Below are positions 1-64,000 of a stretch of DNA of 64,000 nt, piece by piece (the stretch's first letter is position 1; each line of letters starts with the position of its first letter). Location of the stretch: the NCBI GenBank assembly GCA_018902545.1, contig JAHIQM010000008.1:1-64000 (forward strand), in the 5' to 3' direction. The DNA is from Pseudomonadota bacterium (lineage in GTDB: Bacteria; Desulfobacterota; Desulfovibrionia; Desulfovibrionales; Desulfomicrobiaceae). The notes under the pieces were generated by a model. That model did no database searches. It was not told the origin of the DNA and was given only the letters and a program-made list of their open reading frames with translations. The position numbers were made by a program, and so were the translations under genes.

Positions 1-59
1 CGGTAGGACAGCGGACTCTGACTCCGTCAATCTTAGTTCGAATCTAAGTCACCCAGCCA
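1..59 (+). tRNA. tRNA-Gln (CTG), 5' end cut by the window
   Basis: The anticodon loop reads CTCTGAC, giving anticodon CTG. The T arm is cttag-ttcgaat-ctaag, followed by the acceptor strand tcaccca, discriminator G and an encoded CCA. The 5' acceptor strand and part of the D arm lie before base 1. It sits 3 bases before tRNA-Glu, so the two were probably cut from one precursor. Confidence 0.93.
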
Positions 60-62
60 CCT

Positions 63-140
63 GTCCCCATCGTCTAGCTCGGTCCAGGACACCGGCCTTT
101 CACGCCGATAACAGGGGTTCAAATCCCCTTGGGGACGCCA
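63..140 (+). tRNA. tRNA-Glu (TTC)
   Basis: A complete cloverleaf. Acceptor strand GTCCCCA pairs with tggggac, the anticodon loop ctttcac gives TTC, the T loop is ttcaaat, and CCA is encoded. It is the last gene of the tRNA array, followed by a terminator. Confidence 0.96.
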
Positions 141-148
141 AAGAAATC

Positions 149-186
149 AAGGCCTTACATCAAAGATGTAAGGCCTTTTCTTTTTC
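149..186 (+). terminator. Rho-independent terminator of the tRNA array
   Basis: A 13-base inverted repeat (aaggccttacatc / gatgtaaggcctt) with a 3-base loop is followed by a T-rich run. Nothing further is recognisable between here and base 319. Confidence 0.85.
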
Positions 187-319
187 CCACACGCCAATCA
201 CATTATTCGTAGCCCAGTAGGCCGCCAAGGATTCCAGCAACCAGAAGGCGGAGTGCGATACGTGTACGTTGTGTCACATCTGAGATATCTGAACAAATCT
301 CGCCGATACTCATCTCTCC

Positions 320-3076
320 CTACTCTCCAATCCCTGCCATATTCTTCCTTCGATTTCTGACCCACTTATCAAATGATATCACTGGGAGCACAGTTGCTCC
401 GACCGCCATAGCAAACATCCAGCCCCAGCCATCAAGTGGCGCGGAGTTAAAAAGCGTCTGCAGAGGTGGCAGGTAAATGAAGCATGCCTGGAGCACGAGC
501 AGGATGCCGATGCCTATAAAGATCGCGGGATTGCTGAAAAAGCCTTGGGTAAAGAGCGAAGAGTGCAGGGATCGGCAGTTGAGCAGGTAAAAAATCTGGG
601 TGAAGGTAATGCTTGTCACGCAAAGGGTCTGCGCTTCGGAGAGGGCCAGAGCATGCCGGGCGCTCGTCACTGGCTCTGGGCCGACAATACGATAGTACTC
701 CCAGAGGAACAGCCCGCAAGCACCTGCCGCCATAAGGACCCCGACAATAATCAAGCGGGTCACAATAAAGCCTGAAAACACGGGTTCATCGGGAGAGCGC
801 GGAAGTCGCCGCATCGCGTTCGGCTCAAGCACTTCAAAGGCCAGAGGGATTGACAGGGTAACACTGGCAACCAGATTTATCCACAGGGTTTGGCTGGGAG
901 ACATGGCCAAAAGGAGTTCATTGACACCATCAACCTGAATTGTCGGAAAGAAAAACATGGCCACCGAGAGGGTGCAGGCCAGGCCGAGATTGGCGGGCAG
1001 CACAAACGCCAGGCACTTGATAAGATTGTCGTAGACCCGCCGTCCTTCCTCCACCGCTGCGGTGATGGAAGCGAAGTTGTCGTCCATGAGCACAACCTTG
1101 GCCGCTTCTTTCGATACCGCCGTACCGGTTATGCCCATGGCAATGCCGATGTCGGCACGCTTGAGGGCCGGTGCATCATTAACACCGTCACCGGTCATGG
1201 CAATGACATGGCGCTGTGCCTGCAGTGCCTCGACAAGTTGGAGTTTGTGCTCCGGGGCCACTCTGGCAAAGACATTCGTACTCATGGCCGCGTCCTGCAG
1301 TTGCTTTTCGGAAAGGCCGTCCAGGTCACGGCCCGACATCGCACTCTGTCCTTGCGGCAGAAGACCGAGTTGTCGCCCGATAGCCTCGGCAGTCACAGGA
1401 TGATCGCCAGTGATCATTTTAACCGTAATCCCGGCCTGTTGGCAGACCCTGATGGCGTCAATTGCCTCGGTTCGGGGAGGGTCGATCATGCAGAGCAAAC
1501 CTGCAAACTGCAAACCCGCCCGAACGGACTCCGGTTCGATCTGCTCCGCAGAGACGTTTTTCTTTTGTGCAAAGGCGATGACCCGCATGCCCTGGCGGGC
1601 ATAAGTGGCCATGGCATCATTGATCCTTCGCAATTCTGGTTCGCTCAGGGTGCAGCGCTCAAGAACAGTTTCCGGAGCGCCCTTCAGGAGAATGTGGGTT
1701 TGCCCGTCAATCGCGTTCAGGGTGGCCATGAATTTACTGTCCGACTCGAACGGGATGACGTCCAGGCGAGCATGGTGAGCGCGAAAATCCTGGCTCGAAA
1801 GGTCTGCTTTTTCAGCGGCAGAAAGCATCGCGGCCTCGGTTGGGTCGCCGGTGATGGTCCAGATGTTTTGCTCAAGGCGCAGGGCGGCATCATTGCAGAG
1901 GATGGCGATGGTCAGCAGATCATGCAGGGCCGCCGGGAGTTCGGTCAGGCGGGCACCATCGCGTTCGATTTCCCCGACTGGGGCATAGCCGATACCTGAA
2001 AACCGGTATTCTTGCCCGCCCAGCCACGCCACCTGCACAGTCATCTCATTGCGGGTCAGTGTGCCGGTTTTGTCAGAACAGATGATCGTGGTGGAGCCAA
2101 GGGTTTCGACCGCAGGAAGATGCCGGACGACAGCATGCCTGTCGGCCATGCGCCGAACTCCTATGGCGAGGCATATGGTAATTACCGCCGGCAAACCTTC
2201 AGGGATTGCGGCCACCGCCAGAGAAACAGCAACCATGAGGGAATCGCCGAGAGGGGCATCTTTGACCCAGATGCCGAAACTGATGAGTACGGCGACCACT
2301 ACGACTACGGCGACGGTAATGCCGCTGCTGACTTTGGCCAACTGACGAGTCAGCGGGGTCTCCATCTGCCCGGTCTGGTTGAGCAGAGCATTGATGCGGC
2401 CCAGTTCTGTAGCGCCGCCGGTCGTGACCACTACACCTGTGGCCGTGCCCTGAAGAACAAGCGTCCCGCTATAGGCCATGCCGAACCTGTCACCAAGAGA
2501 TGCATCCTGGGCAACGGCATCACTTCTCTTTGCCACGGGCAGCGACTCACCGGTGAGGGCGGCTTCTTCGACCAGAAGATTTTTGACCCTTATCAGACGC
2601 AGATCGGCGGGAACCTTGTCGCCACTCTGCAAGGTCACGAGGTCGCCAGGGACTAGGTTTTCGGCGGGAACGGCAATTGACTGACCGTCTCGCAGAGCGG
2701 TTGCAAATTCCGGCATCATCGCCGCAAGCGCTTCGATGGCTTTACCTGCGCGGTATTCTTGTATAAAGCCGATAATAGCGTTAATGCCCACCGCACCGAA
2801 AACTACCAGAGCATCGGTGATTTTTTGCAACCCGACCGCCATTACACCAGCCGAGATCAAAAGCCAGCCAATCGGATTGTTTATTTGACGCCAAAAAATC
2901 AGCCAGGGGCTATCGTTTCCTTTGCGAAGGAGCGCGTTGGCACCATATTTCTGCAACCGCTCTACTGCTTCGCGGTCAGTCAACCCGCTGAGGCTTGTCT
3001 CTAACTCGGACATAACGTCCTGCTCTGACGAGGAATGCCACAACGTGCTGTCTGGTTTCCTTGCGTTATCTTGCAT
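320..3076 (-). CDS. P2-type cation-transporting ATPase (Ca2+/Mn2+ class)
   Basis: A P-type ATPase of 918 residues that would pump a divalent cation out of the cytoplasm at the cost of ATP. Visible motifs are TGES in the actuator domain, PEGLP in helix M4 (typical of the type II Ca2+-ATPase group), the phosphorylated Asp335 in DKTGTLT, MITGDHP, and TGDGVNDAPALK in the hinge. About ten membrane segments can be seen. The start at 3076 has AGGAG ten bases upstream; the ORF-track start 17 codons earlier has none. It is the last gene of a minus-strand cluster that begins with a manganese riboswitch, so Mn2+ export is the best guess. Ca2+ is the alternative and substrate cannot be read from sequence alone. 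Confidence 0.9.
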   Translation of the reverse strand: MQDNARKPDSTLWHSSSEQDVMSELETSLSGLTDREAVERLQKYGANALLRKGNDSPWLIFWRQINNPIGWLLISAGVMAVGLQKITDALVVFGAVGINAIIGFIQEYRAGKAIEALAAMMPEFATALRDGQSIAVPAENLVPGDLVTLQSGDKVPADLRLIRVKNLLVEEAALTGESLPVAKRSDAVAQDASLGDRFGMAYSGTLVLQGTATGVVVTTGGATELGRINALLNQTGQMETPLTRQLAKVSSGITVAVVVVVAVLISFGIWVKDAPLGDSLMVAVSLAVAAIPEGLPAVITICLAIGVRRMADRHAVVRHLPAVETLGSTTIICSDKTGTLTRNEMTVQVAWLGGQEYRFSGIGYAPVGEIERDGARLTELPAALHDLLTIAILCNDAALRLEQNIWTITGDPTEAAMLSAAEKADLSSQDFRAHHARLDVIPFESDSKFMATLNAIDGQTHILLKGAPETVLERCTLSEPELRRINDAMATYARQGMRVIAFAQKKNVSAEQIEPESVRAGLQFAGLLCMIDPPRTEAIDAIRVCQQAGITVKMITGDHPVTAEAIGRQLGLLPQGQSAMSGRDLDGLSEKQLQDAAMSTNVFARVAPEHKLQLVEALQAQRHVIAMTGDGVNDAPALKRADIGIAMGITGTAVSKEAAKVVLMDDNFASITAAVEEGRRVYDNLIKCLAFVLPANLGLACTLSVAMFFFPTIQVDGVNELLLAMSPSQTLWINLVASVTLSIPLAFEVLEPNAMRRLPRSPDEPVFSGFIVTRLIIVGVLMAAGACGLFLWEYYRIVGPEPVTSARHALALSEAQTLCVTSITFTQIFYLLNCRSLHSSLFTQGFFSNPAIFIGIGILLVLQACFIYLPPLQTLFNSAPLDGWGWMFAMAVGATVLPVISFDKWVRNRRKNMAGIGE

Positions 3077-3196
3077 CGCTAAGCATCTCCTACGAAGATC
3101 AATGGATACAGCCGTACCATGAGGCACGGCTGTATGGGACGTTAACTCTTATAAGATAACAGAAAGTTCATATCCTCTTAGGACATGATTTTCTTT

Positions 3197-3400
3197 TCAG
3201 CCTTTTACCCGTTTGATGGTCCCATTGCTCAGCATTTGTTGAAACTGGGACAACAATTCCTTTTCCTCTTTGTCAATATGACCATCATCGTGAGCGCAAT
3301 CCATGATCTTATTATACTCTTCAGGTGTTACTTCCAGATCTTGAATGGCATGATTGATAAGTTCTTTAAGATTTGACGCTGACTTGCTTGGCTTCATCAT
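3197..3400 (-). CDS. Small acidic protein with an EF-hand-like or TerB-like segment, unknown function
   Basis: A 67-residue soluble protein with a strong ribosome binding site (AAGGAG, nine bases before ATG). Residues around 36-45 read DDGHIDKEE. This resembles the DxDG.I...E core of an EF-hand loop, though the first ligand position is Cys instead of Asp; TerB-like helical proteins carry a similar DG-hydrophobic-D pattern. It lies 120 bases upstream of the P2-type ATPase on the same strand. A metal-binding role is only a suggestion. Confidence 0.7.
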   Translation of the reverse strand: MMKPSKSASNLKELINHAIQDLEVTPEEYNKIMDCAHDDGHIDKEEKELLSQFQQMLSNGTIKRVKG

Positions 3401-3510
3401 AAGTATGTTCTCCTTGATTAAATGTTAATAAACTTCAAAGATCGGCCTCCATTTTCCTTGAAAATCCTTTTGGGATCGCGGATCGCATAAGCCTGAAAGC
3501 AGCGCCAATG

Positions 3511-3762
3511 TCACATTAAGACAAGGGCCGCGAGACAACCGGCGCATCCGCACGCAAAATCAATCCAGCACCAATGACGCTTGCTCCACAAATCCAGAAA
3601 TTCCTTGGCCACGGTGACAAGGAGTCCGGATAAATATAAAGGCGCCCAAAACTGGCCAGTAAGCGTCAATAACAATCCCCAAAAAAAATGAAGTTGCCAG
3701 TCCATTCTGAAGACGGCCATCACGCGGACTCCAGCCACCCTGTACCAATGCAAAAAATTCAT
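3511..3762 (-). CDS. Small integral membrane protein, unknown
   Basis: About 83 residues with two or three hydrophobic helices rich in Trp, Phe and Cys, and a WxDxxxGxxG-like end that recalls small VanZ/YfiM-type membrane proteins. The start is uncertain. I chose the Met at 3762 (weak GAG upstream); the ORF track begins at 3819. It is in the same orientation as its neighbours in the riboswitch-led cluster. I do not recognise the family with confidence. Confidence 0.55.
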   Translation of the reverse strand: MNFLHWYRVAGVRVMAVFRMDWQLHFFWGLLLTLTGQFWAPLYLSGLLVTVAKEFLDLWSKRHWCWIDFACGCAGCLAALVLM

Positions 3763-3837
3763 GGTAATCTCGCAAACCTCAAAGTACAATATTGTGCTGA
3801 GGGTACACCAGTGATGCATTATAAACGGTCAAAGGTT

Positions 3838-3895
3838 CGTGCTGTAAGAAATGCACATTCGCATTTCGTACAGCACGTTGTAAGGACCAGTGGTC
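3838..3895. repeat. Strong hairpin plus a small palindrome between two minus-strand genes
   Basis: CGTGCTGTA and AAATGC pair with GCATTT and TACAGCACG around a 6-base loop (3838-3877), with one 2x2 internal mismatch. It is followed by the palindrome GGACCAgTGGTCC (3883-3895). There is no long T tract, so it may be a processing or weak termination site. Confidence 0.6.
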
Positions 3896-3900
3896 CGGGA

Positions 3901-4422
3901 TCATTGCGGCGAGGGACTATTCTCACCGTTTCCCTGGATGAAAGCCGACAGCATGCCTATGGGTACGCCCAACTCCTCCAACTTGCGAACCACGGATGCC
4001 AACAGTTGGTCCAGCGCGCCTGATCCCGCAGCTTCAATATTTTCCAATGCTTCAAGCTGGTTGCGCTGTTCCGGCCCGAGGTTTTCCATGACGGTCCGTC
4101 CTATCTCCTCGCGCTGCGGAAGACTCAGGTCCTCATTCTTGAGCTTGTTCAAAAGGGGCTCAATAATTTCGCGTTGGTGCTGGTCAAGTTTAAGGTCTGC
4201 CTCGGAAAGTTTCGTTTGCAGGGCTGTCATGTCAATGGACTGCAGATAGTCGACGGCGCCGCCGACGAAACGAGCGGCAAGTACGGTCAAGGTGATTACA
4301 AGAGCGGTTCCGATGACTCCTGTCACGGCCAAGGCCACGAAGATGCGCCGGCCCAAACTGCTCGGCCTTGATGTCTTTGGCTTAAAATTGAGAAGAGAAG
4401 GCGTTTGGCGTGGCTCGGTCAT
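3901..4422 (-). CDS. Membrane-anchored hypothetical protein
   Basis: 173 residues. A short basic cytoplasmic N-terminus is followed by one hydrophobic helix (about residues 26-50) and then a hydrophilic, mostly helical, charged domain rich in Leu, Glu and Gln. GGGAG lies eight to nine bases before the ATG. The topology suggests a domain outside the membrane. The family is not recognised. It lies 137 bases downstream of the riboswitch-controlled gene. Confidence 0.75.
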   Translation of the reverse strand: MTEPRQTPSLLNFKPKTSRPSSLGRRIFVALAVTGVIGTALVITLTVLAARFVGGAVDYLQSIDMTALQTKLSEADLKLDQHQREIIEPLLNKLKNEDLSLPQREEIGRTVMENLGPEQRNQLEALENIEAAGSGALDQLLASVVRKLEELGVPIGMLSAFIQGNGENSPSPQ

Positions 4423-4559
4423 ATGAATGTCTCCCAGTAGTAATGGTTATTATATTTATCGATAACGGCACAAACTACATTCCAAAACATTTCGAAATAG
4501 TCGTCTTATTCGGCATTCTGGAATAATGTTAAACGCGTCTTACACACGCCGTTGACAAC

Positions 4560-4856
4560 TCAAACTTGTGCTTGCTTGGATTGACGCTCCAGTTCCATCT
4601 TGAAGGACGGAGCAAGCTTCAGCTGGCGAGCCAGCTCGTCCAAGTATGCGCCTTTGGCTGGAGGAGCCTGCTTGTTGTAGCCACTGTTGTATGAAGGCTT
4701 GCTGCCGAAAGATCCTCCTCCGCCCATACGTTTGGCGTCCGCCAGATCGGGCCAGGCAAAGAGAAGAAGGGTCAGGACTATAAGCGGGAAAAAAAGATAG
4801 GCCAATCCTGGATGCGCAGCGGCAGCGCAGGATAGCGGTGCGGGAACGTTCTTCAT
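4560..4856 (-). CDS. Small secreted or membrane protein resembling the N-terminus of bacterial Tim44-like proteins
   Basis: 98 residues starting at the ATG preceded by AGGAGG; the longer ORF-track version would translate the riboswitch terminator. A hydrophobic segment (about residues 17-38) ends at LADA, followed by KRMGGGGSFGSKPS. In my memory of the family this glycine-rich segment is the hallmark just after the signal region of bacterial Tim44-domain proteins, but the Tim44 domain itself is missing here. The C-terminus is a short charged helix. It is the first gene behind the manganese riboswitch. Confidence 0.75.
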   Translation of the reverse strand: MKNVPAPLSCAAAAHPGLAYLFFPLIVLTLLLFAWPDLADAKRMGGGGSFGSKPSYNSGYNKQAPPAKGAYLDELARQLKLAPSFKMELERQSKQAQV

Positions 4857-4888
4857 GGGGCCTCCTGTGGTTGGCTGGAGGTCCTTTT

Positions 4889-4932
4889 TAAAAAAAAAAG
4901 ACCTCCAGCATGGGTTATCATGCTGAAGGTCT
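4889..4932 (-). terminator. Riboswitch expression platform: intrinsic terminator
   Basis: On the minus strand AGACCTTCAGCATG pairs with CATGCTGGAGGTCT around a 6-base loop and is followed by about 11 Ts. The 5' arm includes CCTTCA, which is also the 3' strand of aptamer helix P1. A second downstream copy, GACCTCCAGC (4874-4883), can pair with GCTGGAGGTC and would break this terminator. Confidence 0.8.
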
Positions 4933-5017
4933 GGCTCATCGGTGGGTTCCGACGGCAAGACCAAGCGCTTTCGCGCCGAGATTGTTGATCTTGCCTTTGG
5001 GAGTTACTCCCCTTCAA
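4923..5017 (-). promoter_or_regulatory. yybP-ykoY-type manganese riboswitch aptamer
   Basis: Read on the minus strand, the leader has TGAAGG (P1), the loop motif GGGGAGTAAC, the second loop motif GATCAACAATC, the stem GGCAAGA/TCTTGCC, a small hairpin around AACCCA, and the closing TGAGCCAGACCTTCA. These are the conserved parts of the yybP-ykoY Mn2+ riboswitch as I know it. P1 formation (TGAAGG with CCTTCA) is mutually exclusive with the terminator, predicting that Mn2+ switches the downstream genes on. A covariance-model search was not possible here. Confidence 0.78.
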
Positions 5018-5022
5018 ATATA

Positions 5023-5052
5023 TCTATAGTTTCCGATACGCCTACTTGTCAA
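5023..5052 (-). promoter_or_regulatory. Sigma70 promoter for the riboswitch leader
   Basis: Perfect -35 TTGACA and -10 TATAGA, separated by 18 bases. The predicted start of transcription falls at or just before the first base of aptamer helix P1, which supports both assignments. Confidence 0.75.
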
Positions 5053-5244
5053 GAGCGATTCTGCAAGCGCTCAGGCATCCGCATCATTCCAAGCTGAAGC
5101 AGGTTTGCGATAGAAGCTGGAATCCTTTACTTTTTACGTGATTGGGCTTGGGAAAAGGGATTTGTCTATGTGCTGCGGCATGAGGGCTCGCCGATTTCGG
5201 GACGAGGCATGATTCGTCAAAAACGTCGCTCTTCAACGCCCCCT

Positions 5245-6135
5245 TCATCCCTTCCGTCCCAACTCCTCGAAAACCCGCCCCGCGTTGTAGCTGCTCCGCA
5301 CCAGGGGGGCGCTGAATACGTACTCGAGCCCCGCCTCGCGTCCCCAGACGGCGTATTGTTCGAACACATCGGGATGCACATAGCGCTCTACGGACGGATG
5401 GTTGCGACTGGGGCGCATGTACTGGCCCACGGTGGCGATGCGGCATCCTGCCCCGGCCAGGTCTGCGAGCACCCGACGGACCTCGTCATCCGTCTCGCCG
5501 AGGCCGACCATCAGCCCGCTCTTGGGCACGCCGCCAGCCTGGCGGACGCGGCGCAGGAGCTCAAGACTCTGGGCATAGTCGGCCTGGGGCCTGATACGGG
5601 CGTAGTGCGAGGGGGGCGTCTCCACATTGTGGTTGATGATCTCCGGCGCCGCATCAAGCACCGTTTGCAGGGCCGGGCGGGAGCCCCGAAAATCCGGAAT
5701 GAGCACTTCGATGGAGGGCGGCTCGTCTCCGTACGCCTCCCGCACGACGCGGACCGTGGCCGCGAAATGCCCGGCACCGCCGTCGGGCAGGTCGTCGCGG
5801 GTGACCGAGGTGATGACCACATGTCTGAGCCCGAGACTCACAGCGGCCTTGGCCACGCGGCCTGGCTCATCCGCGTCCAAAATCTCCGGGAGGCCGGGCG
5901 CGATGTTGCAAAACGCGCAGTTTCGCGTGCAGACGTGCCCCATGATCAGAAACGTGGCCGTGCCCTGAGAATAGCACTCGAACATGTTCGGACACTTGGC
6001 GCCCCGGCAGACCGTGTGCAGCCCCAGACTCTCCACCAACCGGTCGGTTCCTGCAAAGGCAGGGCTACTGGGTAGTTTGGTGCGCAGCCACGGGGGGATG
6101 CGCAAATACGGAACTGAATTCTCGGGCGCAGACAT
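5245..6135 (-). CDS. lipA: Lipoyl synthase
   Basis: Radical SAM enzyme (296 residues) that inserts two sulfur atoms into octanoyl groups on carrier proteins to make lipoate. The radical-SAM cluster motif CTRNCAFC and the auxiliary-cluster motif [12 protein letters not shown] are both present, as is the C-terminal RSSYNAG segment that supplies the Ser ligand in LipA. I chose the Met preceded by CAGGAGG. This start lies inside lipB, giving a 71-base overlap between the two genes. Length is normal for the family. Confidence 0.96.
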
Positions 6136-6724
6136 GCTTGACCTCCTGCATGGAGATGAATTCGTCATGAAGTTCGCGGTGGAGCGAAGTAGGATTGGCA
6201 CCCGGCAGGCCGCACAGAGTGATGAGCCTGAACAGGGACAGGTCGCGGCCCACGTTCAGGGACACCCCGTGGTAGGAAGTCCAGCGCCGCATACCGATGC
6301 CGATGGACGCGATCTTGCGCGGCCCGATCCACACGCCGGGACGCCCCTCGGCGCGGCCTGCGGCCAGCCCGAAATGGTCCAGGGTGCGGATGACGGCCTC
6401 CTCCAGATCAAAAAAGAAGCGGCGAAGTCCCCCCGGCCGGGAGGCGATGCGAAAAACCGGATAGGCCACCAGCTGACCCGGAAAATGGCAGGTGATGTTC
6501 CCGCCGCGCCGGGTCTGGACCAGTTCAATGCCTTCTGCGGCCAAGACATCGTCACTGACCAGAAGGTTCTCGCGCCCGCCGTTACGACCAAGGGTGATGG
6601 TCCTCGGGTGCTCAAGAAGATACAGCGTATCCTCGGCCCCCTCCGAAACCAGGGAAAGCCGCTCAAGCTGAACGGCCTCGGCCTGTGCATGGCTGATAAG
6701 CCCCAAATCGACAATCTGCATCAT
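6065..6724 (-). CDS. lipB: Lipoyl(octanoyl) transferase
   Basis: 219 residues. It moves octanoate from acyl carrier protein to lipoyl domains, the step before LipA. Family motifs are [13 protein letters not shown], the KIASIGIG segment with the conserved Lys, HGVSLNV, and a Cys in LCGLPG that fits the acyl-accepting cysteine. The last 24 codons overlap the start of lipA in another frame, so the pair is translated from one message and the C-terminal tail of LipB is probably not strongly constrained. Confidence 0.95.
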
Positions 6725-6893
6725 TTCTCCCGGTCATGGCGAACGGAAGCCTTCGTCACGCAGGCGGAGGCGACGTGTCAAGGACGCAATGGCCCCCCAA
6801 CCGGGGAAGGCGCGTCTTCAGCTCCGGCATTTTGCTTGTGCCTGACACGCTTCCCACGCTATGGGGTGGCCGATAAAACTTCAAGGAGCGACC
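6725..6893. other. Intergenic region between divergent lipB and the DinB-like gene
   Basis: 169 bases with no recognisable gene or structured element. It should hold promoters for both directions, but I see no clear consensus boxes. Confidence 0.5.
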
Positions 6894-7367
6894 ATGAATA
6901 TTGACTGCGTCCACTGCAAAGCCCGAATTGATTCCTTCGAAACCCTCATGACCGGAAACGCAAACCTGGCCGACATCCGCCTGGCTCCGGACAAATGGAC
7001 CTTAAAGGAGATGACCTGTCACCTGATCGACTCCGCGTCCAACAACCACCAGCGCTTTATCCGCCTGCAACTCGAGCCGGTGCTCGTTTTCCCGAAATAT
7101 GACGCCGAAGAATGGAAAAACGCGACCAAAATCGCATCATTTGACTTCAAGGCCCTCGTCACCCTCTGGAAAACCTACAACGCCCTGCTCCTGCACCTCA
7201 TCGAAAACATGAACCCGGCCGCCTTGAACCACGTCTGGAGACGCGAGGACAAGGACATCTCCCTGGAAGCGCTGATCCATGACTATTTTGCGCACTTGGA
7301 ACTGCACCGGGAGATGTTCACCGAACGCGTGGCGGAAATCAAAGCCTCCACTGATCCAGGCCAATGA
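6894..7367 (+). CDS. DinB-like four-helix-bundle protein
   Basis: 157 residues. The start was chosen at the ATG behind AAGGAG. The layout APDKWTLKEMTCHLIDS near residue 35 and DYFAHLELH near the C-terminus gives the three spaced histidines expected for the metal site of the DinB/YfiT superfamily, which includes thiol-transferase and hydrolase-like enzymes. Two or three Cys occur in the first 10 residues. The exact reaction cannot be told. It is a single gene. Confidence 0.8.
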   Translation: MNIDCVHCKARIDSFETLMTGNANLADIRLAPDKWTLKEMTCHLIDSASNNHQRFIRLQLEPVLVFPKYDAEEWKNATKIASFDFKALVTLWKTYNALLLHLIENMNPAALNHVWRREDKDISLEALIHDYFAHLELHREMFTERVAEIKASTDPGQ

Positions 7368-7558
7368 CTGGGAAAACCGCGCCGAGACCCCCCCGCGCCA
7401 GCGGCCTGATGCATGCCGCGCGGTGCATGATGTGCGACACGCCGAAAAATAAACAACATATTTGATTTATTGATAAAAATATTTTCTGAAAGCCCCAAAT
7501 CTTACAATTGGACGGACGTAGACTTTCAATCAGCCGAAGAAACCCGAATGCCATCCAC

Positions 7559-7748
7559 TCAAACCAGCCACCGCGCCGCCGGAAGGCTGAAAAACTCCTC
7601 CAGAGGAATCCCCGGTCCGCCGACCATGAGCGTTTTGGATTCCGGATATGTAGCCCGGAACCGGTCAAGTCCTCGTGCATCCCCCGTCCCGCCGCTCTTC
7701 ACCTCAATGGCCCAGATGTCCTTGCCTCGCTCGACCACAAAAAACTGC
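7559..7748 (-). pseudogene. Remnant of an AAA ATPase with C-terminal DUF4143
   Basis: Only the last 60-odd codons are left. The reading FVVERGKDIWAIEVKSG, then RATYPESKTLMVGG and IPLEEFFSLPA before the stop, is the typical end of ATP-binding DUF4143 proteins. There is no start codon or ATPase domain upstream; the reading frame is closed by a TAG just before the palindrome at 7755. The ORF track shows only overlapping frames. Confidence 0.7.
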
Positions 7749-7754
7749 TAATCA

Positions 7755-7810
7755 ATCATTTTTACTCAACGGACTGAGTAAAATTACTCAGCCCATTGAG
7801 TAAAAATGAT
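7755..7810. repeat. Nested palindrome built from ACTCA/TGAGT half sites
   Basis: A perfect 15-base outer inverted repeat (ATCATTTTTACTCAA / TTGAGTAAAAATGAT) encloses a second inverted repeat ACTGAGTA / TACTCAG, so TTACTCA and TGAGTAA alternate four times in 56 bases. It abuts the broken ATPase gene. It could be an operator, a terminator relic or the end of a mobile element. Confidence 0.75.
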
Positions 7811-7874
7811 AAAAACTGACTTTTCCATTATTTAATAGATAGTTGCAAAATGAGTCGGAATCGGGAAACAGCAT

Positions 7875-7908
7875 CAAAAAGCCCCGCGCAAACGCACGGG
7901 GCTTTTTT
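7875..7908 (-). terminator. Intrinsic terminator after the toxin-antitoxin pair
   Basis: AAAAAGCCCCG and CGGGGCTTTTTT pair around cgcaaacgca. The symmetric A and T runs would allow termination in both directions. It lies 10 bases beyond the toxin stop codon. Confidence 0.8.
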
Positions 7909-7918
7909 GTTCTCGGCA

Positions 7919-8233
7919 TCATGCACTCGCCGCCTGAAGCCTATTTGGCCTCCAGTTCTTTGGGCAGTACTGCGCGCCGTGCAAAATACGCAAGACGCGA
8001 ACAATTCCATTTTGGACACGATAGGCAACGATAAACGAAGTGTGATTGATTACCAGTTCGCGGGTCCCCTCAACCCTGCCCGGCCGCCCGCATTCGGGAA
8101 ATGCCGACAGAGTCGCCGTCTGTTCCATGATCCGCTCATCCACGGCAACAGCGGCTAACGGGTCGCCCTGCTCAATATAATCAAATATTCTGGTCCGGTC
8201 CTCCACGGCAAACTAAGACCACTCGATTTTCAC
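7919..8233 (-). pseudogene. RelE/ParE-type toxin gene with an in-frame amber codon
   Basis: The gene should start at the GTG at 8233, which overlaps the antitoxin stop by one base (TAGTG). It would read VKIEWS, then TAG, then FAVEDRTRIFDYIEQGDP and on to the end of a complete RelE/ParE fold. The open part (from GTG 8206) still has the typical ECGRPGRVEGTRELVI core and VRVLRILHGAQ. Codon 7 is the amber stop. Either the toxin is dead, or translation restarts at GTG codon 10 and gives an N-terminally trimmed protein. A sequencing error is also possible. Confidence 0.75.
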
Positions 8234-8538
8234 TATAGGCTTTCCGTGTGTTTTCGGCGCGCCCTGGCCCGGCGTTCCGCAAAACGGGCTTCAACCTCGT
8301 CATGCGTAAGTGGAGGCCTGGAGTCTTCAAGGGCCTCCTTGACCTTGGCCCTGAACCACTCGTCATAAGTGGCCGAATCTATTGTCAGGCCGACCGGCAG
8401 TCCCCCTTCATGGGCCACGCGGGTCAGCAGGATGCGCACAGCATCGGAGACAGTCAGGCCCATGCCTTCGAGCACCGCGGCAGCGCGGTCCTTAATTTCA
8501 GCATCGATCCGAGTTTGTATGAGGGCATTGGCAGCCAT
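8233..8538 (-). CDS. RelB/DinJ-family antitoxin
   Basis: 101 residues. The start is the ATG behind AAGGAGG. The N-terminal half (residues about 1-45: LIQTRIDAEIKDRAAAVLEGMGLTVSDAVRILL) is the ribbon-helix-helix DNA-binding domain of RelB/DinJ antitoxins. The C-terminal half is charged and would wrap the toxin. It precedes the damaged toxin gene with a one-base stop/start overlap and is probably autorepressed through the upstream inverted repeat. Confidence 0.88.
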   Translation of the reverse strand: MAANALIQTRIDAEIKDRAAAVLEGMGLTVSDAVRILLTRVAHEGGLPVGLTIDSATYDEWFRAKVKEALEDSRPPLTHDEVEARFAERRARARRKHTESL

Positions 8539-8567
8539 AGGGACCTCCTTGTAAGGCTTGTACGAAA

Positions 8568-8587
8568 TGTAATACATTTGAATTACA
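8568..8587. promoter_or_regulatory. Likely antitoxin operator
   Basis: Perfect inverted repeat TGTAAT-N8-ATTACA, 30 bases upstream of the antitoxin start. The size and position fit a ribbon-helix-helix operator. Confidence 0.55.
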
Positions 8588-8713
8588 CTGTCCATGCCTT
8601 CAGCCTCATGTTCTCGTGGCTAAACCTTCACCCCTCCAGCTCTTCGAGAACCCGTCCCGCAGACACCAGACAACAGGGCATCCACCTGAATTATTTACAA
8701 ATACATTCGTCCT

Positions 8714-9882
8714 TCAGGACAACCGGCACTTGAAATCCTCGTACCCGAACTTGCGGACCACCCGCATGGAGCCATCTTCGGGTTCGAAGACCGCGATGCT
8801 TGGCAGCTGGATGCCGTTGAAGGTGTTGGTCTTGACCATGGAGTAGTGGGCCATGTCCGTGAAGACGAGGCGGTCGCCGGGCGCAAGCGGCTGGTCGAAG
8901 GAGTACTCCCCAGCCACGTCCCCGGCCAGGCAGGACTGGCCGCCAAGGCGGCAGGTCCAGGGCTTTTCGCCCGGCAGGCCCGAGCCGACGATGTGCGGGC
9001 GGTAGGGCATTTCGAGCACGTCGGGCATGTGCGCCGGGACTGAGGTGTCCAGGATGGCGATGGGCATGTCGGCCTGCGTCACGTCGAGGACCGTCGAGAC
9101 CAGATAGCCCGTGTTCAGGGCCACGGCCTCGCCGGGTTCGAGATAGACCTGCACGCCGTGACGTTCCTTGAAGCCGTTTATGAGCCGGCACAGCAGCTCC
9201 ACGTCGTAATCGGGGCGGGTGATGTGGTGTCCGCCACCGAAATTGACGTACTCCATGCGTGCGAAGAACTCCCCAAAACCCTTTTCCGCCGCCGCGATGG
9301 TGCGTTCCAGGCAGTCGGAGTTCTGTTCGCACAGGTTGTGCCAGTGCAGGCCGGTCACGCCTTCGAGCAGCTCGGGGCGGAAGTCCTTGCGCCGGATGCC
9401 CAGACGCGAACCCGGCGAGCACGGATCGTAGATGGGCACCGCCCCTTCGGAGTGCTCCGGATTGATGCGCACGCCAAGCTCGATCTCCCGTCCAAGGCGC
9501 TTCGCCTCCTCGGCAACAAGCCCCCGAAACTTCTCAAGTTGCCCGAAGGAATTGAAGACGATGTGGTCGGCCGTGGTGCACAGGTCGAAGATGTCGCCCT
9601 GCGAATATCCGGCCGCGAAGGCATGCACCTCGCGCTTGAACTCCTCACGTCCGAGCCTGGCCTCATGCGGCGAGCTGGCGCAGACCCCGTCGAGGACTTC
9701 GCGCAGCACCGGGAAGACGCTCCACATGGCGAAGCCCTTGAGCGCCAGCAGAATCTTGCATGCGGTGCGCTCTTTGACCTGCGCCAGCACGTCCAGATTG
9801 CGGCGGATGAGCCCCAGGTCGACCACGAAAGACGGCGTAGCGACCTGGCGGGGATCAAACCGGTACGCGGTGCGTCCGTCCA

Positions 9883-9883
<1 letters not shown>
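8714..9883 (-). CDS. nspC: Carboxynorspermidine/carboxyspermidine decarboxylase
   Basis: 389-residue PLP enzyme of the alanine racemase fold (fold III). It decarboxylates carboxyspermidine to spermidine (or the nor- form). Lys49 in LALKGFAMW fits the PLP-binding lysine, HWHNLCEQN and GGGHHITRPDYD are family motifs, and SCLAGD near residue 320 carries the catalytic Cys. The start ATG overlaps the stop of the dehydrogenase gene (TGATG), so the two are translationally coupled. Last gene of the polyamine operon. Confidence 0.93.
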
Positions 9884-11073
<1,190 letters not shown>

Positions 11074-11106
11074 GGCGATCCTCCTTCAATAAGGCATTTA
11101 TTCTGA

Positions 11107-13074
11107 TTACAAACCGTCCAACAACCCAGTTCTGCAGGCATCGGGATTTTCGCAGTCCCGGCCCACGTTCAGATAGGTGTACCCGCGCAGGCCCCGCTCG
11201 TAAGCGCGCATGATCATGAAGCGCTCCTGGGGGCTGATCTTGCCCGTGCGCACGCCCTGCTCTGCCACCTTGCGGAAGTTTTCCAGCACCTGCTTGGGTT
11301 CGAACTCCACATACGACAGCACGTCGGCCACGCTGTCACCCTCGAGTTCGCGGATGAAATCGTAGGTCCCGTCCTCGTTGATGCGCACGCTGACCACGTT
11401 GGTGTCACCGAAGAGGTTATGCAGGTCGCCGAGGGTCTCCTGATAGGCACCGACCAGGAACGCGCCCAGATAGTAGGGCTCGCAGGGCGAAACCGAATGC
11501 AGTTCAAGCACCCTCTTCACGCCGTGGATGTCGATGAAGCTGTCCAGCTTGCCGTCGCTGTCGCAGGTGATGTCGGCCAGGATGGCCTGCTCCCCGGGAC
11601 ATTCATCCAGTCGGTGCACGGGCATGATCGGGAAGAGGTGGCCGATAGCCCAGGCATCGGGCAGGGACTGGAACACGCTCATGTTGCAGTAGTAGATGCT
11701 CGCGAGCGCCAGGTCCACGTCTTTCAGAGCCGAGGGCGGGTTCTTCATCTCCGGAATCTTATCGGCGATGTTACGAATCACGGCCCAGAAGATGGTGTCG
11801 CTCATGGCCCGCTGGCGCAGGCTGCACTGGCCGAGGCGGAAGAGCTGACGCATCTGGTCGCGGTAGTAGATGGCGTCGTTATAGCACTCCTGCAGGTTCT
11901 TGAGCGAGAGGGAGTTGTAGACCTCCAGCAGGTTGTGCACGGCCTCGGGATCATCCTCCTCCAGGGCCTGGGGAACGGCGCGGGTCTCCAGACGGCTGAC
12001 GTCCAATACATTGAAGAGCAGCACCGAATAGTAGGCGACCGTGGCCCGGCCGGATTCGGTGATGATATGCGGATGCGGCAGGTCGTGCTCGTCCACCGTG
12101 GCCATGACCGACTCGACGATGTCCGTGCAGTACTCTTCCAGGGTGTAGTTGCGGCTGCTGGCGTAGTTGGTGTGCGAGCCGTCGTAGTCCACGGCCAGGC
12201 CGCCGCCCAGGTCCAGAAATCCCATGGCGCAGCCTTCCTTGGCCAACTCGGCGTACATGCGCACGGCCTCGTGCACGGCGGTACGGATGTCGCGGATGTT
12301 GGGGATCTGGGAGCCCAGATGAAAATGCAGAAGTTGCACGCAGTCGAGCATGGCTTCGGCGCGCATGTGGTCGATGACGTCGACCACTTCGGACGTGGAC
12401 AGCCCGAAGATGGACAGGTCCCCGGCCGATTCCGCCCAGTGTCCGCCCGCCTGGGTGGACACCTTGATGCGCACGCCGATGCGCGGCTTGATGCCCAGAG
12501 CCTTGGCCCGGCCCAAAATGAGGGGCAGTTCGCTCGGCATCTCCAGGACCAGGAAGCAAAGGAATCCCATCTTGCTGGCGTACAGGGCCAGGTCGATGTA
12601 GTCGTGGTCCTTGTACCCGTTGCAGATCAGACAGGCCTTGGGATTTTTCAGAAAGGACAGGGCCGCGATGAGTTCGGCCTTGCTGCCGACCTCGTAGCCG
12701 TGGTTGTAGCGGTCCCCGACTTTGGAGATCTCTTCCAATACCTGCTGCTGCTGGTTGACCTTGACAGGATACACGCCCCGAAATTCCGCCTTGTACTCAA
12801 GCTCTTTTATGGCCGTGGCAAATGAGTCGTGAAGCAGGGAAATCTGGGCATCGAGCAGATTCTCGATGCGCAGCAGCACCGGCAGGCCAAGCCCCCGCTC
12901 CTGCATTCCACTGATGATGGAGGGAATGGGCACGCAGACATCCTTGCCCGGAAAGGGTGTGATGCCGAGCTTGCCGTCGGAAGTGACCTTGAAATAGCCG
13001 CCGCCCCAATTGTCCACGCCGTAGAGTTCCGCAGAACGGTCCACAGTCCATTTTTCGAGATTACGAGATCGCAT
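11107..13074 (-). CDS. speA: Biosynthetic arginine decarboxylase
   Basis: 655-residue PLP-dependent decarboxylase making agmatine from arginine, the entry to putrescine. The PLP-domain segment YPVKVNQQQQVLEEI (Lys near residue 105), GYEVGSKAELIAAL, and the large C-terminal insertion are typical of SpeA rather than of ornithine decarboxylases. The ORF-track start 30 codons earlier is unsupported; the ATG at 13074 has GTGGAGG. It begins the operon speA, dehydrogenase, nspC. No agmatine-to-putrescine enzyme is present in the window, so that step must be encoded elsewhere. Confidence 0.94.
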   Translation of the reverse strand: MRSRNLEKWTVDRSAELYGVDNWGGGYFKVTSDGKLGITPFPGKDVCVPIPSIISGMQERGLGLPVLLRIENLLDAQISLLHDSFATAIKELEYKAEFRGVYPVKVNQQQQVLEEISKVGDRYNHGYEVGSKAELIAALSFLKNPKACLICNGYKDHDYIDLALYASKMGFLCFLVLEMPSELPLILGRAKALGIKPRIGVRIKVSTQAGGHWAESAGDLSIFGLSTSEVVDVIDHMRAEAMLDCVQLLHFHLGSQIPNIRDIRTAVHEAVRMYAELAKEGCAMGFLDLGGGLAVDYDGSHTNYASSRNYTLEEYCTDIVESVMATVDEHDLPHPHIITESGRATVAYYSVLLFNVLDVSRLETRAVPQALEEDDPEAVHNLLEVYNSLSLKNLQECYNDAIYYRDQMRQLFRLGQCSLRQRAMSDTIFWAVIRNIADKIPEMKNPPSALKDVDLALASIYYCNMSVFQSLPDAWAIGHLFPIMPVHRLDECPGEQAILADITCDSDGKLDSFIDIHGVKRVLELHSVSPCEPYYLGAFLVGAYQETLGDLHNLFGDTNVVSVRINEDGTYDFIRELEGDSVADVLSYVEFEPKQVLENFRKVAEQGVRTGKISPQERFMIMRAYERGLRGYTYLNVGRDCENPDACRTGLLDGL

Positions 13075-13300
13075 CAAAATCCTCCACCATATACCTGTAA
13101 AGTGCTGGCCCGTCGCGAGTCCGGGCCAGCGCACCCATCTAAACAGCAGGGGGCGGGCCGTCAATAAATCTTATGGGCCGCGCGCGCCTGGAAAGCACGC
13201 ATATTCAGAGGCCCCGACTGCCGCGAACACAAATTCAGCTTTGCCACGGGGGCCGCCCTGGGCTATCTGCCTTGTGCCACATCACCTGGAGGAGTGCGCC

Positions 13301-13861
13301 ATGCCTTTTGTTGAAATTCTGGCCGTGTCCATCGCCCTGGCCATGGACGCCTTTGCCGTGGCCATCGCCTCCGGCGCGGCGCTCAAGATCGTGACCAACC
13401 GGCAGACCTTCCGCCTGGCCTGGCATTTCGGCCTCTTCCAGGCCATCATGCCAATCATCGGCTGGTTCGGGGGGTTTCTCGTGCGCGACTACTTCCTGCG
13501 CTTCGGCCACTGGATCGCCTTCGGCCTGCTCCTCTATATCGGAGGACACATGCTCTGGGAAGGGCTGCACCACGAAGAAGGCGACTCCTGCCAGGACCCC
13601 ACTGTGGGCTCAAGGCTGATCATGCTCTCCGTGGCCACAAGCATCGACGCCCTGGCCGTGGGTTTCACCCTGGCCATGCTCGGCGTGTCGATCTGGTTTC
13701 CGGCGGCGATTATCGGCGTCGTGGCTCTGCTCTTCACCGCCGCAGGCATGCACTTGGGCAGGTTCCTGGGCTGCCGGACCCGCCTCGGGCAATACGCCGA
13801 GGTGCTCGGCGGGCTGGTGCTCATGGGCATCGGGGGAAAAATTCTGTGGCAGGCCCTTTAG
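13301..13861 (+). CDS. mntP: Manganese exporter MntP
   Basis: 186-residue inner-membrane protein with six helices arranged as two homologous halves. Conserved Asp residues lie in SIALAMDAFAVAIASG (helix 1) and SVATSIDALAVGF (helix 4). It exports Mn2+. The start is the ATG behind CTGGAGGAG; the ORF-track start 20 codons earlier has no binding site. Unlike many mntP genes, I see no yybP-ykoY aptamer in its short leader, though such an aptamer is found at 4923-5017. Confidence 0.93.
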   Translation: MPFVEILAVSIALAMDAFAVAIASGAALKIVTNRQTFRLAWHFGLFQAIMPIIGWFGGFLVRDYFLRFGHWIAFGLLLYIGGHMLWEGLHHEEGDSCQDPTVGSRLIMLSVATSIDALAVGFTLAMLGVSIWFPAAIIGVVALLFTAAGMHLGRFLGCRTRLGQYAEVLGGLVLMGIGGKILWQAL

Positions 13862-13920
13862 GAGAAGAGGACGTATGGCCCCATGGTACGTATGAACCAA
13901 GGTGCCCTCTCTTTACCCTA

Positions 13921-13949
13921 TACGTCCCATATGTCCCATTCGTCCCAGA
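13921..13949. repeat. Three degenerate 9-base tandem units (NGTCCCANN)
   Basis: cgtcccata, tgtcccatt and cgtcccaga follow each other in the gap between convergent genes. Function unknown. Confidence 0.5.
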
Positions 13950-13952
13950 ATC

Positions 13953-14540
13953 CTATTCTCCCCCCTCGAAATCCTTCCTGATCCGCTTCAGCTCCCGCCT
14001 GTAGCCTTCCGCGTCCCCGTAATCCACGAACTTGTCATAGCGAGAATGGGTGTTCTTGGGCAGCCGGGCGTGGCGGATGGGGCACCAGTATTGTTCCGTG
14101 CGTGCGGCGATTTCCCGCAGATAGGCCATAAGGCCATTGAAGTAGCTGCAATAGAGACAATTGAACTTTTCGACCCAATTCAGGTATTTGAGCTTGTGCC
14201 GGTCAAAGACGATGTAGTCGCCACGCTTCACGCGCGGGATGCCGTAAACCGGGAAGCAGATCAATTGGTAGAAGATGACGAAAAAATCCAGCACCATGGC
14301 CGGAATCAAGGCGAACCAGATGACCGGTATTGTCAGAATCTTGAAAACGCCGGACTCGTAAACGTAGCTGGTCCAGCGAGTGGCAAGCTGACGGTGCGCC
14401 TCCTGCACTTCGAGGCTGAACCGGACCCGCTTTTTCTCCACCGTATAGCGGAACTCCTCCTGCTTGGCCGCCAGTTCGCGGCGCAACTCCTGTTCAAGTT
14501 CCTCGATCTTCTCTCGGATCTCCTGAAACGTGTCTCTCAT
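13953..14540 (-). CDS. Conserved membrane protein with N-terminal coiled coil, unknown
   Basis: 195 residues with AAGGAG before the ATG. Residues 1-60 form a charged coiled coil, and residues about 67-95 are one long or two short hydrophobic helices. The remainder is soluble, with CLYCSYFNGLMAYL and YWCPIRH carrying three spaced cysteines and a histidine that could bind metal. I recall similar proteins as conserved hypotheticals in several proteobacteria, but know no function. Confidence 0.8.
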   Translation of the reverse strand: MRDTFQEIREKIEELEQELRRELAAKQEEFRYTVEKKRVRFSLEVQEAHRQLATRWTSYVYESGVFKILTIPVIWFALIPAMVLDFFVIFYQLICFPVYGIPRVKRGDYIVFDRHKLKYLNWVEKFNCLYCSYFNGLMAYLREIAARTEQYWCPIRHARLPKNTHSRYDKFVDYGDAEGYRRELKRIRKDFEGGE

Positions 14541-14876
14541 CGCATCTCCTTGTCATTTATATCTTCCCGACTACACCGTCCCCTCATGCACCACAACCCG
14601 CCGCAGCGCATACCATTTCCCAAACCTGGGACTTCTTTGCAAAACGGATGCGCCACTTCATTATTGTAATAGATTCGGACACTGGCACCATCTCGTGCCG
14701 GGACCGAACACATCATCGATATCAATCTGACCGCAGGTGCGTCCGCTCCCGGGAATTGCCCCGCGCCATGCTCCCTGGGTGCCCATCCCACTGAGGCAGG
14801 CGGGCATAATCCTTGAACGCCCTGAATCTTCAACGAAACTCAACGCTTGACTGGCCAGGATTGCAAAGGCAAAAAT
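14541..14876. other. Non-coding stretch, nothing recognised
   Basis: 336 bases between the coiled-coil membrane protein and the MITE. No convincing ORF, RNA or repeat is seen. Together with 15024-15224 it forms the long leader region of the histidine kinase gene. Confidence 0.5.
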
Positions 14877-15023
14877 GTCATACAAGACGCCACTACAAAA
14901 AGTCGCGAAAGAACCTGAGTGTCATTCCCGCAAAGGCGGGAATCCATTCTTTTCAGGCAGTTAAAAAAGGCATGGATCCCCTTCTTCAAGGGGATGACGA
15001 CTTTTTGCAGTGACGTCATACAA
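14877..15023. mobile_element. Miniature inverted-repeat element (MITE) with 9-base direct repeats
   Basis: GTCATACAA occurs directly at 14877-14885 and 15015-15023. Just inside are terminal inverted repeats gacgccactacaaaaagtcg and cgactttttgcagtgacgtc (20 bases, 2 mismatches). The interior holds the palindromic blocks GTCATTCCCGC/GCGGGAATCCA and TGGATCCCC/GGGGATGAC, a type of dispersed repeat common in proteobacteria. No transposase is encoded, so it must move in trans. Confidence 0.8.
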
Positions 15024-15224
15024 CGCCCTTGCCCGGGCATCCGGATGCGACCGGCATATCCGGGCTTGAAGCAATATGAGGTCTGTCCCCCTTGCGCTCC
15101 GAAGATCCTTCATTGTCATGCGAAGGCAGATAGCTGGGCGGATTCTTGCTTCCATGCCGGATACCGTGTTAAAAACGACCATGGCCGAATTATGCGGCCG
15201 CCATCTTCATCCACGGAATGGCTC

Positions 15225-18200
15225 ATGCGCATTTTCCTAGCCCTGCTTCTGCTGCTGACGATGCACGCCCAGTGCATGGCGGGGTCATCGCTGGACCTCA
15301 GCCCCGAGGAGCGGGCCTGGCTGGCCGAGCACAAGGATTCCCTGACCCTCTCCTTTGACCGCTCCTTTCCTCCCATGGAGCGCGAGACGGCCGATGGTAC
15401 TTTTGTCGGCCTCAGCGCCGACCTTGTCGCCACGATCGAAGAGCGCCTCGGCATCACCTTCCGCAAACAGGGCACGCCCTGGACCCAGGCTCTTGACGGT
15501 CTCAAAGACGGGACCACGGCCCTGGCCCCGGCAATTGTCGAGACCGTCGAACGCTCCGAATATGCTTTTTTCACCAAGCCTTACGTGCGTATTCCGCACG
15601 TCATCGTCACGTCCCGCAGTGTTAAAGGCAACCTCACCCTCAGCGACCTCGCCGGCATGCGTGTGGCGGTTGTCCGTGGCTACGCTTCGGCGGGCATGGT
15701 CAGGGAGGCCGGTCGGGGAAAATTCAATGTGGTGGAGGTGGAAACCATTCGCGAAGGACTGCGCGACGTCGCCTTCGGAGTGGTCGACGCCTTCGTGGAA
15801 AACCTGGGCGTTGCCGCTTGGTACATCGAGCAGGAGCGACTGCCCAACCTGCGTGTGGCCGGAGACCTCGATGTGTTCCAGGAACTGTCCATCGGCATCA
15901 GCAAGCATTACCCGCTGCTGGCCAGCGCCGTGGGCAAGGCCCTGGATTCGATCTCCGAATCCGAAATGAAGGCCATCGCCGAACCCTGGATTCAGTTTTC
16001 GACCTCATTTCTGAACAGACAGACCGTTGAAGCCATGAAACTTGCGGCCGCATTTACCGCCTTCATCCTTCTGGTCCTGGCAGGCGTTGCCTGGGCATTG
16101 GGCGTCAAGCTGCGCAAAAAAATGAATGAACTCCGGCGCGCCGAATCGGCCCTGACTGAACAGGTGGAGCGCTTCCGCCTGGCGCTTGAAACCACTCAGG
16201 CCGGGTTCTGGGAACACTATCCGGGCGAAGGCCGGGAAGTGCACAGCCCGGAATGGTACGCCATGCTCGGATATACGCCCCAGGCCGTGACGGGCGGAAT
16301 GGAGAACTGGACCGGACTGATCCACCCCGAAGACAGGGACAAGGCCTTGTCCTCCTTTTCCGACTACATCCGCGAAGGCGGCCGGGGCATGTACGAGGCC
16401 CAGTATCGCCTGCGCGCCAAGGACGGATCATGGAGATGGATTCTGGGCAAGGGGCGCGCCGTCTCCTGGGACGGGGAAGGGCGGCCAACCCGCATCATCG
16501 GTCTCAACCTGGACATCCAGAAAACCAGGGAGACCCAGGCGGAGATGCAGCGTTCCCAGGCCCTCAACAAGGCGCTGCTCGAACAAACCACGCAGTTCAT
16601 CGGCCTGCTCGATCTGCAGGGTAACCTGCTCGTAGCCAATCATGCGGCCATTCAATGGATTAATGCCAAACCCGGCGAGGTCCTCGGCCGGCCATTCTGG
16701 GAGGGCCCATGGTGGCCTGATGCAGACAAGGCGAAATTCCTTCTTCTGCAGCTTATCGACCAGGTCAAGAAAGGCATGACCGTGCGCAGGGAAGTCGCGC
16801 ATATCGATGCGAATGGCAGGGAAGCTTTCATCGATTTTACCATGTCCCCGTTCCGGGACGAAGAGGGCCGCGTCGTCAACTACATTATCGAAGGACGCGA
16901 CATCTCGGTGCTCAAGAAAAAGCAGCTGGAGATCATGGAGAGCGAAAAACGCTTCCGCACCATTTTCGAAAGCGCCCCCTACTCCATGTCCATCAACCGT
17001 CTCTCGGACGGCAAATACATGGACGCCAACACCGCATTCCTGACCAAAATGGGCATCAGCAGGCAGGATCTCGTCAAACTTTCTCCCAAGGAAATCGGCG
17101 CCCTGCCCGCAGAACACCAGGATCAAATCTACCTGAGCCTGCGCGCCAGCCACGACATCCACAATCTGGAAACCCAGGTGCACAGGCCCGACGGCACGAC
17201 CGGGCACATCCTGTATTCGGGCGGACTCATCGCCCTGGACGGCGAACCCTGCATCCTGTCCATGACCGTGGACATCACCGAACTCAAAGAGGCCCAGGAA
17301 GCCCTGCGCCGCTCCCAGGACATGTTTTCCCGCCTGTTCCAACTTTCTCCCGACATCATTGCCCTGGCGAGGCTTGAAGACGGGATTCTTCTCGAAATCA
17401 ACGAAGCCTTCTCACGCACTACCGGATATCCCCGTGACGAGGCCCTGGGCAAAAGCACCCTTGACCTCGGGATGTTCGCCAAGCCCGAAAGGCGCAGAGA
17501 CCTTGTGCAAACCCTGCTGCAGGACGGTCAGATGGAGAATTTCGAATTCGACATGCGCCACCGGGACGGACACATTCTGCAATGCTCGCTCTCGGCCAAG
17601 CTGACGACCATCGACGGCACGCCATGCATTCTGACCATCACCCGCGACATCACCCATCTGCGGGCCATGCAGGACAGCATGATCCAGTCCGAGAAGATGC
17701 TCTCCCTGGGCGGCATCGCCGCAGGCATCGCCCACGAAATCAACAACCCCCTGGGCATCGTGCTACAGGCCGCCCAGACCATCACTCTGCGCACCAGGGC
17801 CGATTTTCCCAAGAACATGGAAGCGGCCGCCAGGGTCGGCGCAGACCTCGGCCAGGTCGACCGATACCTGAAGGAACGCAAGATTGATGTCTTCATCCGC
17901 GATATCCAGGGGGCGGCAGTCCGGGCCTCGGAAATCATCCGCCACATGCTCGATTTCAGCAGGCGGAGCGAGTCCAGGCGTTCGGCCTGCGACGTCAGGA
18001 CCATTATCGACAATTCCCTGCGCCTGGCTTCCAGCGATTATGATCTCAAGAAAAACTACGACTTCAAATCCATCGAAATCGTCAAGGATTATGCCAAGAA
18101 CCTGCCCAGCCTGCATTGTACGGAAACGGAAATCGAACAGGTGCTGCTCAATCTGCTGCGCAACGCGGCCCAGGCCATGACCGATCCGCCCATTCCAAAT

Positions 18201-18467
18201 CCGCGCATCGACATCCGGGTCCGAACTCTGGGCACGGGTCTGCGCATTGAAATCGCGGACAACGGCCCCGGCATTTCCCCGGAGAACCGCAAACGCATCT
18301 TCGAGCCCTTCTTCACCACCAAAAGCTCGGGCGCGGGAACAGGTCTGGGCCTGTCCGTATCCTATTTCATCATCACCAAGGGGCACGGCGGGGCCATGTC
18401 CGTCAGTTCCCCGGTCCAGGGCGGCACCGTTTTCACCATTGAACTCCCTGGCCCCTCGAATCCGTGA
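15225..18467 (+). CDS. Hybrid-sensor type histidine kinase: periplasmic solute-binding domain plus four PAS domains
   Basis: 1080 residues. A signal peptide (1-20) is followed by a periplasmic SBP_bac_3-like domain (about 25-262) that may bind an amino acid-like ligand. A membrane helix lies at about 268-290, then four PAS/PAC units (about 310-810). HisKA has the phosphoacceptor His837 in GIAHEINNPLG, and the HATPase domain shows DNGPGI and GTGLGLS. There is no receiver domain; the next gene supplies it. The ORF-track protein starts in the MITE, which is unlikely; the ATG at 15225 begins a clear signal peptide although its ribosome binding site is weak. Confidence 0.9.
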   Translation: MRIFLALLLLLTMHAQCMAGSSLDLSPEERAWLAEHKDSLTLSFDRSFPPMERETADGTFVGLSADLVATIEERLGITFRKQGTPWTQALDGLKDGTTALAPAIVETVERSEYAFFTKPYVRIPHVIVTSRSVKGNLTLSDLAGMRVAVVRGYASAGMVREAGRGKFNVVEVETIREGLRDVAFGVVDAFVENLGVAAWYIEQERLPNLRVAGDLDVFQELSIGISKHYPLLASAVGKALDSISESEMKAIAEPWIQFSTSFLNRQTVEAMKLAAAFTAFILLVLAGVAWALGVKLRKKMNELRRAESALTEQVERFRLALETTQAGFWEHYPGEGREVHSPEWYAMLGYTPQAVTGGMENWTGLIHPEDRDKALSSFSDYIREGGRGMYEAQYRLRAKDGSWRWILGKGRAVSWDGEGRPTRIIGLNLDIQKTRETQAEMQRSQALNKALLEQTTQFIGLLDLQGNLLVANHAAIQWINAKPGEVLGRPFWEGPWWPDADKAKFLLLQLIDQVKKGMTVRREVAHIDANGREAFIDFTMSPFRDEEGRVVNYIIEGRDISVLKKKQLEIMESEKRFRTIFESAPYSMSINRLSDGKYMDANTAFLTKMGISRQDLVKLSPKEIGALPAEHQDQIYLSLRASHDIHNLETQVHRPDGTTGHILYSGGLIALDGEPCILSMTVDITELKEAQEALRRSQDMFSRLFQLSPDIIALARLEDGILLEINEAFSRTTGYPRDEALGKSTLDLGMFAKPERRRDLVQTLLQDGQMENFEFDMRHRDGHILQCSLSAKLTTIDGTPCILTITRDITHLRAMQDSMIQSEKMLSLGGIAAGIAHEINNPLGIVLQAAQTITLRTRADFPKNMEAAARVGADLGQVDRYLKERKIDVFIRDIQGAAVRASEIIRHMLDFSRRSESRRSACDVRTIIDNSLRLASSDYDLKKNYDFKSIEIVKDYAKNLPSLHCTETEIEQVLLNLLRNAAQAMTDPPIPNPRIDIRVRTLGTGLRIEIADNGPGISPENRKRIFEPFFTTKSSGAGTGLGLSVSYFIITKGHGGAMSVSSPVQGGTVFTIELPGPSNP

Positions 18468-18563
18468 AAAAATGACACACATGCCTAGACGGACGACGGG
18501 ATTTCAACTTATCAAGGCCGACATGTCAGACACCATGCGCCAACCGGCAAGGCGGAAAAACCC

Positions 18564-19652
18564 ATGAATATCCTGGTCATTGATGACGAAGACGGGCTGC
18601 GCCGCTCCCTGTGCGCCTATCTTGAAGACCTCGGGTACGAAGCCCTGGAAGCACCCAACGGTCTCGCCGGCCTCGCGGCCATGCGCGAAGCCATGGGCAG
18701 CCTGGCCGCGGTCATCGTCGATCTGAACATGCCGGTCCTCGACGGGTACGGGTTTCTGCAACAGGCCCAGGTCGAGGCGCCCGAGTTGCCCATCATCGTG
18801 CTCTCCGGAGTGGGCGTGGTCGATGACGCCCTGCATGCCGTCAGGCTTGGCGCCTGGGACTTTCTGACCAAGCCCCTGCACAATCTGAGCATCCTTGAAC
18901 ACACCCTGAACAAGGTTGTGGAAAAGGCCCGCCTGATCCGCGAAAACAGGGAGTACCAGACCAACCTCGAACAGCTCGTGCGGCAACGCACCGCCGAACT
19001 GGAGCGCACCCGCCGCCAGATCATGCACCGCCTGAGCCGCGCCGCCGAATACAAGGACAACGAAACCGGCCATCATGTCATACGGGTCGGAGAAATCGCG
19101 GCGGTTCTGGCCAGGGCATTGGGACTTGACGAGGCCAGTTGCCTCAACCTGCGCGACTGCGCCCCGCTGCACGACATCGGCAAGATCGGCATCCCCGACG
19201 AAGTGCTCCTGAAACCCGGCAAGCTCGACCCTGCGGAGTGGAAGATCATGCAGCAGCACTGCATGTTCGGCTGCGAAATCCTCGGGCCGCTGACCAGCAA
19301 AGAGGAAGCGCACTCAAGTTGCGAACAGTGGGATACAAAGGACCTGGACGGCAACGAACTGCTCGACCTGGCCCGCATACTGGCCTTGCTGCACCATGAA
19401 CGGTGGGACGGCAGCGGCTACCCCTTCGGCCTGGCCGGGACAGACATCCCGCTGGAAGCCCGCATCGTGGCCGTGGTCGACACCTACGACGCCCTGGCCA
19501 GCGAACGCCCCTACAAGGAAGCATTCCCCGAAGCTAAGTGTCTGGCCATCATCCGTGAAAGCTCGGGCAGCCACTTCGACCCCGATGTCGTCAAGGCGTT
19601 TTTCGCCAATATCGACCGCATCCGGGTCATACGGGAACACTGGCAGGACTAA
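18564..19652 (+). CDS. Response regulator with HD-GYP domain (c-di-GMP phosphodiesterase)
   Basis: 362 residues. The receiver domain has acidic pocket DDED, phosphoacceptor Asp53 in VDLNMP, and Lys in LTKPL. A linker helix leads to an HD-GYP domain with His203-Asp204 (HDIGKIGIPDE), HHERWDGSGYP at 277-287 and VDTYDALASERPYK. All metal-ligand motifs are intact, so it should hydrolyse c-di-GMP when phosphorylated. It directly follows the histidine kinase, which is the likely partner. Confidence 0.93.
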   Translation: MNILVIDDEDGLRRSLCAYLEDLGYEALEAPNGLAGLAAMREAMGSLAAVIVDLNMPVLDGYGFLQQAQVEAPELPIIVLSGVGVVDDALHAVRLGAWDFLTKPLHNLSILEHTLNKVVEKARLIRENREYQTNLEQLVRQRTAELERTRRQIMHRLSRAAEYKDNETGHHVIRVGEIAAVLARALGLDEASCLNLRDCAPLHDIGKIGIPDEVLLKPGKLDPAEWKIMQQHCMFGCEILGPLTSKEEAHSSCEQWDTKDLDGNELLDLARILALLHHERWDGSGYPFGLAGTDIPLEARIVAVVDTYDALASERPYKEAFPEAKCLAIIRESSGSHFDPDVVKAFFANIDRIRVIREHWQD

Positions 19653-19666
19653 CTAAAAAGAGCACC

Positions 19667-20803
19667 ATGAAGACAACCCAGACACGCCTGAACTCGCACG
19701 GAGAATGGGAGCCCGCCCCTACCGGGACCGGCGGCCATGACGCCGATCTGGCCCTGGTCTTCTGGTCCGACACGGACGAAGAGACCGTCGCCGCGAGCGT
19801 CCGGGCCCTGCGGTCCAACTGCCCCCGGGCGATCATCCTGGGCTGCTCCACGGGCGGCGTCATTTCGGGCCGAGCATTTCTCGAGAACACCGTTTCCGCG
19901 ACCCTCGTCTCCTTCGCCGACACGCGACTGAAATCCGCCGTGGCCCGTCTGCAGGACCATGCGGACGTCCGCGCCCTGAGCCGGACCCTGGCCGAGAGCC
20001 TCTTTGCGCCAGAACTTATGCATGTCTTCGTGCTCTCCGACGGCCTGGCCATAAATGGCTGCGCCCTGGCCTCCGGCCTCGCGGAATTCCTGCCTTCCAC
20101 TGTCAAAATCACCGGCGGCCTGGCCGCCGACGGAGAGCGCTTCGAGCACACCTCCATCCTGCACGAAACTCAAATTCTCTCCGCCAGCGTCGCGTGTCTG
20201 GGTTTTTACGGTGAAAACCTCGAAATCGGTCAGGGTTCTCGCGGAGGATGGGTACCGTTTGGCCCGGAACGGCTCGTTACCGAATCTCACGACAACGTCC
20301 TCCTCGAACTCGATGGAGAATCGGCCCTGGGGCTCTACGAGCACTATCTCGGAAAGCATGCCAAAAACCTTCCCGCCAGCGGACATCTCTTTCCGCTGCA
20401 CCTGCGCGAGGCAGGCGGTTCAAACTGGGTGGTGCGCACCATCCTGGGCCTGGACAGACAAAAAAGCGCCCTCTTTTTCGGGGGTGAGATTCCTCGCGGG
20501 GCCACGGTGCGGCTCATGCGTGGCAACATGGACAACCTTCTCGACGGTGCCCAGGAAGCCGCCAAGCAGGCCCGGTTGGACGGTAACAATGCGCTGGCCA
20601 TTCTGGTCAGCTGCGTGGGCCGCAAGATGCTTCTGAAACAGTTCGTGGAAGAGGAAATCGAGGTCGTTGCCCAGAATCTAGAACCCGGCACGGTCCTGAC
20701 CGGCTTTTATTCCTACGGCGAGATCGCCGGTGACGAAACGGGAGAGTCTTGCTGCCTGCACAACCAGACCATGACCATCACCGTGCTGCGGGAGCGCGGA
20801 TGA
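19667..20803 (+). CDS. FIST-domain sensory protein
   Basis: 378 residues made of FIST N (about 20-215, with ILGCSTGGVI and ITGGLAADG) and FIST C (about 225-375). FIST domains are believed to sense small ligands such as amino acids and are common beside signalling enzymes. There is no signal peptide, so it acts in the cytoplasm. Its stop overlaps the start of the GGDEF-EAL gene (ATGA), so the two are coupled and it may control that enzyme. Confidence 0.9.
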   Translation: MKTTQTRLNSHGEWEPAPTGTGGHDADLALVFWSDTDEETVAASVRALRSNCPRAIILGCSTGGVISGRAFLENTVSATLVSFADTRLKSAVARLQDHADVRALSRTLAESLFAPELMHVFVLSDGLAINGCALASGLAEFLPSTVKITGGLAADGERFEHTSILHETQILSASVACLGFYGENLEIGQGSRGGWVPFGPERLVTESHDNVLLELDGESALGLYEHYLGKHAKNLPASGHLFPLHLREAGGSNWVVRTILGLDRQKSALFFGGEIPRGATVRLMRGNMDNLLDGAQEAAKQARLDGNNALAILVSCVGRKMLLKQFVEEEIEVVAQNLEPGTVLTGFYSYGEIAGDETGESCCLHNQTMTITVLRERG

Positions 20804-23800
20804 GCATGCATCGCCTGCTGCAAGGCCAGCTCAAGCGGGCCCGAATCACGCCCCGCGACCTGCCCGAAAACCTGAACCAGTTCATGGGGCTCATCCAGGA
20901 AGCATACCGCCAGTTCGAGGAAGAAAAGCACGTCCTGGAAAGAGCCCTGGAAATAAGCTCCGCGGAGCTCGTGCATCGCAACGAGCTCATGCGCGCCGTG
21001 TTCATGGCCCTGCCGGACGTGTTCATGTGGATCACTCCTGACGGGCAGATCCAGGATTGCCGGGGCGGCCTCAAAGCCCTGTTCGGGGTCGAACCGTTCA
21101 ACCTGATCAAAAAGAATCTGGCCGAAATCCCGGACATCGTCGACCCGCAGACTTTTACGCAAGCCATGCGCATGCTCAAGCAGTCGTCATTCTTCCAGGC
21201 CGAGTACACCCTTCACGCGAGCGGTCGGACCAAGCATTATGAAGCCCGTTTCGCCAAGGTCGAGGAAAATCTGCTCCTGGCCCTGATCCGGGACATCTCC
21301 GACCGCGCCCTGGCCGAGAACGCCCTTTTGGGCGTCCAGCAACGCCTGGATCACATCATCGAGTTTCTTCCGGACGCAACCCTGGTCGTGGACAACGAAC
21401 ACCGGGTCATCGCCTGGAACAGGGCCATCGAAGGGATGACGGGAGTGCCCAAAGAGATGATCCTCGGCAAGTCCGGATACGAATACGGCACTCCCTTTTA
21501 CGGGTACCCGCGCCCCATCCTCCTCGATTTCCTCGGCAGGGACCCCAGCAGCGACTATCCCATGTACGTGCCCTCCCAGGAAAACTCCGAAGGGCTGACC
21601 ACTGAGATTCACGTTCCGGCCCTGTACCATGGACGAGGAGCCTACGTGTGGGCCAAGGCTTCGACCCTGTTCGACCAGGACGGCAACATCGCCGGAGCCA
21701 TCCAGACAATCCGGGACATCACCGACAAAAAACGCATCGAAATCAGCACCACGATACTCTATCTGGTTTCCACCGCGGCCAGCACCCCCCTGTCGGACGA
21801 AGATCTGTTCTCCAAGGTCTTCGACATCCTGTCCGAGCATCTGCGGATCGAGATCATGTTTGTCTGCCTCACAAACGAGCACGGCGAGAGCCTCACCTAT
21901 CCCTTTTTCATCCGCCAGGAGCTGGCCAGGCACGAAACCCTGAAGCACCTGTCAACGCTGTCCGCGCAGGCCAGAAAATCCCAAGTCTCGGATATTTTCG
22001 AAACAAGGCCCGCAGGGCTTGAAGATGATGCGACGCAGCCGAAGTTCTGGTTCTCATCCCCGTTGCGGTACGGAAACCAGCTGCTTGGATCCGTGGTCAT
22101 CGCGATCCCCGACAACAACCACTGTTTCGACAAAGACGCGCACATGCTGGCCTCCGTGGCCGACCATCTTGCCCTGGCCATTTCCCGCAACGCCACGGAA
22201 CAGGCCCTGCGACAGAGCGAGAAGAAGCACCGCGCCATTTTCGAAAACGCGACCGAAGGCATTTTCCAGATTTCCCTCGACCACGATCTCTTAAGCGCCA
22301 ACCCGGCCATGGCCCGCATTTTCGGATACGACAGCGTCGAAGAGCTCATGGCCGATTCTCAGGGCTTTCTGCAGCGCATCATCACCTCCGAAGACCGGGT
22401 CAAGCTCCTGAGCCGATCCCTGCAGCACGGCACCGCCCAAAATTTCGAGCTCGATTCGATCACGGCCGACGGCAAGAAAATATGGGTCTCGATGAACATG
22501 CGCACGGTGAAGCGGCCCGACGGTTCCATCAGTCACCTCGAAGGGTCCATGCGCGACGTGTCCATGCGCAAAAAGGCCGAACGCAGGCTCGCCATCCAAA
22601 AAGGGCTCTTCCAGCAACTCTTCGACAACTCGCCGCAGGGCATCCTCTTGCTGGGCAAGGACGGGGCGCCCATGGACATCAACCCCAGCTTCACCAGCCT
22701 GTTCGGATACGAAAGAAATGATCTGCACTCCCTTTTCGAGATGCTCCTGCACCCTGACAGCCTGGAAGAAAGCTTCGCCTTCCTCTCCACCGTGCTCGGC
22801 GGAACCTCGGTCAGTACGGAAACACAGCGCAGGACCAAGGATGGACGCGTCATTCCCGTCTCCATGCTCGGCTACCCTTACGTGCTCGACGGCACGATCT
22901 CCGGAGCGTTCTTCATCTTCAGCGACATCTCCGAACGCAAGAGCTACGAGGAACAACTGACCAGGCAGGCCCTGCGCGACAACCTGACCGGGCTTCCGAA
23001 CCGGGTGCTGTTCATGGACCGGCTGAACCGGGCCATGACCCGGCAGCAACGCAACACCGAGTACCGTTTCGCCGTGCTCATGATCGACCTGGACAGTTTC
23101 AAGCGGGTCAACGACACCCTCGGCCATCAGGCCGGGGACGATCTGCTGCAGGAAGTGGCCTCGCGCCTGACCCACTGCCTGCGTACCGTGGACACCGTGG
23201 CGCGCATGGGTGGAGACGAATTCGCCGTGCTGCTGGAGGACTTCCAGAGCAACCAGGAAGCCATCGGCATCACCCGCCGACTGCTGGACGCAGTACGCCG
23301 GCCGCTGACCATCCTGGAACGACAAGTCCTGGTCAGCGCATCCGTGGGCGTGGTGCTGCAAACCACGCGCTACACCTCACCCAATGACCTGCTGCGCGAC
23401 GCCGACATCAGCATGTACCGCTCCAAGGAGTTGGGCAAGAATCAGTTCAAGGTTTTCAGCAAGAGCATGTACGAGCATGTCGTGCAGACAGTGCAGCTTG
23501 AAACCGACTTGCGCCGCGCCCTGGTCGATGACGAATTCGAACTTTTTTTCCAACCCATCTATGCCCTCGAAGGGCAGAAGCTTCGGGGCTTCGAGGCGCT
23601 CATTCGCTGGAACCACCCCCTGCGCGGCACCCTCTCCCCGGATTCTTTCATCCCCGTTGCCGAAGAGACCGGGCTCATTACCGAGATCGGCAAATGGGTC
23701 ATGCGCCGGGGCTGCCTGACCCTGGCCAAGTGGCACGCGAGTTTTCCGGCGCTTGACCTGAGTCTGTCCCTGAACCTTTCTCCCAAAGACCTGCTCCAGG

Positions 23801-24273
23801 CTTCGCTCATCCCGGTACTTACGGAACTGCTGCACGAAACCGGCCTCAAGGCCCGGCAGATCAAGCTCGAAATCACCGAAACAGCGGTCATGGACAACCC
23901 CGAGCAGGCCACATTAAGGTTGGAACGGCTGCAAAAAATGGGGTTCCAGATTGCCATGGACGATTTCGGCACCGGGTATTCTTCCCTGTCTTACCTGCAG
24001 CGCCTGCCCATCGACATCCTGAAAATCGACCGTTCTTTCGTGCAGACCATGCTCGAAAATCCCAACAACCTCGAAATCATCAAAGCTATCATCGGGCTGG
24101 GCAAAATCCTGGACCTGCGCATCGTGGCCGAGGGCGTTGAGACACAAGAACAGCTTGAAACCCTGCACAAGCTGGGATGTGACCTGGCTCAGGGATACCT
24201 CCTCGGCAAACCTCTGCCCCTGCAACAGGCCGAACTGCTGCTCAGCGAAGGCGGCGCGGACCGGCAGGCATGA
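20800..24273 (+). CDS. PAS-GAF-PAS-GGDEF-EAL c-di-GMP enzyme
   Basis: 1157 residues. Several PAS domains lie at about 60-300 and 480-720 around a GAF-like domain (about 320-460). GGDEF follows, with an intact GGDEF signature at 804-808, then an EAL domain with EAL at 932-934 and ETAVMDNPE, DDFGTGYSSLSYL and KIDRSFV. Both catalytic signatures are complete, so it could synthesise and degrade c-di-GMP. No membrane segments are seen. The start was set at the ATG overlapping the FIST stop; the ORF-track start 17 codons earlier is not supported. Confidence 0.93.
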   Translation: MSMHRLLQGQLKRARITPRDLPENLNQFMGLIQEAYRQFEEEKHVLERALEISSAELVHRNELMRAVFMALPDVFMWITPDGQIQDCRGGLKALFGVEPFNLIKKNLAEIPDIVDPQTFTQAMRMLKQSSFFQAEYTLHASGRTKHYEARFAKVEENLLLALIRDISDRALAENALLGVQQRLDHIIEFLPDATLVVDNEHRVIAWNRAIEGMTGVPKEMILGKSGYEYGTPFYGYPRPILLDFLGRDPSSDYPMYVPSQENSEGLTTEIHVPALYHGRGAYVWAKASTLFDQDGNIAGAIQTIRDITDKKRIEISTTILYLVSTAASTPLSDEDLFSKVFDILSEHLRIEIMFVCLTNEHGESLTYPFFIRQELARHETLKHLSTLSAQARKSQVSDIFETRPAGLEDDATQPKFWFSSPLRYGNQLLGSVVIAIPDNNHCFDKDAHMLASVADHLALAISRNATEQALRQSEKKHRAIFENATEGIFQISLDHDLLSANPAMARIFGYDSVEELMADSQGFLQRIITSEDRVKLLSRSLQHGTAQNFELDSITADGKKIWVSMNMRTVKRPDGSISHLEGSMRDVSMRKKAERRLAIQKGLFQQLFDNSPQGILLLGKDGAPMDINPSFTSLFGYERNDLHSLFEMLLHPDSLEESFAFLSTVLGGTSVSTETQRRTKDGRVIPVSMLGYPYVLDGTISGAFFIFSDISERKSYEEQLTRQALRDNLTGLPNRVLFMDRLNRAMTRQQRNTEYRFAVLMIDLDSFKRVNDTLGHQAGDDLLQEVASRLTHCLRTVDTVARMGGDEFAVLLEDFQSNQEAIGITRRLLDAVRRPLTILERQVLVSASVGVVLQTTRYTSPNDLLRDADISMYRSKELGKNQFKVFSKSMYEHVVQTVQLETDLRRALVDDEFELFFQPIYALEGQKLRGFEALIRWNHPLRGTLSPDSFIPVAEETGLITEIGKWVMRRGCLTLAKWHASFPALDLSLSLNLSPKDLLQASLIPVLTELLHETGLKARQIKLEITETAVMDNPEQATLRLERLQKMGFQIAMDDFGTGYSSLSYLQRLPIDILKIDRSFVQTMLENPNNLEIIKAIIGLGKILDLRIVAEGVETQEQLETLHKLGCDLAQGYLLGKPLPLQQAELLLSEGGADRQA

Positions 24274-25010
24274 GCCTTCCCGTCCACCTGTCCCCGTTTC
24301 GCACATACCGGGCATCACGCCACGACCAGTTGGTCTCCTTTCAACTCGTCATTGAGGAGACTGACCTGTGGGTCGCGGCGCGGGAAGACCTCGGGCAGCC
24401 CATGGCCGACCATGTCCGCTTCCTGCGCGGGCAGATCAAGTCCTACGCGGCTATCCATCCGCAATTTCTGACCTCCCTTGAACCTCTCGAAGCAGAAGCA
24501 CGGGCCCCCGAGATCATTCGGCGTATGTGCCGAGCCGGGCAAAAGACCGGCGTCGGTCCCATGGCCGCCGTGGCCGGGACCATGGCCCAGATGCTGGCCG
24601 AGAGATTCCGGGATGCCTCCGCCGACCTCATTGTCGAAAACGGGGGCGACACCTACCTCTTCTCCACAAAAGACCGGCACATCGGCATCCTGAACATGCC
24701 GGACCAGGCGGTGCGCCTGTGCGTGCCTGTAGCGGCCAGCGAATTTCCCTGCTCCTTTTGCGCCTCTTCGGCCACAATCGGCCATTCATTGAGTTTCGGA
24801 AAGGCGGACCTCGTCGTGGTCAGGGCCGGGGATGCGTCCCTGGCCGACGCCGCAGCCACGGCCCTGGCCAATGCCCTGACCGGAGCCGAGGCCATGGACG
24901 CGGTCCTGGCCAAGGCCCAAGGCTGGGAAGCCCTCGGCCTCGAAGGCGTGTTCACGCAGTGCGAAGGCAAAATCGGCGTGTGGGGAAAAATGCAACTGGC
25001 CGTGATTTAA
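24270..25010 (+). CDS. UPF0280 family protein (ApbE-like fold)
   Basis: 246 residues with GVGPMAAVAGTMAQ and VENGGDTYLFS, the hallmarks of the UPF0280 family. It is related in fold to the FMN transferase ApbE and is common in methanogens and deltaproteobacteria. Function is unknown. Its ATG overlaps the stop of the GGDEF-EAL gene, which links it to the signalling operon, although I cannot explain why. Confidence 0.85.
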   Translation: MSLPVHLSPFRTYRASRHDQLVSFQLVIEETDLWVAAREDLGQPMADHVRFLRGQIKSYAAIHPQFLTSLEPLEAEARAPEIIRRMCRAGQKTGVGPMAAVAGTMAQMLAERFRDASADLIVENGGDTYLFSTKDRHIGILNMPDQAVRLCVPVAASEFPCSFCASSATIGHSLSFGKADLVVVRAGDASLADAAATALANALTGAEAMDAVLAKAQGWEALGLEGVFTQCEGKIGVWGKMQLAVI

Positions 25011-25033
25011 GGTGTGAAAAAACTTTTTGAATC

Positions 25034-25062
25034 TGGACAATGCCAGAACTCGGGCTTATAAT
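25034..25062 (+). promoter_or_regulatory. Sigma70 promoter of an isolated small transcription unit
   Basis: -35 TGGACA, 17-base spacer, perfect -10 TATAAT. Transcription would start near 25069. Confidence 0.7.
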
Positions 25063-25105
25063 ATAATCGAAGACCTTGTTCGTGAACCTGAACGGAGGTA
25101 AGACC

Positions 25106-25312
25106 ATTGGGCCATACAAGTCGGGTAAGAGGTTGTCTAAGGTAGCGTCGCAAAAAAGGCCTGAAGAGGCGGGGGACATCACCCATCAGCCCGGGCAAAC
25201 CAGACGGAGAGACCGTCACCAAACGCTACGAGATGAAGATTTTAAAGGTTTGGAAAATCTTAACAAAGACGAGTACAAAGAACTGACCAGATTAGAAATT
25301 GTCTTAAAATGA
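25106..25312 (+). CDS. Small basic protein, probable ATT start, unknown
   Basis: A transcription unit of about 280 bases runs from a good promoter to a strong terminator, and this frame ends 2 bases before the terminator. The only good ribosome binding site is GGAGG at 25094-25098. It is seven bases before ATT, which would start a 68-residue protein: Arg/Lys-rich N-terminal half, then a charged helical end (DEDFKGLENLNKDEYKEL). The ORF track extends the frame to TTG at 25076, which has no binding site. A TTG at 25107 in another frame would give only 12 residues. The unit could instead be a non-coding RNA. Confidence 0.45.
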   Translation: MGPYKSGKRLSKVASQKRPEEAGDITHQPGQTRRRDRHQTLRDEDFKGLENLNKDEYKELTRLEIVLK

Positions 25313-25314
25313 CT

Positions 25315-25348
25315 CGCCCCGTTTCACCATGAAGCGGGGCGTTTTTTT
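25315..25348 (+). terminator. Intrinsic terminator of the small transcription unit
   Basis: CGCCCCGTTTCA pairs with TGAAGCGGGGCG (one G-U pair) around a 3-base loop and is followed by seven Ts. Confidence 0.88.
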
Positions 25349-25423
25349 GTCCGGGCGCATTTACCACGATGCGAAGCAAACGCTTTCTTTGCCTTTGTCC
25401 CGACCTTTGCTAGAAAAGGGGCC

Positions 25424-28099
25424 ATGTCCACTGCCAACGGCCCAGAGCCGGACAAATCAAGCCCGCGAGTGCAAAACCCGCCGCCCAGCTCGCCAATCCG
25501 CCGCATCCTTCGCGGACTGGTTGTCGTACTGATGCTGGTCTGCATTGTTCTCGCCGGGCTGTGGGTCGCCCTCCCGAGGCTCGCCCAGGAATTTGTTGTG
25601 CCCATGCTGGCCAAATCCCTGAACGCTCCGGACATGCGCATGGAAATCAGGCGGGCGGACTTTTCCGGCCTCGACCTGAGCGAAATATCCCTGTCCCGCG
25701 ACGCCGGTATTGGAACCAGGGCCGTGCTCATCGACTGGAGCATATCCGGCCTGCTGCAGGGCCGTATCGACAGAGTCAGGATTTTCGGCCTTGAAGTCTC
25801 GGCGAGCAAAAATAATGGCAAATGGGAAGTTCCAGGCCTACCGATACCTGAAAATTCATCCGGCGCGGCTTCAGGCCCCATGTTCGTGCCCGCCATCGGC
25901 GAACTTCAGGTGGACGGACAGATCAGTCTCGACGGAGACGGCCTTCGGCTGTCGCTCCCGTTTTTCCTGCGCGGCAGCCTGGACGAAGACGCCCGGCTCC
26001 TGCTGGATGCCAAAACCGCCCCGGCAGGGCAGAACCTGAGTCTTTTTCTCAAAGCGGATCTGCACACAAACGATTTCCAGCTGACCTTCACCCTGCCCTC
26101 GGCTTCCATCGCGGCGCTGGCCAGTCTGGTGCCGGGCCTGGAACGCCTGGCTCTTGGCGGCGCGGTGCGAGCCGTAGCCGACCTGACCATGCCTCGCGAT
26201 CAAAAACCCCGTCTGGAGGCCGAATTCGGCCTTGACGCCTTCCAAAGTCTGCTCGGCGGCACGTCCCTGACCCAGGATGGCAACGCCACGGCGCGGCTGC
26301 ACTGGCAGGACGATCCGCAGCTGGAGCTCTCTCCCGTAAGCCTGCTGGCCCCCATGCCCCTGACCCTGACCATAAGCGACGTGACGACCAGCATAGAGGA
26401 CATGGCCTTTGCCTGCTCCTGGAATCTGTTCCTGCCGTCCCTGCCGGGCATCGAATTCTCCACTCCGCCGCGCCTGGCCGGACGCACGGAACTGCGCGGC
26501 ACCGACCATGGGTGGACCCTGCGCACCGAAGCCGGACTCGACGCCATCGAAGGCCGCCCGAGCCAGACCCCGGACCTGGCCGTGTCCCTGGCCGCGACCA
26601 CGCTGAGCCTTGACGCCGCCACCAACGCCACGGGTGCCCATATTGACGCAAAGCTGGCTCTGGGTAGGCTGCACGTGACCCGTGACACCGCCGCCGCCAC
26701 CCTCTCGGGCCTGAACCTGACCGTAAACGCCACCGCCGCCCCAGGCTGGACCGGAACGGCGGCCATCTCCGGCGCTCGTCTGGAAGCCAGGCAACCGGGC
26801 ATGTCCCTGACCACAACCCGTCTGAATGGCGCATGCGCCTTTTCCCTGGCCGACCAGTTCGCCTTAAGCGGAACCATAAATGCCGCAGCACGCGCCGCAC
26901 GCGAAGACGTCTCCGCCTTCATGACCCTGAGCCTGCCCCTGGCCTGGCCCGCAACGGCCGCTTCGCCCGGTACCGTCAACCTTGATCTGAACTGGGCGGG
27001 AAAGGGGCTGGCAAAAATTTCATCCTCCATTGCGCAAGATTTGCGCGGCGCGCGTCTTGATGGAACGATTTCCGTGTTGCCCCTGGCGGTTCGCGCCGCC
27101 ATGAAAGGCCACATAGACGCCCGGGACATTTCCAAATCATGGCTTGAAATTAAAGCCGGACAGAGCGTGTCCCTGCCGGGCAAGCTGGCGGATTTCGTCC
27201 CGGCCGCCCGCGACCTGTCGGGCAGCGCCCGCCTGGACGCCACGGCGCGTCTGGACATGAGCCGAGGCGTGCCCATGCTTCCGGTCGGCATGAAGATCAG
27301 CGATCTGTCCTTAAGCCACGATAAAAGCAAAATTTCCTTGAACCAAGGGTCCGTCGCGCTGTCCTTCTCCGACCTGCTCAACATGCGCTCCGACCCTGAC
27401 GCGCGCATGAATTTCGACCGCCTGCAACTCGGCACGATCATTCTGGAAAAGGGCGAAATCCACTTCCAGATCGAGGCCCTGCACAGCATCCTGGTCGAGG
27501 GTTGCCGATTTCAGTGGGCGGGCGGCCGCGTTGGCAGCCAGGCCTTCCGTATCAACCCGAGCGTTGAGGACTACACCGTGGAGCTGTACTGCGACCGGGT
27601 GGAAATGGCCCAGGCTCTGGAACAGTTCGGACTGACCCAGGCCCAGGGCGGAGGCACGGCCAACGGCCGCATCCCCGTGCGCTACGCGGACGGAGTCCTG
27701 ACCTTCGACAACGGTTTTCTGTATTCCACTCCGGGCGAAAAAGGGGTACTAAAAGTACAGGGTACGGAGATACTGACAGCGGGCGTGCCCCCGGGCACAC
27801 CGCAGCACGGGCAACTCGACCTAGCCGCGGAGGCCCTGAAGGATTTCACCTACGAGTGGGCCAGAATCCGCATCAATACAGAGGAAAGGGAACTTATCGT
27901 CTCCCTGGAGCTTGACGGCAAGCCCGAAAAGCCGCTGCCGTTCAGCTACAACCGGGAAATCGGCGGTTTTGCCCGTGTGGACGCGTCCTCGCCCGGCTCC
28001 ATATTCCAAGGCATCCGCCTGGACGTGAATTTCCGACTCCCTCTGGATCAACTTTTGCAATACAGACAACTCCTGGAACTGATGACAAACGGAGGTTAA
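25424..28099 (+). CDS. ydbH: YdbH-like AsmA-family intermembrane lipid transport protein
   Basis: 891 residues. An N-terminal basic stretch is followed by one membrane anchor (about 28-48), then a very long beta-rich periplasmic domain. Its C-terminal part (about 600-885, with SVEDYTVELYCDR and YSTPGEKGVLKVQG) matches the YdbH dicarboxylate-like end. In E. coli YdbH is an AsmA-like bridge moving phospholipid to the outer membrane, with YnbE and YdbL as partners. The same three genes follow each other here in the same order, which is the strongest argument. Confidence 0.88.
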   Translation: MSTANGPEPDKSSPRVQNPPPSSPIRRILRGLVVVLMLVCIVLAGLWVALPRLAQEFVVPMLAKSLNAPDMRMEIRRADFSGLDLSEISLSRDAGIGTRAVLIDWSISGLLQGRIDRVRIFGLEVSASKNNGKWEVPGLPIPENSSGAASGPMFVPAIGELQVDGQISLDGDGLRLSLPFFLRGSLDEDARLLLDAKTAPAGQNLSLFLKADLHTNDFQLTFTLPSASIAALASLVPGLERLALGGAVRAVADLTMPRDQKPRLEAEFGLDAFQSLLGGTSLTQDGNATARLHWQDDPQLELSPVSLLAPMPLTLTISDVTTSIEDMAFACSWNLFLPSLPGIEFSTPPRLAGRTELRGTDHGWTLRTEAGLDAIEGRPSQTPDLAVSLAATTLSLDAATNATGAHIDAKLALGRLHVTRDTAAATLSGLNLTVNATAAPGWTGTAAISGARLEARQPGMSLTTTRLNGACAFSLADQFALSGTINAAARAAREDVSAFMTLSLPLAWPATAASPGTVNLDLNWAGKGLAKISSSIAQDLRGARLDGTISVLPLAVRAAMKGHIDARDISKSWLEIKAGQSVSLPGKLADFVPAARDLSGSARLDATARLDMSRGVPMLPVGMKISDLSLSHDKSKISLNQGSVALSFSDLLNMRSDPDARMNFDRLQLGTIILEKGEIHFQIEALHSILVEGCRFQWAGGRVGSQAFRINPSVEDYTVELYCDRVEMAQALEQFGLTQAQGGGTANGRIPVRYADGVLTFDNGFLYSTPGEKGVLKVQGTEILTAGVPPGTPQHGQLDLAAEALKDFTYEWARIRINTEERELIVSLELDGKPEKPLPFSYNREIGGFARVDASSPGSIFQGIRLDVNFRLPLDQLLQYRQLLELMTNGG

Positions 28100-28100
28100 C

Positions 28101-28301
28101 GTGCGAATCCCCTTAATAGTCCTGGCCACGATGCTGCTTCTGCAAAGCGCCTGCAGCACCCGCCACGAGGTGCAGGTGGCACCGGTGGAGGTCAAACCCA
28201 TCCACATCACCATCGATGTCAACGTCCGGGTCCAAAAAGACCTCGAAGACTTCTTCTCAGACATAGACAAGGCCGACCAGAAACTGAACCCAAGCAAATG
28301 A
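28101..28301 (+). CDS. ynbE: YnbE-like outer membrane lipoprotein
   Basis: 66 residues. The signal peptide ends in the lipobox LQSAC, followed by a short mature part with VKPIHITIDVNVRVQKDLEDFF, the conserved YnbE segment that pairs by beta-strand with the end of YdbH. It starts 1 base after the ydbH stop. Confidence 0.9.
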   Translation: MRIPLIVLATMLLLQSACSTRHEVQVAPVEVKPIHITIDVNVRVQKDLEDFFSDIDKADQKLNPSK

Positions 28302-28312
28302 TGGAGCCCCAT

Positions 28313-28684
28313 ATGCGCAATATGAAACACCTCATACCGATCCTGCTGGCCCTCTCCTTCGTCATGTTCTGCGTGCAGGCCGGCTTCGCCCAGGGCATCA
28401 AAGACAGGATGCTCTCCCGCCTGCCTGTCATCAATGAACTCAAAGCCCAGGGCCTCTTGGGTGAAAACAACCAGGGATTTCTGGAGTTCCGCTCCGGAAA
28501 CAAGCCCAATGCCGATGTGATCAACGCCGAAAACAGTGATCGCCAGGAAGTCTACACGGCCATTGCCGCCCGCCAGAACGCCACCCCCGCCTTGGTAGGG
28601 CAGACCCGCGCCGCCCAGATTGCGGAGAAGGAAGCTCCGGGAACATGGATCCAGAGCGCCGACGGTGCGTGGACAAAGAAATAA
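28313..28684 (+). CDS. ydbL: YdbL-like periplasmic protein (DUF1318)
   Basis: 123 residues with a cleavable signal peptide (AGFA before QGIKDRM). The motifs LKAQGLLGENNQGFLE and QNATPALVGQTRAAQIAEKAPG-like end are those of DUF1318/YdbL, thought to chaperone or tune the YdbH-YnbE bridge. I chose the Met behind TGGAG; the ORF-track start 5 codons upstream overlaps the ynbE stop and is also possible. Confidence 0.9.
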   Translation: MRNMKHLIPILLALSFVMFCVQAGFAQGIKDRMLSRLPVINELKAQGLLGENNQGFLEFRSGNKPNADVINAENSDRQEVYTAIAARQNATPALVGQTRAAQIAEKEAPGTWIQSADGAWTKK

Positions 28685-28707
28685 CCCGGCGAAAATAATG
28701 CCCTGAA

Positions 28708-28807
28708 TGGACGAACAGGGACTAACACGGACACGGCCATTATCTCCTGTCCATGCATAGTCCATGTTCGTCCGTGTCCATCCATGCCCGTCCATACCCG
28801 TCCATCC
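28708..28807. repeat. Degenerate GTCCAT/ATGGAC repeat tract with an inverted copy
   Basis: Right half: repeated gtccat and cgtccat units (about eight in 60 bases). Left half: tggacgaacagggac is a near-perfect inverted copy of gtccatgttcgtccg (13/15), so the tract can fold. It fills most of the 235-base gap between ydbL and the EamA gene, which contains no ORF. Confidence 0.65.
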
Positions 28808-28919
28808 AAAATCCACTCCCCCCAAGATCGGCATCGAGACTCCTTGACGGAGCCTCCCCCCTCCCGGTACAGCCTGCCTCCAGTTTCCCGACTTCACCCC
28901 CGCCCGCAAAAGGACGTCC

Positions 28920-29795
28920 ATGAATTCCCGAACCGCACGCGCCAATCTCCTTCTCCTGTTGACCGCCCTGATCTGGGGCGCGGCCTTTGTGGCGCAGCGC
29001 ATGGGCATGGACCACATGGGTCCCCTGACCTTCAACGGCGTCCGTTTCGCCCTCGGAGCCCTGGCGCTTTTGCCTCTCATCGTCATCATGGACAAAAAAC
29101 GCACCACCGTCGCGCCGCAGCTGTCCACCCTGCTCCGAGGCGGAATGCTCATGGGCGGAGCGCTGTTTCTGGGCGCCTGGCTGCAGCAGTTCGGGTTGTG
29201 CTATACCACGGCGGGCAAGGCGGGCTTCATCACCGGGCTGTACGTGGTTTTCGTGCCGCTGATCGGTATCTTCCTCGGGCACCGCTATGGCATTGGCACC
29301 TGGGCCGGGGCGGGGCTGGCCCTTGCCGGGATGTATCTTTTGAGCGTGACCGAGAGCATGAGCATGGACAAGGGCGACGCCCTGGTCCTCATGTCTGCGT
29401 TCTTCTGGGGCATACATGTGCTGCTCATCGGCAAACTGACCAGTGGGCTGGCCGCCGTGGACGCCATCAAGCTGGCCGCAGTGCAGTTCGCCTGCTGCAG
29501 CCTGATCAGCTTGGCCGGCGCAGTTCTCTTCGAGGACATCACCCTCTCCGGACTGCGGGGCGGCCTCATTCCCATCCTCTACGGCGGACTCATGAGCGTG
29601 GGCGTGGCCTACACGCTGCAGGTCGTGGCCCAGCGCGACGCCCGTCCGGCTCCGGCGGCCATCATCCTGAGCCTTGAAGCGGTCTTCGCCGCCGTGGCGG
29701 GATGGATGCTGCTGGGCGAAATCCTCACCACCCAGGCCCTCGTTGGCTGCGCGCTCATGCTGTGCGGCATGATCTGGTCCCAGGCCAGGCCCTGA
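28920..29795 (+). CDS. EamA/DMT-family transporter
   Basis: 291 residues with ten predicted membrane helices in two EamA repeats. The first repeat opens with LLTALIWGAAFVAQR and the second with LMSAFFWGIHVLLIG. The family exports amino acids and other metabolites; the substrate cannot be told. The start ATG is 26 bases after a purine-poor stretch, so the ribosome binding site is weak. Confidence 0.9.
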   Translation: MNSRTARANLLLLLTALIWGAAFVAQRMGMDHMGPLTFNGVRFALGALALLPLIVIMDKKRTTVAPQLSTLLRGGMLMGGALFLGAWLQQFGLCYTTAGKAGFITGLYVVFVPLIGIFLGHRYGIGTWAGAGLALAGMYLLSVTESMSMDKGDALVLMSAFFWGIHVLLIGKLTSGLAAVDAIKLAAVQFACCSLISLAGAVLFEDITLSGLRGGLIPILYGGLMSVGVAYTLQVVAQRDARPAPAAIILSLEAVFAAVAGWMLLGEILTTQALVGCALMLCGMIWSQARP

Positions 29796-29864
29796 GCCAT
29801 TTCCGTCATGCGGCGGTAACTCCTTCGTCACCAATCCGTCCACCTGCGCAGGCCATAATGGCGC

Positions 29865-30704
29865 ATGCGCGCGACCTCTGTCACTTTTTTCCACCGATTG
29901 ATCACCGGTCTGGCGGCATTTCTGGGCTTCGGCTTCTGCCTTTCCTGCATGAGCGTCATGGAGCAGCGCATTGGCCTGGTCGGCAAGGAACTCCGCCTGC
30001 CCCATGCCCAGCCCCCCATCTCCATCCCGCTCATCGGCAAGAATCTCTCCGGAGTGACCTGGAGCAACTCCACCGGGACCCTTTTTGCCGTCACCAACTC
30101 CCCGCAGGTCATCTACGAACTGAGCAAGAAAGGCGAAGTCCTGCGCAGCATCCCTCTCGAAGGCTTTTCCGATACCGAAGACATCACTCATATCGAGGAT
30201 GACCAGTTTGCCGTGATCGAAGAACGCCGGGGCCTGATCCGCCGCGTACGCATCTCGGACAACACCACATCAATACATGCCAAAGACAGTCCAAGCATAG
30301 ACCTCGGCACGCGCCATGAGGACAACAAGGGTTACGAGAGTCTTTTCTTCGACCGATCCAACCGCTCATTTCTGACCATGCTCGAACTTGCGCCCTTCGA
30401 TCTCTTCAGTATCCCCATGGACGGCGCGGGCAGCCCAGCAACGCTGCGGCGCGAACGCCTCAACCTGGCGGTCGATGATGTCGCCGCACTGGCAATCGAC
30501 GCCAAAGGCGAGCTTTGGGTGCTGAGCGAAGCTTCCTCCTGCATTATCCGACAGCCTCGTAACGGCTCCGAGGGCCGACGCATACGTCTTGAGGCCGGCT
30601 CCATCCCCTTTGAACCAGAGGGGCTTGCCTTTGACGATGAAGATAATCTTTTTGTTGTCGGAGAACCCGCAACATTTGTGGTTTTGCGCTTGAAAAACCG
30701 CTAA
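29865..30704 (+). CDS. SdiA-regulated/YjiK-type beta-propeller protein
   Basis: 279 residues. An N-terminal hydrophobic anchor (about 10-30) is followed by a periplasmic domain of short repeats (NLSGVTWSNSTGTLFAVTNSPQ, GFSDTEDITHIEDDQFAV, EPEGLAFDDEDNLFVVGEP) typical of the SdiA-regulated (YjiK) family, a calcium-binding propeller related to phytase and esterase-like domains. Role unknown. It converges on the sulfur operon. Confidence 0.85.
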   Translation: MRATSVTFFHRLITGLAAFLGFGFCLSCMSVMEQRIGLVGKELRLPHAQPPISIPLIGKNLSGVTWSNSTGTLFAVTNSPQVIYELSKKGEVLRSIPLEGFSDTEDITHIEDDQFAVIEERRGLIRRVRISDNTTSIHAKDSPSIDLGTRHEDNKGYESLFFDRSNRSFLTMLELAPFDLFSIPMDGAGSPATLRRERLNLAVDDVAALAIDAKGELWVLSEASSCIIRQPRNGSEGRRIRLEAGSIPFEPEGLAFDDEDNLFVVGEPATFVVLRLKNR

Positions 30705-30752
30705 CTCGTTGACCGGATTTCCTTGTCAGAATGTCGACGATCATCCGGCTTT

Positions 30753-31235
30753 TCAAAGGCCCTGTCGTATCCAGGCTTCATATCCGGCCGGATAGCGAAA
30801 GACATTGATGTATCCCAGACGCACGGCCCAGGCTGCGGCGATTTCGCTGAGCAGTCAGCGAAAGCCCCGGCAGTAGGCCACGATGGTCCTGTCCTTGTCC
30901 GCCCCCAGAACATCCTCGAAGGCCTGCCGCCGGGCAGCGGGCAGGTCGCCCTTGTCCGAGAGGTCCACGGGCAGACTGACCGCGCCAGGCATGTGGCCGG
31001 CGGCAAATTCGTAGTTAAAGCGCACATCGACGAGCAAAACATCCGGGTCGGCGCGCAGCAGCTCGCGCAGCCCGGCGGTGGTGATCAGCCTGTACCCGTC
31101 GCGCTCAGCCGCGCGCTGGGCCTCTTTAAATAGCGGGGAACCGGCTTCCTGATCGGCCAGCCCTGCGGAGACGCAGCAAAGCGCCGTCAGCACGGACAGG
31201 CACATCACTCGTCGCATGAGATGTATGACCCTCAC
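30753..31235 (-). CDS. Exported single-domain rhodanese, candidate selenoprotein (in-frame UGA = Sec127)
   Basis: Read through the TGA at 30855-30857, the frame gives a 160-residue protein: signal peptide, then one rhodanese domain (LLVDVRFNYEFAAGHMPGAVSLPV). It ends YCRGFR-U-LLSEIAAAW...LGYINVFRYPAGYEAW. Two domains of the upstream triple rhodanese read YCGGxxCPLS...LGYTNV.VYPAG.PEW, so the UGA falls exactly on their second cysteine, and similarity continues to the normal stop. GTG start behind AAGGAGG. A 22-base perfect hairpin (30842-30863) holds the UGA. A nonsense mutation or sequencing error are the alternatives. The ORF track stops at the UGA. Confidence 0.75.
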
Positions 31236-31263
31236 GGCACTCCCCCTCCTTGCAGACGTTAAA

Positions 31264-31296
31264 GGCCGCCCTCGCCAGGGCATGACGAAGGCGGCC
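31264..31296 (-). terminator. Hairpin between the two rhodanese genes, possible attenuator
   Basis: GGCCGCC and GGCGGCC pair around a 19-base loop that can itself fold (CCCTGGCGAGGG). Only TTT follows, so termination would be partial, and the last gene could be expressed at a lower level. Confidence 0.45.
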
Positions 31297-31331
31297 ACGA
31301 TTGACGCATTGCGGACAGAAACCAGGCCCCG

Positions 31332-32630
31332 CTACTTCTTGATCTCGAAAGACCCATCGGGTGCGAAGCTGACGTTGGCGTCCACGTAATAGACATCCTT
31401 AAGGTCGGGCCGCATTGCCTGGAACATGTAGAAAGCCTCGCCGCTGCGCGCACCGGTGGTGCAGATGAAGACGATGGGCTTTTCCGCCGTGAACTCGCCG
31501 ATTCTCTTCTCGATCATGTCCACGGTCATGTTCACGGAGCCGGGGATGTGCGCGATGGCGAACTCCGCCGGAGTGCGCGCGTCGATGAGCTGAATGCTGT
31601 TCACATTATTCCTGGCCAGGTCGGCGAAGACAGCGTTGTCGATGCTCCCTTCGGCCGCGCCAGCCTTGAGGGCTCCGGCCGGGGCAGCGGCCTTGGCCGG
31701 TGCCGGGGCGGACGCGGCCTCCTGGGAAGCGCCCTCGGCGGTCCAGACCTTAAGGCCCTTGGCCACCCATTCAGGGTCGCCCGCCGGGTATACGGCAACG
31801 TTGGTGTAGCCCAGGGCTTCGGCCTTCCAGGCGGACTGATGGCTCAAGGGGCACTCCACGCCGCCGCAGTAGAAGATCAGCTTCGCGGTCTTGTCGGCGG
31901 GCAGCACCTGGGCGGCCATCTTGTCGAACTGGCTGTCGGGCAGACTCACGGCCGTGGGAATGTGGCCCTTGTCATAGCGGGGCTGCTTGGGCCGGGAGTC
32001 GATGAGCATCACGTCCTCTATGGGCGTGGTCGAAAGCAGGGCAGTGGCCACGTACGGCTTGACCTGGTCGAGGGTGAGCAGTCGGTGAAACGGCTTAGTC
32101 ACTTTCGCCGGGTCGAGCACAGGCAGGGGCGTGCGCACATCACGTGCCGTCCACACATTGTAGCCCAGGGATTCCCACTCCGGATCCCCGGCGGCATAGA
32201 CCTTGACGTTGGTGTAGCCCAGGCCTTCCGCCTTCCAGGCCGACTGGTGGCTCAAAGGACAGGCCAGTCCGCCGCAATAGAAGACCAGCAGGGTGTTCTT
32301 GTCCGCAGGCAGAACCTCGGCGGCCATCTTGTCAAACTGGCTGTCGGGCATGCTCACGGCAGTGGGGATGTGGCCCTTGTCGTAGCGGGGCTGTTTGGGC
32401 CGGGCGTCGATAATCATGGCCCCCGTCGCCGGGTTCTGGTTCAGCATGGCCTCAAAGACCAGGGGCTTGACGAACTCGATGTCCACCAGGGAATGGTACG
32501 GTGCGGGGACCTTGGCCGGGTCAAGCTGGACAGCCGCGCCCTTGTGGCCGCGTGCGCCGGAACAGCCGGAGAGCAGCCCCAGAAGGAGCGCCACCACAAG
32601 AACATGAAGAATTGATGAATGTCTGCGCAT
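31332..32630 (-). CDS. Triple-rhodanese lipoprotein
   Basis: 432 residues. The signal peptide ends in lipobox LLSGC, then three rhodanese domains follow at about 40-160, 175-290 and 330-430. Domains 1 and 2 are close duplicates, each with IDARPKQPRYDKGHIPTAVS-type or IDSRPKQ-type segments and active-site YCGGLACPLS / YCGGVECPLS. Domain 3 is of another type (FICTTGARSGEA). An Ala/Pro-rich linker separates domains 2 and 3. Anchored in the periplasm, it should bind and pass sulfane sulfur. Start chosen at the Met behind GAGGAG. Fourth-from-start position in the operon suggests delivery to or from the reductase. Confidence 0.88.
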   Translation of the reverse strand: MRRHSSILHVLVVALLLGLLSGCSGARGHKGAAVQLDPAKVPAPYHSLVDIEFVKPLVFEAMLNQNPATGAMIIDARPKQPRYDKGHIPTAVSMPDSQFDKMAAEVLPADKNTLLVFYCGGLACPLSHQSAWKAEGLGYTNVKVYAAGDPEWESLGYNVWTARDVRTPLPVLDPAKVTKPFHRLLTLDQVKPYVATALLSTTPIEDVMLIDSRPKQPRYDKGHIPTAVSLPDSQFDKMAAQVLPADKTAKLIFYCGGVECPLSHQSAWKAEALGYTNVAVYPAGDPEWVAKGLKVWTAEGASQEAASAPAPAKAAAPAGALKAGAAEGSIDNAVFADLARNNVNSIQLIDARTPAEFAIAHIPGSVNMTVDMIEKRIGEFTAEKPIVFICTTGARSGEAFYMFQAMRPDLKDVYYVDANVSFAPDGSFEIKK

Positions 32631-32713
32631 TGCCTTGCTCCTCATCTGATTGTTTTATTGAAAAATCTCAAGTTTCAAAACTGTTAGCCGCAACGACTCT
32701 TGGTACTGCGGGG

Positions 32714-33436
32714 CTAGTCATCTTTATCCTTTTCGGTGGCCACCTGTGCGTGCCACAGCGGGTGATGATGCCGGGCGTAGTGTTCGGACACGTTGCCCGT
32801 GAACATGGACATAAATGCCGGACGTTCCTCGCGGGAGATGGCGGCCATGAAGATGTGCACCAGCAGGCCCGCGAAAACCACACCCACGGTCAGGTAGTGG
32901 ATCACCCGCGACCAGGCCGCCGGGCCGGGGTTGTCCATAGATATGGTTGAAAAGAACATGACTAGGCCCGTAACCACAATCACGACTCCGCCCACCACAG
33001 AGGCCTGGGCGAAGAGCTTCTGCCCGAAGTTGTAGAAGCCCTGGGGCGGCATGTCCGGGGTCAGACCGAAACGCTGCAGCCCTTTGCGGCCCATGGTCAT
33101 TTTCAGGTTCATCTTGACCAGCCAGAGCATGTCGCTGGCCGGGGACACGGTGAAGACCTCTTTCAAAAAGGCCCATGTCTCGCGGCGCTTGAAGAGAACG
33201 TAGGCCAAAAACGCCCCGGCCCAGATCAGGCCGAGGTACTGATGCACCATGAGCAGATTTTCCCCGCCGCCGAAAAGGCTGCGCATCAGGCTCGGAAACC
33301 ACGCGCCCACGGGGTTCAGCTGCTCGTTCTTGATCAGCCCCAGGCCCGTCAGCAGAAGAGCGAACCAGCAGAAGGCGTTGAACCAGTGCATGAAGATGGA
33401 GAGCCTGGTATGTCTGTGAATCATTCTTTCATTCAT
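32714..33436 (-). CDS. PhsC/FdnI-like membrane cytochrome b subunit
   Basis: 240 residues with four or five membrane helices. Histidines in RLSIFMHWFNAF, LLMVHQYLGL and RVIHYLTVGVVF...VHIF fit two b-heme sites as in FdnI and Salmonella PhsC. It would pass quinol electrons to the iron-sulfur subunit. The start is 8 bases after the stop of the ferredoxin gene, with GAGG upstream. The C-terminus is His-rich (YARHHHPLWH). Confidence 0.9.
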   Translation of the reverse strand: MNERMIHRHTRLSIFMHWFNAFCWFALLLTGLGLIKNEQLNPVGAWFPSLMRSLFGGGENLLMVHQYLGLIWAGAFLAYVLFKRRETWAFLKEVFTVSPASDMLWLVKMNLKMTMGRKGLQRFGLTPDMPPQGFYNFGQKLFAQASVVGGVVIVVTGLVMFFSTISMDNPGPAAWSRVIHYLTVGVVFAGLLVHIFMAAISREERPAFMSMFTGNVSEHYARHHHPLWHAQVATEKDKDD

Positions 33437-33444
33437 GGGGCACC

Positions 33445-34200
33445 TCAATCCTTCCCTGGGGCTGACGATTCATGTTCGCTCTCCTCCTTGTCAGGAGAAA
33501 ATATCTGCTTGGCCCACATGACCGCGACCCCCAGGGCAGACAGACCCACCGCCACCTTGACCACCGGATTGACCAGGGTGGCCATGACGGTAAACGCACC
33601 GGGGAATTCCACCTCGCCCGCCCAGTCCGTGGGCGCGGTGGCGGCCACGTAGTACATGTTGGGCTTGGTATCGATGCCACCCTTGGCCAGCACCCGTACG
33701 GCCGGTTTGTCGCGCAACAGGCGGGAGACGTCGCTGTCCGGATCGCTCAAGTCCCCGAAGACCCGGGCCTTGGTCGGACAGGTGTCCACGCAGGCGGGAA
33801 GAAGGCCGCGCTCAAGCCTGCCGGAACTGAAGCAGAAGTCGCACTTGTCCGGCACCCGCTTGTCCGGATGGCGGAAGCGGGCGTCGTAGGGGCAGGCCTT
33901 GATGCAGTTGCCGCACCCGATACACAGCGCCTCGTTGACATGCACGATCCCGTTCTGCGGGTCCTTGTAGGTCGCACCGCTGGGACAGGCCTGCACGCAG
34001 GTCGGGTTGTCGCACTGCATGCACCCCCCCGGCTGGAAGTGGGTGCGGGTCAGGGGCCCCTTAGAGAAGTCGGGGATGGTGTGCTTGATCCAGTTGCGCC
34101 AGTATCCACGGGGCACGTTGTTCTGCACCTTGCACGAGGCCATGCAGGCCTTGCAGTCGATGCACACCGAGGAATCGATGACCATGGCGTATTTCTTCAT
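33445..34200 (-). CDS. Four-cluster iron-sulfur subunit (PhsB/PsrB-like) with C-terminal anchor
   Basis: 251 residues. Four ferredoxin-type cysteine groups can be read: CIDCKACMASC, CMQCDNPTCVQACP, CIGCGNCIKACP and CDFC...CVDTCP. A hydrophobic helix (about 205-225) tethers the protein, as in FdnH. It wires the cytochrome b to the molybdopterin subunit. Its ATG overlaps the stop of the catalytic subunit gene by one base (TGATG). Confidence 0.93.
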   Translation of the reverse strand: MKKYAMVIDSSVCIDCKACMASCKVQNNVPRGYWRNWIKHTIPDFSKGPLTRTHFQPGGCMQCDNPTCVQACPSGATYKDPQNGIVHVNEALCIGCGNCIKACPYDARFRHPDKRVPDKCDFCFSSGRLERGLLPACVDTCPTKARVFGDLSDPDSDVSRLLRDKPAVRVLAKGGIDTKPNMYYVAATAPTDWAGEVEFPGAFTVMATLVNPVVKVAVGLSALGVAVMWAKQIFSPDKEESEHESSAPGKD

Positions 34201-36389
34201 CAGCCCACCCTCCTCGTCACGGTGACCAGGGTTTCATGCATGGCCATGTTTCCGGAAATAAAATCCGAATGGTCTTCCAGCACCTCGGCGATGCTCGCGC
34301 CCCTGTTGTGCACCAGACGCAACTCCGGAGACAGGGCCCCGAAACCCGTGGCCATGTACACCGTTTCCTCCTCCATGCCCTCAAAGAGCCTGAGCGCAAG
34401 CGCAACCTTTCCGGCCGAGCTTTCCACCTCGACCATCTCCCCGTCCTTCAGACCCAGCTTGGCCGCTGGCCGGGGATGCATCCACAAGGTGTTTTCGTCC
34501 TTGAACTCGATGAGCAGGGCGTTGTTGGTGTTGCTGTGGGTGAAAAAGGCCGTGCGCCCCACCACCAGCCTGAAGGCGCCCTCCTTGCGGCGCGGGGCCT
34601 TGTACACGGGCATGGGGTCGAGCCCTTCGTGCGCGTAGCGCTGGTTGAAGAGTTCGATCTTCTGCGCCTGGGTCTTGAGCGGCGAGTCGAAGTAAATGCC
34701 GTAGACCTTGCTCGGGTTGTAGTACACGCCGTCAGCCTTGATGGCCTCAAAGGCTTCGGGGATGCTCTCCAGCTGCGACTTGCGGTATTCGTCCAGAGTG
34801 AAGTCGAAGCTCTCCGGGAAGCCCAGACGCTTGGACAGCTCCGTACAGATCCAGAGCATGTCCCGGCATTCGTACATGGCCGGGACCACGGCGTCGCGCC
34901 ACACGGCGCAGGCGCAGGCCGAGGAGCCCTGCAGGGCGGAGACGGGGTCGTTGCGCTCCAGGAAGCTTGGCGAAGGCAGGACCAGATCCGAGTACCAGGC
35001 CGTGTCGCTCATGACGATGTCCGCGTTGACCACAAAATCCAGGTGATTGAGCATCTCCAGGGTTTTATTGCGGTTGGCTGCGGTCTGCATGAAGTTGGTC
35101 TTGAAGGTGAACCACCCGCGGATGGGATAGGGCTCCCCCTTGATGATGGCGTCGCGCATGAGCTTAAAAGACCCCTCGTGGTGGATGAGGCCCGGAGCCA
35201 TGCCGTGGTCGATGCGGTCGGCGGGGTTGTCGTCGTACCAGGGCACGTCGAAATAAGGGGCGCGCACGCCCACTTCCCGCGCCGCGAGGACGCCGCCGGG
35301 GCGGTCCCAGTTGGACAAGAGAGCGTTGGCGATGGCCATGGAGCGGCGAATCTGCGTGGAGTCCTCGTAGTCCGAGCTGCGCCGACCGGGATAAATCATG
35401 GACGCCGGGGCCGCCGCCGCGATCTCGCGGGCAATGCGGCGGATGTCCTGGGCCGGGATTCCGCATTCCCCGGCCGCCCACTCCGGCGTGTACTGCCGCA
35501 CATGGGCCGCGTATTCATCCAGCCCGAAGAGCATTTTCTCGGCAAAGTCCGGGTCGTAGAGCCGCTCTTCGGTGATGACGCTGGTCAGGGCCAGGAAAAA
35601 GGCCATATCCGTGCCGGGCCGAATGGCGAACCATTCGTCGGCCAGGGCCGCGGTCTTGGTGTAACGCGGGTCCAGAACCACGATCTTGCAGCCGTTCTTG
35701 CGGGCTTCCATGAGATCGATGGTGTCCGGAGTGATGATCGCCTCCAGGGGGTTGGCCCCGGCGATGATGATGTACTTGGAATAAAGCACGTCGGCGTAGG
35801 GAGTCTCCCCGAAGGTGTCCAGGTACGCCCGGTTCTTGCTCAGCAGGCAGAGCGTCTCGTGCGAGGTGATATTATATGAGCCGAAGACCTCGGCGAAGCG
35901 GTTCAGGAACTGGGACTGCATGTCCGAACCCGGAGAAAACATGACCCCGCAACGGGTGTATTTCTCCGCGATGCGCGTGAACTGCTCCGCTGTATGATCG
36001 AGGGCCTGCTCCCAGGTCAGCTGCTGCCATTTGCCCTCCCCGCGAGCGCCCTTGCGCAGGAGCGGTGTTTTCAGGCGGTCGGGGTCATAGAGGTGCTCCA
36101 CGGCTGCATTGCCGCGGGCGCAAAGCATGCCCCTGGATTTGAGGAATTTGGGGTTGGGATCGAGTTTGACCACCCGGCCATTCTGCACTTGCGCGATCAT
36201 GCCGCAACGGTTGAAGCACATGTCGCAGACCGTGTAATGTGAGGTGATCGGAGCCTGCTGTGCCACTCCGGCAGCATGCGCCGAGGACACATAGCCCTTC
36301 AACGCCGGGACGCCAGCGGCGGTGGCTGCGACCGCCGCAGACGCCTGCAGAAATCCGCGTCTGGAGAGTGTTTTCGCTTCGGTTTTCAT
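34200..36389 (-). CDS. Molybdopterin oxidoreductase catalytic subunit (thiosulfate/polysulfide reductase-like, PhsA/PsrA)
   Basis: 729 residues. A twin-arginine signal (SRRGFLQASAAVAATAAG) sends it folded to the periplasm. The N-terminal 4Fe-4S site is CDMCFNRCG...LCARG. ETLCLLSKNRAY carries the probable cysteine ligand to molybdenum, as in PsrA/PhsA. The C-terminal cofactor-binding domain begins near RKEGAFRLVVGR. Start at the ATG behind AAGGGA; the ORF-track start 35 codons earlier would bury the signal. With the b-type membrane subunit the set is most like PhsABC, so thiosulfate is the first substrate guess and polysulfide or another sulfur oxyanion the alternative. Confidence 0.88.
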   Translation of the reverse strand: MKTEAKTLSRRGFLQASAAVAATAAGVPALKGYVSSAHAAGVAQQAPITSHYTVCDMCFNRCGMIAQVQNGRVVKLDPNPKFLKSRGMLCARGNAAVEHLYDPDRLKTPLLRKGARGEGKWQQLTWEQALDHTAEQFTRIAEKYTRCGVMFSPGSDMQSQFLNRFAEVFGSYNITSHETLCLLSKNRAYLDTFGETPYADVLYSKYIIIAGANPLEAIITPDTIDLMEARKNGCKIVVLDPRYTKTAALADEWFAIRPGTDMAFFLALTSVITEERLYDPDFAEKMLFGLDEYAAHVRQYTPEWAAGECGIPAQDIRRIAREIAAAAPASMIYPGRRSSDYEDSTQIRRSMAIANALLSNWDRPGGVLAAREVGVRAPYFDVPWYDDNPADRIDHGMAPGLIHHEGSFKLMRDAIIKGEPYPIRGWFTFKTNFMQTAANRNKTLEMLNHLDFVVNADIVMSDTAWYSDLVLPSPSFLERNDPVSALQGSSACACAVWRDAVVPAMYECRDMLWICTELSKRLGFPESFDFTLDEYRKSQLESIPEAFEAIKADGVYYNPSKVYGIYFDSPLKTQAQKIELFNQRYAHEGLDPMPVYKAPRRKEGAFRLVVGRTAFFTHSNTNNALLIEFKDENTLWMHPRPAAKLGLKDGEMVEVESSAGKVALALRLFEGMEEETVYMATGFGALSPELRLVHNRGASIAEVLEDHSDFISGNMAMHETLVTVTRRVG

Positions 36390-36484
36390 CCCGTGTTCCC
36401 TTGTCGAGCTGTCGGTGGCCGGTTTCAATATTCCTGCTCCTGCATGCATGTTCAGGCTTCGTGGCTGGATCTTAAATCGCGCGA

Positions 36485-36826
36485 TCAGCCGCACTTGGCC
36501 GGGGTCGGGGAGTCTTTGGCACCGTCGTGGACATAGCGGAAAATGTCTTGGCGATCCTCATCGGACATCTTGGACCACTCGTCCTTGCAGGGCAGGTCGC
36601 CGTAGCTCTCGAACACGGCCTTCCACTCGACCTGGGTCTTGGCGTCGGGCCCGAGGTAATGGGCGGGCTTTGCCCCCACGGGATTTTCCATGTGGCACGG
36701 CCGGCAGTTCTGGCGGAACAAAAAACGGCCCTTGCGCGCATTGCCAATTTCGCTGGCCACGGAAATGCCGACATAGGACACCAGGATCAGGGCGGCTGCG
36801 AAGCCGATGAAAGTCTGCTTTTTCAT
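36485..36826 (-). CDS. Periplasmic monoheme c-type cytochrome
   Basis: 113 residues. The signal peptide ends near SVAS, followed by one heme site, CRPCH, in a segment that resembles cytochromes sent with sulfur oxidoreductases. Further cysteines occur near the end (DLPCKDEW, PAKCG), which is unusual and could form a disulfide or bind sulfur. It is the first gene after the sigma54-like promoter, with AGGAG before the ATG, 95 bases upstream of the catalytic subunit gene. Confidence 0.9.
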   Translation of the reverse strand: MKKQTFIGFAAALILVSYVGISVASEIGNARKGRFLFRQNCRPCHMENPVGAKPAHYLGPDAKTQVEWKAVFESYGDLPCKDEWSKMSDEDRQDIFRYVHDGAKDSPTPAKCG

Positions 36827-36900
36827 GATGCACTCCTGTTCATATTAAATTGAATGAAAGGTTATTTGTGAGAGTATTGCCTGAAATTCTAAACATCGTA

Positions 36901-36918
36901 AAGCAGGACGCATACCAA
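36901..36918 (-). promoter_or_regulatory. Sigma54 (-24/-12) promoter of the sulfur reductase operon
   Basis: On the minus strand the sequence reads TTGGTATG-CGTC-CTGCTT. The GG and GC are spaced by 10 bases, and it fits TGGYRYR-N4-TTGCW with one mismatch. Transcription would start about 65 bases before the cytochrome gene. The divergent gene encodes a sigma54 activator. Confidence 0.65.
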
Positions 36919-37013
36919 CAGTACAATTTCCTGCGGATCCTACTTATCTTACTGATTTATAAGAGCAAAAAATTTAAAGATACAGCGTGACACGACAAAG
37001 CAGCATTGACAAC

Positions 37014-37051
37014 TGTTTAATCATGTAGCACCTGTTAGATAGTTTTAAACA
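37014..37051. promoter_or_regulatory. Possible enhancer site for the divergent activator
   Basis: TGTTTAA and TTAAACA form an inverted pair 24 bases apart, roughly 100-150 bases upstream of the sigma54-like promoter, the usual distance for an activator site. The gap 36827-37107 is AT-rich and has no ORF. Confidence 0.35.
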
Positions 37052-37107
37052 ACTAACTTTATATCCAACTCACGGCTCGCACATCTCAGTGCAGCCTGAG
37101 GAGGGCC

Positions 37108-38538
37108 ATGAGTCACGCTTTCCCCCCCGCTCCGAACCACAAGTCGCAAACCGACCTGCCCGCAACGCCTCCGCTGGAAACCCATTGGCATGAAATCGTG
37201 GACATCATGCAGGAGGGCCTCCTGCTGGTGGATCCGGACGGGTCCATCAGGATGGTCAACCGGGCCCTGGAGGAGATCACCGGGTACAGCCGGGAGGAGC
37301 TCATCGGCGCCAACTGCTCCCTCTTCAAGTGCGACGCCTGCCGTCGGGTCCGCTCCGAAGCCCGTGAAGCCTGGTGCAAGCTTTTCGAGCAGGGCATCTT
37401 CGTGCGCCGCAAGTGCAGCATCATGCGCAAGGACGGGACCTACGTCCCCATCCTCAAGACCGCGTCCATACTGCGCGCCGAGGACGGGAGTGCGGTCGGG
37501 GCGGTGGAGACCATGACCGACCTCTCGGAGCTCGACCGCAAGGAAAACGAACTGCAACAGCTCTCGCGGATGCTTGAGGAGCAGACCATGTTTCACGGCA
37601 TGGTCGGACATTCCGCGCAAATGCGCAGGGTTTTCCACCTGATCGAAAAGGCCGCCCAGAGCGACGCGCCGGTGTTCATCTACGGAGAATCCGGCACGGG
37701 CAAGGAGCTTGTGGCGCGGGCCATTCACGATCTGGGGCCCAGAAGCGACCAGCCCTACGTGCAGTTCAACTGCGCCGCCCTGAACGAGGCGCTCCTTGAG
37801 AGTGAACTGTTCGGACACGTCAAGGGCGCGTTCACCGGGGCCTTCAGGCATCGCCAGGGCCGCTTCGAGGCCGCGCATGGCGGCGACATCTTTCTGGATG
37901 AGATCGGCGACCTGCCCATGCCGGTCCAGGTCAAGCTGTTGCGCGTGCTGGAGACCAAGACCTTCGAACGGGTCGGAGACAACCGCCAGCTGTCCGTGGA
38001 CGTACGCATCATCACCGCCACCAACAAAATTTTGCCGGAACTGATCTCTAAGGACCAGTTCCGCGAGGACCTCTTTTACCGCATCAACGTCATCCCCGTG
38101 CACCTGCCCTCCCTGCGCGAGCGCAAGGAAGACATCCCCCTTCTGGCCGATTACTTCATCCAGCGACTGCGCTTGAAGAGCGACAAGGATATCAAGGGAC
38201 TCAGTCCCCAGACCCTGCGCCTCTTCATGGACTATTCCTGGCCGGGCAATGTGCGCGAACTGAAAAGTTCCCTGGAGTACGCCTTCGTGCTGGCCGATCA
38301 CGGACACATCGAGCCCGAACATCTGCCGCACAACGTCGTGGCGGACCTACCGGCGGCGCAAGAGCCGAAGCCAGTCAGTTCCGGCCAGGAACCGCAGAAG
38401 CAACAGCTCCTCCAGGCCCTGCGCCAGGCCGGTGGCAACAAGTCGGAGGCGGCCAGGATACTGGGCATCAACCGCGTCACTGTGCTCAACCGCATGCGCA
38501 AATACGGCATCGACATGCCCAGGGTCATCCAATCCTGA
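37108..38538 (+). CDS. Sigma54-dependent transcriptional activator with a cysteine-rich PAS domain
   Basis: 476 residues. A PAS domain (about 28-150) is followed by an AAA+ domain (about 165-400) with GESGTGKE, the sigma54-contacting GAFTGA and DEIGDL. A FIS-type helix-turn-helix closes the protein ([21 protein letters not shown]). The PAS domain contains CSLFKCDAC, then two more cysteines about 20 and 35 residues later, which could sense redox state, metal or sulfane sulfur. RBS GAGGAGG. Divergent from the sulfur reductase operon, which has a sigma54-like promoter, so that operon is the likely target. Confidence 0.92.
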
Positions 38539-38705
38539 AAAGGCGGGAGCAGCCGTTACGGCAAGGACAGGGGAAAAGTCGAATCAAGATCTTTTTCCAG
38601 GCTGATCAATGCCCGAATTTCCCGGCATTTTCCCCTTGCATTGGACGCTGGAAAGCGTAGAGCCTCCGGCATTGGTTGACTGAACAATGACAAGGAACCG
38701 CGCAC

Positions 38706-40301
38706 ATGGAACTCCTGCATAACCCCATATTTCTCTTGCTGGCCGTCATTTTGTCCGGGCATCTGCTGGGCAAGGTGAAAATACTGTCCTTTTCCCTCGG
38801 CTCTTCGGGCATCGTCTTCACCGGCCTTCTGGCCGGATTCGCGGGCTTCAGCCTGCCCGGAGTGATCCAGAGCCTGGGACTGGTCCTTTTCATCTATTCC
38901 GTAGGCCAGCAGGCCGGACCGGGCTTCCTGCATTCCATGAAACGCGGGGGGCTGGCCATGAGTCTCGGGGCCTTGGCCATGATAGTTGCGGGTCTGCTCA
39001 CGGCCCTTGGCTGCAAGGCCTGGTTCGGATTTTCCAAGGAGATCACTGCCGGACTCTTTGCCGGAGCGCTGACCTCCACTCCGGGCCTGGCCGTGGCCGT
39101 GGAACTGGCCCATGACAGCGCCGCCCCGGCCGCCTACGGCGTCGCCTACACGTTCGGCGTGGTTGGAGTGGTGCTCATGGTCAAGTTCCTGCCGCGTCTG
39201 CTGCGCGCCGATATCCGGCAGGAAGAGGAAAGGCTGGAACGGGAACTGAGCAGTCTGCACCCGCAGATGGAGTTCACGCATCTGCGGGTCACCAACCCCA
39301 ACCTTTGCACCGGCCCATTGTCTCAGGTCCTGCCCGCACGCATGGCAGAAATAACAATCACTCGGGTACTGAGGGCAGGAAGCCAGAGCCCGGAACTGCC
39401 CGTGGCAGAAACGGTCCTGAACATGAACGACACGGTGCGGGTGGTGGGAACGTCCGAAGCGCTGCACCGGGCCGAAGTAGTCATAGGACCGGTGGTAGAG
39501 GCCGATCTGGCCTTCAATTCCGTGCTCATCAAAAAGAAGATCCTGCTTTCCCGCCCCGAAGTGGCCGGCAAGACCCTGCGTGCGCTGAACCTGAGCCACG
39601 TCTTCGGAGTCCAGGTCTCACGCATCACCCGCAACGGGTTCGACTGCCCGGCCGGAGCCAATGTGCGCCTGCGTCAGGGGGATGTGCTGCATGTGGTCGG
39701 CCACCCCGAGACTCTGGAAAACGTCAAGAAAATGCTGGGTAACGATGTGCGTGCGCTGTTCGCCACCAGCGTAGCCGTGCTCCTGACCGGCTTGTTCTGC
39801 GGGCTGGTGGCCGGGGCTGTGCCGCTCTATCTGCCCGGGCTTGGAATCTTCACCCTCGGCTCCACCGGCGGAGTGCTGCTGGCGGGTCTTGTCTTCGGCG
39901 CAGTGCGCCAGGTTGGCCCCGTGATCACCGAGCTGCCGGCCACGACCAACGCCCTGATCCGCGACTTGGGCCTGGGACTTTTTCTGGCCGTGGTCGGCAC
40001 GGCGGCGGGAGGGACATTGGTACCCACGCTGCAGGAGTACGGGCTGCCCCTCTTCCTGGGCGGAGCGATCATGACGCTTGCGCCCATGCTCACCGGAGTG
40101 CTGCTGTGCTTCAAGGCCTTGCGCATCCCGTTTCTGCGCATGCTCGGAGTCGTCACCGGGGGCATGACCTCAACGCCGGGACTGGCGGCTGCTGCGTCCC
40201 TGAGCGACACGTCCTACGCGGCCACGGCCTACGCCACGGTCTATCCCGTGGCGCTGGTAGGTATGATCGTGGCTTCAAAAATCATCATGCTGCTGGACTG
40301 A
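38706..40301 (+). CDS. AspT/YidE-family transporter with two TrkA-C domains
   Basis: 531 residues. Two membrane halves (about 1-165 and 355-531) with the repeated signature GALTSTPGLAVAVE / GGMTSTPGLAAAAS flank two central TrkA-C (RCK-C) domains (about 195-345). This is the layout of the aspartate:alanine exchanger family (YidE/YbjL duplication). The substrate is unknown, likely an anion such as a dicarboxylate or amino acid. No strong RBS is visible (caaggaaccgcgcac before ATG). Confidence 0.88.
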   Translation: MELLHNPIFLLLAVILSGHLLGKVKILSFSLGSSGIVFTGLLAGFAGFSLPGVIQSLGLVLFIYSVGQQAGPGFLHSMKRGGLAMSLGALAMIVAGLLTALGCKAWFGFSKEITAGLFAGALTSTPGLAVAVELAHDSAAPAAYGVAYTFGVVGVVLMVKFLPRLLRADIRQEEERLERELSSLHPQMEFTHLRVTNPNLCTGPLSQVLPARMAEITITRVLRAGSQSPELPVAETVLNMNDTVRVVGTSEALHRAEVVIGPVVEADLAFNSVLIKKKILLSRPEVAGKTLRALNLSHVFGVQVSRITRNGFDCPAGANVRLRQGDVLHVVGHPETLENVKKMLGNDVRALFATSVAVLLTGLFCGLVAGAVPLYLPGLGIFTLGSTGGVLLAGLVFGAVRQVGPVITELPATTNALIRDLGLGLFLAVVGTAAGGTLVPTLQEYGLPLFLGGAIMTLAPMLTGVLLCFKALRIPFLRMLGVVTGGMTSTPGLAAAASLSDTSYAATAYATVYPVALVGMIVASKIIMLLD

Positions 40302-40311
40302 CCAGCGTAGT

Positions 40312-40340
40312 CCATGGGCCGCATCACTCCCGGCCCATGG
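40312..40340. terminator. Inverted repeat at the convergent gene ends
   Basis: CCATGGGCC and GGCCCATGG pair perfectly around an 11-base loop, spanning the stop of the thioesterase gene. No T tract follows, so termination is only suggested by its position between convergent genes. Confidence 0.4.
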
Positions 40341-40776
40341 TCTGGGGCATGGGCGCAGCCACGACCTGACCCCGGACCCGCACCTGTCCCAAAGCCGAAA
40401 TCTCCACCTCAACCACGATCTTCCTGCCCCGCCTCTCAATGACCCGCGCCACAAGCTCAAGCTCCGGCCCAAGCGGCGTGGGCCTCAGAAAATCCACATG
40501 CAGCGAGGCCGTCACATAGCGTTGGGGCTGCCCGTCATCCCCGGCCGCAGCGGCCGCGGCCGTGCCCACTCCGTGACAGTCCACCAGCGAAGCGAGCATT
40601 CCGCCATAAACGAACCCAGGCAGGGCGATATGCTCCGGCCGGGGCGTAAAGCGTCCCACGCCCTGCGCTCCGTCCCAATGGGTTTGAATATGCAGGCCCT
40701 GGGGGTTGTTTTTTCCGCAGCCGTAGCAATGGCTCAAGTCTTCGGCGTAGCGGTGCTGAACGGGAATGTTGGTCAT
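40324..40776 (-). CDS. Hotdog-fold thioesterase (PaaI-like)
   Basis: 150 residues from the ATG behind AAGGAGG. HCYGCGKNNPQGLHI at the N-terminus and GFVYGGMLASLVDCHGVGTA at the active-site helix are those of the PaaI/YigI-like acyl-CoA thioesterase group. The CYGCG pair of cysteines is common in this subfamily. The ORF-track protein is 88 codons longer at its N-terminus and runs back through a strong hairpin, so it was trimmed. Confidence 0.87.
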   Translation of the reverse strand: MTNIPVQHRYAEDLSHCYGCGKNNPQGLHIQTHWDGAQGVGRFTPRPEHIALPGFVYGGMLASLVDCHGVGTAAAAAAGDDGQPQRYVTASLHVDFLRPTPLGPELELVARVIERRGRKIVVEVEISALGQVRVRGQVVAAPMPQTMGRE

Positions 40777-40795
40777 AAAAATCCTCCTTATGAAT

Positions 40796-40843
40796 AAAGA
40801 ATAGGTCCTATAGGTCTCAGGGGACCTATAGGACCTATTCTTT
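40796..40843. terminator. Perfect 21-base inverted repeat
   Basis: AAAGAATAGGTCCTATAGGTC and its exact reverse complement are separated by 6 bases. Each arm itself contains the palindrome CCTATAGG. It lies after the cytochrome gene and 20 bases before the thioesterase ribosome binding site, both on the minus strand. It may terminate or insulate, though the T run is short. Confidence 0.65.
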
Positions 40844-40880
40844 CTGCAATGCAACCCAAAGCGAGCGTCAAACGTCGACG

Positions 40881-41147
40881 CTATTTCTCCTGGGCCGAGA
40901 GCCAATCGACGATGAGCCCGTGCTCTTCGTGAGTGACCGCAGGGGCGTTGCCCTTGGCCAGCATCCTGGCCACCGTGGCTGACCAGGCGGTCTGATCCTT
41001 GACTCCGTATGCAGCGCGGACCCGTCCCATATCGTGGCACGAGCTGCAGGTTTTCTCCACCAACTCCTTGGTGTCACCCGCGATCGCTAAAAAGGCTCCC
41101 AGACACAAAAGCGCTGCGCCCAACGTCATGACCCGAATCGTTTTCAT
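40881..41147 (-). CDS. Small periplasmic monoheme cytochrome c
   Basis: 88 residues from the ATG behind GGAGGG. A signal peptide (to LAIAG) precedes the heme site CSSCH; a Met in VARMLAKG is a plausible sixth ligand. Length and form resemble cytochrome c553-like carriers or the small cytochromes of sulfate reducers. Partner unknown; neighbours give no clue. Confidence 0.85.
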   Translation of the reverse strand: MKTIRVMTLGAALLCLGAFLAIAGDTKELVEKTCSSCHDMGRVRAAYGVKDQTAWSATVARMLAKGNAPAVTHEEHGLIVDWLSAQEK

Positions 41148-41246
41148 CACAATCCCTCCGTTTAGAAAAACCTGGAAATCAGCATGGCATATTGATAATT
41201 CAATTTGCGGCTCAAGGAAAGCCCATGCCGACAAGCCTGCGAAAAA

Positions 41247-42608
41247 TCAGCGCCGCCCTACCCGGCCCAGGGAGCAGAACACTCCCGCCACGCAAAGCCC
41301 CGCACATACAGCGAAAATGATCTTCATGCTGGCCAGAAATTCCGGAATCGTGTCGGGAGCGATCTGGCGATCCTGCAGCAGAAAGCCAAACACCACGGCC
41401 GAGATGCCCATGGACAGGGTCATGCCGAAGGTGCGCATGGTCGCGACCAGGCTTGAGGCGATGCTGTAATCCCTCGGCTCCACGCTGCCCATGACCACGC
41501 TCATGTTGGGCGAGGCAAAAAGGGCAAATCCCAGACCCTGAAGGGCCAGAATCGCGCCTATTTCCCACAGCCCGGTCTGAACCCCGATGCCGCACAGAGC
41601 CCACAGGCCAAGGGCGCACAGCGCCATGCCCAGGCTGGCCAGCCAGGCCGCGTTGAAGCGGTCGGACAAAATCCCGGCCAGGGGGGACAAAAGGCTCTGC
41701 ACGACAGGCTGGACAATAAGGATGAACCCGGCGTGCATGGGCGTGAAGCCTTTGACCACCTGCAGATAAAGGCTGAGCAGGAAGCCCACCGCGAAGGTGC
41801 CCGCATAGTTGATCAGCGTTGCCAGGCTCGAAAGCAGAAATACGCGATTGGCCGTGAGCAAGGTCAGGTCGATGAGCGGGTGGACTGTGCTTCGCGAACG
41901 CAGCACGAAAAGGCCCCCCAGGATCAGAGCCACCCCGAGCAGCGGGAGCCCCCGCTCAGGGCTAGCCAATCCGGTCAGTCCGCTGACGCAGCAGACCACA
42001 AAGGCCGCGTAAAACAGGCTGCCGACCAGATCGAAGCTCTCGCCCCGCGCCGGGCGCCACTCGTCCTTGATCCTGCGGGCCATGACCCAGGCCAGCAGAC
42101 CCGGAGGAAGGCTGAGGAAGAACACCGCGCGCCATCCGGCCAGGGACGTCATCATTCCGCCCACCAGCGGCCCCACGGACAGGCCGAGGTAGACGCAGGC
42201 GACCAGGATACCCATGACCCGGCCACGCTCACCCCGAGGATAGATCTCCGTCACGATGGCCACCGCCGTGGCCAGAATCATGGCCGCGCCCACGCCCTGC
42301 AGCACGCGCAGGGCCACCAGGCTGGCCACGGACCAGGCCAGGGAAGCGCTTAATGAAAAGGCGATGAACACGCCCGTGCCCCAGACAAAGGTGCGCCTGC
42401 GGCCCAGAATGTCGGCCAGCCGCCCCACGGGCAGGAGAATGGCCGCCAGAGCGAGAATGTAACTTCCGGCCACCCAACTCAGCTCCACGGCCGAAGCCCC
42501 GAGTTCGACCTGCACCACGGGCAGGGTGATGGCCACGGCGGACATCATGAAAGGGACCAGAAAACTGGCCACGGACGCGGCAGCCAGGGCGGCGGTTTGA
42601 ATACGCAT
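41247..42608 (-). CDS. MFS drug-resistance transporter (DHA2-like, 14 helices)
   Basis: 453 residues with about 14 hydrophobic helices. Motif A-like GRLADILGRRRTFVWG lies after helix 2, and PRGERGRVMGILVACVYLGLSVGPLVGG carries the antiporter motif C. These are typical of EmrB/QacA-type proton antiporters. Substrate unknown. CTGGAGGAAG precedes the ATG. Confidence 0.9.
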   Translation of the reverse strand: MRIQTAALAAASVASFLVPFMMSAVAITLPVVQVELGASAVELSWVAGSYILALAAILLPVGRLADILGRRRTFVWGTGVFIAFSLSASLAWSVASLVALRVLQGVGAAMILATAVAIVTEIYPRGERGRVMGILVACVYLGLSVGPLVGGMMTSLAGWRAVFFLSLPPGLLAWVMARRIKDEWRPARGESFDLVGSLFYAAFVVCCVSGLTGLASPERGLPLLGVALILGGLFVLRSRSTVHPLIDLTLLTANRVFLLSSLATLINYAGTFAVGFLLSLYLQVVKGFTPMHAGFILIVQPVVQSLLSPLAGILSDRFNAAWLASLGMALCALGLWALCGIGVQTGLWEIGAILALQGLGFALFASPNMSVVMGSVEPRDYSIASSLVATMRTFGMTLSMGISAVVFGFLLQDRQIAPDTIPEFLASMKIIFAVCAGLCVAGVFCSLGRVGRR

Positions 42609-42757
42609 GCTTCCTCCAGGAATCGGCCCTGATTAGTCCCGGTCGGGCTAGGGTGCAAGCCCCCGCAACCAGAGATGACGAAAATGACAAAAACGGTTGC
42701 GCGCCTCTTGTTTTCATCCAATCGATGATCTATCGGCATGGCTCGCAAGGAGCACCC

Positions 42758-43672
42758 ATGCTGACATCCATGAATTCCATCATCGACAAGGCCTTGACTC
42801 TGCCCCGGCAGACTGTGGCCGTAGCCTGCGCGCAGGACGCCGAAGCCCTTCGGGCCGTGGCCGAGGCTCACGCCATTGGCCTGGCCGACTTCATATTGGT
42901 CGGGAACACGGATAAAATCAGGGCCATCGCCGACACGATAGAACTTGACCTCGCTCCGTTCGAAATGCTCGACGCTCGCGGCGAGACTTGCGGGGCGGCG
43001 ACCACGGTAGGGATCGTGGCCTCGGGCCGGGCGCAGATCCTGCTCAAGGGTTTTCTCGACTCCTCCGTCCTGTTCAAGGCCGTCCTTGACCGCAACGCTG
43101 GCCTGCGCAACGGCTCCACGGTCAGCCACACCGTGGTCATGGATGTGCCCGGCTTCGACAAGCTCTATCTCTTGACCGACGCGGCCATGATCATACGGCC
43201 CGATCTTCAGACCAAGCGGGAGATCGTGCTCAACGCCGTGAAGGTGGCCCGCGCTCTGGGCAACGCCGACCCCGTGGTCGGGGTGTTGTGCGAGTCCGAA
43301 AAGGTCAATCCGAAGATGCCCGCCACGGTGGACGCGGCGGCCCTGGTGGAGATGAACCGCACCGGCGCACTGCCCGGATGCCGCGTGGGCGGACCCTACG
43401 CCCTGGACAACGCCATCAGCGAAGAGGCCGCGCGGCACAAGGGCATGAATGACCCCCTTGCGGGCAAGGCCGACATCCTGCTGGCTCCGGACCTTGCGGC
43501 AGGCAACATCTTCTACAAGAGCCTCATGTATTTCGCCCGCGCCCGCTCGGCCGGGGTGGTCATGGGCACCAAGGCACCGGTACTGCTCAACTCGCGGGCC
43601 GATTCCCACCAGACCAAGATCAACGCCGTGGCTCTGGGCATCCTCATGGCCGCCAGCGCGGAGCGATCATGA
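42758..43672 (+). CDS. ptb: Phosphate butyryltransferase
   Basis: 304 residues from the ATG behind AAGGAG. It belongs to the Pta/Ptb phosphotransacetylase family, with ILLKGFLDSSVLFKAVL, PVVGVLCESEKVNPKMPAT and NIFYKSLMYFARA. It converts butyryl-CoA and phosphate to butyryl phosphate. The next gene, overlapping by four bases, encodes the kinase, which makes butyrate (or a branched or aryl acyl group) more likely than acetate as substrate. Confidence 0.9.
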   Translation: MLTSMNSIIDKALTLPRQTVAVACAQDAEALRAVAEAHAIGLADFILVGNTDKIRAIADTIELDLAPFEMLDARGETCGAATTVGIVASGRAQILLKGFLDSSVLFKAVLDRNAGLRNGSTVSHTVVMDVPGFDKLYLLTDAAMIIRPDLQTKREIVLNAVKVARALGNADPVVGVLCESEKVNPKMPATVDAAALVEMNRTGALPGCRVGGPYALDNAISEEAARHKGMNDPLAGKADILLAPDLAAGNIFYKSLMYFARARSAGVVMGTKAPVLLNSRADSHQTKINAVALGILMAASAERS

Positions 43673-44757
43673 AGATACTGGTCATAAACCCCGGCTCCAC
43701 CTCCACCAAGATCGCGGTCTTCACAGGCGGGGAACCGCTCTTCACGGAAACCATCCGCCATGAGGCGTCCGAGCTGGCCCGCTTCGCCAGCGTCATGGAC
43801 CAGGAGGGCTTCCGGCGAGAAACGATTCTGAAGACCCTGCAACGTCAAGGCATCCTACTCGCGGACCTGGAGGCGGTCATCGGGCGCGGCGGGCTCCTGC
43901 GTCCCATGCCCGGCGGGGTGTACGCCGTCGGCCCGGAAATGCTCGGCGACCTGCGTTCCTGTCGCTTCGGAGCCCATGCGTCCAACCTCGGCGCGATCCT
44001 GGCCCATGACCTGGCGGCTGACAGCGGCATCCCCGCGCTTATCGCAGATCCCGTGGTGGTGGATGAACTCGGCCCCCTGGCCCGCTACTCCGGGCATCCG
44101 GACATCAAACGGCGCAGCATCTTCCACGCCCTCAATCACAAGGCCGTGGCCAGACGTGTGGCGCGGGAACTGGGGCGGCCCTACGAGGATCTGCGGCTCA
44201 TCGTTGCCCATCTGGGCGGCGGAGTGTCCGTGGGCGCGCACGAACTGGGGCGGGTGGTGGATGTCAACAACGCCCTGGACGGCGACGGTCCGTTCTCTCC
44301 CGAACGCAGTGGCGGCCTGCCCGCTGGCGACGTCGTGGGCTGGTGCTTCGCGCCGGGGGCACGCGAGGCGGACATCCGGCGCAGGATCACGGGCGAGGGA
44401 GGCTTGCTGGCCTATCTGGGCACGGCAGACGGCGTGGCGGTCGAGAAGCGCATCCTGGGCGGCGACGAGACGGCTCGGGAGGTGCGTGAGGCCATGGCCT
44501 ACCAGACGGCCAAGGAGATCGGGACCATGGGCGCGGTGCTCGGCGGGCAGGTCGACGCCGTGGCCCTCACCGGCGGCCTCATGCACGACCGGGAGCTGGC
44601 CCGCCTCATCAGCGCACGGGTGGCATTCCTGGGGCCGGTCATCATCCATGCGGGAGAGGACGAGATGTCAGCCCTGGCCCAGGCAGCCCTGCTCGGCCTG
44701 GCAGACCCGCACTCGATCCTTTCCTATCCGCCCCGGCCGCAGACCGTATCCACCTAA
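43669..44757 (+). CDS. buk: Butyrate kinase
   Basis: 362 residues of the ASKHA acyl kinase family: NPGSTSTKIAVF at the N-terminus, HLGGGVSVGAHELGRVVDVNNALDGDGPFSPERSG in the middle, and ALTGGLMHD near the C-terminus. It turns butyryl phosphate and ADP into butyrate and ATP. The ATGA overlap with ptb shows coupling. Together they allow ATP formation from an acyl-CoA, or uptake activation in reverse. Confidence 0.92.
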   Translation: MKILVINPGSTSTKIAVFTGGEPLFTETIRHEASELARFASVMDQEGFRRETILKTLQRQGILLADLEAVIGRGGLLRPMPGGVYAVGPEMLGDLRSCRFGAHASNLGAILAHDLAADSGIPALIADPVVVDELGPLARYSGHPDIKRRSIFHALNHKAVARRVARELGRPYEDLRLIVAHLGGGVSVGAHELGRVVDVNNALDGDGPFSPERSGGLPAGDVVGWCFAPGAREADIRRRITGEGGLLAYLGTADGVAVEKRILGGDETAREVREAMAYQTAKEIGTMGAVLGGQVDAVALTGGLMHDRELARLISARVAFLGPVIIHAGEDEMSALAQAALLGLADPHSILSYPPRPQTVST

Positions 44758-44884
44758 AAGGCATGCAGAATTTGCGTTGCAGATACCTCCTGGAATTAAA
44801 CGGGAATTGCCCCTTTTCCAGCAGCTCGCTCTGGGGTAATGATAAATTTCCGTACTCATCCAAAGCCCTGAGGAGCCGCAGGAA

Positions 44885-45280
44885 ATGAACAAAAAAATCA
44901 TCTGGGACAAATCTTTCGAGACCGGCATTGACGAAGTCGACGCCCAGCACCAGCGTCTGGTCGAAATCATCAATTCCCTGGCCGACGGCATCGGCCACGC
45001 ATCCATGAAGGACCTGCAAGGCATCCTCTCAAAGCTCAAGGAATACGCCCAGTACCACTTCCAGACCGAGGAAGGGATCATGGAGGCTTCGGCCTACACC
45101 GAACTGGAGGACCACAAGGCGGAGCACAGTGCCTTTGTAGACCAGATTCTGCTCTTCGACCTGGACGTTATCCTGGCCTCGGAAGGCCTGGCCTGGGACA
45201 TGTTCCATTTCCTGCGCGGCTGGCTGACCAATCATATCCTCGTGGTCGACCGGCAGTTTTCGACATCGTTGCAGACCTGA
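44885..45280 (+). CDS. Bacteriohemerythrin
   Basis: 131 residues with the full set of di-iron ligands: H in DAQHQR, HFQTEE, EDHKAEH, and LTNHILVVD. It binds O2 reversibly and in anaerobes probably serves oxygen handling or delivery. Single gene. ORF-track length fits a free-standing hemerythrin. GGAG-like purines precede ATG (gccgcaggaa). Confidence 0.93.
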   Translation: MNKKIIWDKSFETGIDEVDAQHQRLVEIINSLADGIGHASMKDLQGILSKLKEYAQYHFQTEEGIMEASAYTELEDHKAEHSAFVDQILLFDLDVILASEGLAWDMFHFLRGWLTNHILVVDRQFSTSLQT

Positions 45281-45408
45281 CAGCCGCCCGCGACTTTCCC
45301 TTGAACAACCCCGACGCAGGCCGCGCTCGCTTTGGCCCAGGTTCGGGTTACGCCGATGGCCATGCCCGCGAGGCCCGTCCGCCGTCTCCTCCATCCGGAG
45401 CATATTGA

Positions 45409-46779
45409 ATGAGGATACTTGTTTTTCTGCTTTTTCTTCTGACCGGCTGCCACGCCTTCACCCCCGTCCCCGTGCCCGTTCCGGAACTGCCGCAAGCCTA
45501 TCGCGAGTACTCCGGCGAGCATGAAGCGGACCAGCAGTGGTGGCGCGACCTTGGCAGTGACGATCTGAACATGCTGGTGGACGAAGCCCTGCGCTCCGCC
45601 CCGGACATGCGCGTGGCCCTGGCCCGCCTCGATCAGGCGCAGGCGGCGGCGGAAAAGACCGGCAGCGCCCTGTGGCCGACCATAGGCGCCAGCGCCGAGG
45701 CCAGGCGCGCCTGGATCAAGCCCGAGACCGGCAACGTGGCCCAAAGCGACACCTACGACCTTGGGCTCGCGGCCAGTTATGAACTTGATCTGTGGGGCCG
45801 TGTCCGGGCCCTGCGTCAGGCCGATACCCTCAACGTCATGGCCAGCCGTGACGACCTGCGCACCGCGGCCCTGACGTTGAGCGGTGAAATCGCAGGAGCC
45901 TGGATATCCCTGAGTTCGACCCGCCAGCAGCTTGCCGTGCTGGCGGAGCAGCAGCGCACCAACGCGGACATCCTCTCCTCCCTGGAACTGCGTTTCGCCA
46001 ACTCCCTGACCTCGGCCCTGGACGTGCTGCAGCAGCGCGAAGCCATGGCCCAGACCGAAACCATTATTTTCCCTCTGCGGGCTGAAGCAGTGCGTCTTGA
46101 AAACAGGCTCAATCTGCTCCTCGGCAAGGCTCCGGGCACCCTTGACCTCTCCGCCGCGTCAAGCCTGCCCGAGCCCATGCCCATGCCGCAGGCGGGCCTT
46201 CCTGCGGAGTTGCTGCACGAGCGCCCCGATATCCGCGCCGCCAGGGAGCGTCTGCACGAATCGGGCTGGGATCTGGCCGCCGCACGGGCGGACCGCCTGC
46301 CGGCACTGCGCCTGACGGGCAACTTCGAACACAGCGGCAGCGACGCCAGCCGCATCTTCGACAACTGGCTGGCCAACCTGGCCGCGTCGCTGACCGCTCC
46401 CATCATCGACGGCGGCAGCCGCCGGGCCGAGGTTAAACGGCAGGAAGCCGTTCGCCAGGAACGTCTGGCCGCCTACGAAAAAACAGTTTTCACGGCCCTG
46501 TCCGAGGTGGACACGGGTGTGAGCGCCGTCCTCAAACAGATCGACCTGGTGCGCGCCCTCGAAGCGCAGCGGGACGCTGCCCAAGCCGCGCTGACCAGCG
46601 CACGGATCCGCTACCAGAATGGCGTGCTCGACTTCGACACAATGCTGTCCCTGCTCCTCAAGCTGCAGCAACTCGAACGAACCCGGATCAGGGAGCAGGC
46701 CTCCCTCCTGACCCAGCAGACCGGACTTTGCCGGGCCCTGGGCAAGGGCTGGCGTTCCTCTTTTCCCGATGCATCCTGA
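45409..46779 (+). CDS. Outer membrane efflux lipoprotein (NodT/OprM family)
   Basis: 456 residues. The signal peptide ends in lipobox LLTGC, followed by two OEP repeats of long helices (ARLDQAQAAAEKTGSALWPTIGASAEA, ERPDIRAARERL, GSRRAEVKRQEAV). It is the outer membrane channel of a three-part RND pump, and the adaptor and pump genes follow directly. CCGGAG lies upstream of the ATG. Confidence 0.93.
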   Translation: MRILVFLLFLLTGCHAFTPVPVPVPELPQAYREYSGEHEADQQWWRDLGSDDLNMLVDEALRSAPDMRVALARLDQAQAAAEKTGSALWPTIGASAEARRAWIKPETGNVAQSDTYDLGLAASYELDLWGRVRALRQADTLNVMASRDDLRTAALTLSGEIAGAWISLSSTRQQLAVLAEQQRTNADILSSLELRFANSLTSALDVLQQREAMAQTETIIFPLRAEAVRLENRLNLLLGKAPGTLDLSAASSLPEPMPMPQAGLPAELLHERPDIRAARERLHESGWDLAAARADRLPALRLTGNFEHSGSDASRIFDNWLANLAASLTAPIIDGGSRRAEVKRQEAVRQERLAAYEKTVFTALSEVDTGVSAVLKQIDLVRALEAQRDAAQAALTSARIRYQNGVLDFDTMLSLLLKLQQLERTRIREQASLLTQQTGLCRALGKGWRSSFPDAS

Positions 46780-46797
46780 AAACAAAGCGATATAGCC

Positions 46798-47979
46798 ATG
46801 ATAATACCTGAATGCGACTCCACCAAGCCCATGTCTCCTAAAATAAAGATGCTCATCCTTGTTCTGGCCCTGCTGGTGCTTGGGGCCGGGATTTTCACGG
46901 CGGTGCGTTTCATCAAGACGCGCCCCAAGCCCCCGCAACGCCCACCGGCTGTCATCGCGCCGCTGATCGAGACGGTCGCCGTCGCGGCGGGTGACGAGAC
47001 GGTGGTCATCAGGGCGTTGGGCACGGTCGTACCTGCGCGACAGACCCAGATCCGGGCCGAGGTGGCCGGTGTCGTCCGTGAAATCGCACCCGGCTTCCTG
47101 CCCGGCGCGACAGTGGCCGGAGCAAGCCCCCTGCTGCGACTGGTCGACGACGACTTCCGTCTGTCCGTGGCCGGGAGAGAGGCAGATCTTGAAAACGTCC
47201 GGGCCGCACTCGAACTTGAACAGGGATACCAAGAGGTGGCCCGGCACGAATGGGACCTGCTCGCCATGACCGGCAAGGCCGGAGAGAGTCCGGATCTTGC
47301 ACTGCGAAAACCGCAACTGGCCCAGGCCAGGGCCAAGGTGCGCCAATCCGAGGCGGCCCTGGAACAGGCGCGCCTGGACCTGAAACGGACCACGATAAGT
47401 GCGCCCTTCACCGCCCTGGTCCTCGACAAGCACGTGGAGGTCGGCTCCAGGGTTTCCATCACCGATACCCTGGCTACCCTGGTCGATACCCGTGAATACT
47501 GGATCGAAGCCACCGTCGCGGTGGACCGTCTGCCCTGGATCACGCTGCCCTCAAAAGATGGCCAGGGCTCGGCGGTACGCATCCGCTCCCAGGCCAGCGG
47601 GGCCGAGCGCGAGGGACGCATTCTGCGCCTGCGCGGAGATCTGGAGGAGCAAGGGCGGCTGGCCCGGATGCAGATATCCCTGCCCGCCCCTCTTGATGCC
47701 CTGCCCGCCCCCATCCTGCTGGGAGAGTACGTGCGCCTTGAAATCGAAGGCCGGCGGCTTGAAAACGTGATCCGCCTGCCCAGATCCGCCCTGCGCGAAA
47801 ACGACACGGTTTGGACCGTCCACAACGCAACCCTGGCCATCCGGCAGGCCGAGATCGCCTGGCGCGACACGGACTGGGTTCTGATCTCGGGCGGGCTCGA
47901 TTCCGGCGACATTGTGGTGACCAGCGATCTGAGCACCCCCATCGACGGCATGCCCGTCACCCTCGGTCAGGAAAGGTAG
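46798..47979 (+). CDS. RND efflux periplasmic adaptor
   Basis: 393 residues. A membrane anchor (about 15-38) is followed by lipoyl-like halves (VVPARQTQIRAEVAGVVREIAPGF), a helical hairpin (about 110-185), a beta barrel and a membrane-proximal domain. HlyD/MexH-like. It bridges the inner membrane pump and the outer membrane channel. The start is uncertain; Met12 at 46831 is an alternative. Confidence 0.92.
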   Translation: MIIPECDSTKPMSPKIKMLILVLALLVLGAGIFTAVRFIKTRPKPPQRPPAVIAPLIETVAVAAGDETVVIRALGTVVPARQTQIRAEVAGVVREIAPGFLPGATVAGASPLLRLVDDDFRLSVAGREADLENVRAALELEQGYQEVARHEWDLLAMTGKAGESPDLALRKPQLAQARAKVRQSEAALEQARLDLKRTTISAPFTALVLDKHVEVGSRVSITDTLATLVDTREYWIEATVAVDRLPWITLPSKDGQGSAVRIRSQASGAEREGRILRLRGDLEEQGRLARMQISLPAPLDALPAPILLGEYVRLEIEGRRLENVIRLPRSALRENDTVWTVHNATLAIRQAEIAWRDTDWVLISGGLDSGDIVVTSDLSTPIDGMPVTLGQER

Positions 47980-47983
47980 GCTC

Positions 47984-50900
47984 ATGCGCGACAGAATCCA
48001 GCACGGCCCCATCGCCTGGATGGCCGCCAACCCGGTGGCCGCCAACCTGATCATGCTCATCTGTCTGCTCGGCGGACTGATCATGACCACCAGGATCAAA
48101 CAGGAAGTCTTTCCCGAATTCGAGTCCGAGATCGTGACCGTCTCCGTGGCCTATCCCGGAGCCAGCCCGGAAGAAGTGGAAAAAGGGATTGTCCTGGCTA
48201 TCGAGGAACGAGTCACGGGTCTGGACGGAATCAAGAAAGTCACGTCCTCCTCCGTGGAAGGAGTGGGCTCGGTCACCGTCGAGGCCCTCAAGGGCACCGA
48301 CATGGAACGCCTGTCCCAGGACGTGAAGGGCGAGGTGGACCGCATCTCGTCTTTCCCGGAAGACGCCGAGACTCCGAGGGTGGTCATCGCCTCCAGTCAG
48401 CGCCGGACCATGTCCATCGCCGTTTACGGAGATCTGGAAGAGCGTGTTCTGCGTGAAATGGCCGAAACCGTGCGCGACGAACTCCTGCAGGATCCGGAAA
48501 TCACCCGCATCGACCTTAGCGGCGCGCGGGATATGGAAATCAGCATCGAAATTTCCAAGGACGCCCTGCGCGCCCATGGTCTGACCCTGCGGCAGGTCGC
48601 GGACATTATCGGCCGCTCTGCCCTGGAACTGCCCGGTGGCAGTGTCAAGACAAGCCAGGGGGAAATCCTGGTGCGGGTCAAAGACCGGCGCGAACTGGGC
48701 CGGGAGTTCGCGAGCCTGCCGGTCATCACCACTCCCGAAGGATCGGTGGTCCGCCTGGAGGATCTGGGACGCATCACCGACGGATTCGCGGACACGGACC
48801 TCTTCGCCCGCTACAACAATCAACCGGCCATTCTGCTCGACGTCTTCCGCGTGGGGGACCAGACGCCCATCTCCGTCTCCGACGCCGTCAAAGGCCACAT
48901 GGACCGCCTGAGCCAGACCTTGCCCCCAGGCGTATACCTCTCCAAACGCAACGACAGCTCCGACATCTTTCGCCAGCGCATGGACCTGCTGACCCGCAAC
49001 GGCATCATGGGTCTTTGCCTGGTTTTTCTCCTGTTGGCCGTTTTTCTGGAAATCCGCCTGGCCTTCTGGGTCAGCCTGGGCATCCCCATCTCCATCATGG
49101 GATCGTTCCTGATCCTGCCCGGCCTTGGCGTAAGCATCAACATGGTCTCCATGTTCGCCTTCATCATCACGTTGGGCATCGTGGTCGACGACGCCATCGT
49201 GGTCGGCGAAAACGTATACCAGCACAGGGAGCAGGGACTCTCACCCCTCAAGGCCGCCATAACGGGCACAAGGGAGGTGGTCATGCCCGTCACCTTCTCG
49301 GTGCTGACCAATGTCGTGGCCTTCGTGCCCATGCTCTTCGTGCCCGGAGTGCTGGGCCGCGTCTTCGGCGTCTTGCCGGCGGTGGTTGTCAGCGTCTTTA
49401 TCATCTCATTGGTTGAAAGCCTCTTTGTCCTGCCCTCCCACCTCGGGCACCTCAAATCCGGCGGCAAATCCCGGCTCGCCTTCTTGCACAAGGCCCAGGC
49501 CAAGTTCAGCTCCGGGTTCAAATACGTGGTCGCCACCTTCATCTCGCCCCTGCTCATGCTGACCATTCGCCTGCGCTACCTGACTCTGGCCGTGGCTGTG
49601 GCCGTGCTCACGGCAACCGTTGGGTACGTGGCCAGCGGGCGCATGGGCATCGTCATGTTCCCCAAGGTCGAGGCGGACTACGCCTATGTCGAGCTGGCCA
49701 TGCCCTTCGGCACGCCGGTGGCCCGCACCGAGGCGGCCATCGACCGCATGGTCCGCATCGCCGAAGATCTGGCCCGTGAGCATGGGGGCGAAGAACAGGT
49801 TGAAGGAATCTACTCCCAGGTCGGCATGGGTTCCGGAGGGCATCAGGGCTCGGTGCGGGTTTTTCTGACCCCGCCCGAACAGCGCACCCTGCCCACCGCG
49901 GAGTTCACCGACCTGTGGCGGCAGCGCGTGGGGGCCATCGCCGGAACCGAATTCCTCAAATTCGAGTCGGACCGCGGCGGGCCGGGATCGGGCGCGGCCC
50001 TGACCATTGAACTGTCGCATCGCTCCACGAGTGTTCTGGAAAAAGCCAGCGGGGATCTGGCCGAGGCCTTGGGGAAGTATGCCCAGGTTTCGGACATTGA
50101 TGACGGATTTTCTGCCGGCAAGACGCAACTCGATTTTCGCATCCGCCCCGAGGGGTTAAGTCTGGGCCTGACCTCCCAGGAAGTCGCCCGCCAGATCCGG
50201 GCGGCGTTCTACGGAGCCGAAGCCCTGCGGCAGCAGCGCGGACGCAACGAAGTGAAAGTCATGGTCCGACTGCCGCAAAACGAACGGGTCTCGCTGCAGG
50301 ACATCGAGGATTTCCTGGTGCGCACGCCAGCCGGGACAAGCGTGCTGTTGCGCGAGGTGGCCGATGTAAACAAAGGTCATTCCTACACCAGTATCGACCG
50401 CCGCGACGGCCGCCGGGTCATCTCCGTCACTGCCGACGTGACACCGCGCTCCGAGGCCGCCGCGATCACCAGCGTTCTCAGACAGAACTATCTGCCCAAA
50501 ATGCAGGAACGCTATCAGGGCCTGGAATTCAGTTTCGAGGGCAGGCAGGCGGAAATCCAGGAAGGCGTCGGGGCGCTCCTGATCGGGCTGGGCATGGCCT
50601 GCCTGTGCATTTTCGCCCTGCTGGCCATTCCGCTGCGCAGCTACGTGCAACCCCTGATCATCATGACCAGCATCCCCTTTGGCGTGGTCGGCGCGATTTT
50701 CGGACACCTGATCATGGGCTACAGCCTGAGCCTGGTTTCCATTTTCGGAATAGTGGCCCTGTCCGGGGTGGTGGTCAACGCGTCCCTGGTGCTCATTGAC
50801 TGCGCCAATGGCAAACGCCGTCTCGGACAATCCGCCCTGGCCTCCATTCATCTGGCCACAGTTCAGCGCTTCCGGCCCATTCTGCTGACCACGGTGACCA

Positions 50901-51082
50901 CCTTCTGCGGCCTGGCACCCATGATCTGGGAGACCTCAAGACAGGCGAGGTTCCTTATCCCCATGGCCCTGTCGCTCGGGTTCGGCATCGTTTTCTCGAC
51001 CTTTATCACGCTCGGCATCGTGCCGTCGCTGTACATGGTCCTGGAAGACATAAAGCGCTTCGGGCGCTCACTGGTCAAATAA
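47984..51082 (+). CDS. RND-family efflux pump
   Basis: 1032 residues with twelve membrane helices in two halves. The first membrane helix starts at NPVAANLIMLICLLGG, the helix-4 segment GIVVDDAIVVGENV carries the proton-relay Asp pair, and large periplasmic loops follow helices 1 and 7. The form (PGASPEEVEKGIVLAIEERVTGLDGIKKV) is HAE-1-like, of the subgroup common in deltaproteobacteria. Substrate unknown. Preceded by the adaptor and outer membrane channel genes, and followed after 9 bases by a 35-residue membrane peptide. Confidence 0.94.
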   Translation: MRDRIQHGPIAWMAANPVAANLIMLICLLGGLIMTTRIKQEVFPEFESEIVTVSVAYPGASPEEVEKGIVLAIEERVTGLDGIKKVTSSSVEGVGSVTVEALKGTDMERLSQDVKGEVDRISSFPEDAETPRVVIASSQRRTMSIAVYGDLEERVLREMAETVRDELLQDPEITRIDLSGARDMEISIEISKDALRAHGLTLRQVADIIGRSALELPGGSVKTSQGEILVRVKDRRELGREFASLPVITTPEGSVVRLEDLGRITDGFADTDLFARYNNQPAILLDVFRVGDQTPISVSDAVKGHMDRLSQTLPPGVYLSKRNDSSDIFRQRMDLLTRNGIMGLCLVFLLLAVFLEIRLAFWVSLGIPISIMGSFLILPGLGVSINMVSMFAFIITLGIVVDDAIVVGENVYQHREQGLSPLKAAITGTREVVMPVTFSVLTNVVAFVPMLFVPGVLGRVFGVLPAVVVSVFIISLVESLFVLPSHLGHLKSGGKSRLAFLHKAQAKFSSGFKYVVATFISPLLMLTIRLRYLTLAVAVAVLTATVGYVASGRMGIVMFPKVEADYAYVELAMPFGTPVARTEAAIDRMVRIAEDLAREHGGEEQVEGIYSQVGMGSGGHQGSVRVFLTPPEQRTLPTAEFTDLWRQRVGAIAGTEFLKFESDRGGPGSGAALTIELSHRSTSVLEKASGDLAEALGKYAQVSDIDDGFSAGKTQLDFRIRPEGLSLGLTSQEVARQIRAAFYGAEALRQQRGRNEVKVMVRLPQNERVSLQDIEDFLVRTPAGTSVLLREVADVNKGHSYTSIDRRDGRRVISVTADVTPRSEAAAITSVLRQNYLPKMQERYQGLEFSFEGRQAEIQEGVGALLIGLGMACLCIFALLAIPLRSYVQPLIIMTSIPFGVVGAIFGHLIMGYSLSLVSIFGIVALSGVVVNASLVLIDCANGKRRLGQSALASIHLATVQRFRPILLTTVTTFCGLAPMIWETSRQARFLIPMALSLGFGIVFSTFITLGIVPSLYMVLEDIKRFGRSLVK

Positions 51083-51091
51083 GGAGGAATT

Positions 51092-51199
51092 GTGGAGCTT
51101 GGAGTACTGATTCTGCTGGCCGCTGCGGCCGGAGCGCTTGGCTGGTTCTGGATGGACGGCGTGGCCAGCGGCGAACGCCTGATGAAAGGCCGCTCCTGA
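51092..51199 (+). CDS. 35-residue single-helix membrane peptide behind the RND pump
   Basis: Too short for the ORF track. A perfect ribosome binding site AAGGAGGA sits six bases before GTG. The frame reads MELGVLILLAAAAGALGWFWMDG, then VASGERLMKGRS and stop. It has one hydrophobic helix with a Trp/Phe belt and a basic tail. It starts 9 bases after the pump stop. It could be a small pump-associated protein (AcrZ-like in concept, not in sequence). Confidence 0.7.
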   Translation: MELGVLILLAAAAGALGWFWMDGVASGERLMKGRS

Positions 51200-51286
51200 G
51201 GCGTGCCGCATCCTCTTCCGGCGGAAGAGGCAAAAGACGAAGATCAGGATTTAGGAACCAAAGGGCGTTGATCCAGCCCGGAGAGC

Positions 51287-51313
51287 AAAAAAAAACCCTG
51301 CCAGGCAGGGTTT
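51287..51313 (-). terminator. Intrinsic terminator of the RRM gene
   Basis: AACCCTGCC / GGCAGGGTT with a short loop, followed on the minus strand by nine Ts. Confidence 0.9.
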
Positions 51314-51333
51314 CAAGGCTCAGATCGACGCGA

Positions 51334-51603
51334 CTACCATCTGGGCCGGCGTTCACGCTCGGGACGGGGACGGGCTTCGTTGACCTTCAGAGAACGTCCG
51401 CCGTAATCGGCGCCATCGAGAGCGGCAATGGCTTCTTCAGCGCCGCTCTCCATTTCCACAAATCCAAATCCACGGGCTCTGCCTGTCTCACGGTCGGAAA
51501 TGAGTTTAACATTTGCAACCTGTCCGTACGTTGCAAACAGCGTTTCCACGTCCTGCTCGGTGGCACTCCAGGGCAGGTTTCCGACATAAATGTTCTTCGA
51601 CAT
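51334..51603 (-). CDS. RRM-type RNA-binding protein
   Basis: 89 residues, a single RNA recognition motif with RNP2 IYVGNL and RNP1 RGFGFVEM, followed by an Arg-rich tail. Such proteins are common in cyanobacteria and many deltaproteobacteria and may act in cold response or RNA handling. AGGAGA lies upstream of the ATG. It is alone between its own terminator and a 298-base gap. Confidence 0.95.
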   Translation of the reverse strand: MSKNIYVGNLPWSATEQDVETLFATYGQVANVKLISDRETGRARGFGFVEMESGAEEAIAALDGADYGGRSLKVNEARPRPERERRPRW

Positions 51604-51901
51604 GATGCACTTGTCTCCTGTAAAAAAACTGAAAACTCCAGGTTGAGTCTCCCATCGGATCTGTCGCGCCTTTGGGCCAAAACCCTTCCCGTCTCCTCGT
51701 ACCTCGCACCAACCGGGATGGTTGATACATGGCTATGGAAAATACGTACTTTAAAAAAAAGAGGCAAGAGTTTATTTAAAAGTCTGCATACAAAATCAGA
51801 CCTTCTTTCCTACTTTCCAAGCAGGCCGGATTACGGCATTTCCCTGTGAATTCTTCTTTTTAGAGATTGATAAAGCTATACTTATTTATTATTGATTATC
51901 G
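51604..51901. other. Intergenic region between divergent RRM and glycyl-radical activase genes
   Basis: About 300 bases, AT-rich towards the right end. It must hold promoters for both sides, but I can point to no clear consensus pair, and no ORF or RNA is recognised. Confidence 0.5.
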
Positions 51902-52822
51902 ATGCCAATAAACAACTCCCCTTCCGGTACCATTTTCGCCATCAAGCGCTACGCCCTGCACGACGGACCGGATCTGCGCGTGACGGTTTTTCTCCAGGGC
52001 TGTCCCCTGTCCTGCCGCTGGTGCCACAACCCCGAAAGCTTACACTCCTCACCGCTCATGCTGACCGTCCCGGGAAAATGTGTCGGCTGCGGAGAGTGCG
52101 TCCCGGCCTGCCCGCAAGGCGCGCTCTTCCCCGGCAGCGGCGGCATGGTCCGGGATCAGGAAGCCTGCATCGCCTGCGGGCTTTGCGCCGAAGTCTGCCC
52201 GGCTCTGGCCCACGAATGCGTGGGCATGAAACGCTCGGTTGAAGACGTGATGGTCGAGATTAAAAAGGAAATCCCCTTTTTCGCCGAAGGCAGCGGCGGG
52301 GTGACCTTCTCCGGCGGCGAGCCGTTGGCCCAGCCCGATTACCTGGAAGCCCTGCTGCGGGCCTGCGGAGACCTGGACCTGCACCGCGCTGTAGACACCA
52401 GCGGATTCGCCACCCCCGGAACGATCACGCGCATAGCCCGGCATACGGACCTTTTTCTTTACGACATAAAACACATGGACCCGGCCGCCCATCGCCGTGC
52501 CACCGGGGTGGACAATGCCCTGATCCTTTCAAATCTGCGTCTGCTGGCAAACAGCGGGGCGCGGATCGGCCTCAGGCTCCCGCTCATCCCGGGAATTAAC
52601 GACGACCAGGAAAACATCCGCGCCACGGGGCTTTTCGCCGCGTCCCTGCCGGACACCCAGACCATCGACGTACTCCCTTACCACGCCTCGGCCAGGGGGA
52701 AATACGCCAAACTCGGCCTGACCTATCCGGGCGACGACATCCCTCCCTCCGAGACCGGAGACGTGGAGAAGGCCGTGAACATCTTGCAGGATTGCGGACT
52801 CACCGTCCGCATTGGAGGATAG
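51902..52822 (+). CDS. Glycyl-radical enzyme activating enzyme (radical SAM)
   Basis: 306 residues. The radical SAM cluster is Cys34-Cys38-Cys41 (CPLSCRWC). An inserted ferredoxin-like part (about 55-105) has two more clusters, CVGCGECVPACP and CIACGLCAEVCP. GGVTFSGGEPL is the SAM-binding GGE segment. It makes the glycyl radical on the next gene product, which starts at the base after its stop. Activases with the two extra clusters go with dehydratase-type glycyl radical enzymes rather than with PflB. No clear ribosome binding site is visible. Confidence 0.93.
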   Translation: MPINNSPSGTIFAIKRYALHDGPDLRVTVFLQGCPLSCRWCHNPESLHSSPLMLTVPGKCVGCGECVPACPQGALFPGSGGMVRDQEACIACGLCAEVCPALAHECVGMKRSVEDVMVEIKKEIPFFAEGSGGVTFSGGEPLAQPDYLEALLRACGDLDLHRAVDTSGFATPGTITRIARHTDLFLYDIKHMDPAAHRRATGVDNALILSNLRLLANSGARIGLRLPLIPGINDDQENIRATGLFAASLPDTQTIDVLPYHASARGKYAKLGLTYPGDDIPPSETGDVEKAVNILQDCGLTVRIGG

Positions 52823-55183
52823 ATGAACCAGAGAATAGAGCACCTGCGCGAGGAAAGCTTCGCCGCCGAACCGTCCATTTCCATCGAACGAGCCCTGCTC
52901 GAAACAGCGTTCTACCGCGAAAACTTCGGCAAACACTCCCTGCCCGTGCTCCGAGCTCTGGTCTTCAAGGACCAGTGCGAGAAGAAAGCCATCTATCTCG
53001 GCGACGGCGAACTCATCGTCGGCGAGCGCGGCCCCGCGCCCAAATGCGTGCCGACCTTTCCCGAACTAACCTGCCACTCGGCCTCGGACCTGCGCGTGCT
53101 CGCGACCCGGCCCATGACCCGCTACCATGTGTCGGAGGACGACATCGCAACCTACGAACGCGAGGTCATCCCCTACTGGACGGGCCGCTCCATGCGCGAT
53201 CGCGTCTTCTCCCATATCCCGGACGAATGGCGGGCAGCCTACGAGGCAGGCCTCTTCACCGAATTCATGGAGCAGCGCGCCCCCGGCCATACCGCCCTTG
53301 ACGGAACGATCTACGAGATGGGCATGCTCGACTTCAAAAATCGCATCGCCGAACGTCTGAGCCGCCTCGATTATTTAAATGATCCCCTGGCCTCGGACCG
53401 GGCCGAGCAACTTCGGGCCATGGACATCGCCTGCGACGCGGCGGTGATCTTTGCCGAGCGTCACGCCAACCTTGCCTGGGAAAAGGCCAAGGCCGAGCCG
53501 GACCAGACACGCAAGTCCGAACTCATGCGCATCGTCGAAGTCTGCCGCCGCGTTCCGGCCGAGGCTCCCCGCGATTTTTGGGAGGCGCTGCAGATGTACT
53601 GGTTCGTGCATCTGGGCACCATCACCGAACTCAACGGCTGGGACGCCATGACTCCAGGACACCTCGACCAGCACCTGGCCCCCTTCTATGAAAAAGGGCT
53701 CGCCGACGGCACCCTGACCCGCGAAGCGGCCAAAGAGCTGCTCTGCTGCCTGTGGATAAAGGTCAACAACCACCCGGCCCCGCCCAAAGTCGGCGTCACA
53801 GCAAAAGAAAGCGGCACCTACAACGACTTCACCAACATCAATCTCGGAGGCCTCCGGCGCGACGGCTCCGACGGAGTCAGCGAACTCTCCTACCTCATCC
53901 TGGAAGTGGTCGACGAATTAAAACTCCTGCAGCCCCAGACCAGCGTACACATCAGCCAAAAGACGCCGGACCGGTTTCTCAAAGCTGCCGCGCGGGTCAT
54001 CAGACAGGGCTACGGCTACCCGTCGATCTTCAACACCGACGCCGTGGTCATGGAACAAATGCGCGTCGGCAAAACCGTTGAAGACGCCCGCGAAGGAGGC
54101 TGCTCAGGCTGCATCGAGACCGGGGCCTTCGGCAAGGAAGCCTACATCCTGACCGGCTATCTGAACGTGCCCAAAGTCCTGGAACTGGCTCTGAACGACG
54201 GCCACGACCAGCTGACCGGCCAGCAGATCGGTCCACGGACCGGCGACGCAAGCGCGTTTTCGAGCTTCGAAGATCTCTACAACGCTTTCACCCTCCAACT
54301 CGACTGGGTCGTGGACCTCAAGGTGCGCGTCAACAACTACATCGAGCGCATGTACGCCACCCACTCCCCCGCGCCCTTCCTGTCCACAGTCATCCACGAC
54401 TGCATCGAAAAGGGCCGGGACTATTACGACGGCGGTCCGCGCTACAACACCAACTACATCCAGTGCTGCGGCATCGGCACGGTCACCGACAGCCTGTCCG
54501 CCATCAAGACCCACGTCTTTGACGCCGGGACCGTCTCCATGCACAAACTTACCCAGGCGCTGCAATCCAATTTCGAAGGCTCCGAAGCCCTGCGCCTGAA
54601 GCTCTGGAACAAGACGCCCTTCTTCGGCAACGATGACGACCGGGCAGACGACATCATGCGCCGCGTCTACGATTCGCTCTTCACGGCCATCGACGGACGC
54701 CCCAACACCAAGGGCACCGGCTACCATCTGAACATGCTCTCCACCACCTGCCACGTCTATTTCGGCAAGATGCTCGGAGCCTCAGCCAATGGCCGCCTGG
54801 CCCATCTGCCCGAGTCCGATGGCACGTCTCCCTCCCACGGCGCAGACAAAAACGGTCCCACGGCCGTGGTCAAGTCGCTCTCGAAAATGGACCAGATCAA
54901 GTCCGGCGGCACCCTCCTCAACCAACGCTTCCTGCCAGACGTCCTCAAAACCGACCAGGACCTGGACAAGCTCACCCAACTGGTGCGCACCTACTTCCGC
55001 CTCGGCGGACATCACATCCAGTTCAACGTGGTCGACACCGCCACCCTGCGCCAAGCCCAGACCAGCCCCGATGAACACCGCAACCTCCTGGTCCGCGTAG
55101 CCGGATACAGCGACTACTTCGTAGACCTCGACCTCGACCACCAAGAGGAAATCATCCGACGGACCGAACAGGAAACAGCGTAG
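52823..55183 (+). CDS. hypD: Glycyl-radical enzyme, probable trans-4-hydroxy-L-proline dehydratase
   Basis: 786 residues with radical Gly761 in VRVAGYSDYF and thiyl Cys430-x-Glu432 in SGCIETG; the CxE form marks dehydratase-type enzymes and excludes PflB (CC). As I recall C. difficile HypD, its key residues are His160, Asp278, Ser334, Asp339, Phe340, Cys434, Glu436, Tyr450, Thr645 and Gly765. All ten are found here four positions earlier (His156, Asp274, Ser330, Asp335, Phe336, Cys430, Glu432, Tyr446, Thr641, Gly761), a remarkable match. The product would be pyrroline-5-carboxylate. RBS TTGGAGG. No proC is in the window; an amino acid ABC transporter follows 490 bases on. Confidence 0.85.
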   Translation: MNQRIEHLREESFAAEPSISIERALLETAFYRENFGKHSLPVLRALVFKDQCEKKAIYLGDGELIVGERGPAPKCVPTFPELTCHSASDLRVLATRPMTRYHVSEDDIATYEREVIPYWTGRSMRDRVFSHIPDEWRAAYEAGLFTEFMEQRAPGHTALDGTIYEMGMLDFKNRIAERLSRLDYLNDPLASDRAEQLRAMDIACDAAVIFAERHANLAWEKAKAEPDQTRKSELMRIVEVCRRVPAEAPRDFWEALQMYWFVHLGTITELNGWDAMTPGHLDQHLAPFYEKGLADGTLTREAAKELLCCLWIKVNNHPAPPKVGVTAKESGTYNDFTNINLGGLRRDGSDGVSELSYLILEVVDELKLLQPQTSVHISQKTPDRFLKAAARVIRQGYGYPSIFNTDAVVMEQMRVGKTVEDAREGGCSGCIETGAFGKEAYILTGYLNVPKVLELALNDGHDQLTGQQIGPRTGDASAFSSFEDLYNAFTLQLDWVVDLKVRVNNYIERMYATHSPAPFLSTVIHDCIEKGRDYYDGGPRYNTNYIQCCGIGTVTDSLSAIKTHVFDAGTVSMHKLTQALQSNFEGSEALRLKLWNKTPFFGNDDDRADDIMRRVYDSLFTAIDGRPNTKGTGYHLNMLSTTCHVYFGKMLGASANGRLAHLPESDGTSPSHGADKNGPTAVVKSLSKMDQIKSGGTLLNQRFLPDVLKTDQDLDKLTQLVRTYFRLGGHHIQFNVVDTATLRQAQTSPDEHRNLLVRVAGYSDYFVDLDLDHQEEIIRRTEQETA

Positions 55184-55192
55184 GGAGAAAAG

Positions 55193-55334
55193 ATGCCTCC
55201 GGCGGGCAGGGGACGCGTCCCCTGCACCCCATTCATATTCTTGAAGTTTTTTCCGCATCGCCTCAAGAATGTTGCGCCAAAGAAATGCCTCCGGCGGGCA
55301 GGGGCCTCGCCCCCTGCACCCCATTCATATTCTT
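55193..55334. repeat. Two direct copies of a 50-base palindromic repeat
   Basis: Copies at 55193-55242 and 55285-55334 differ at three positions, all in the hairpin core. Each has CAGGGG-N6-CCCCTG inside and ends CACCCCATTCATATTCTT. Between them ATTCTTGA and TCAAGAAT form another inverted pair. The first copy starts 10 bases after hypD, as expected for REP-like elements at gene ends. Confidence 0.85.
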
Positions 55335-55360
55335 CTACCCTCCCGCAGCACCTCCAGCGT

Positions 55361-55526
55361 GTCGGCGTGGTCCGGGCGAGGGCTGTCGGCTGTCTGACTG
55401 AGCCAGGCATCGTTTGCTTTCCGGCCGTTTACCGTTCAAAACGCGCAATCGTATAAAACTCAAGGCCGGAAAACATTACGAGGCCCGCGAAGGAGTTCCG
55501 GCAGACCTTGCCCGGACCACGCCGAC
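55361..55526. repeat. Nested inverted repeats, 166 bases
   Basis: The perfect 17-base arms GTCGGCGTGGTCCGGGC (55361-55377) and its reverse complement (55510-55526) extend to 25 bases with two mismatches. Inside them TTTCCGGCC (55418-55426) pairs with GGCCGGAAA (55464-55472). No credible ORF lies here. Could be a degenerate mobile element or a structured RNA in the leader of the ABC transporter operon. Confidence 0.7.
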
Positions 55527-55674
55527 ATGCGCTTCCCCCGCCCGTTCCTTCCAGCGAACCGATCGTTCCGATCCTGCACGCCTCCTTGCATTTTCCGATT
55601 TTTTGGCCCATGCCATGAACGATTTTTCGCCATAATGGCACAAACCGTTTTTCATCCTGTATCAAGGAGGCTCC

Positions 55675-56415
55675 ATGAAACGCATCCTGCTTTTCGCCGT
55701 TTTAGCCCTGGCTCTGTGCGCAACCGCCGCTTCGGCCAAAAAACTGATTGTGGCCACGGACACCAATTTCCCGCCCTTCGAGTTCAAGGATCCTGAAACC
55801 GGCAAGCACACCGGCTTCGACGTGGAACTATGGGACGCCATCGCCAAGGAAATAGGAGCGGAATACGATCTGCAGCCCATGGACTTCAACGGCATCATCC
55901 CCGGCCTGCAGTCCGGACAGATCGATGTCGGCATCGCCGGTATGACCATCAAGCCCGAACGCGCCGAAGTGGTTGACTTCTCCGATCCCTACTACAACGC
56001 GGGCCTGCTGATCCTGGTCAAGGCCGACAACGCCGAAATCACGGACGTCAAGAGTCTGGCCGGCAAGATCGTCGCCACCAAACTCGGCACCACCAGCGAG
56101 GATTTCGCCAAGAAGGAAGCCGGAGCCAAGGAAGTCAAGCTCTTCCCCAACAATGACGCCATGTTCATGGAACTCATGGCCGGCGGCGCCGACGCAGTCA
56201 TCTTCGACTCCCCGGTAATATCCGAATTCGTACGCACCGTGGGCAAGGAACAGACCAAGATCGTCGGTCCCCTGTACATGGGCCAGTCCTACGGCATCGG
56301 CTTCCCCAAGGGCAGCGACCTGGTCGCCAAGGTCAACGAAGCACTCAAGAAGCTTAAAGACAGCGGCGCCTACCGTGAACTGTACATCAAGTGGTTCGGC
56401 ACCGAGCCCAAGTAA
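55675..56415 (+). CDS. Amino acid ABC transporter, periplasmic binding protein
   Basis: 246 residues. A cleavable signal peptide (to AASA) is followed by the SBP_bac_3 fold with VATDTNFPPFEFKD, GFDVELWDAIAKEIG, PGLQSGQIDVGIAGMTIKPERAEVVDFSDPYY. It is GlnH/HisJ-like, so a polar amino acid is the expected ligand. AAGGAGG precedes the ATG. First gene of a three-gene transporter operon downstream of hypD. Confidence 0.93.
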   Translation: MKRILLFAVLALALCATAASAKKLIVATDTNFPPFEFKDPETGKHTGFDVELWDAIAKEIGAEYDLQPMDFNGIIPGLQSGQIDVGIAGMTIKPERAEVVDFSDPYYNAGLLILVKADNAEITDVKSLAGKIVATKLGTTSEDFAKKEAGAKEVKLFPNNDAMFMELMAGGADAVIFDSPVISEFVRTVGKEQTKIVGPLYMGQSYGIGFPKGSDLVAKVNEALKKLKDSGAYRELYIKWFGTEPK

Positions 56416-56470
56416 TTCCGCTTAAACCATCCTGGAGGCAGGACCTTCCTGCCTCCATTTCGAGACACCC

Positions 56471-57151
56471 ATGGCCTTCCAATTTGAACCGAGCGTCGTC
56501 ATCGACACCCTGCCCATGCTCATGCGCGGAGTCTGGTACACCATCTACCTGACCGTCGGCGGCCTGTTTTTCGGCTTCCTGCTCGGGGTGGCCACGGGCC
56601 TCATGAAGCTGGCCCGGCCCTTCCTGGTCCGCAAACTGGCCGACCTCTACGTGGAACTCGTCCGCGGCACGCCCATGCTGGTGCAGGCCATGTTCCTCTA
56701 TTACGGCGTGCCCATGGCCGTTGGCCTGCGCATCCCGCCGCTGATCGCCGGGGTCATCGTCATCGCCATCAACTCCGGGGCATACATCGCCGAGATCGTG
56801 CGCGGGGCCATCCAGTCCATCAATGTCGGCCAGACCGAGGCCGGGCGCTCCATCGGCCTGACCCGGGCCCAGACCATGCGCTACATCATCTGGCCGCAGG
56901 CCTTCAAACGCATGATCCCGCCGCTGGGCAACCAGTTCATCATCAGCCTCAAAGATACCTCGCTGCTCATGGTCATCGGCGTGGGAGAACTGCTGCGCAC
57001 CGGTCAGGAGATCGTGGCCGTCAATTTCCGGGCTTTCGAGGTCTACATGGCCGTGGCCATGGTCTATCTGGTCATGACCATGAGCATCTCCAAGGCCCTC
57101 AAAATCCTTGAGAACAGACTCATCAACAAGACCAGCGGAAAACGCGCATGA
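56471..57151 (+). CDS. Amino acid ABC transporter, permease
   Basis: 226 residues with five membrane helices of the HisM/GlnP type. [17 protein letters not shown] opens the family domain, [20 protein letters not shown] follows, and the EAA loop is [29 protein letters not shown]. It is the only permease gene, so it would act as a homodimer. It overlaps the ATPase gene by four bases. Confidence 0.93.
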
Positions 57152-57876
57152 TTGAAATAAAGAACCTGCACAAAAAATTCGGCGACTTGGAAGTGCTTAA
57201 GGGAGTCAACCTGACCGTAGCCTCGGGAGAGGTGGTGTGCATCATCGGGCCGTCGGGCTCGGGCAAGTCCACGGTGCTGCGCTGCATCAACCGACTGGAG
57301 ACGCCGACTGCAGGCACCGTGATCGTCGACGGCCACGACATCATGGACCCGCGCACGGACATCAACTACGTACGTACCGAAGCGGGCATGGTCTTTCAGC
57401 AGTTCAACCTCTTCCCGCACATGAGCGTGCTCGACAACGTGATCTTAGGCCCGCTCAAGGTCCGCAGGATGCCCCGCGCCGAGGCCGAGCATCTGGGCTA
57501 TGATCTGTTGGCCAAGGTGGGCCTCGGTTCCAAGGCCCAGGCGTACCCGGAACAGCTTTCGGGCGGACAGAAGCAGCGCGTGGCCATTGCCCGCGCCCTG
57601 GCCCTGCAGCCCAAGGTGATTCTGTTTGACGAGCCGACATCGGCCCTGGATCCGGAACTGGTCGGAGAAGTGCTTGAAGTCATGAAGAAACTGGCGGCGG
57701 AGGGCATGACCATGATCGTGGTCACGCATGAGATGGGCTTTGCCCGCGAAGTGGCGGACAGGGTCATTTTTATCGACGAAGGGGTGATCCAGGAAGTGAA
57801 CAGCCCAAAGGAATTTTTCAGCAATCCCGAAAATCCACGTTTGCGGGATTTTTTGGGCAAAATCGTAGGCAAATAA
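57148..57876 (+). CDS. Amino acid ABC transporter, ATP-binding protein
   Basis: 242 residues with Walker [11 protein letters not shown]-loop [13 protein letters not shown], signature [16 protein letters not shown], Walker [15 protein letters not shown] and switch His in VVTHEM. GlnQ/ArtP-like polar amino acid importer ATPase. Coupled to the permease by ATGA. Confidence 0.95.
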
Positions 57877-57908
57877 CGAAAATCCGACCTGCCCAACCTC
57901 TCAGGCCG

Positions 57909-58622
57909 TCACCCTTCCTCTGGGACTGCCCGGCCTGTCAACTGCGCGAACACGCCAGGCATCGGCGCCTCCAACGTCATGCTCGCGCCTGAAAACGGAT
58001 GGGCAAAGGTGAGGGTGCGTGCATGCAGGGCCAGCCGAGAAAAAGCGTCCCCCTTGACCCCGTACTTCTTGTCGCCAGCCACCGGATGCCCCAGGTCCGC
58101 CATCTGCACCCGGATCTGGTGCTTGCGTCCCGTCAGCAGTTCGATCCTCAAAAGCGAATACGCCCCCTTCTCCCTGACCACAGTCCAGGCAGTCTGCGCC
58201 AGCTTGCCGAGTTTCGCATCGCGAGTGGAATAGACCTTGTGCACACCGCTCTCCACCAAATGGGAGACGACCGTGCCCGACGCCTTGTCCATCTGCCCAT
58301 GCACCACCGCAGCGTAGATCTTGGTGGTATCTTCCCACTGATCCTGCAGGGTGCGCTTGGCCGCCTCGGTCTTGGCGAAGAGCAAAATCCCGGAAGTCTC
58401 CCGGTCCAGGCGATGGACAATGAAAATCCTGTACCGGGACTTGGCGTTGCCCTTGCGCACGTAGTCGGTCAGGGCGTAATAGGCGGTGCGCGTCTTTTCC
58501 GTCTCCGTGGCCATGGTCAACATCCCGGCCGGTTTATCCACGACGATGATGTCGCGGTCCTCATGGATGATATTCAGACCCGGCGGCAAATGCCTGGAGC
58601 CGGGGCGGGCTTGGTCACGCAT
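57909..58622 (-). CDS. RluA-family pseudouridine synthase
   Basis: 237 residues. HRLDRETSGILLFAKT carries the catalytic Asp, with KPAGMLTMAT at the start of the fold and LLTGRKHQIRVQMADLGHPVAGDKKYG near the end. It modifies uridine in rRNA or tRNA; the exact site is unknown. I chose the Met behind AAGGA. It converges on the ABC transporter genes. Confidence 0.93.
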   Translation of the reverse strand: MRDQARPGSRHLPPGLNIIHEDRDIIVVDKPAGMLTMATETEKTRTAYYALTDYVRKGNAKSRYRIFIVHRLDRETSGILLFAKTEAAKRTLQDQWEDTTKIYAAVVHGQMDKASGTVVSHLVESGVHKVYSTRDAKLGKLAQTAWTVVREKGAYSLLRIELLTGRKHQIRVQMADLGHPVAGDKKYGVKGDAFSRLALHARTLTFAHPFSGASMTLEAPMPGVFAQLTGRAVPEEG

Positions 58623-58734
58623 GGATTGTCCTTGAAAGAGAGTGTTGCAGAATATTTTAAACACGGAGGCTGGCTTTGCCAGCGATGCGCGTCAACGGAT
58701 CGGAAAAGGGTGCAAAAGTCCAGGACAAACCCCG

Positions 58735-59583
58735 TCAACTCTCGCGCACAAATCCCTTGGACTTGAGCTTGTGGGCGTACTGGGAGTGCAGGGGGCGGAT
58801 CAGGTTGAGTCTGTTTTCGGCCCTGGAGGCGAAGACGTTGTCTCCCGGGGCCAGAATCACGCCGGTCTGGCCGTCCTGGGTCAGGTAGACGTCGGGTTCG
58901 GCATCAGTGACCAGGATGCGCAGGTCGTTCTCGAAGGGCAGAACCATGGGCCGAAAAGCGTGCAGGAAGGGACAGATGGGCGTCAGGGCGAAGACGTTGA
59001 GCTCCGGGTAGATAAGCGGCCCGCCCGCCGAGATGGAGTAGCCCGAAGAGCCCGTGGGCGTGGCCACGATCATGCCGTCGGCGCGCACGGTGCCCAGATG
59101 ATCGGAGCCGTACCACATGTCGAGGCGGATCATGCGCGCCAGGCTCCCGCAGCTGATGACCAGGTCGTTTATGGCGTAGCCTCGGTAGTGTTCCTGTCCG
59201 CGCCGCAGCACGTGGAAGCTGATGACCAGCCGCCGGGACATGTCGTACTCGCCGCGCAGGATAACGGTCAGGGATTCGCGCCAGTCCGATGGGGAGATTT
59301 CCGTCAGAAAGCCGACTTTGCCCAGATTCAGCCCCAGGATGGGGATTCCAAGGTCCTGCACGGCCCTGGCCACGGCGAGCAGGGTCCCGTCGCCGCCCAG
59401 GGTCAGGATCATGTCCGCGCCTTCCCAGGTCGAGATGCAGTGCACCTTTTCCTTGGTCGACGAGACGATCCTGGCCGAACGCCCCTCGACAGCGAGCCAA
59501 TCGCGAATCTGCCGGGCCATGTTGGCTGCCAGGTCGTTTGCGGAGTTGTGGACGATGACGACGTTGCTTATGATTTTTCCCAT
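58735..59583 (-). CDS. nadK: NAD kinase
   Basis: 282 residues, ATP-NAD kinase that makes NADP. LTLGGDGTLLAVAR is the GGDG motif with the catalytic Asp, and VRADGMIVATPTGSSGYSISAGGPLIYP is the conserved substrate-binding segment. The ORF-track frame runs 127 codons further upstream into the next gene region; the Met at 59583 begins the typical N-terminal strand. The ribosome binding site is weak. Confidence 0.94.
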   Translation of the reverse strand: MGKIISNVVIVHNSANDLAANMARQIRDWLAVEGRSARIVSSTKEKVHCISTWEGADMILTLGGDGTLLAVARAVQDLGIPILGLNLGKVGFLTEISPSDWRESLTVILRGEYDMSRRLVISFHVLRRGQEHYRGYAINDLVISCGSLARMIRLDMWYGSDHLGTVRADGMIVATPTGSSGYSISAGGPLIYPELNVFALTPICPFLHAFRPMVLPFENDLRILVTDAEPDVYLTQDGQTGVILAPGDNVFASRAENRLNLIRPLHSQYAHKLKSKGFVRES

Positions 59584-59675
59584 TTGTGGGAGTGTAAGCA
59601 AAAGAGCACGGGTATTCAAGAAAAGGCGTCGCCGAAAAAAAAATCGGACAGGATGCGATTTTTGCAATAAATTTC

Positions 59676-59702
59676 TAAAGTTCGCAAACGAGTGGCCGAT
59701 AG
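59676..59702 (+). promoter_or_regulatory. Sigma28 (FliA) flagellar promoter
   Basis: TAAAGTTC, 11 bases, GCCGATAG. This differs from the enteric consensus TAAAGTTT-N11-GCCGATAA at one base in each box. The transcript would start near 59710, about 15 bases before the next gene. Confidence 0.85.
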
Positions 59703-59724
59703 AGTGAGATAAGAGGTATAGACC

Positions 59725-60147
59725 GTGACAGTGAACCCCTTTCTCGTCAAAAACGTGGTGCGCACGTACGATCAGCACCAAGAGACCGGTCGGCGCATCG
59801 CCAGGTTCAAAAATTATATGGACCGCGCCGGACAGGGGGACAGTGTTTCCATTTCCCAGGAAGCCAAAAGACGGCTGCTGGTGGAAAAAGTCGCGGGCGA
59901 GATCGTGGACAACCTCATCGGCTCGGACACCGCGAACCCGGTTGTCCGCGAGATCAGGGAGCAACTGACCAAAGAATTCGGAAACGGAAAGGACCTCTTT
60001 TTCAGGTATCCTTCCGACGGAAGCGGCCTGCAGATACTCAAAAAAACAGACCAGGGCGTGTCGGAATTGACCAATGGGGAAAAGGATGCTCTGATGCGGC
60101 GGCTATGGGAAGTCGCCCTGACCCGGGTCAACGAAACAATGCTTTAG
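59725..60147 (+). CDS. Unknown protein of the sigma28-controlled flgM operon
   Basis: 140 residues, GTG start with AAGAGG nine bases upstream. It is soluble, charged and largely helical, with SVSISQEAKRRLL, the same S.S.EA...L pattern seen in FlgM proteins, and a short strand-rich part LFFRYPSDGSGLQILKK. I recall unnamed proteins at this place in Desulfovibrionales genomes but no function. Its sigma28 promoter and position 63 bases before flgM suggest a late flagellar role. Confidence 0.8.
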   Translation: MTVNPFLVKNVVRTYDQHQETGRRIARFKNYMDRAGQGDSVSISQEAKRRLLVEKVAGEIVDNLIGSDTANPVVREIREQLTKEFGNGKDLFFRYPSDGSGLQILKKTDQGVSELTNGEKDALMRRLWEVALTRVNETML

Positions 60148-60210
60148 GCTTATGCCCTTTACCAAAGGCAGCACCGCCTGCGCGGCCGGAAAAAACGGCA
60201 GGAGTTTAAC

Positions 60211-60513
60211 ATGACGATAAACAGCATAAAACCATTCGGCGGATACGAGTCGCAGCGAATGGAACAACTGGAGCAGCAGCGCCAGGAACACCAGAAGGTG
60301 GCCGCCAACCAGGAAGGCAGCGCCGACCGAATATCCATCTCCGACGAAGCGCGGCTGAAGATGAGCATGCTCAAAGCCGCGCAGGAAGACCCCGGGGTGA
60401 GATCCGACAAAGTCGCCGACGTCAAAGCCAGAATCGAGGCGGGTGAATACACTGCCGATAGTCGTGACATCGCGGCCGGACTGCTCAGGCAGGAGCTTGA
60501 CATCTGGGGATGA
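60211..60513 (+). CDS. flgM: Anti-sigma28 factor FlgM
   Basis: 100 residues. RISISDEARLKMSML and the C-terminal helices (VRSDKVADVKARIEAGEYTADSRDIAAGLL) are the conserved sigma28-binding part of FlgM. It holds FliA inactive until the hook is built. GGCAGGAG precedes the ATG. Placed behind a sigma28 promoter, giving feedback. Confidence 0.93.
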   Translation: MTINSIKPFGGYESQRMEQLEQQRQEHQKVAANQEGSADRISISDEARLKMSMLKAAQEDPGVRSDKVADVKARIEAGEYTADSRDIAAGLLRQELDIWG

Positions 60514-60542
60514 CCCGGAACCTTATGAACGAAAGGATCAAA

Positions 60543-60572
60543 GCCTGACCGGTTGCCCGGCCAGGCTTTTTT
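60543..60572 (+). terminator. Terminator at the end of the flgM operon
   Basis: GCCTGaCCGG pairs with CCGGcCAGGC around TTGC, followed by six Ts. Confidence 0.88.
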
Positions 60573-61042
60573 CATGAATTGGCCAGGCGTTGGTCGCCCT
60601 CGCCCAAGTCGCGAAGCAGGATGCGGGAAGGAAAACCAAGCTCAACCTGCGGAGACTGCAGGCCCAACCGTTCCTGCACATTGACGCAGATGGGCCCGGT
60701 CAGGTTGAGGGTGCTGCCCTGCGGGTCGCCCTTGGGCACGGTCACGCTGACCAGGATGACTAGGTCACGGATGCTGCGCACCCGCAAAATTCGCTCCTCG
60801 GCCGCTGCCAGCCGAATCTCGTAACGCGGCAGAAAGGAGAATGGATCGGCGAGCATCATGCCCATGCTGGGCATCTCCAGGCTCTGCAAGAAATGGAAGG
60901 GAGTGCCGGGCTTGAACTCCACCAGTGCGAATTCCCGCAGGTTCTCGAATCCGATGATGCCGCGGGGAAAACGTATCGTTTTGTCTGCGGCAATGACCAG
61001 CTGACCGATACGGGAATTTATTGTTTGTCTTTTATTGTCCAT
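60572..61042 (-). CDS. fliW: Flagellar assembly factor FliW
   Basis: 156 residues with IRFPRGIIGFENLREFALVE near the N-terminus and GPICVNVQERLGLQ near the C-terminus. FliW binds CsrA when it is not bound to flagellin and so frees flagellin mRNA. The first 25 bases overlap the end of csrA, which couples the two antagonists. Confidence 0.94.
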   Translation of the reverse strand: MDNKRQTINSRIGQLVIAADKTIRFPRGIIGFENLREFALVEFKPGTPFHFLQSLEMPSMGMMLADPFSFLPRYEIRLAAAEERILRVRSIRDLVILVSVTVPKGDPQGSTLNLTGPICVNVQERLGLQSPQVELGFPSRILLRDLGEGDQRLANS

Positions 61043-61257
61043 AATGCTGCCGCCATCATCAGATCGTTGTTGTCGAGTTCCAGGGCCGAGGTGTTCTGGG
61101 TCTGCACCTTGAGATAGATTTCTTCCCGGTAGACCGGCATATGTTCCGGCACGTCGAGACCCAGCTTGATCTGCTGTCCCTTGATGCTCAGAATGGTGAT
61201 TTTTATGTCGTCACCCACATGCACGCTTTCTCCGGGGCGACGCGAGAGTATGAGCAT
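61018..61257 (-). CDS. csrA: Carbon storage regulator CsrA
   Basis: 79 residues: MLILSRRPGESVHVGDDIKITIL and IKLGLDVPEHMPVYREEIY, the RNA-binding edge strands and FliW-binding tail. It represses translation of target mRNAs, in this gene context probably flagellin. It lies between flgL and fliW. The C-terminal extension past YREEIY (about 30 residues) is longer than in E. coli CsrA, as in FliW-controlled forms. Confidence 0.96.
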   Translation of the reverse strand: MLILSRRPGESVHVGDDIKITILSIKGQQIKLGLDVPEHMPVYREEIYLKVQTQNTSALELDNNDLMMAAALWTIKDKQ

Positions 61258-61266
61258 AAACCCTTC

Positions 61267-63063
61267 CTACAGATAATTGACCAGGCTCATCTTCATGATC
61301 ATGGATGAGGATTTGAGCACCGCCTCATAAGACAGCTGCTGGTTGGCCAGCTCCGTCAGAAGCGCAGCCAGATCCGCATCCTCCACATTGCTCATGCGCT
61401 CGGTTTCGTTGAGTTTGAGTCCGGACAGTACAGTGTCGGCCACGTCGAGCCGGTTTTCCCGCGCACCCACGGAGGCCAGCTGGGTGGTGAAATATTGATG
61501 CCCCTTCTTCAGCTCGTCCAGGGCTTCGCCGCACCCCTGCTGGTCGTTGTTCTCCAGGGCCGCCACCAGCTTGCCCACGGTGACCATGATGTTCTTGCCC
61601 ACGTCGGAATCCGAGAACACTGGTTGGGTTCCGTTTTCGTAGTACCCGCCGAATATTTCCGAGCCGATGCTGTTGAGCTGCAGATACTGCCCGGCGGAAA
61701 TCTCCACATTGTGGGCCGCGGTCTGGGGGTGGATGATGAATTGGGCGTTCTTGACAAGCTGAACCACGCCAGTGCGCTCCGTAAGCACGAGCTTACCGCC
61801 GGGCACCAGCAATTCGGCCGCGGCAGTAGTATTGGAGGCCGAGTGTCCCGTGGACCAGTTAACACCGCCGTCGGTGCTGTAGGAGTAGCTTATCGGGGTC
61901 GTCGATCCGATATCCACCGGTAAGTCATTATCGATGCGCACCATGACGTCACTTGAAAAAAGGCCACGCCCTTCGGCGTTGACCGCAGCGCCCATCTGGA
62001 TGACCCCGGTGGAGCCTGATTTGACCGAGAACTCGAGGCCTGTGAGATTACCGGTGCCGGTGATCTGTACTCCGCCATACGGAGTCTGGATCACGGGCGT
62101 GGCCGTGGCGTTGTCGACCGTGACTGTCGTCCAGGTGGTCCCGTCAACTGAGTACTGAGCCTGAAACGTGCCGCCGCTGCCGGGAGCTAAAACCGTTCCC
62201 AAAACCTCCACATGCACATCCTTCTCGAATCCACCGAGAGGCAGGGCGGAAATGGTCGAACTGCCTGCGGTATAGAGAACCGCCGACTGGGACTGGTGAT
62301 CGCCCTTGTACACGGCCGTGGGCGCAATCGTCAGCCAGGAGCCCTTCGCCATGGAGGTGTTCGACGCGGGAGAAAGCTCAACGGAATAGCCCTGACTCAG
62401 GTTCAGGCTGATCCCTCCCAGCTCCAATGCACCATTGGCACCCACGTTGGCAGGATCCGACCAGGTATTCCCGCCATCCTTGCTGTAACGGTATGAAATA
62501 GTATCTGTTCCTACCGTGGCAGTAGTTCCTTCCGGCCCCAGGAACTGGACCACAAAACTGCGACTGGCCTGGCCCGTGACCAGGCCGAGGCTCTTTCCGT
62601 CCTGATCGTAGGCCATGAGCGCTTCCTCGAAAGCGCTCCCCTCGAACTTCTGTCCACCGAAAATGGATTTGCCTTCGTAGCGGGTGTTCCCCAGGTTGAC
62701 CAACTGGCTGAAGATCTGCCTTACCTCGTAGGAGGTGGCCTCACGGTCAGAAGCAGCCATGGTTCCCGTGGCGCCCTGCTCGGCCAGGCCCTTGAGCTTG
62801 GTCAGAAGGGTGCTGACCTGCATCATGGACTCGTCAGCCAGGTTGAGCCAGCCCTTGGCCGTGTCGATGTTTTTGCGATACTGATCTATGGATGCCAGAG
62901 AGGAACGGTAATTGAGTACCCGCCCCGTGCCTACCGGATCGTCGGAGGGCTTGTTGATGCGCTTCTGGCTGGAAGCCTGCATGTTCAAGTCCATCAGCCG
63001 TGACTGGGTCTTCTGCATGTTGTACAGAAAGTTGCTGTACTGGTTACGAAGGGATACGCGCAT
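61267..63063 (-). CDS. flgL: Flagellar hook-associated protein 3 (hook-filament junction), enlarged
   Basis: 598 residues, much longer than the 300-400 usual for FlgL. The N-terminal coiled-coil (MRVSLRNQYSNFLYNMQKTQSRL) and C-terminal coiled-coil (LDVADTVLSGLKLNETERMSNVEDADLAALL) are typical of FlgL. Between about residues 150 and 480 there is an insertion of beta-rich, Ser/Thr/Gly-rich sequence with repeated YS.DGG..WS / YSVDGTTW-like motifs, which would sit on the outer surface. It lies 12 bases downstream of flgK. Confidence 0.92.
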   Translation of the reverse strand: MRVSLRNQYSNFLYNMQKTQSRLMDLNMQASSQKRINKPSDDPVGTGRVLNYRSSLASIDQYRKNIDTAKGWLNLADESMMQVSTLLTKLKGLAEQGATGTMAASDREATSYEVRQIFSQLVNLGNTRYEGKSIFGGQKFEGSAFEEALMAYDQDGKSLGLVTGQASRSFVVQFLGPEGTTATVGTDTISYRYSKDGGNTWSDPANVGANGALELGGISLNLSQGYSVELSPASNTSMAKGSWLTIAPTAVYKGDHQSQSAVLYTAGSSTISALPLGGFEKDVHVEVLGTVLAPGSGGTFQAQYSVDGTTWTTVTVDNATATPVIQTPYGGVQITGTGNLTGLEFSVKSGSTGVIQMGAAVNAEGRGLFSSDVMVRIDNDLPVDIGSTTPISYSYSTDGGVNWSTGHSASNTTAAAELLVPGGKLVLTERTGVVQLVKNAQFIIHPQTAAHNVEISAGQYLQLNSIGSEIFGGYYENGTQPVFSDSDVGKNIMVTVGKLVAALENNDQQGCGEALDELKKGHQYFTTQLASVGARENRLDVADTVLSGLKLNETERMSNVEDADLAALLTELANQQLSYEAVLKSSSMIMKMSLVNYL

Positions 63064-63075
63064 GATCCGCCTCCA

Positions 63076-64000
63076 TCAGTTCTTGAGCCCGAGCAGCACT
63101 TGCAGCATGGATTCGGCCGTGGTGATGAGTTTCGCCGCCGCCGTATAGGCGTGCTGGAACTTGATCAGGTTGGTCATCTCCTCGTCCAGGTTCACTCCCG
63201 AAACGGATTCCTGCCTGGCCCTCAGGTCATTGGCCAGGGCCTGCTGATATTCGAAATTGAATTTGGAAGACTGGGTATCGGAGCCCGCCTTGGCTACCAA
63301 TGTGGAATAATATTCCCCCAGTGTCTGGCGCGTCGTACCCCCGGTCACGGTACGCGTGGACACGGCCCTGTTTTGCAGGGCGGCGATGGCTGCGGCCGTG
63401 GTGTTGTCGCCCTCGTTCATCTCTCCCGCGCCGTTGATATGGCCGGTGTTGATGCGTGCGGTGTTGCCGCGCACGTTATTGTTGAGGGCCAGGGTTCTGG
63501 CGTCGGAGCCGTCAAAAAAGGTGTTGATGCCGAGGGCAGCCAGCAAGCCCGTGGAGTCGGAGCCAAAGGCGAAATCATAATCGCCGGAGGCCTTGATCTG
63601 CAGATGGTTGTCCGGCGCGGAGGCGGTGAGCATACCGGGAAAGGTGTTGTTTATTGCGGCAATGACTTGCTGCAGGGAATGCAACGCCGGGTCAAAATTC
63701 TGGACGCCGGGTGCTGTGGAGTCGAAATCCAGGGCCGAAAACTGCACCTGCGCCCCGGTATTCTTGTCGTAAACCGCGATCATGAAATTGCCGCTCTCCA
63801 GCTTGTCGCCAAAAACAAGCCCCGCCCCGGCCTTGAGGGGAAGGCTACTATTCGCCACCCCGTAGGTTCCGACAACCTCTTCGAAGCGTTCGAGCCCCGC
63901 ACCCTGGGAATGCAGGCGGTTGACTTCCCAGGCCAGGCTTTTGGCGAAAGCGTCGAGCTTTTCGAGATAGCTGCCCACGCTCGCGTCCCGGAACTGGAAA
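63076..64000 (-). CDS. flgK: Flagellar hook-associated protein 1, C-terminal part (5' end outside the window)
   Basis: The frame is open to the window edge, so the N-terminus lies beyond base 64000. The visible part has the FlgK signature LAWEVNRLHSQGAGL and the C-terminal helix GVNLDEEMTNLIKFQHAYTAAAKLITTAESML, which joins the hook-filament junction. The ORF-track start at 63978 is an internal GTG. Confidence 0.95.
   Translation of the reverse strand, partial: FQFRDASVGSYLEKLDAFAKSLAWEVNRLHSQGAGLERFEEVVGTYGVANSSLPLKAGAGLVFGDKLESGNFMIAVYDKNTGAQVQFSALDFDSTAPGVQNFDPALHSLQQVIAAINNTFPGMLTASAPDNHLQIKASGDYDFAFGSDSTGLLAALGINTFFDGSDARTLALNNNVRGNTARINTGHINGAGEMNEGDNTTAAAIAALQNRAVSTRTVTGGTTRQTLGEYYSTLVAKAGSDTQSSKFNFEYQQALANDLRARQESVSGVNLDEEMTNLIKFQHAYTAAAKLITTAESMLQVLLGLKN

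Follow-up and report, generated by a model that had tools for sequence, protein, structure and literature searches.

A probable Mn2+-responsive riboswitch of P2-less yybP-ykoY form ahead of a chimeric reading frame in the Desulfovibrionales

Leader position, promoter and overall assignment

The leader described here is very probably a Mn2+-responsive ON riboswitch of a P2-less yybP-ykoY form, which arose as a recent duplicate of the leader of a tim44-like operon on contig C3 of the same genome. It lies in the window (the whole stretch of 64,000 nucleotides that was analysed, positions 1 to 64,000 of contig JAHIQM010000008.1), on the minus strand from 5016 to 4854, ahead of a 98-codon open reading frame. 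Comparison with related leaders supports the aptamer fold, the mutual exclusivity of its helix P1.1 and an intrinsic terminator, its conservation, and its linkage to genes for Mn exporters. The original prediction of a manganese riboswitch at this place, made from the letters alone, is partly supported: it appears to be right in kind, and it needs correction on the form of the aptamer (P2-less and below the Rfam cut-off), on the role of a third arm behind the terminator and on the nature of the gene.

All the parts named in that prediction were located in the sequence. The promoter TTGACA-N18-TATAGA, for which no strand had been given, is on the minus strand, with the -35 element TTGACA at 5052-5047 and, after an 18-nt spacer, the -10 element TATAGA at 5028-5023; a TTGAC hexamer is found upstream of nearly all related leaders. 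TATAGA is directly followed by UGAAGGGGAGUAACUCCC, and the transcript start predicted from the sequence, at about 5016, is the first base of P1. The fold of the 150-nt RNA has a z-score of -7.9 against dinucleotide shuffles, with none of 200 shuffles equalling it.

Architecture of the aptamer

The aptamer occupies positions 5016 to 4925 of the minus strand, as supported by its score of 145.9 bits against our covariance model R1, by covariation in 39 leaders and by the alignment of a sister leader to RF00080. According to the alignment it consists of P1.1 (5015-5011/4929-4925), the loop L1 GGGGAGUA (5012-5005), P1.2 (5004-5001/4937-4934), a five-nucleotide linker that replaces P2 (5000-4996), P3.1 (4995-4989/4960-4954), L3 (4988-4977), P3.2 (4976-4973/4968-4965) and P4 (4953-4949/4942-4938). 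In the 39 distinct leaders, 97-100% of the pairs in P1.1, P1.2, P3.1 and P4 are standard ones, 12 pairs have changed on both sides, and the covariation score is 0.226 as against 0.115 for shuffled alignments and at most 0.106 for controls with slid partners. Conservation with covariation across these 39 relatives shows that the aptamer is not a chance fold.

L1 is invariant in 39/39 leaders, the window included, and carries the class motif GGGGAGUA(G), while the L3 motif UCANCA is invariant in the leader alignment. An SRL-like motif in L1, an adenosine in L3 and a P1.1 stabilised by Mn are features of the class, and L1 and L3 are the two loops that form the Mn2+ site in the solved aptamers (PMC6754395). 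The adenosine after AC in L3, A4983 in the window, presumably corresponds to A41/A48 of those structures (PMC6754395) and would be the one that senses Mn2+. In L3, the window copy and its parental copy have CAACAAUCUC in place of the CAACAAUACU that prevails in the genus; the deviation lies in the bases after the putative Mn-sensing adenosine and is absent from the rest of the 39 aligned leaders. The first pair of P1.2, A5004-C4934, is mismatched in the same two copies. The altered L3 and the A-C mismatch could weaken binding.

The P2 helix and the four-way junction of the solved structures are not present in the window aptamer, the account of the known P2 being taken from PMC6754395 and the Rfam alignment. 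With P2 missing, the junction is three-way rather than four-way. When the sister leader L055 is aligned to RF00080, the alignment covers its whole length and passes over the P2 hairpin. The window copy thus belongs to a P2-less branch of the class, in which the four-way junction is lost as well.

Class assignment and distribution

The gathering cut-off of RF00080 (yybP-ykoY / Manganese riboswitch) is 45 bits, and the window copy reaches 10.6 bits over 4878-5013 in a search at E <= 10; at the gathering thresholds, Rfam returned two tRNAs only across the window. By the Rfam threshold, then, the window leader is not an RF00080 member. NsiR1, ctRNA_p42d and the other Rfam matches at this place stayed below threshold and were rejected as chance similarity to the terminator, with which they share a hairpin and the T residues behind it. 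The missing RF00080 hit was by itself half of what the original prediction had named as its refutation, so the identity of the element was established otherwise, by a covariance model of its own.

This model, R1, was built from 17 related leaders of sister genomes. It finds three copies in the genome of the window, with 145.9, 145.1 and 140.5 bits; besides the window copy these are C3:164769 (98% identical over 365 bases) and C3:127838 (85%, leader only). Within the order, R1 matched 105 of 348 genomes, from 21 of 59 genera, at E <= 0.001; in a phylum-wide sample it matched 32 of 395 at E <= 1e-4, other families included. A fourth, very divergent Mn-type leader with a terminator (L137, G000:C21:33870-34023), which has the motifs GGGGAGUAGC ... 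GAUAAGCCAGACCUUU and precedes a gene for an HtpX-type M48 protease on C21, scores 30.4 bits with R1; compared with Rfam, it gave no match.

Sister leaders score 25-34 bits against RF00080 (E 2e-6 to 2e-5), all below the cut-off, and other relatives in the order that retain P2 ('CUGGGUUCUUGAAACCCGGG') score up to 39. Since leaders of the same family reach 25-34 bits, the failed check on the window copy is due to the model and not to absence of the element, and its low score is in large part attributable to the loss of P2. By homology, loops, helices, expression platform and the targets of its relatives, the leader belongs to what appears to be a divergent branch of yybP-ykoY and is predicted to work likewise. 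The yybP-ykoY-type aptamer of the original prediction was thus the right class in kind, although it lacks P2 and stays far under the cut-off.

Terminator, third arm and Shine-Dalgarno sequence

For ease of description, the segments are named A (the 5' strand of P1.1), B and C (the two terminator arms), D (the third arm) and E (the Shine-Dalgarno sequence). The intrinsic terminator, a stem of 14 pairs at 4932-4899 that is kept in relatives, is the strongest of the first 5.3 kb of the window. Its 5' arm (4931-4919) shares bases with the 3' strand of P1.1, its 3' arm is at 4912-4900, and the T run behind it (4899-4890) counts 10 T rather than the 11 first reported, with 8 T in the parental copy. 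CCUUC is used by both P1.1 and the terminator, just as predicted, and the pairings A:B and B:C are mutually exclusive. The ON-switch logic proposed at the outset, P1 against an intrinsic terminator over a single strand, is upheld, and the same exclusion is the mechanism shown for Lactococcus lactis (PMC11087558). In the window, CCUUC would be captured by the terminator hairpin when Mn2+ is lacking, and transcription would stop at the T run; Mn2+ bound between L1 and L3 would hold P1.1, block the terminator and let RNA polymerase read through.

The third arm, GACCTCCAGC, is located at 4883-4874 and is complementary both to the terminator 3' arm, as had been noticed before, and to the Shine-Dalgarno sequence GGAGG at 4865-4861. 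It lies downstream of the T run and has no part in termination; a role as antiterminator is excluded, as the arm is transcribed only after the T run. Its pairing with the Shine-Dalgarno sequence makes control of the ribosome-binding site in the read-through RNA the more likely role. D is present in 42 of the 56 leaders analysed, usually as the complement of C and co-changing with it. With the terminator formed, the Shine-Dalgarno sequence is predicted to pair with D at a probability of 0.90 and to be 4% open in the 42 leaders that have the arm, and to be paired at 0.25 and 26% open in the 14 leaders without it. RNA that leaks past a formed terminator (B:C) would then be silenced by D (CCUCC) masking E, while in the Mn-bound state C, free of B, would take D before E is made and the ribosome site would stay open. 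When P1 is forced at equilibrium, the Shine-Dalgarno sequence is freed in only 10/42 of the third-arm leaders (from 0.00 to 0.39 in the window) and D:E is still favoured in most sister leaders. A kinetic order of pairing would therefore be needed, and the translational layer is kept here as a conjecture, one that we regard as finely balanced.

The strongest competitor to a translational layer is a switch of the same RNA class acting on transcription only, where the hairpin of the third arm and the freed terminator arm stabilises the read-through mRNA or hides a decoy Shine-Dalgarno sequence, and where the complementarity of D and E is a by-product of the chain GAAGG-CCUUC-GGAGG-CCUCC. The C:D pairing is statistically the stronger of the two (261 pairs against 247.7 in shuffles, p = 0.0006, as compared with p = 0.04 for D:E, in shuffle tests that ignore the kinship of the leaders), most leaders keep D:E in the P1-forced folds, and many sister leaders ahead of Na/Ca exchangers do without any third arm, all of which fits control of transcription alone. 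Against this, C has drifted to GGAAG or GGAUG in L100, L102, L107, L118, L119 and L019 while D is still CCUCC, which matches E perfectly and C imperfectly, so that the Shine-Dalgarno match was retained despite the changed terminator arm, and the Shine-Dalgarno sequence is masked in nearly all third-arm leaders once the terminator has formed. We give this explanation somewhat less than an even chance.

Origin of the window copy and the genes behind it

The protein of 98 residues behind the leader had been taken for a target outside the classic ones, and this reading is refuted: the reading frame (4856-4560, minus strand, ATG at 4856-4854) is chimeric, a truncated Tim44-like gene joined to the tail of a DUF533 gene. 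Its codons 1-69 (4856-4652) are tim44-like, and the residues they encode share 96% identity with the start of an intact Tim44-like protein of 303 aa (C3:164929). The final ~29 codons (4649-4565) come from the 3' end of a DUF533 gene, and the last ~28 residues share 89% identity with the C-terminus of a DUF533 protein encoded at C3:137170. Over 5016-4652 the window DNA corresponds to the parental copy at C3:164769, and the 126-nt aptamer-terminator segment is identical in the two copies except for the length of the T run, which indicates that the duplication is recent. In relatives, this leader precedes the intact tim44-like gene, often with terC behind it. Taken together, the leader of the C3 tim44-like operon appears to have been copied recently to the window locus, with 69 codons carried along, and repeated leaders may serve as sites of recombination. 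The Tim44-like/DUF533 fusion is in frame and stands right behind the duplicated riboswitch.

Several further observations concern the surroundings of these loci. The non-coding stretch upstream of the leader (window 5060-5198) is 74% identical to G000:C3:158910-159057. A descent of the window promoter from a leader like that of genome G006 was considered and rejected (similarity z = 4.0, yet 3.8 for an unrelated leader), and blastn against plasmids gave no match. In the C3 tim44 operon, the CorC/CBS gene at L024 (6054-6713) is 5'-truncated in comparison with the full copy at L047 (7626-8957), a further sign of rearrangement between loci of the Mn regulon.

Next to the chimera lies a membrane ORF of 173 aa (4422-3901, minus strand), which belongs to a family with a member of 195 aa at L129. 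Its homologue in G006, a sister species, is the first gene directly after a leader of the same Mn type and is followed by CorC/CNNM and Na_Ca_ex genes, with the same P-type ATPase nearby; from this arrangement the window would be a rearranged locus of the Mn regulon into which a leader and a gene end were copied. An exporter-type cation P-type ATPase (3127-320, minus strand) lies 1.7 kb beyond the chimeric first ORF, as a possible distal gene of the unit, and between the leader unit and this gene no strong terminator was found on the minus strand. A 67-aa ORF ahead of the ATPase gene (window 3197-3400) shows weak similarity to DUF533 (E 0.087). The switch now stands ahead of the 173-aa ORF and perhaps also of the ATPase gene, and control of the latter is possible by analogy, because in Streptococcus a Mn riboswitch governs a Mn2+/Ca2+ ATPase (Martin 2019, cited in PMC10550928).

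The window copy might instead be a dead duplicate, a piece of DNA left over when repeated leaders recombined and lacking a functional gene downstream. Its first ORF consists of two fused gene ends, an intact parental operon exists elsewhere in the genome, and the copy is too young for selection to be readable; nevertheless, promoter, aptamer, terminator, ribosome-binding site and ORF are each intact, and the next ORF, of 173 aa, has a leader of the same type ahead of it in G006. We consider a dead copy unlikely.

Target genes of related leaders and the ligand

Among 57 related leaders examined, the first gene mostly encodes a Tim44-like protein (PF04280), a Na_Ca_ex antiporter (PF01699) or TerC (PF03741), and there are several leader-tim44-terC operons and one leader-tim44-htpX-terC operon. 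Outside the order, all eight matches that were opened lie directly ahead of genes for UPF0016 (five) or Na_Ca_ex (three) proteins, these families being named from the sequences and their homologues in the order, and UPF0016 by its doubled EMGDKTQL motif. TerC and UPF0016 are established Mn2+ exporters under yybP-ykoY control, terC being a classic target. It is mainly because of these target genes of the relatives that we infer Mn2+ to be the ligand of the window copy. TerC was ruled out as a target in the genome of the window, which has no TerC gene. HtpX/M48 protease genes occur in or beside leader-tim44-terC and leader-tim44-antiporter clusters (L102, L024), and these neighbourhoods suggest that Mn switches may control membrane-protein quality control; a search of the accessible literature for Tim44-like proteins together with manganese found nothing.

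A shift of the P2-less form to another divalent ion (Ca2+, Cd2+ or Fe2+), proposed because this form often controls genes of the Na/Ca-exchanger type, is very improbable: many targets are indeed Na_Ca_ex antiporters, L3 of the window copy deviates and Cd2+ too promotes docking of a canonical aptamer (PMC6754395), but the P2-less leaders also stand ahead of genes for the established Mn exporters TerC and UPF0016, neither L1 nor the Mn-sensing adenosine varies, and the canonical switch itself has a predicted target of the Na/Ca-exchanger kind, yrbG in Vibrio vulnificus (PMC13274385).

Comparison with known systems

The window leader resembles the RF00080 class in L1 GGGGAGUA, the Mn-sensing A of L3, the helices P1.1, P1.2, P3 and P4, a terminator sharing the 3' strand of P1.1, and relatives that stand before Mn-exporter genes. 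It is unlike the class in its sub-cut-off score, the lack of P2 with a three-way junction, the altered L3 and the extra third arm behind the terminator. The solved aptamers of L. lactis yoaB and Xanthomonas oryzae yebN (PMC6754395, PMC11087558) are ON switches alike, and the L. lactis one also opposes P1.1 to a terminator; both differ in having four-way junctions and no described arm behind the T run. What is new here, judged by sequence comparison, is the P2-less, lineage-specific variant, the class itself being already known.

Combining these features, we tentatively propose a three-way-junction Mn switch across the Desulfovibrionales and related bacteria, in which a relay of five segments (P1 strand, terminator 5' arm, terminator 3' arm, third arm and Shine-Dalgarno sequence) would let one Mn2+-binding event set both termination and ribosome access, a proposal with the balance rather against it. 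The Escherichia coli mntP and alx leaders, governed through translation and Rho (PMC11647493), are alike in that control extends beyond transcription. They are not known to have an intrinsic-terminator relay of this kind.

Biological significance

The Rfam threshold appears to hide a large branch of Mn switches, of which about 30% of the genomes in the order carry one. From the P2-less form it could be read which part of the four-way-junction paperclip an aptamer can do without, and the form would offer a smaller natural aptamer. With these leaders, Tim44-like and HtpX-type membrane proteins encoded in operons with TerC would also join the Mn regulon. In line with this, HtpX and Sec components were co-precipitated with TerC in Bacillus subtilis (PMC10550928), and a link between Mn and membrane-protein quality control thereby becomes testable.
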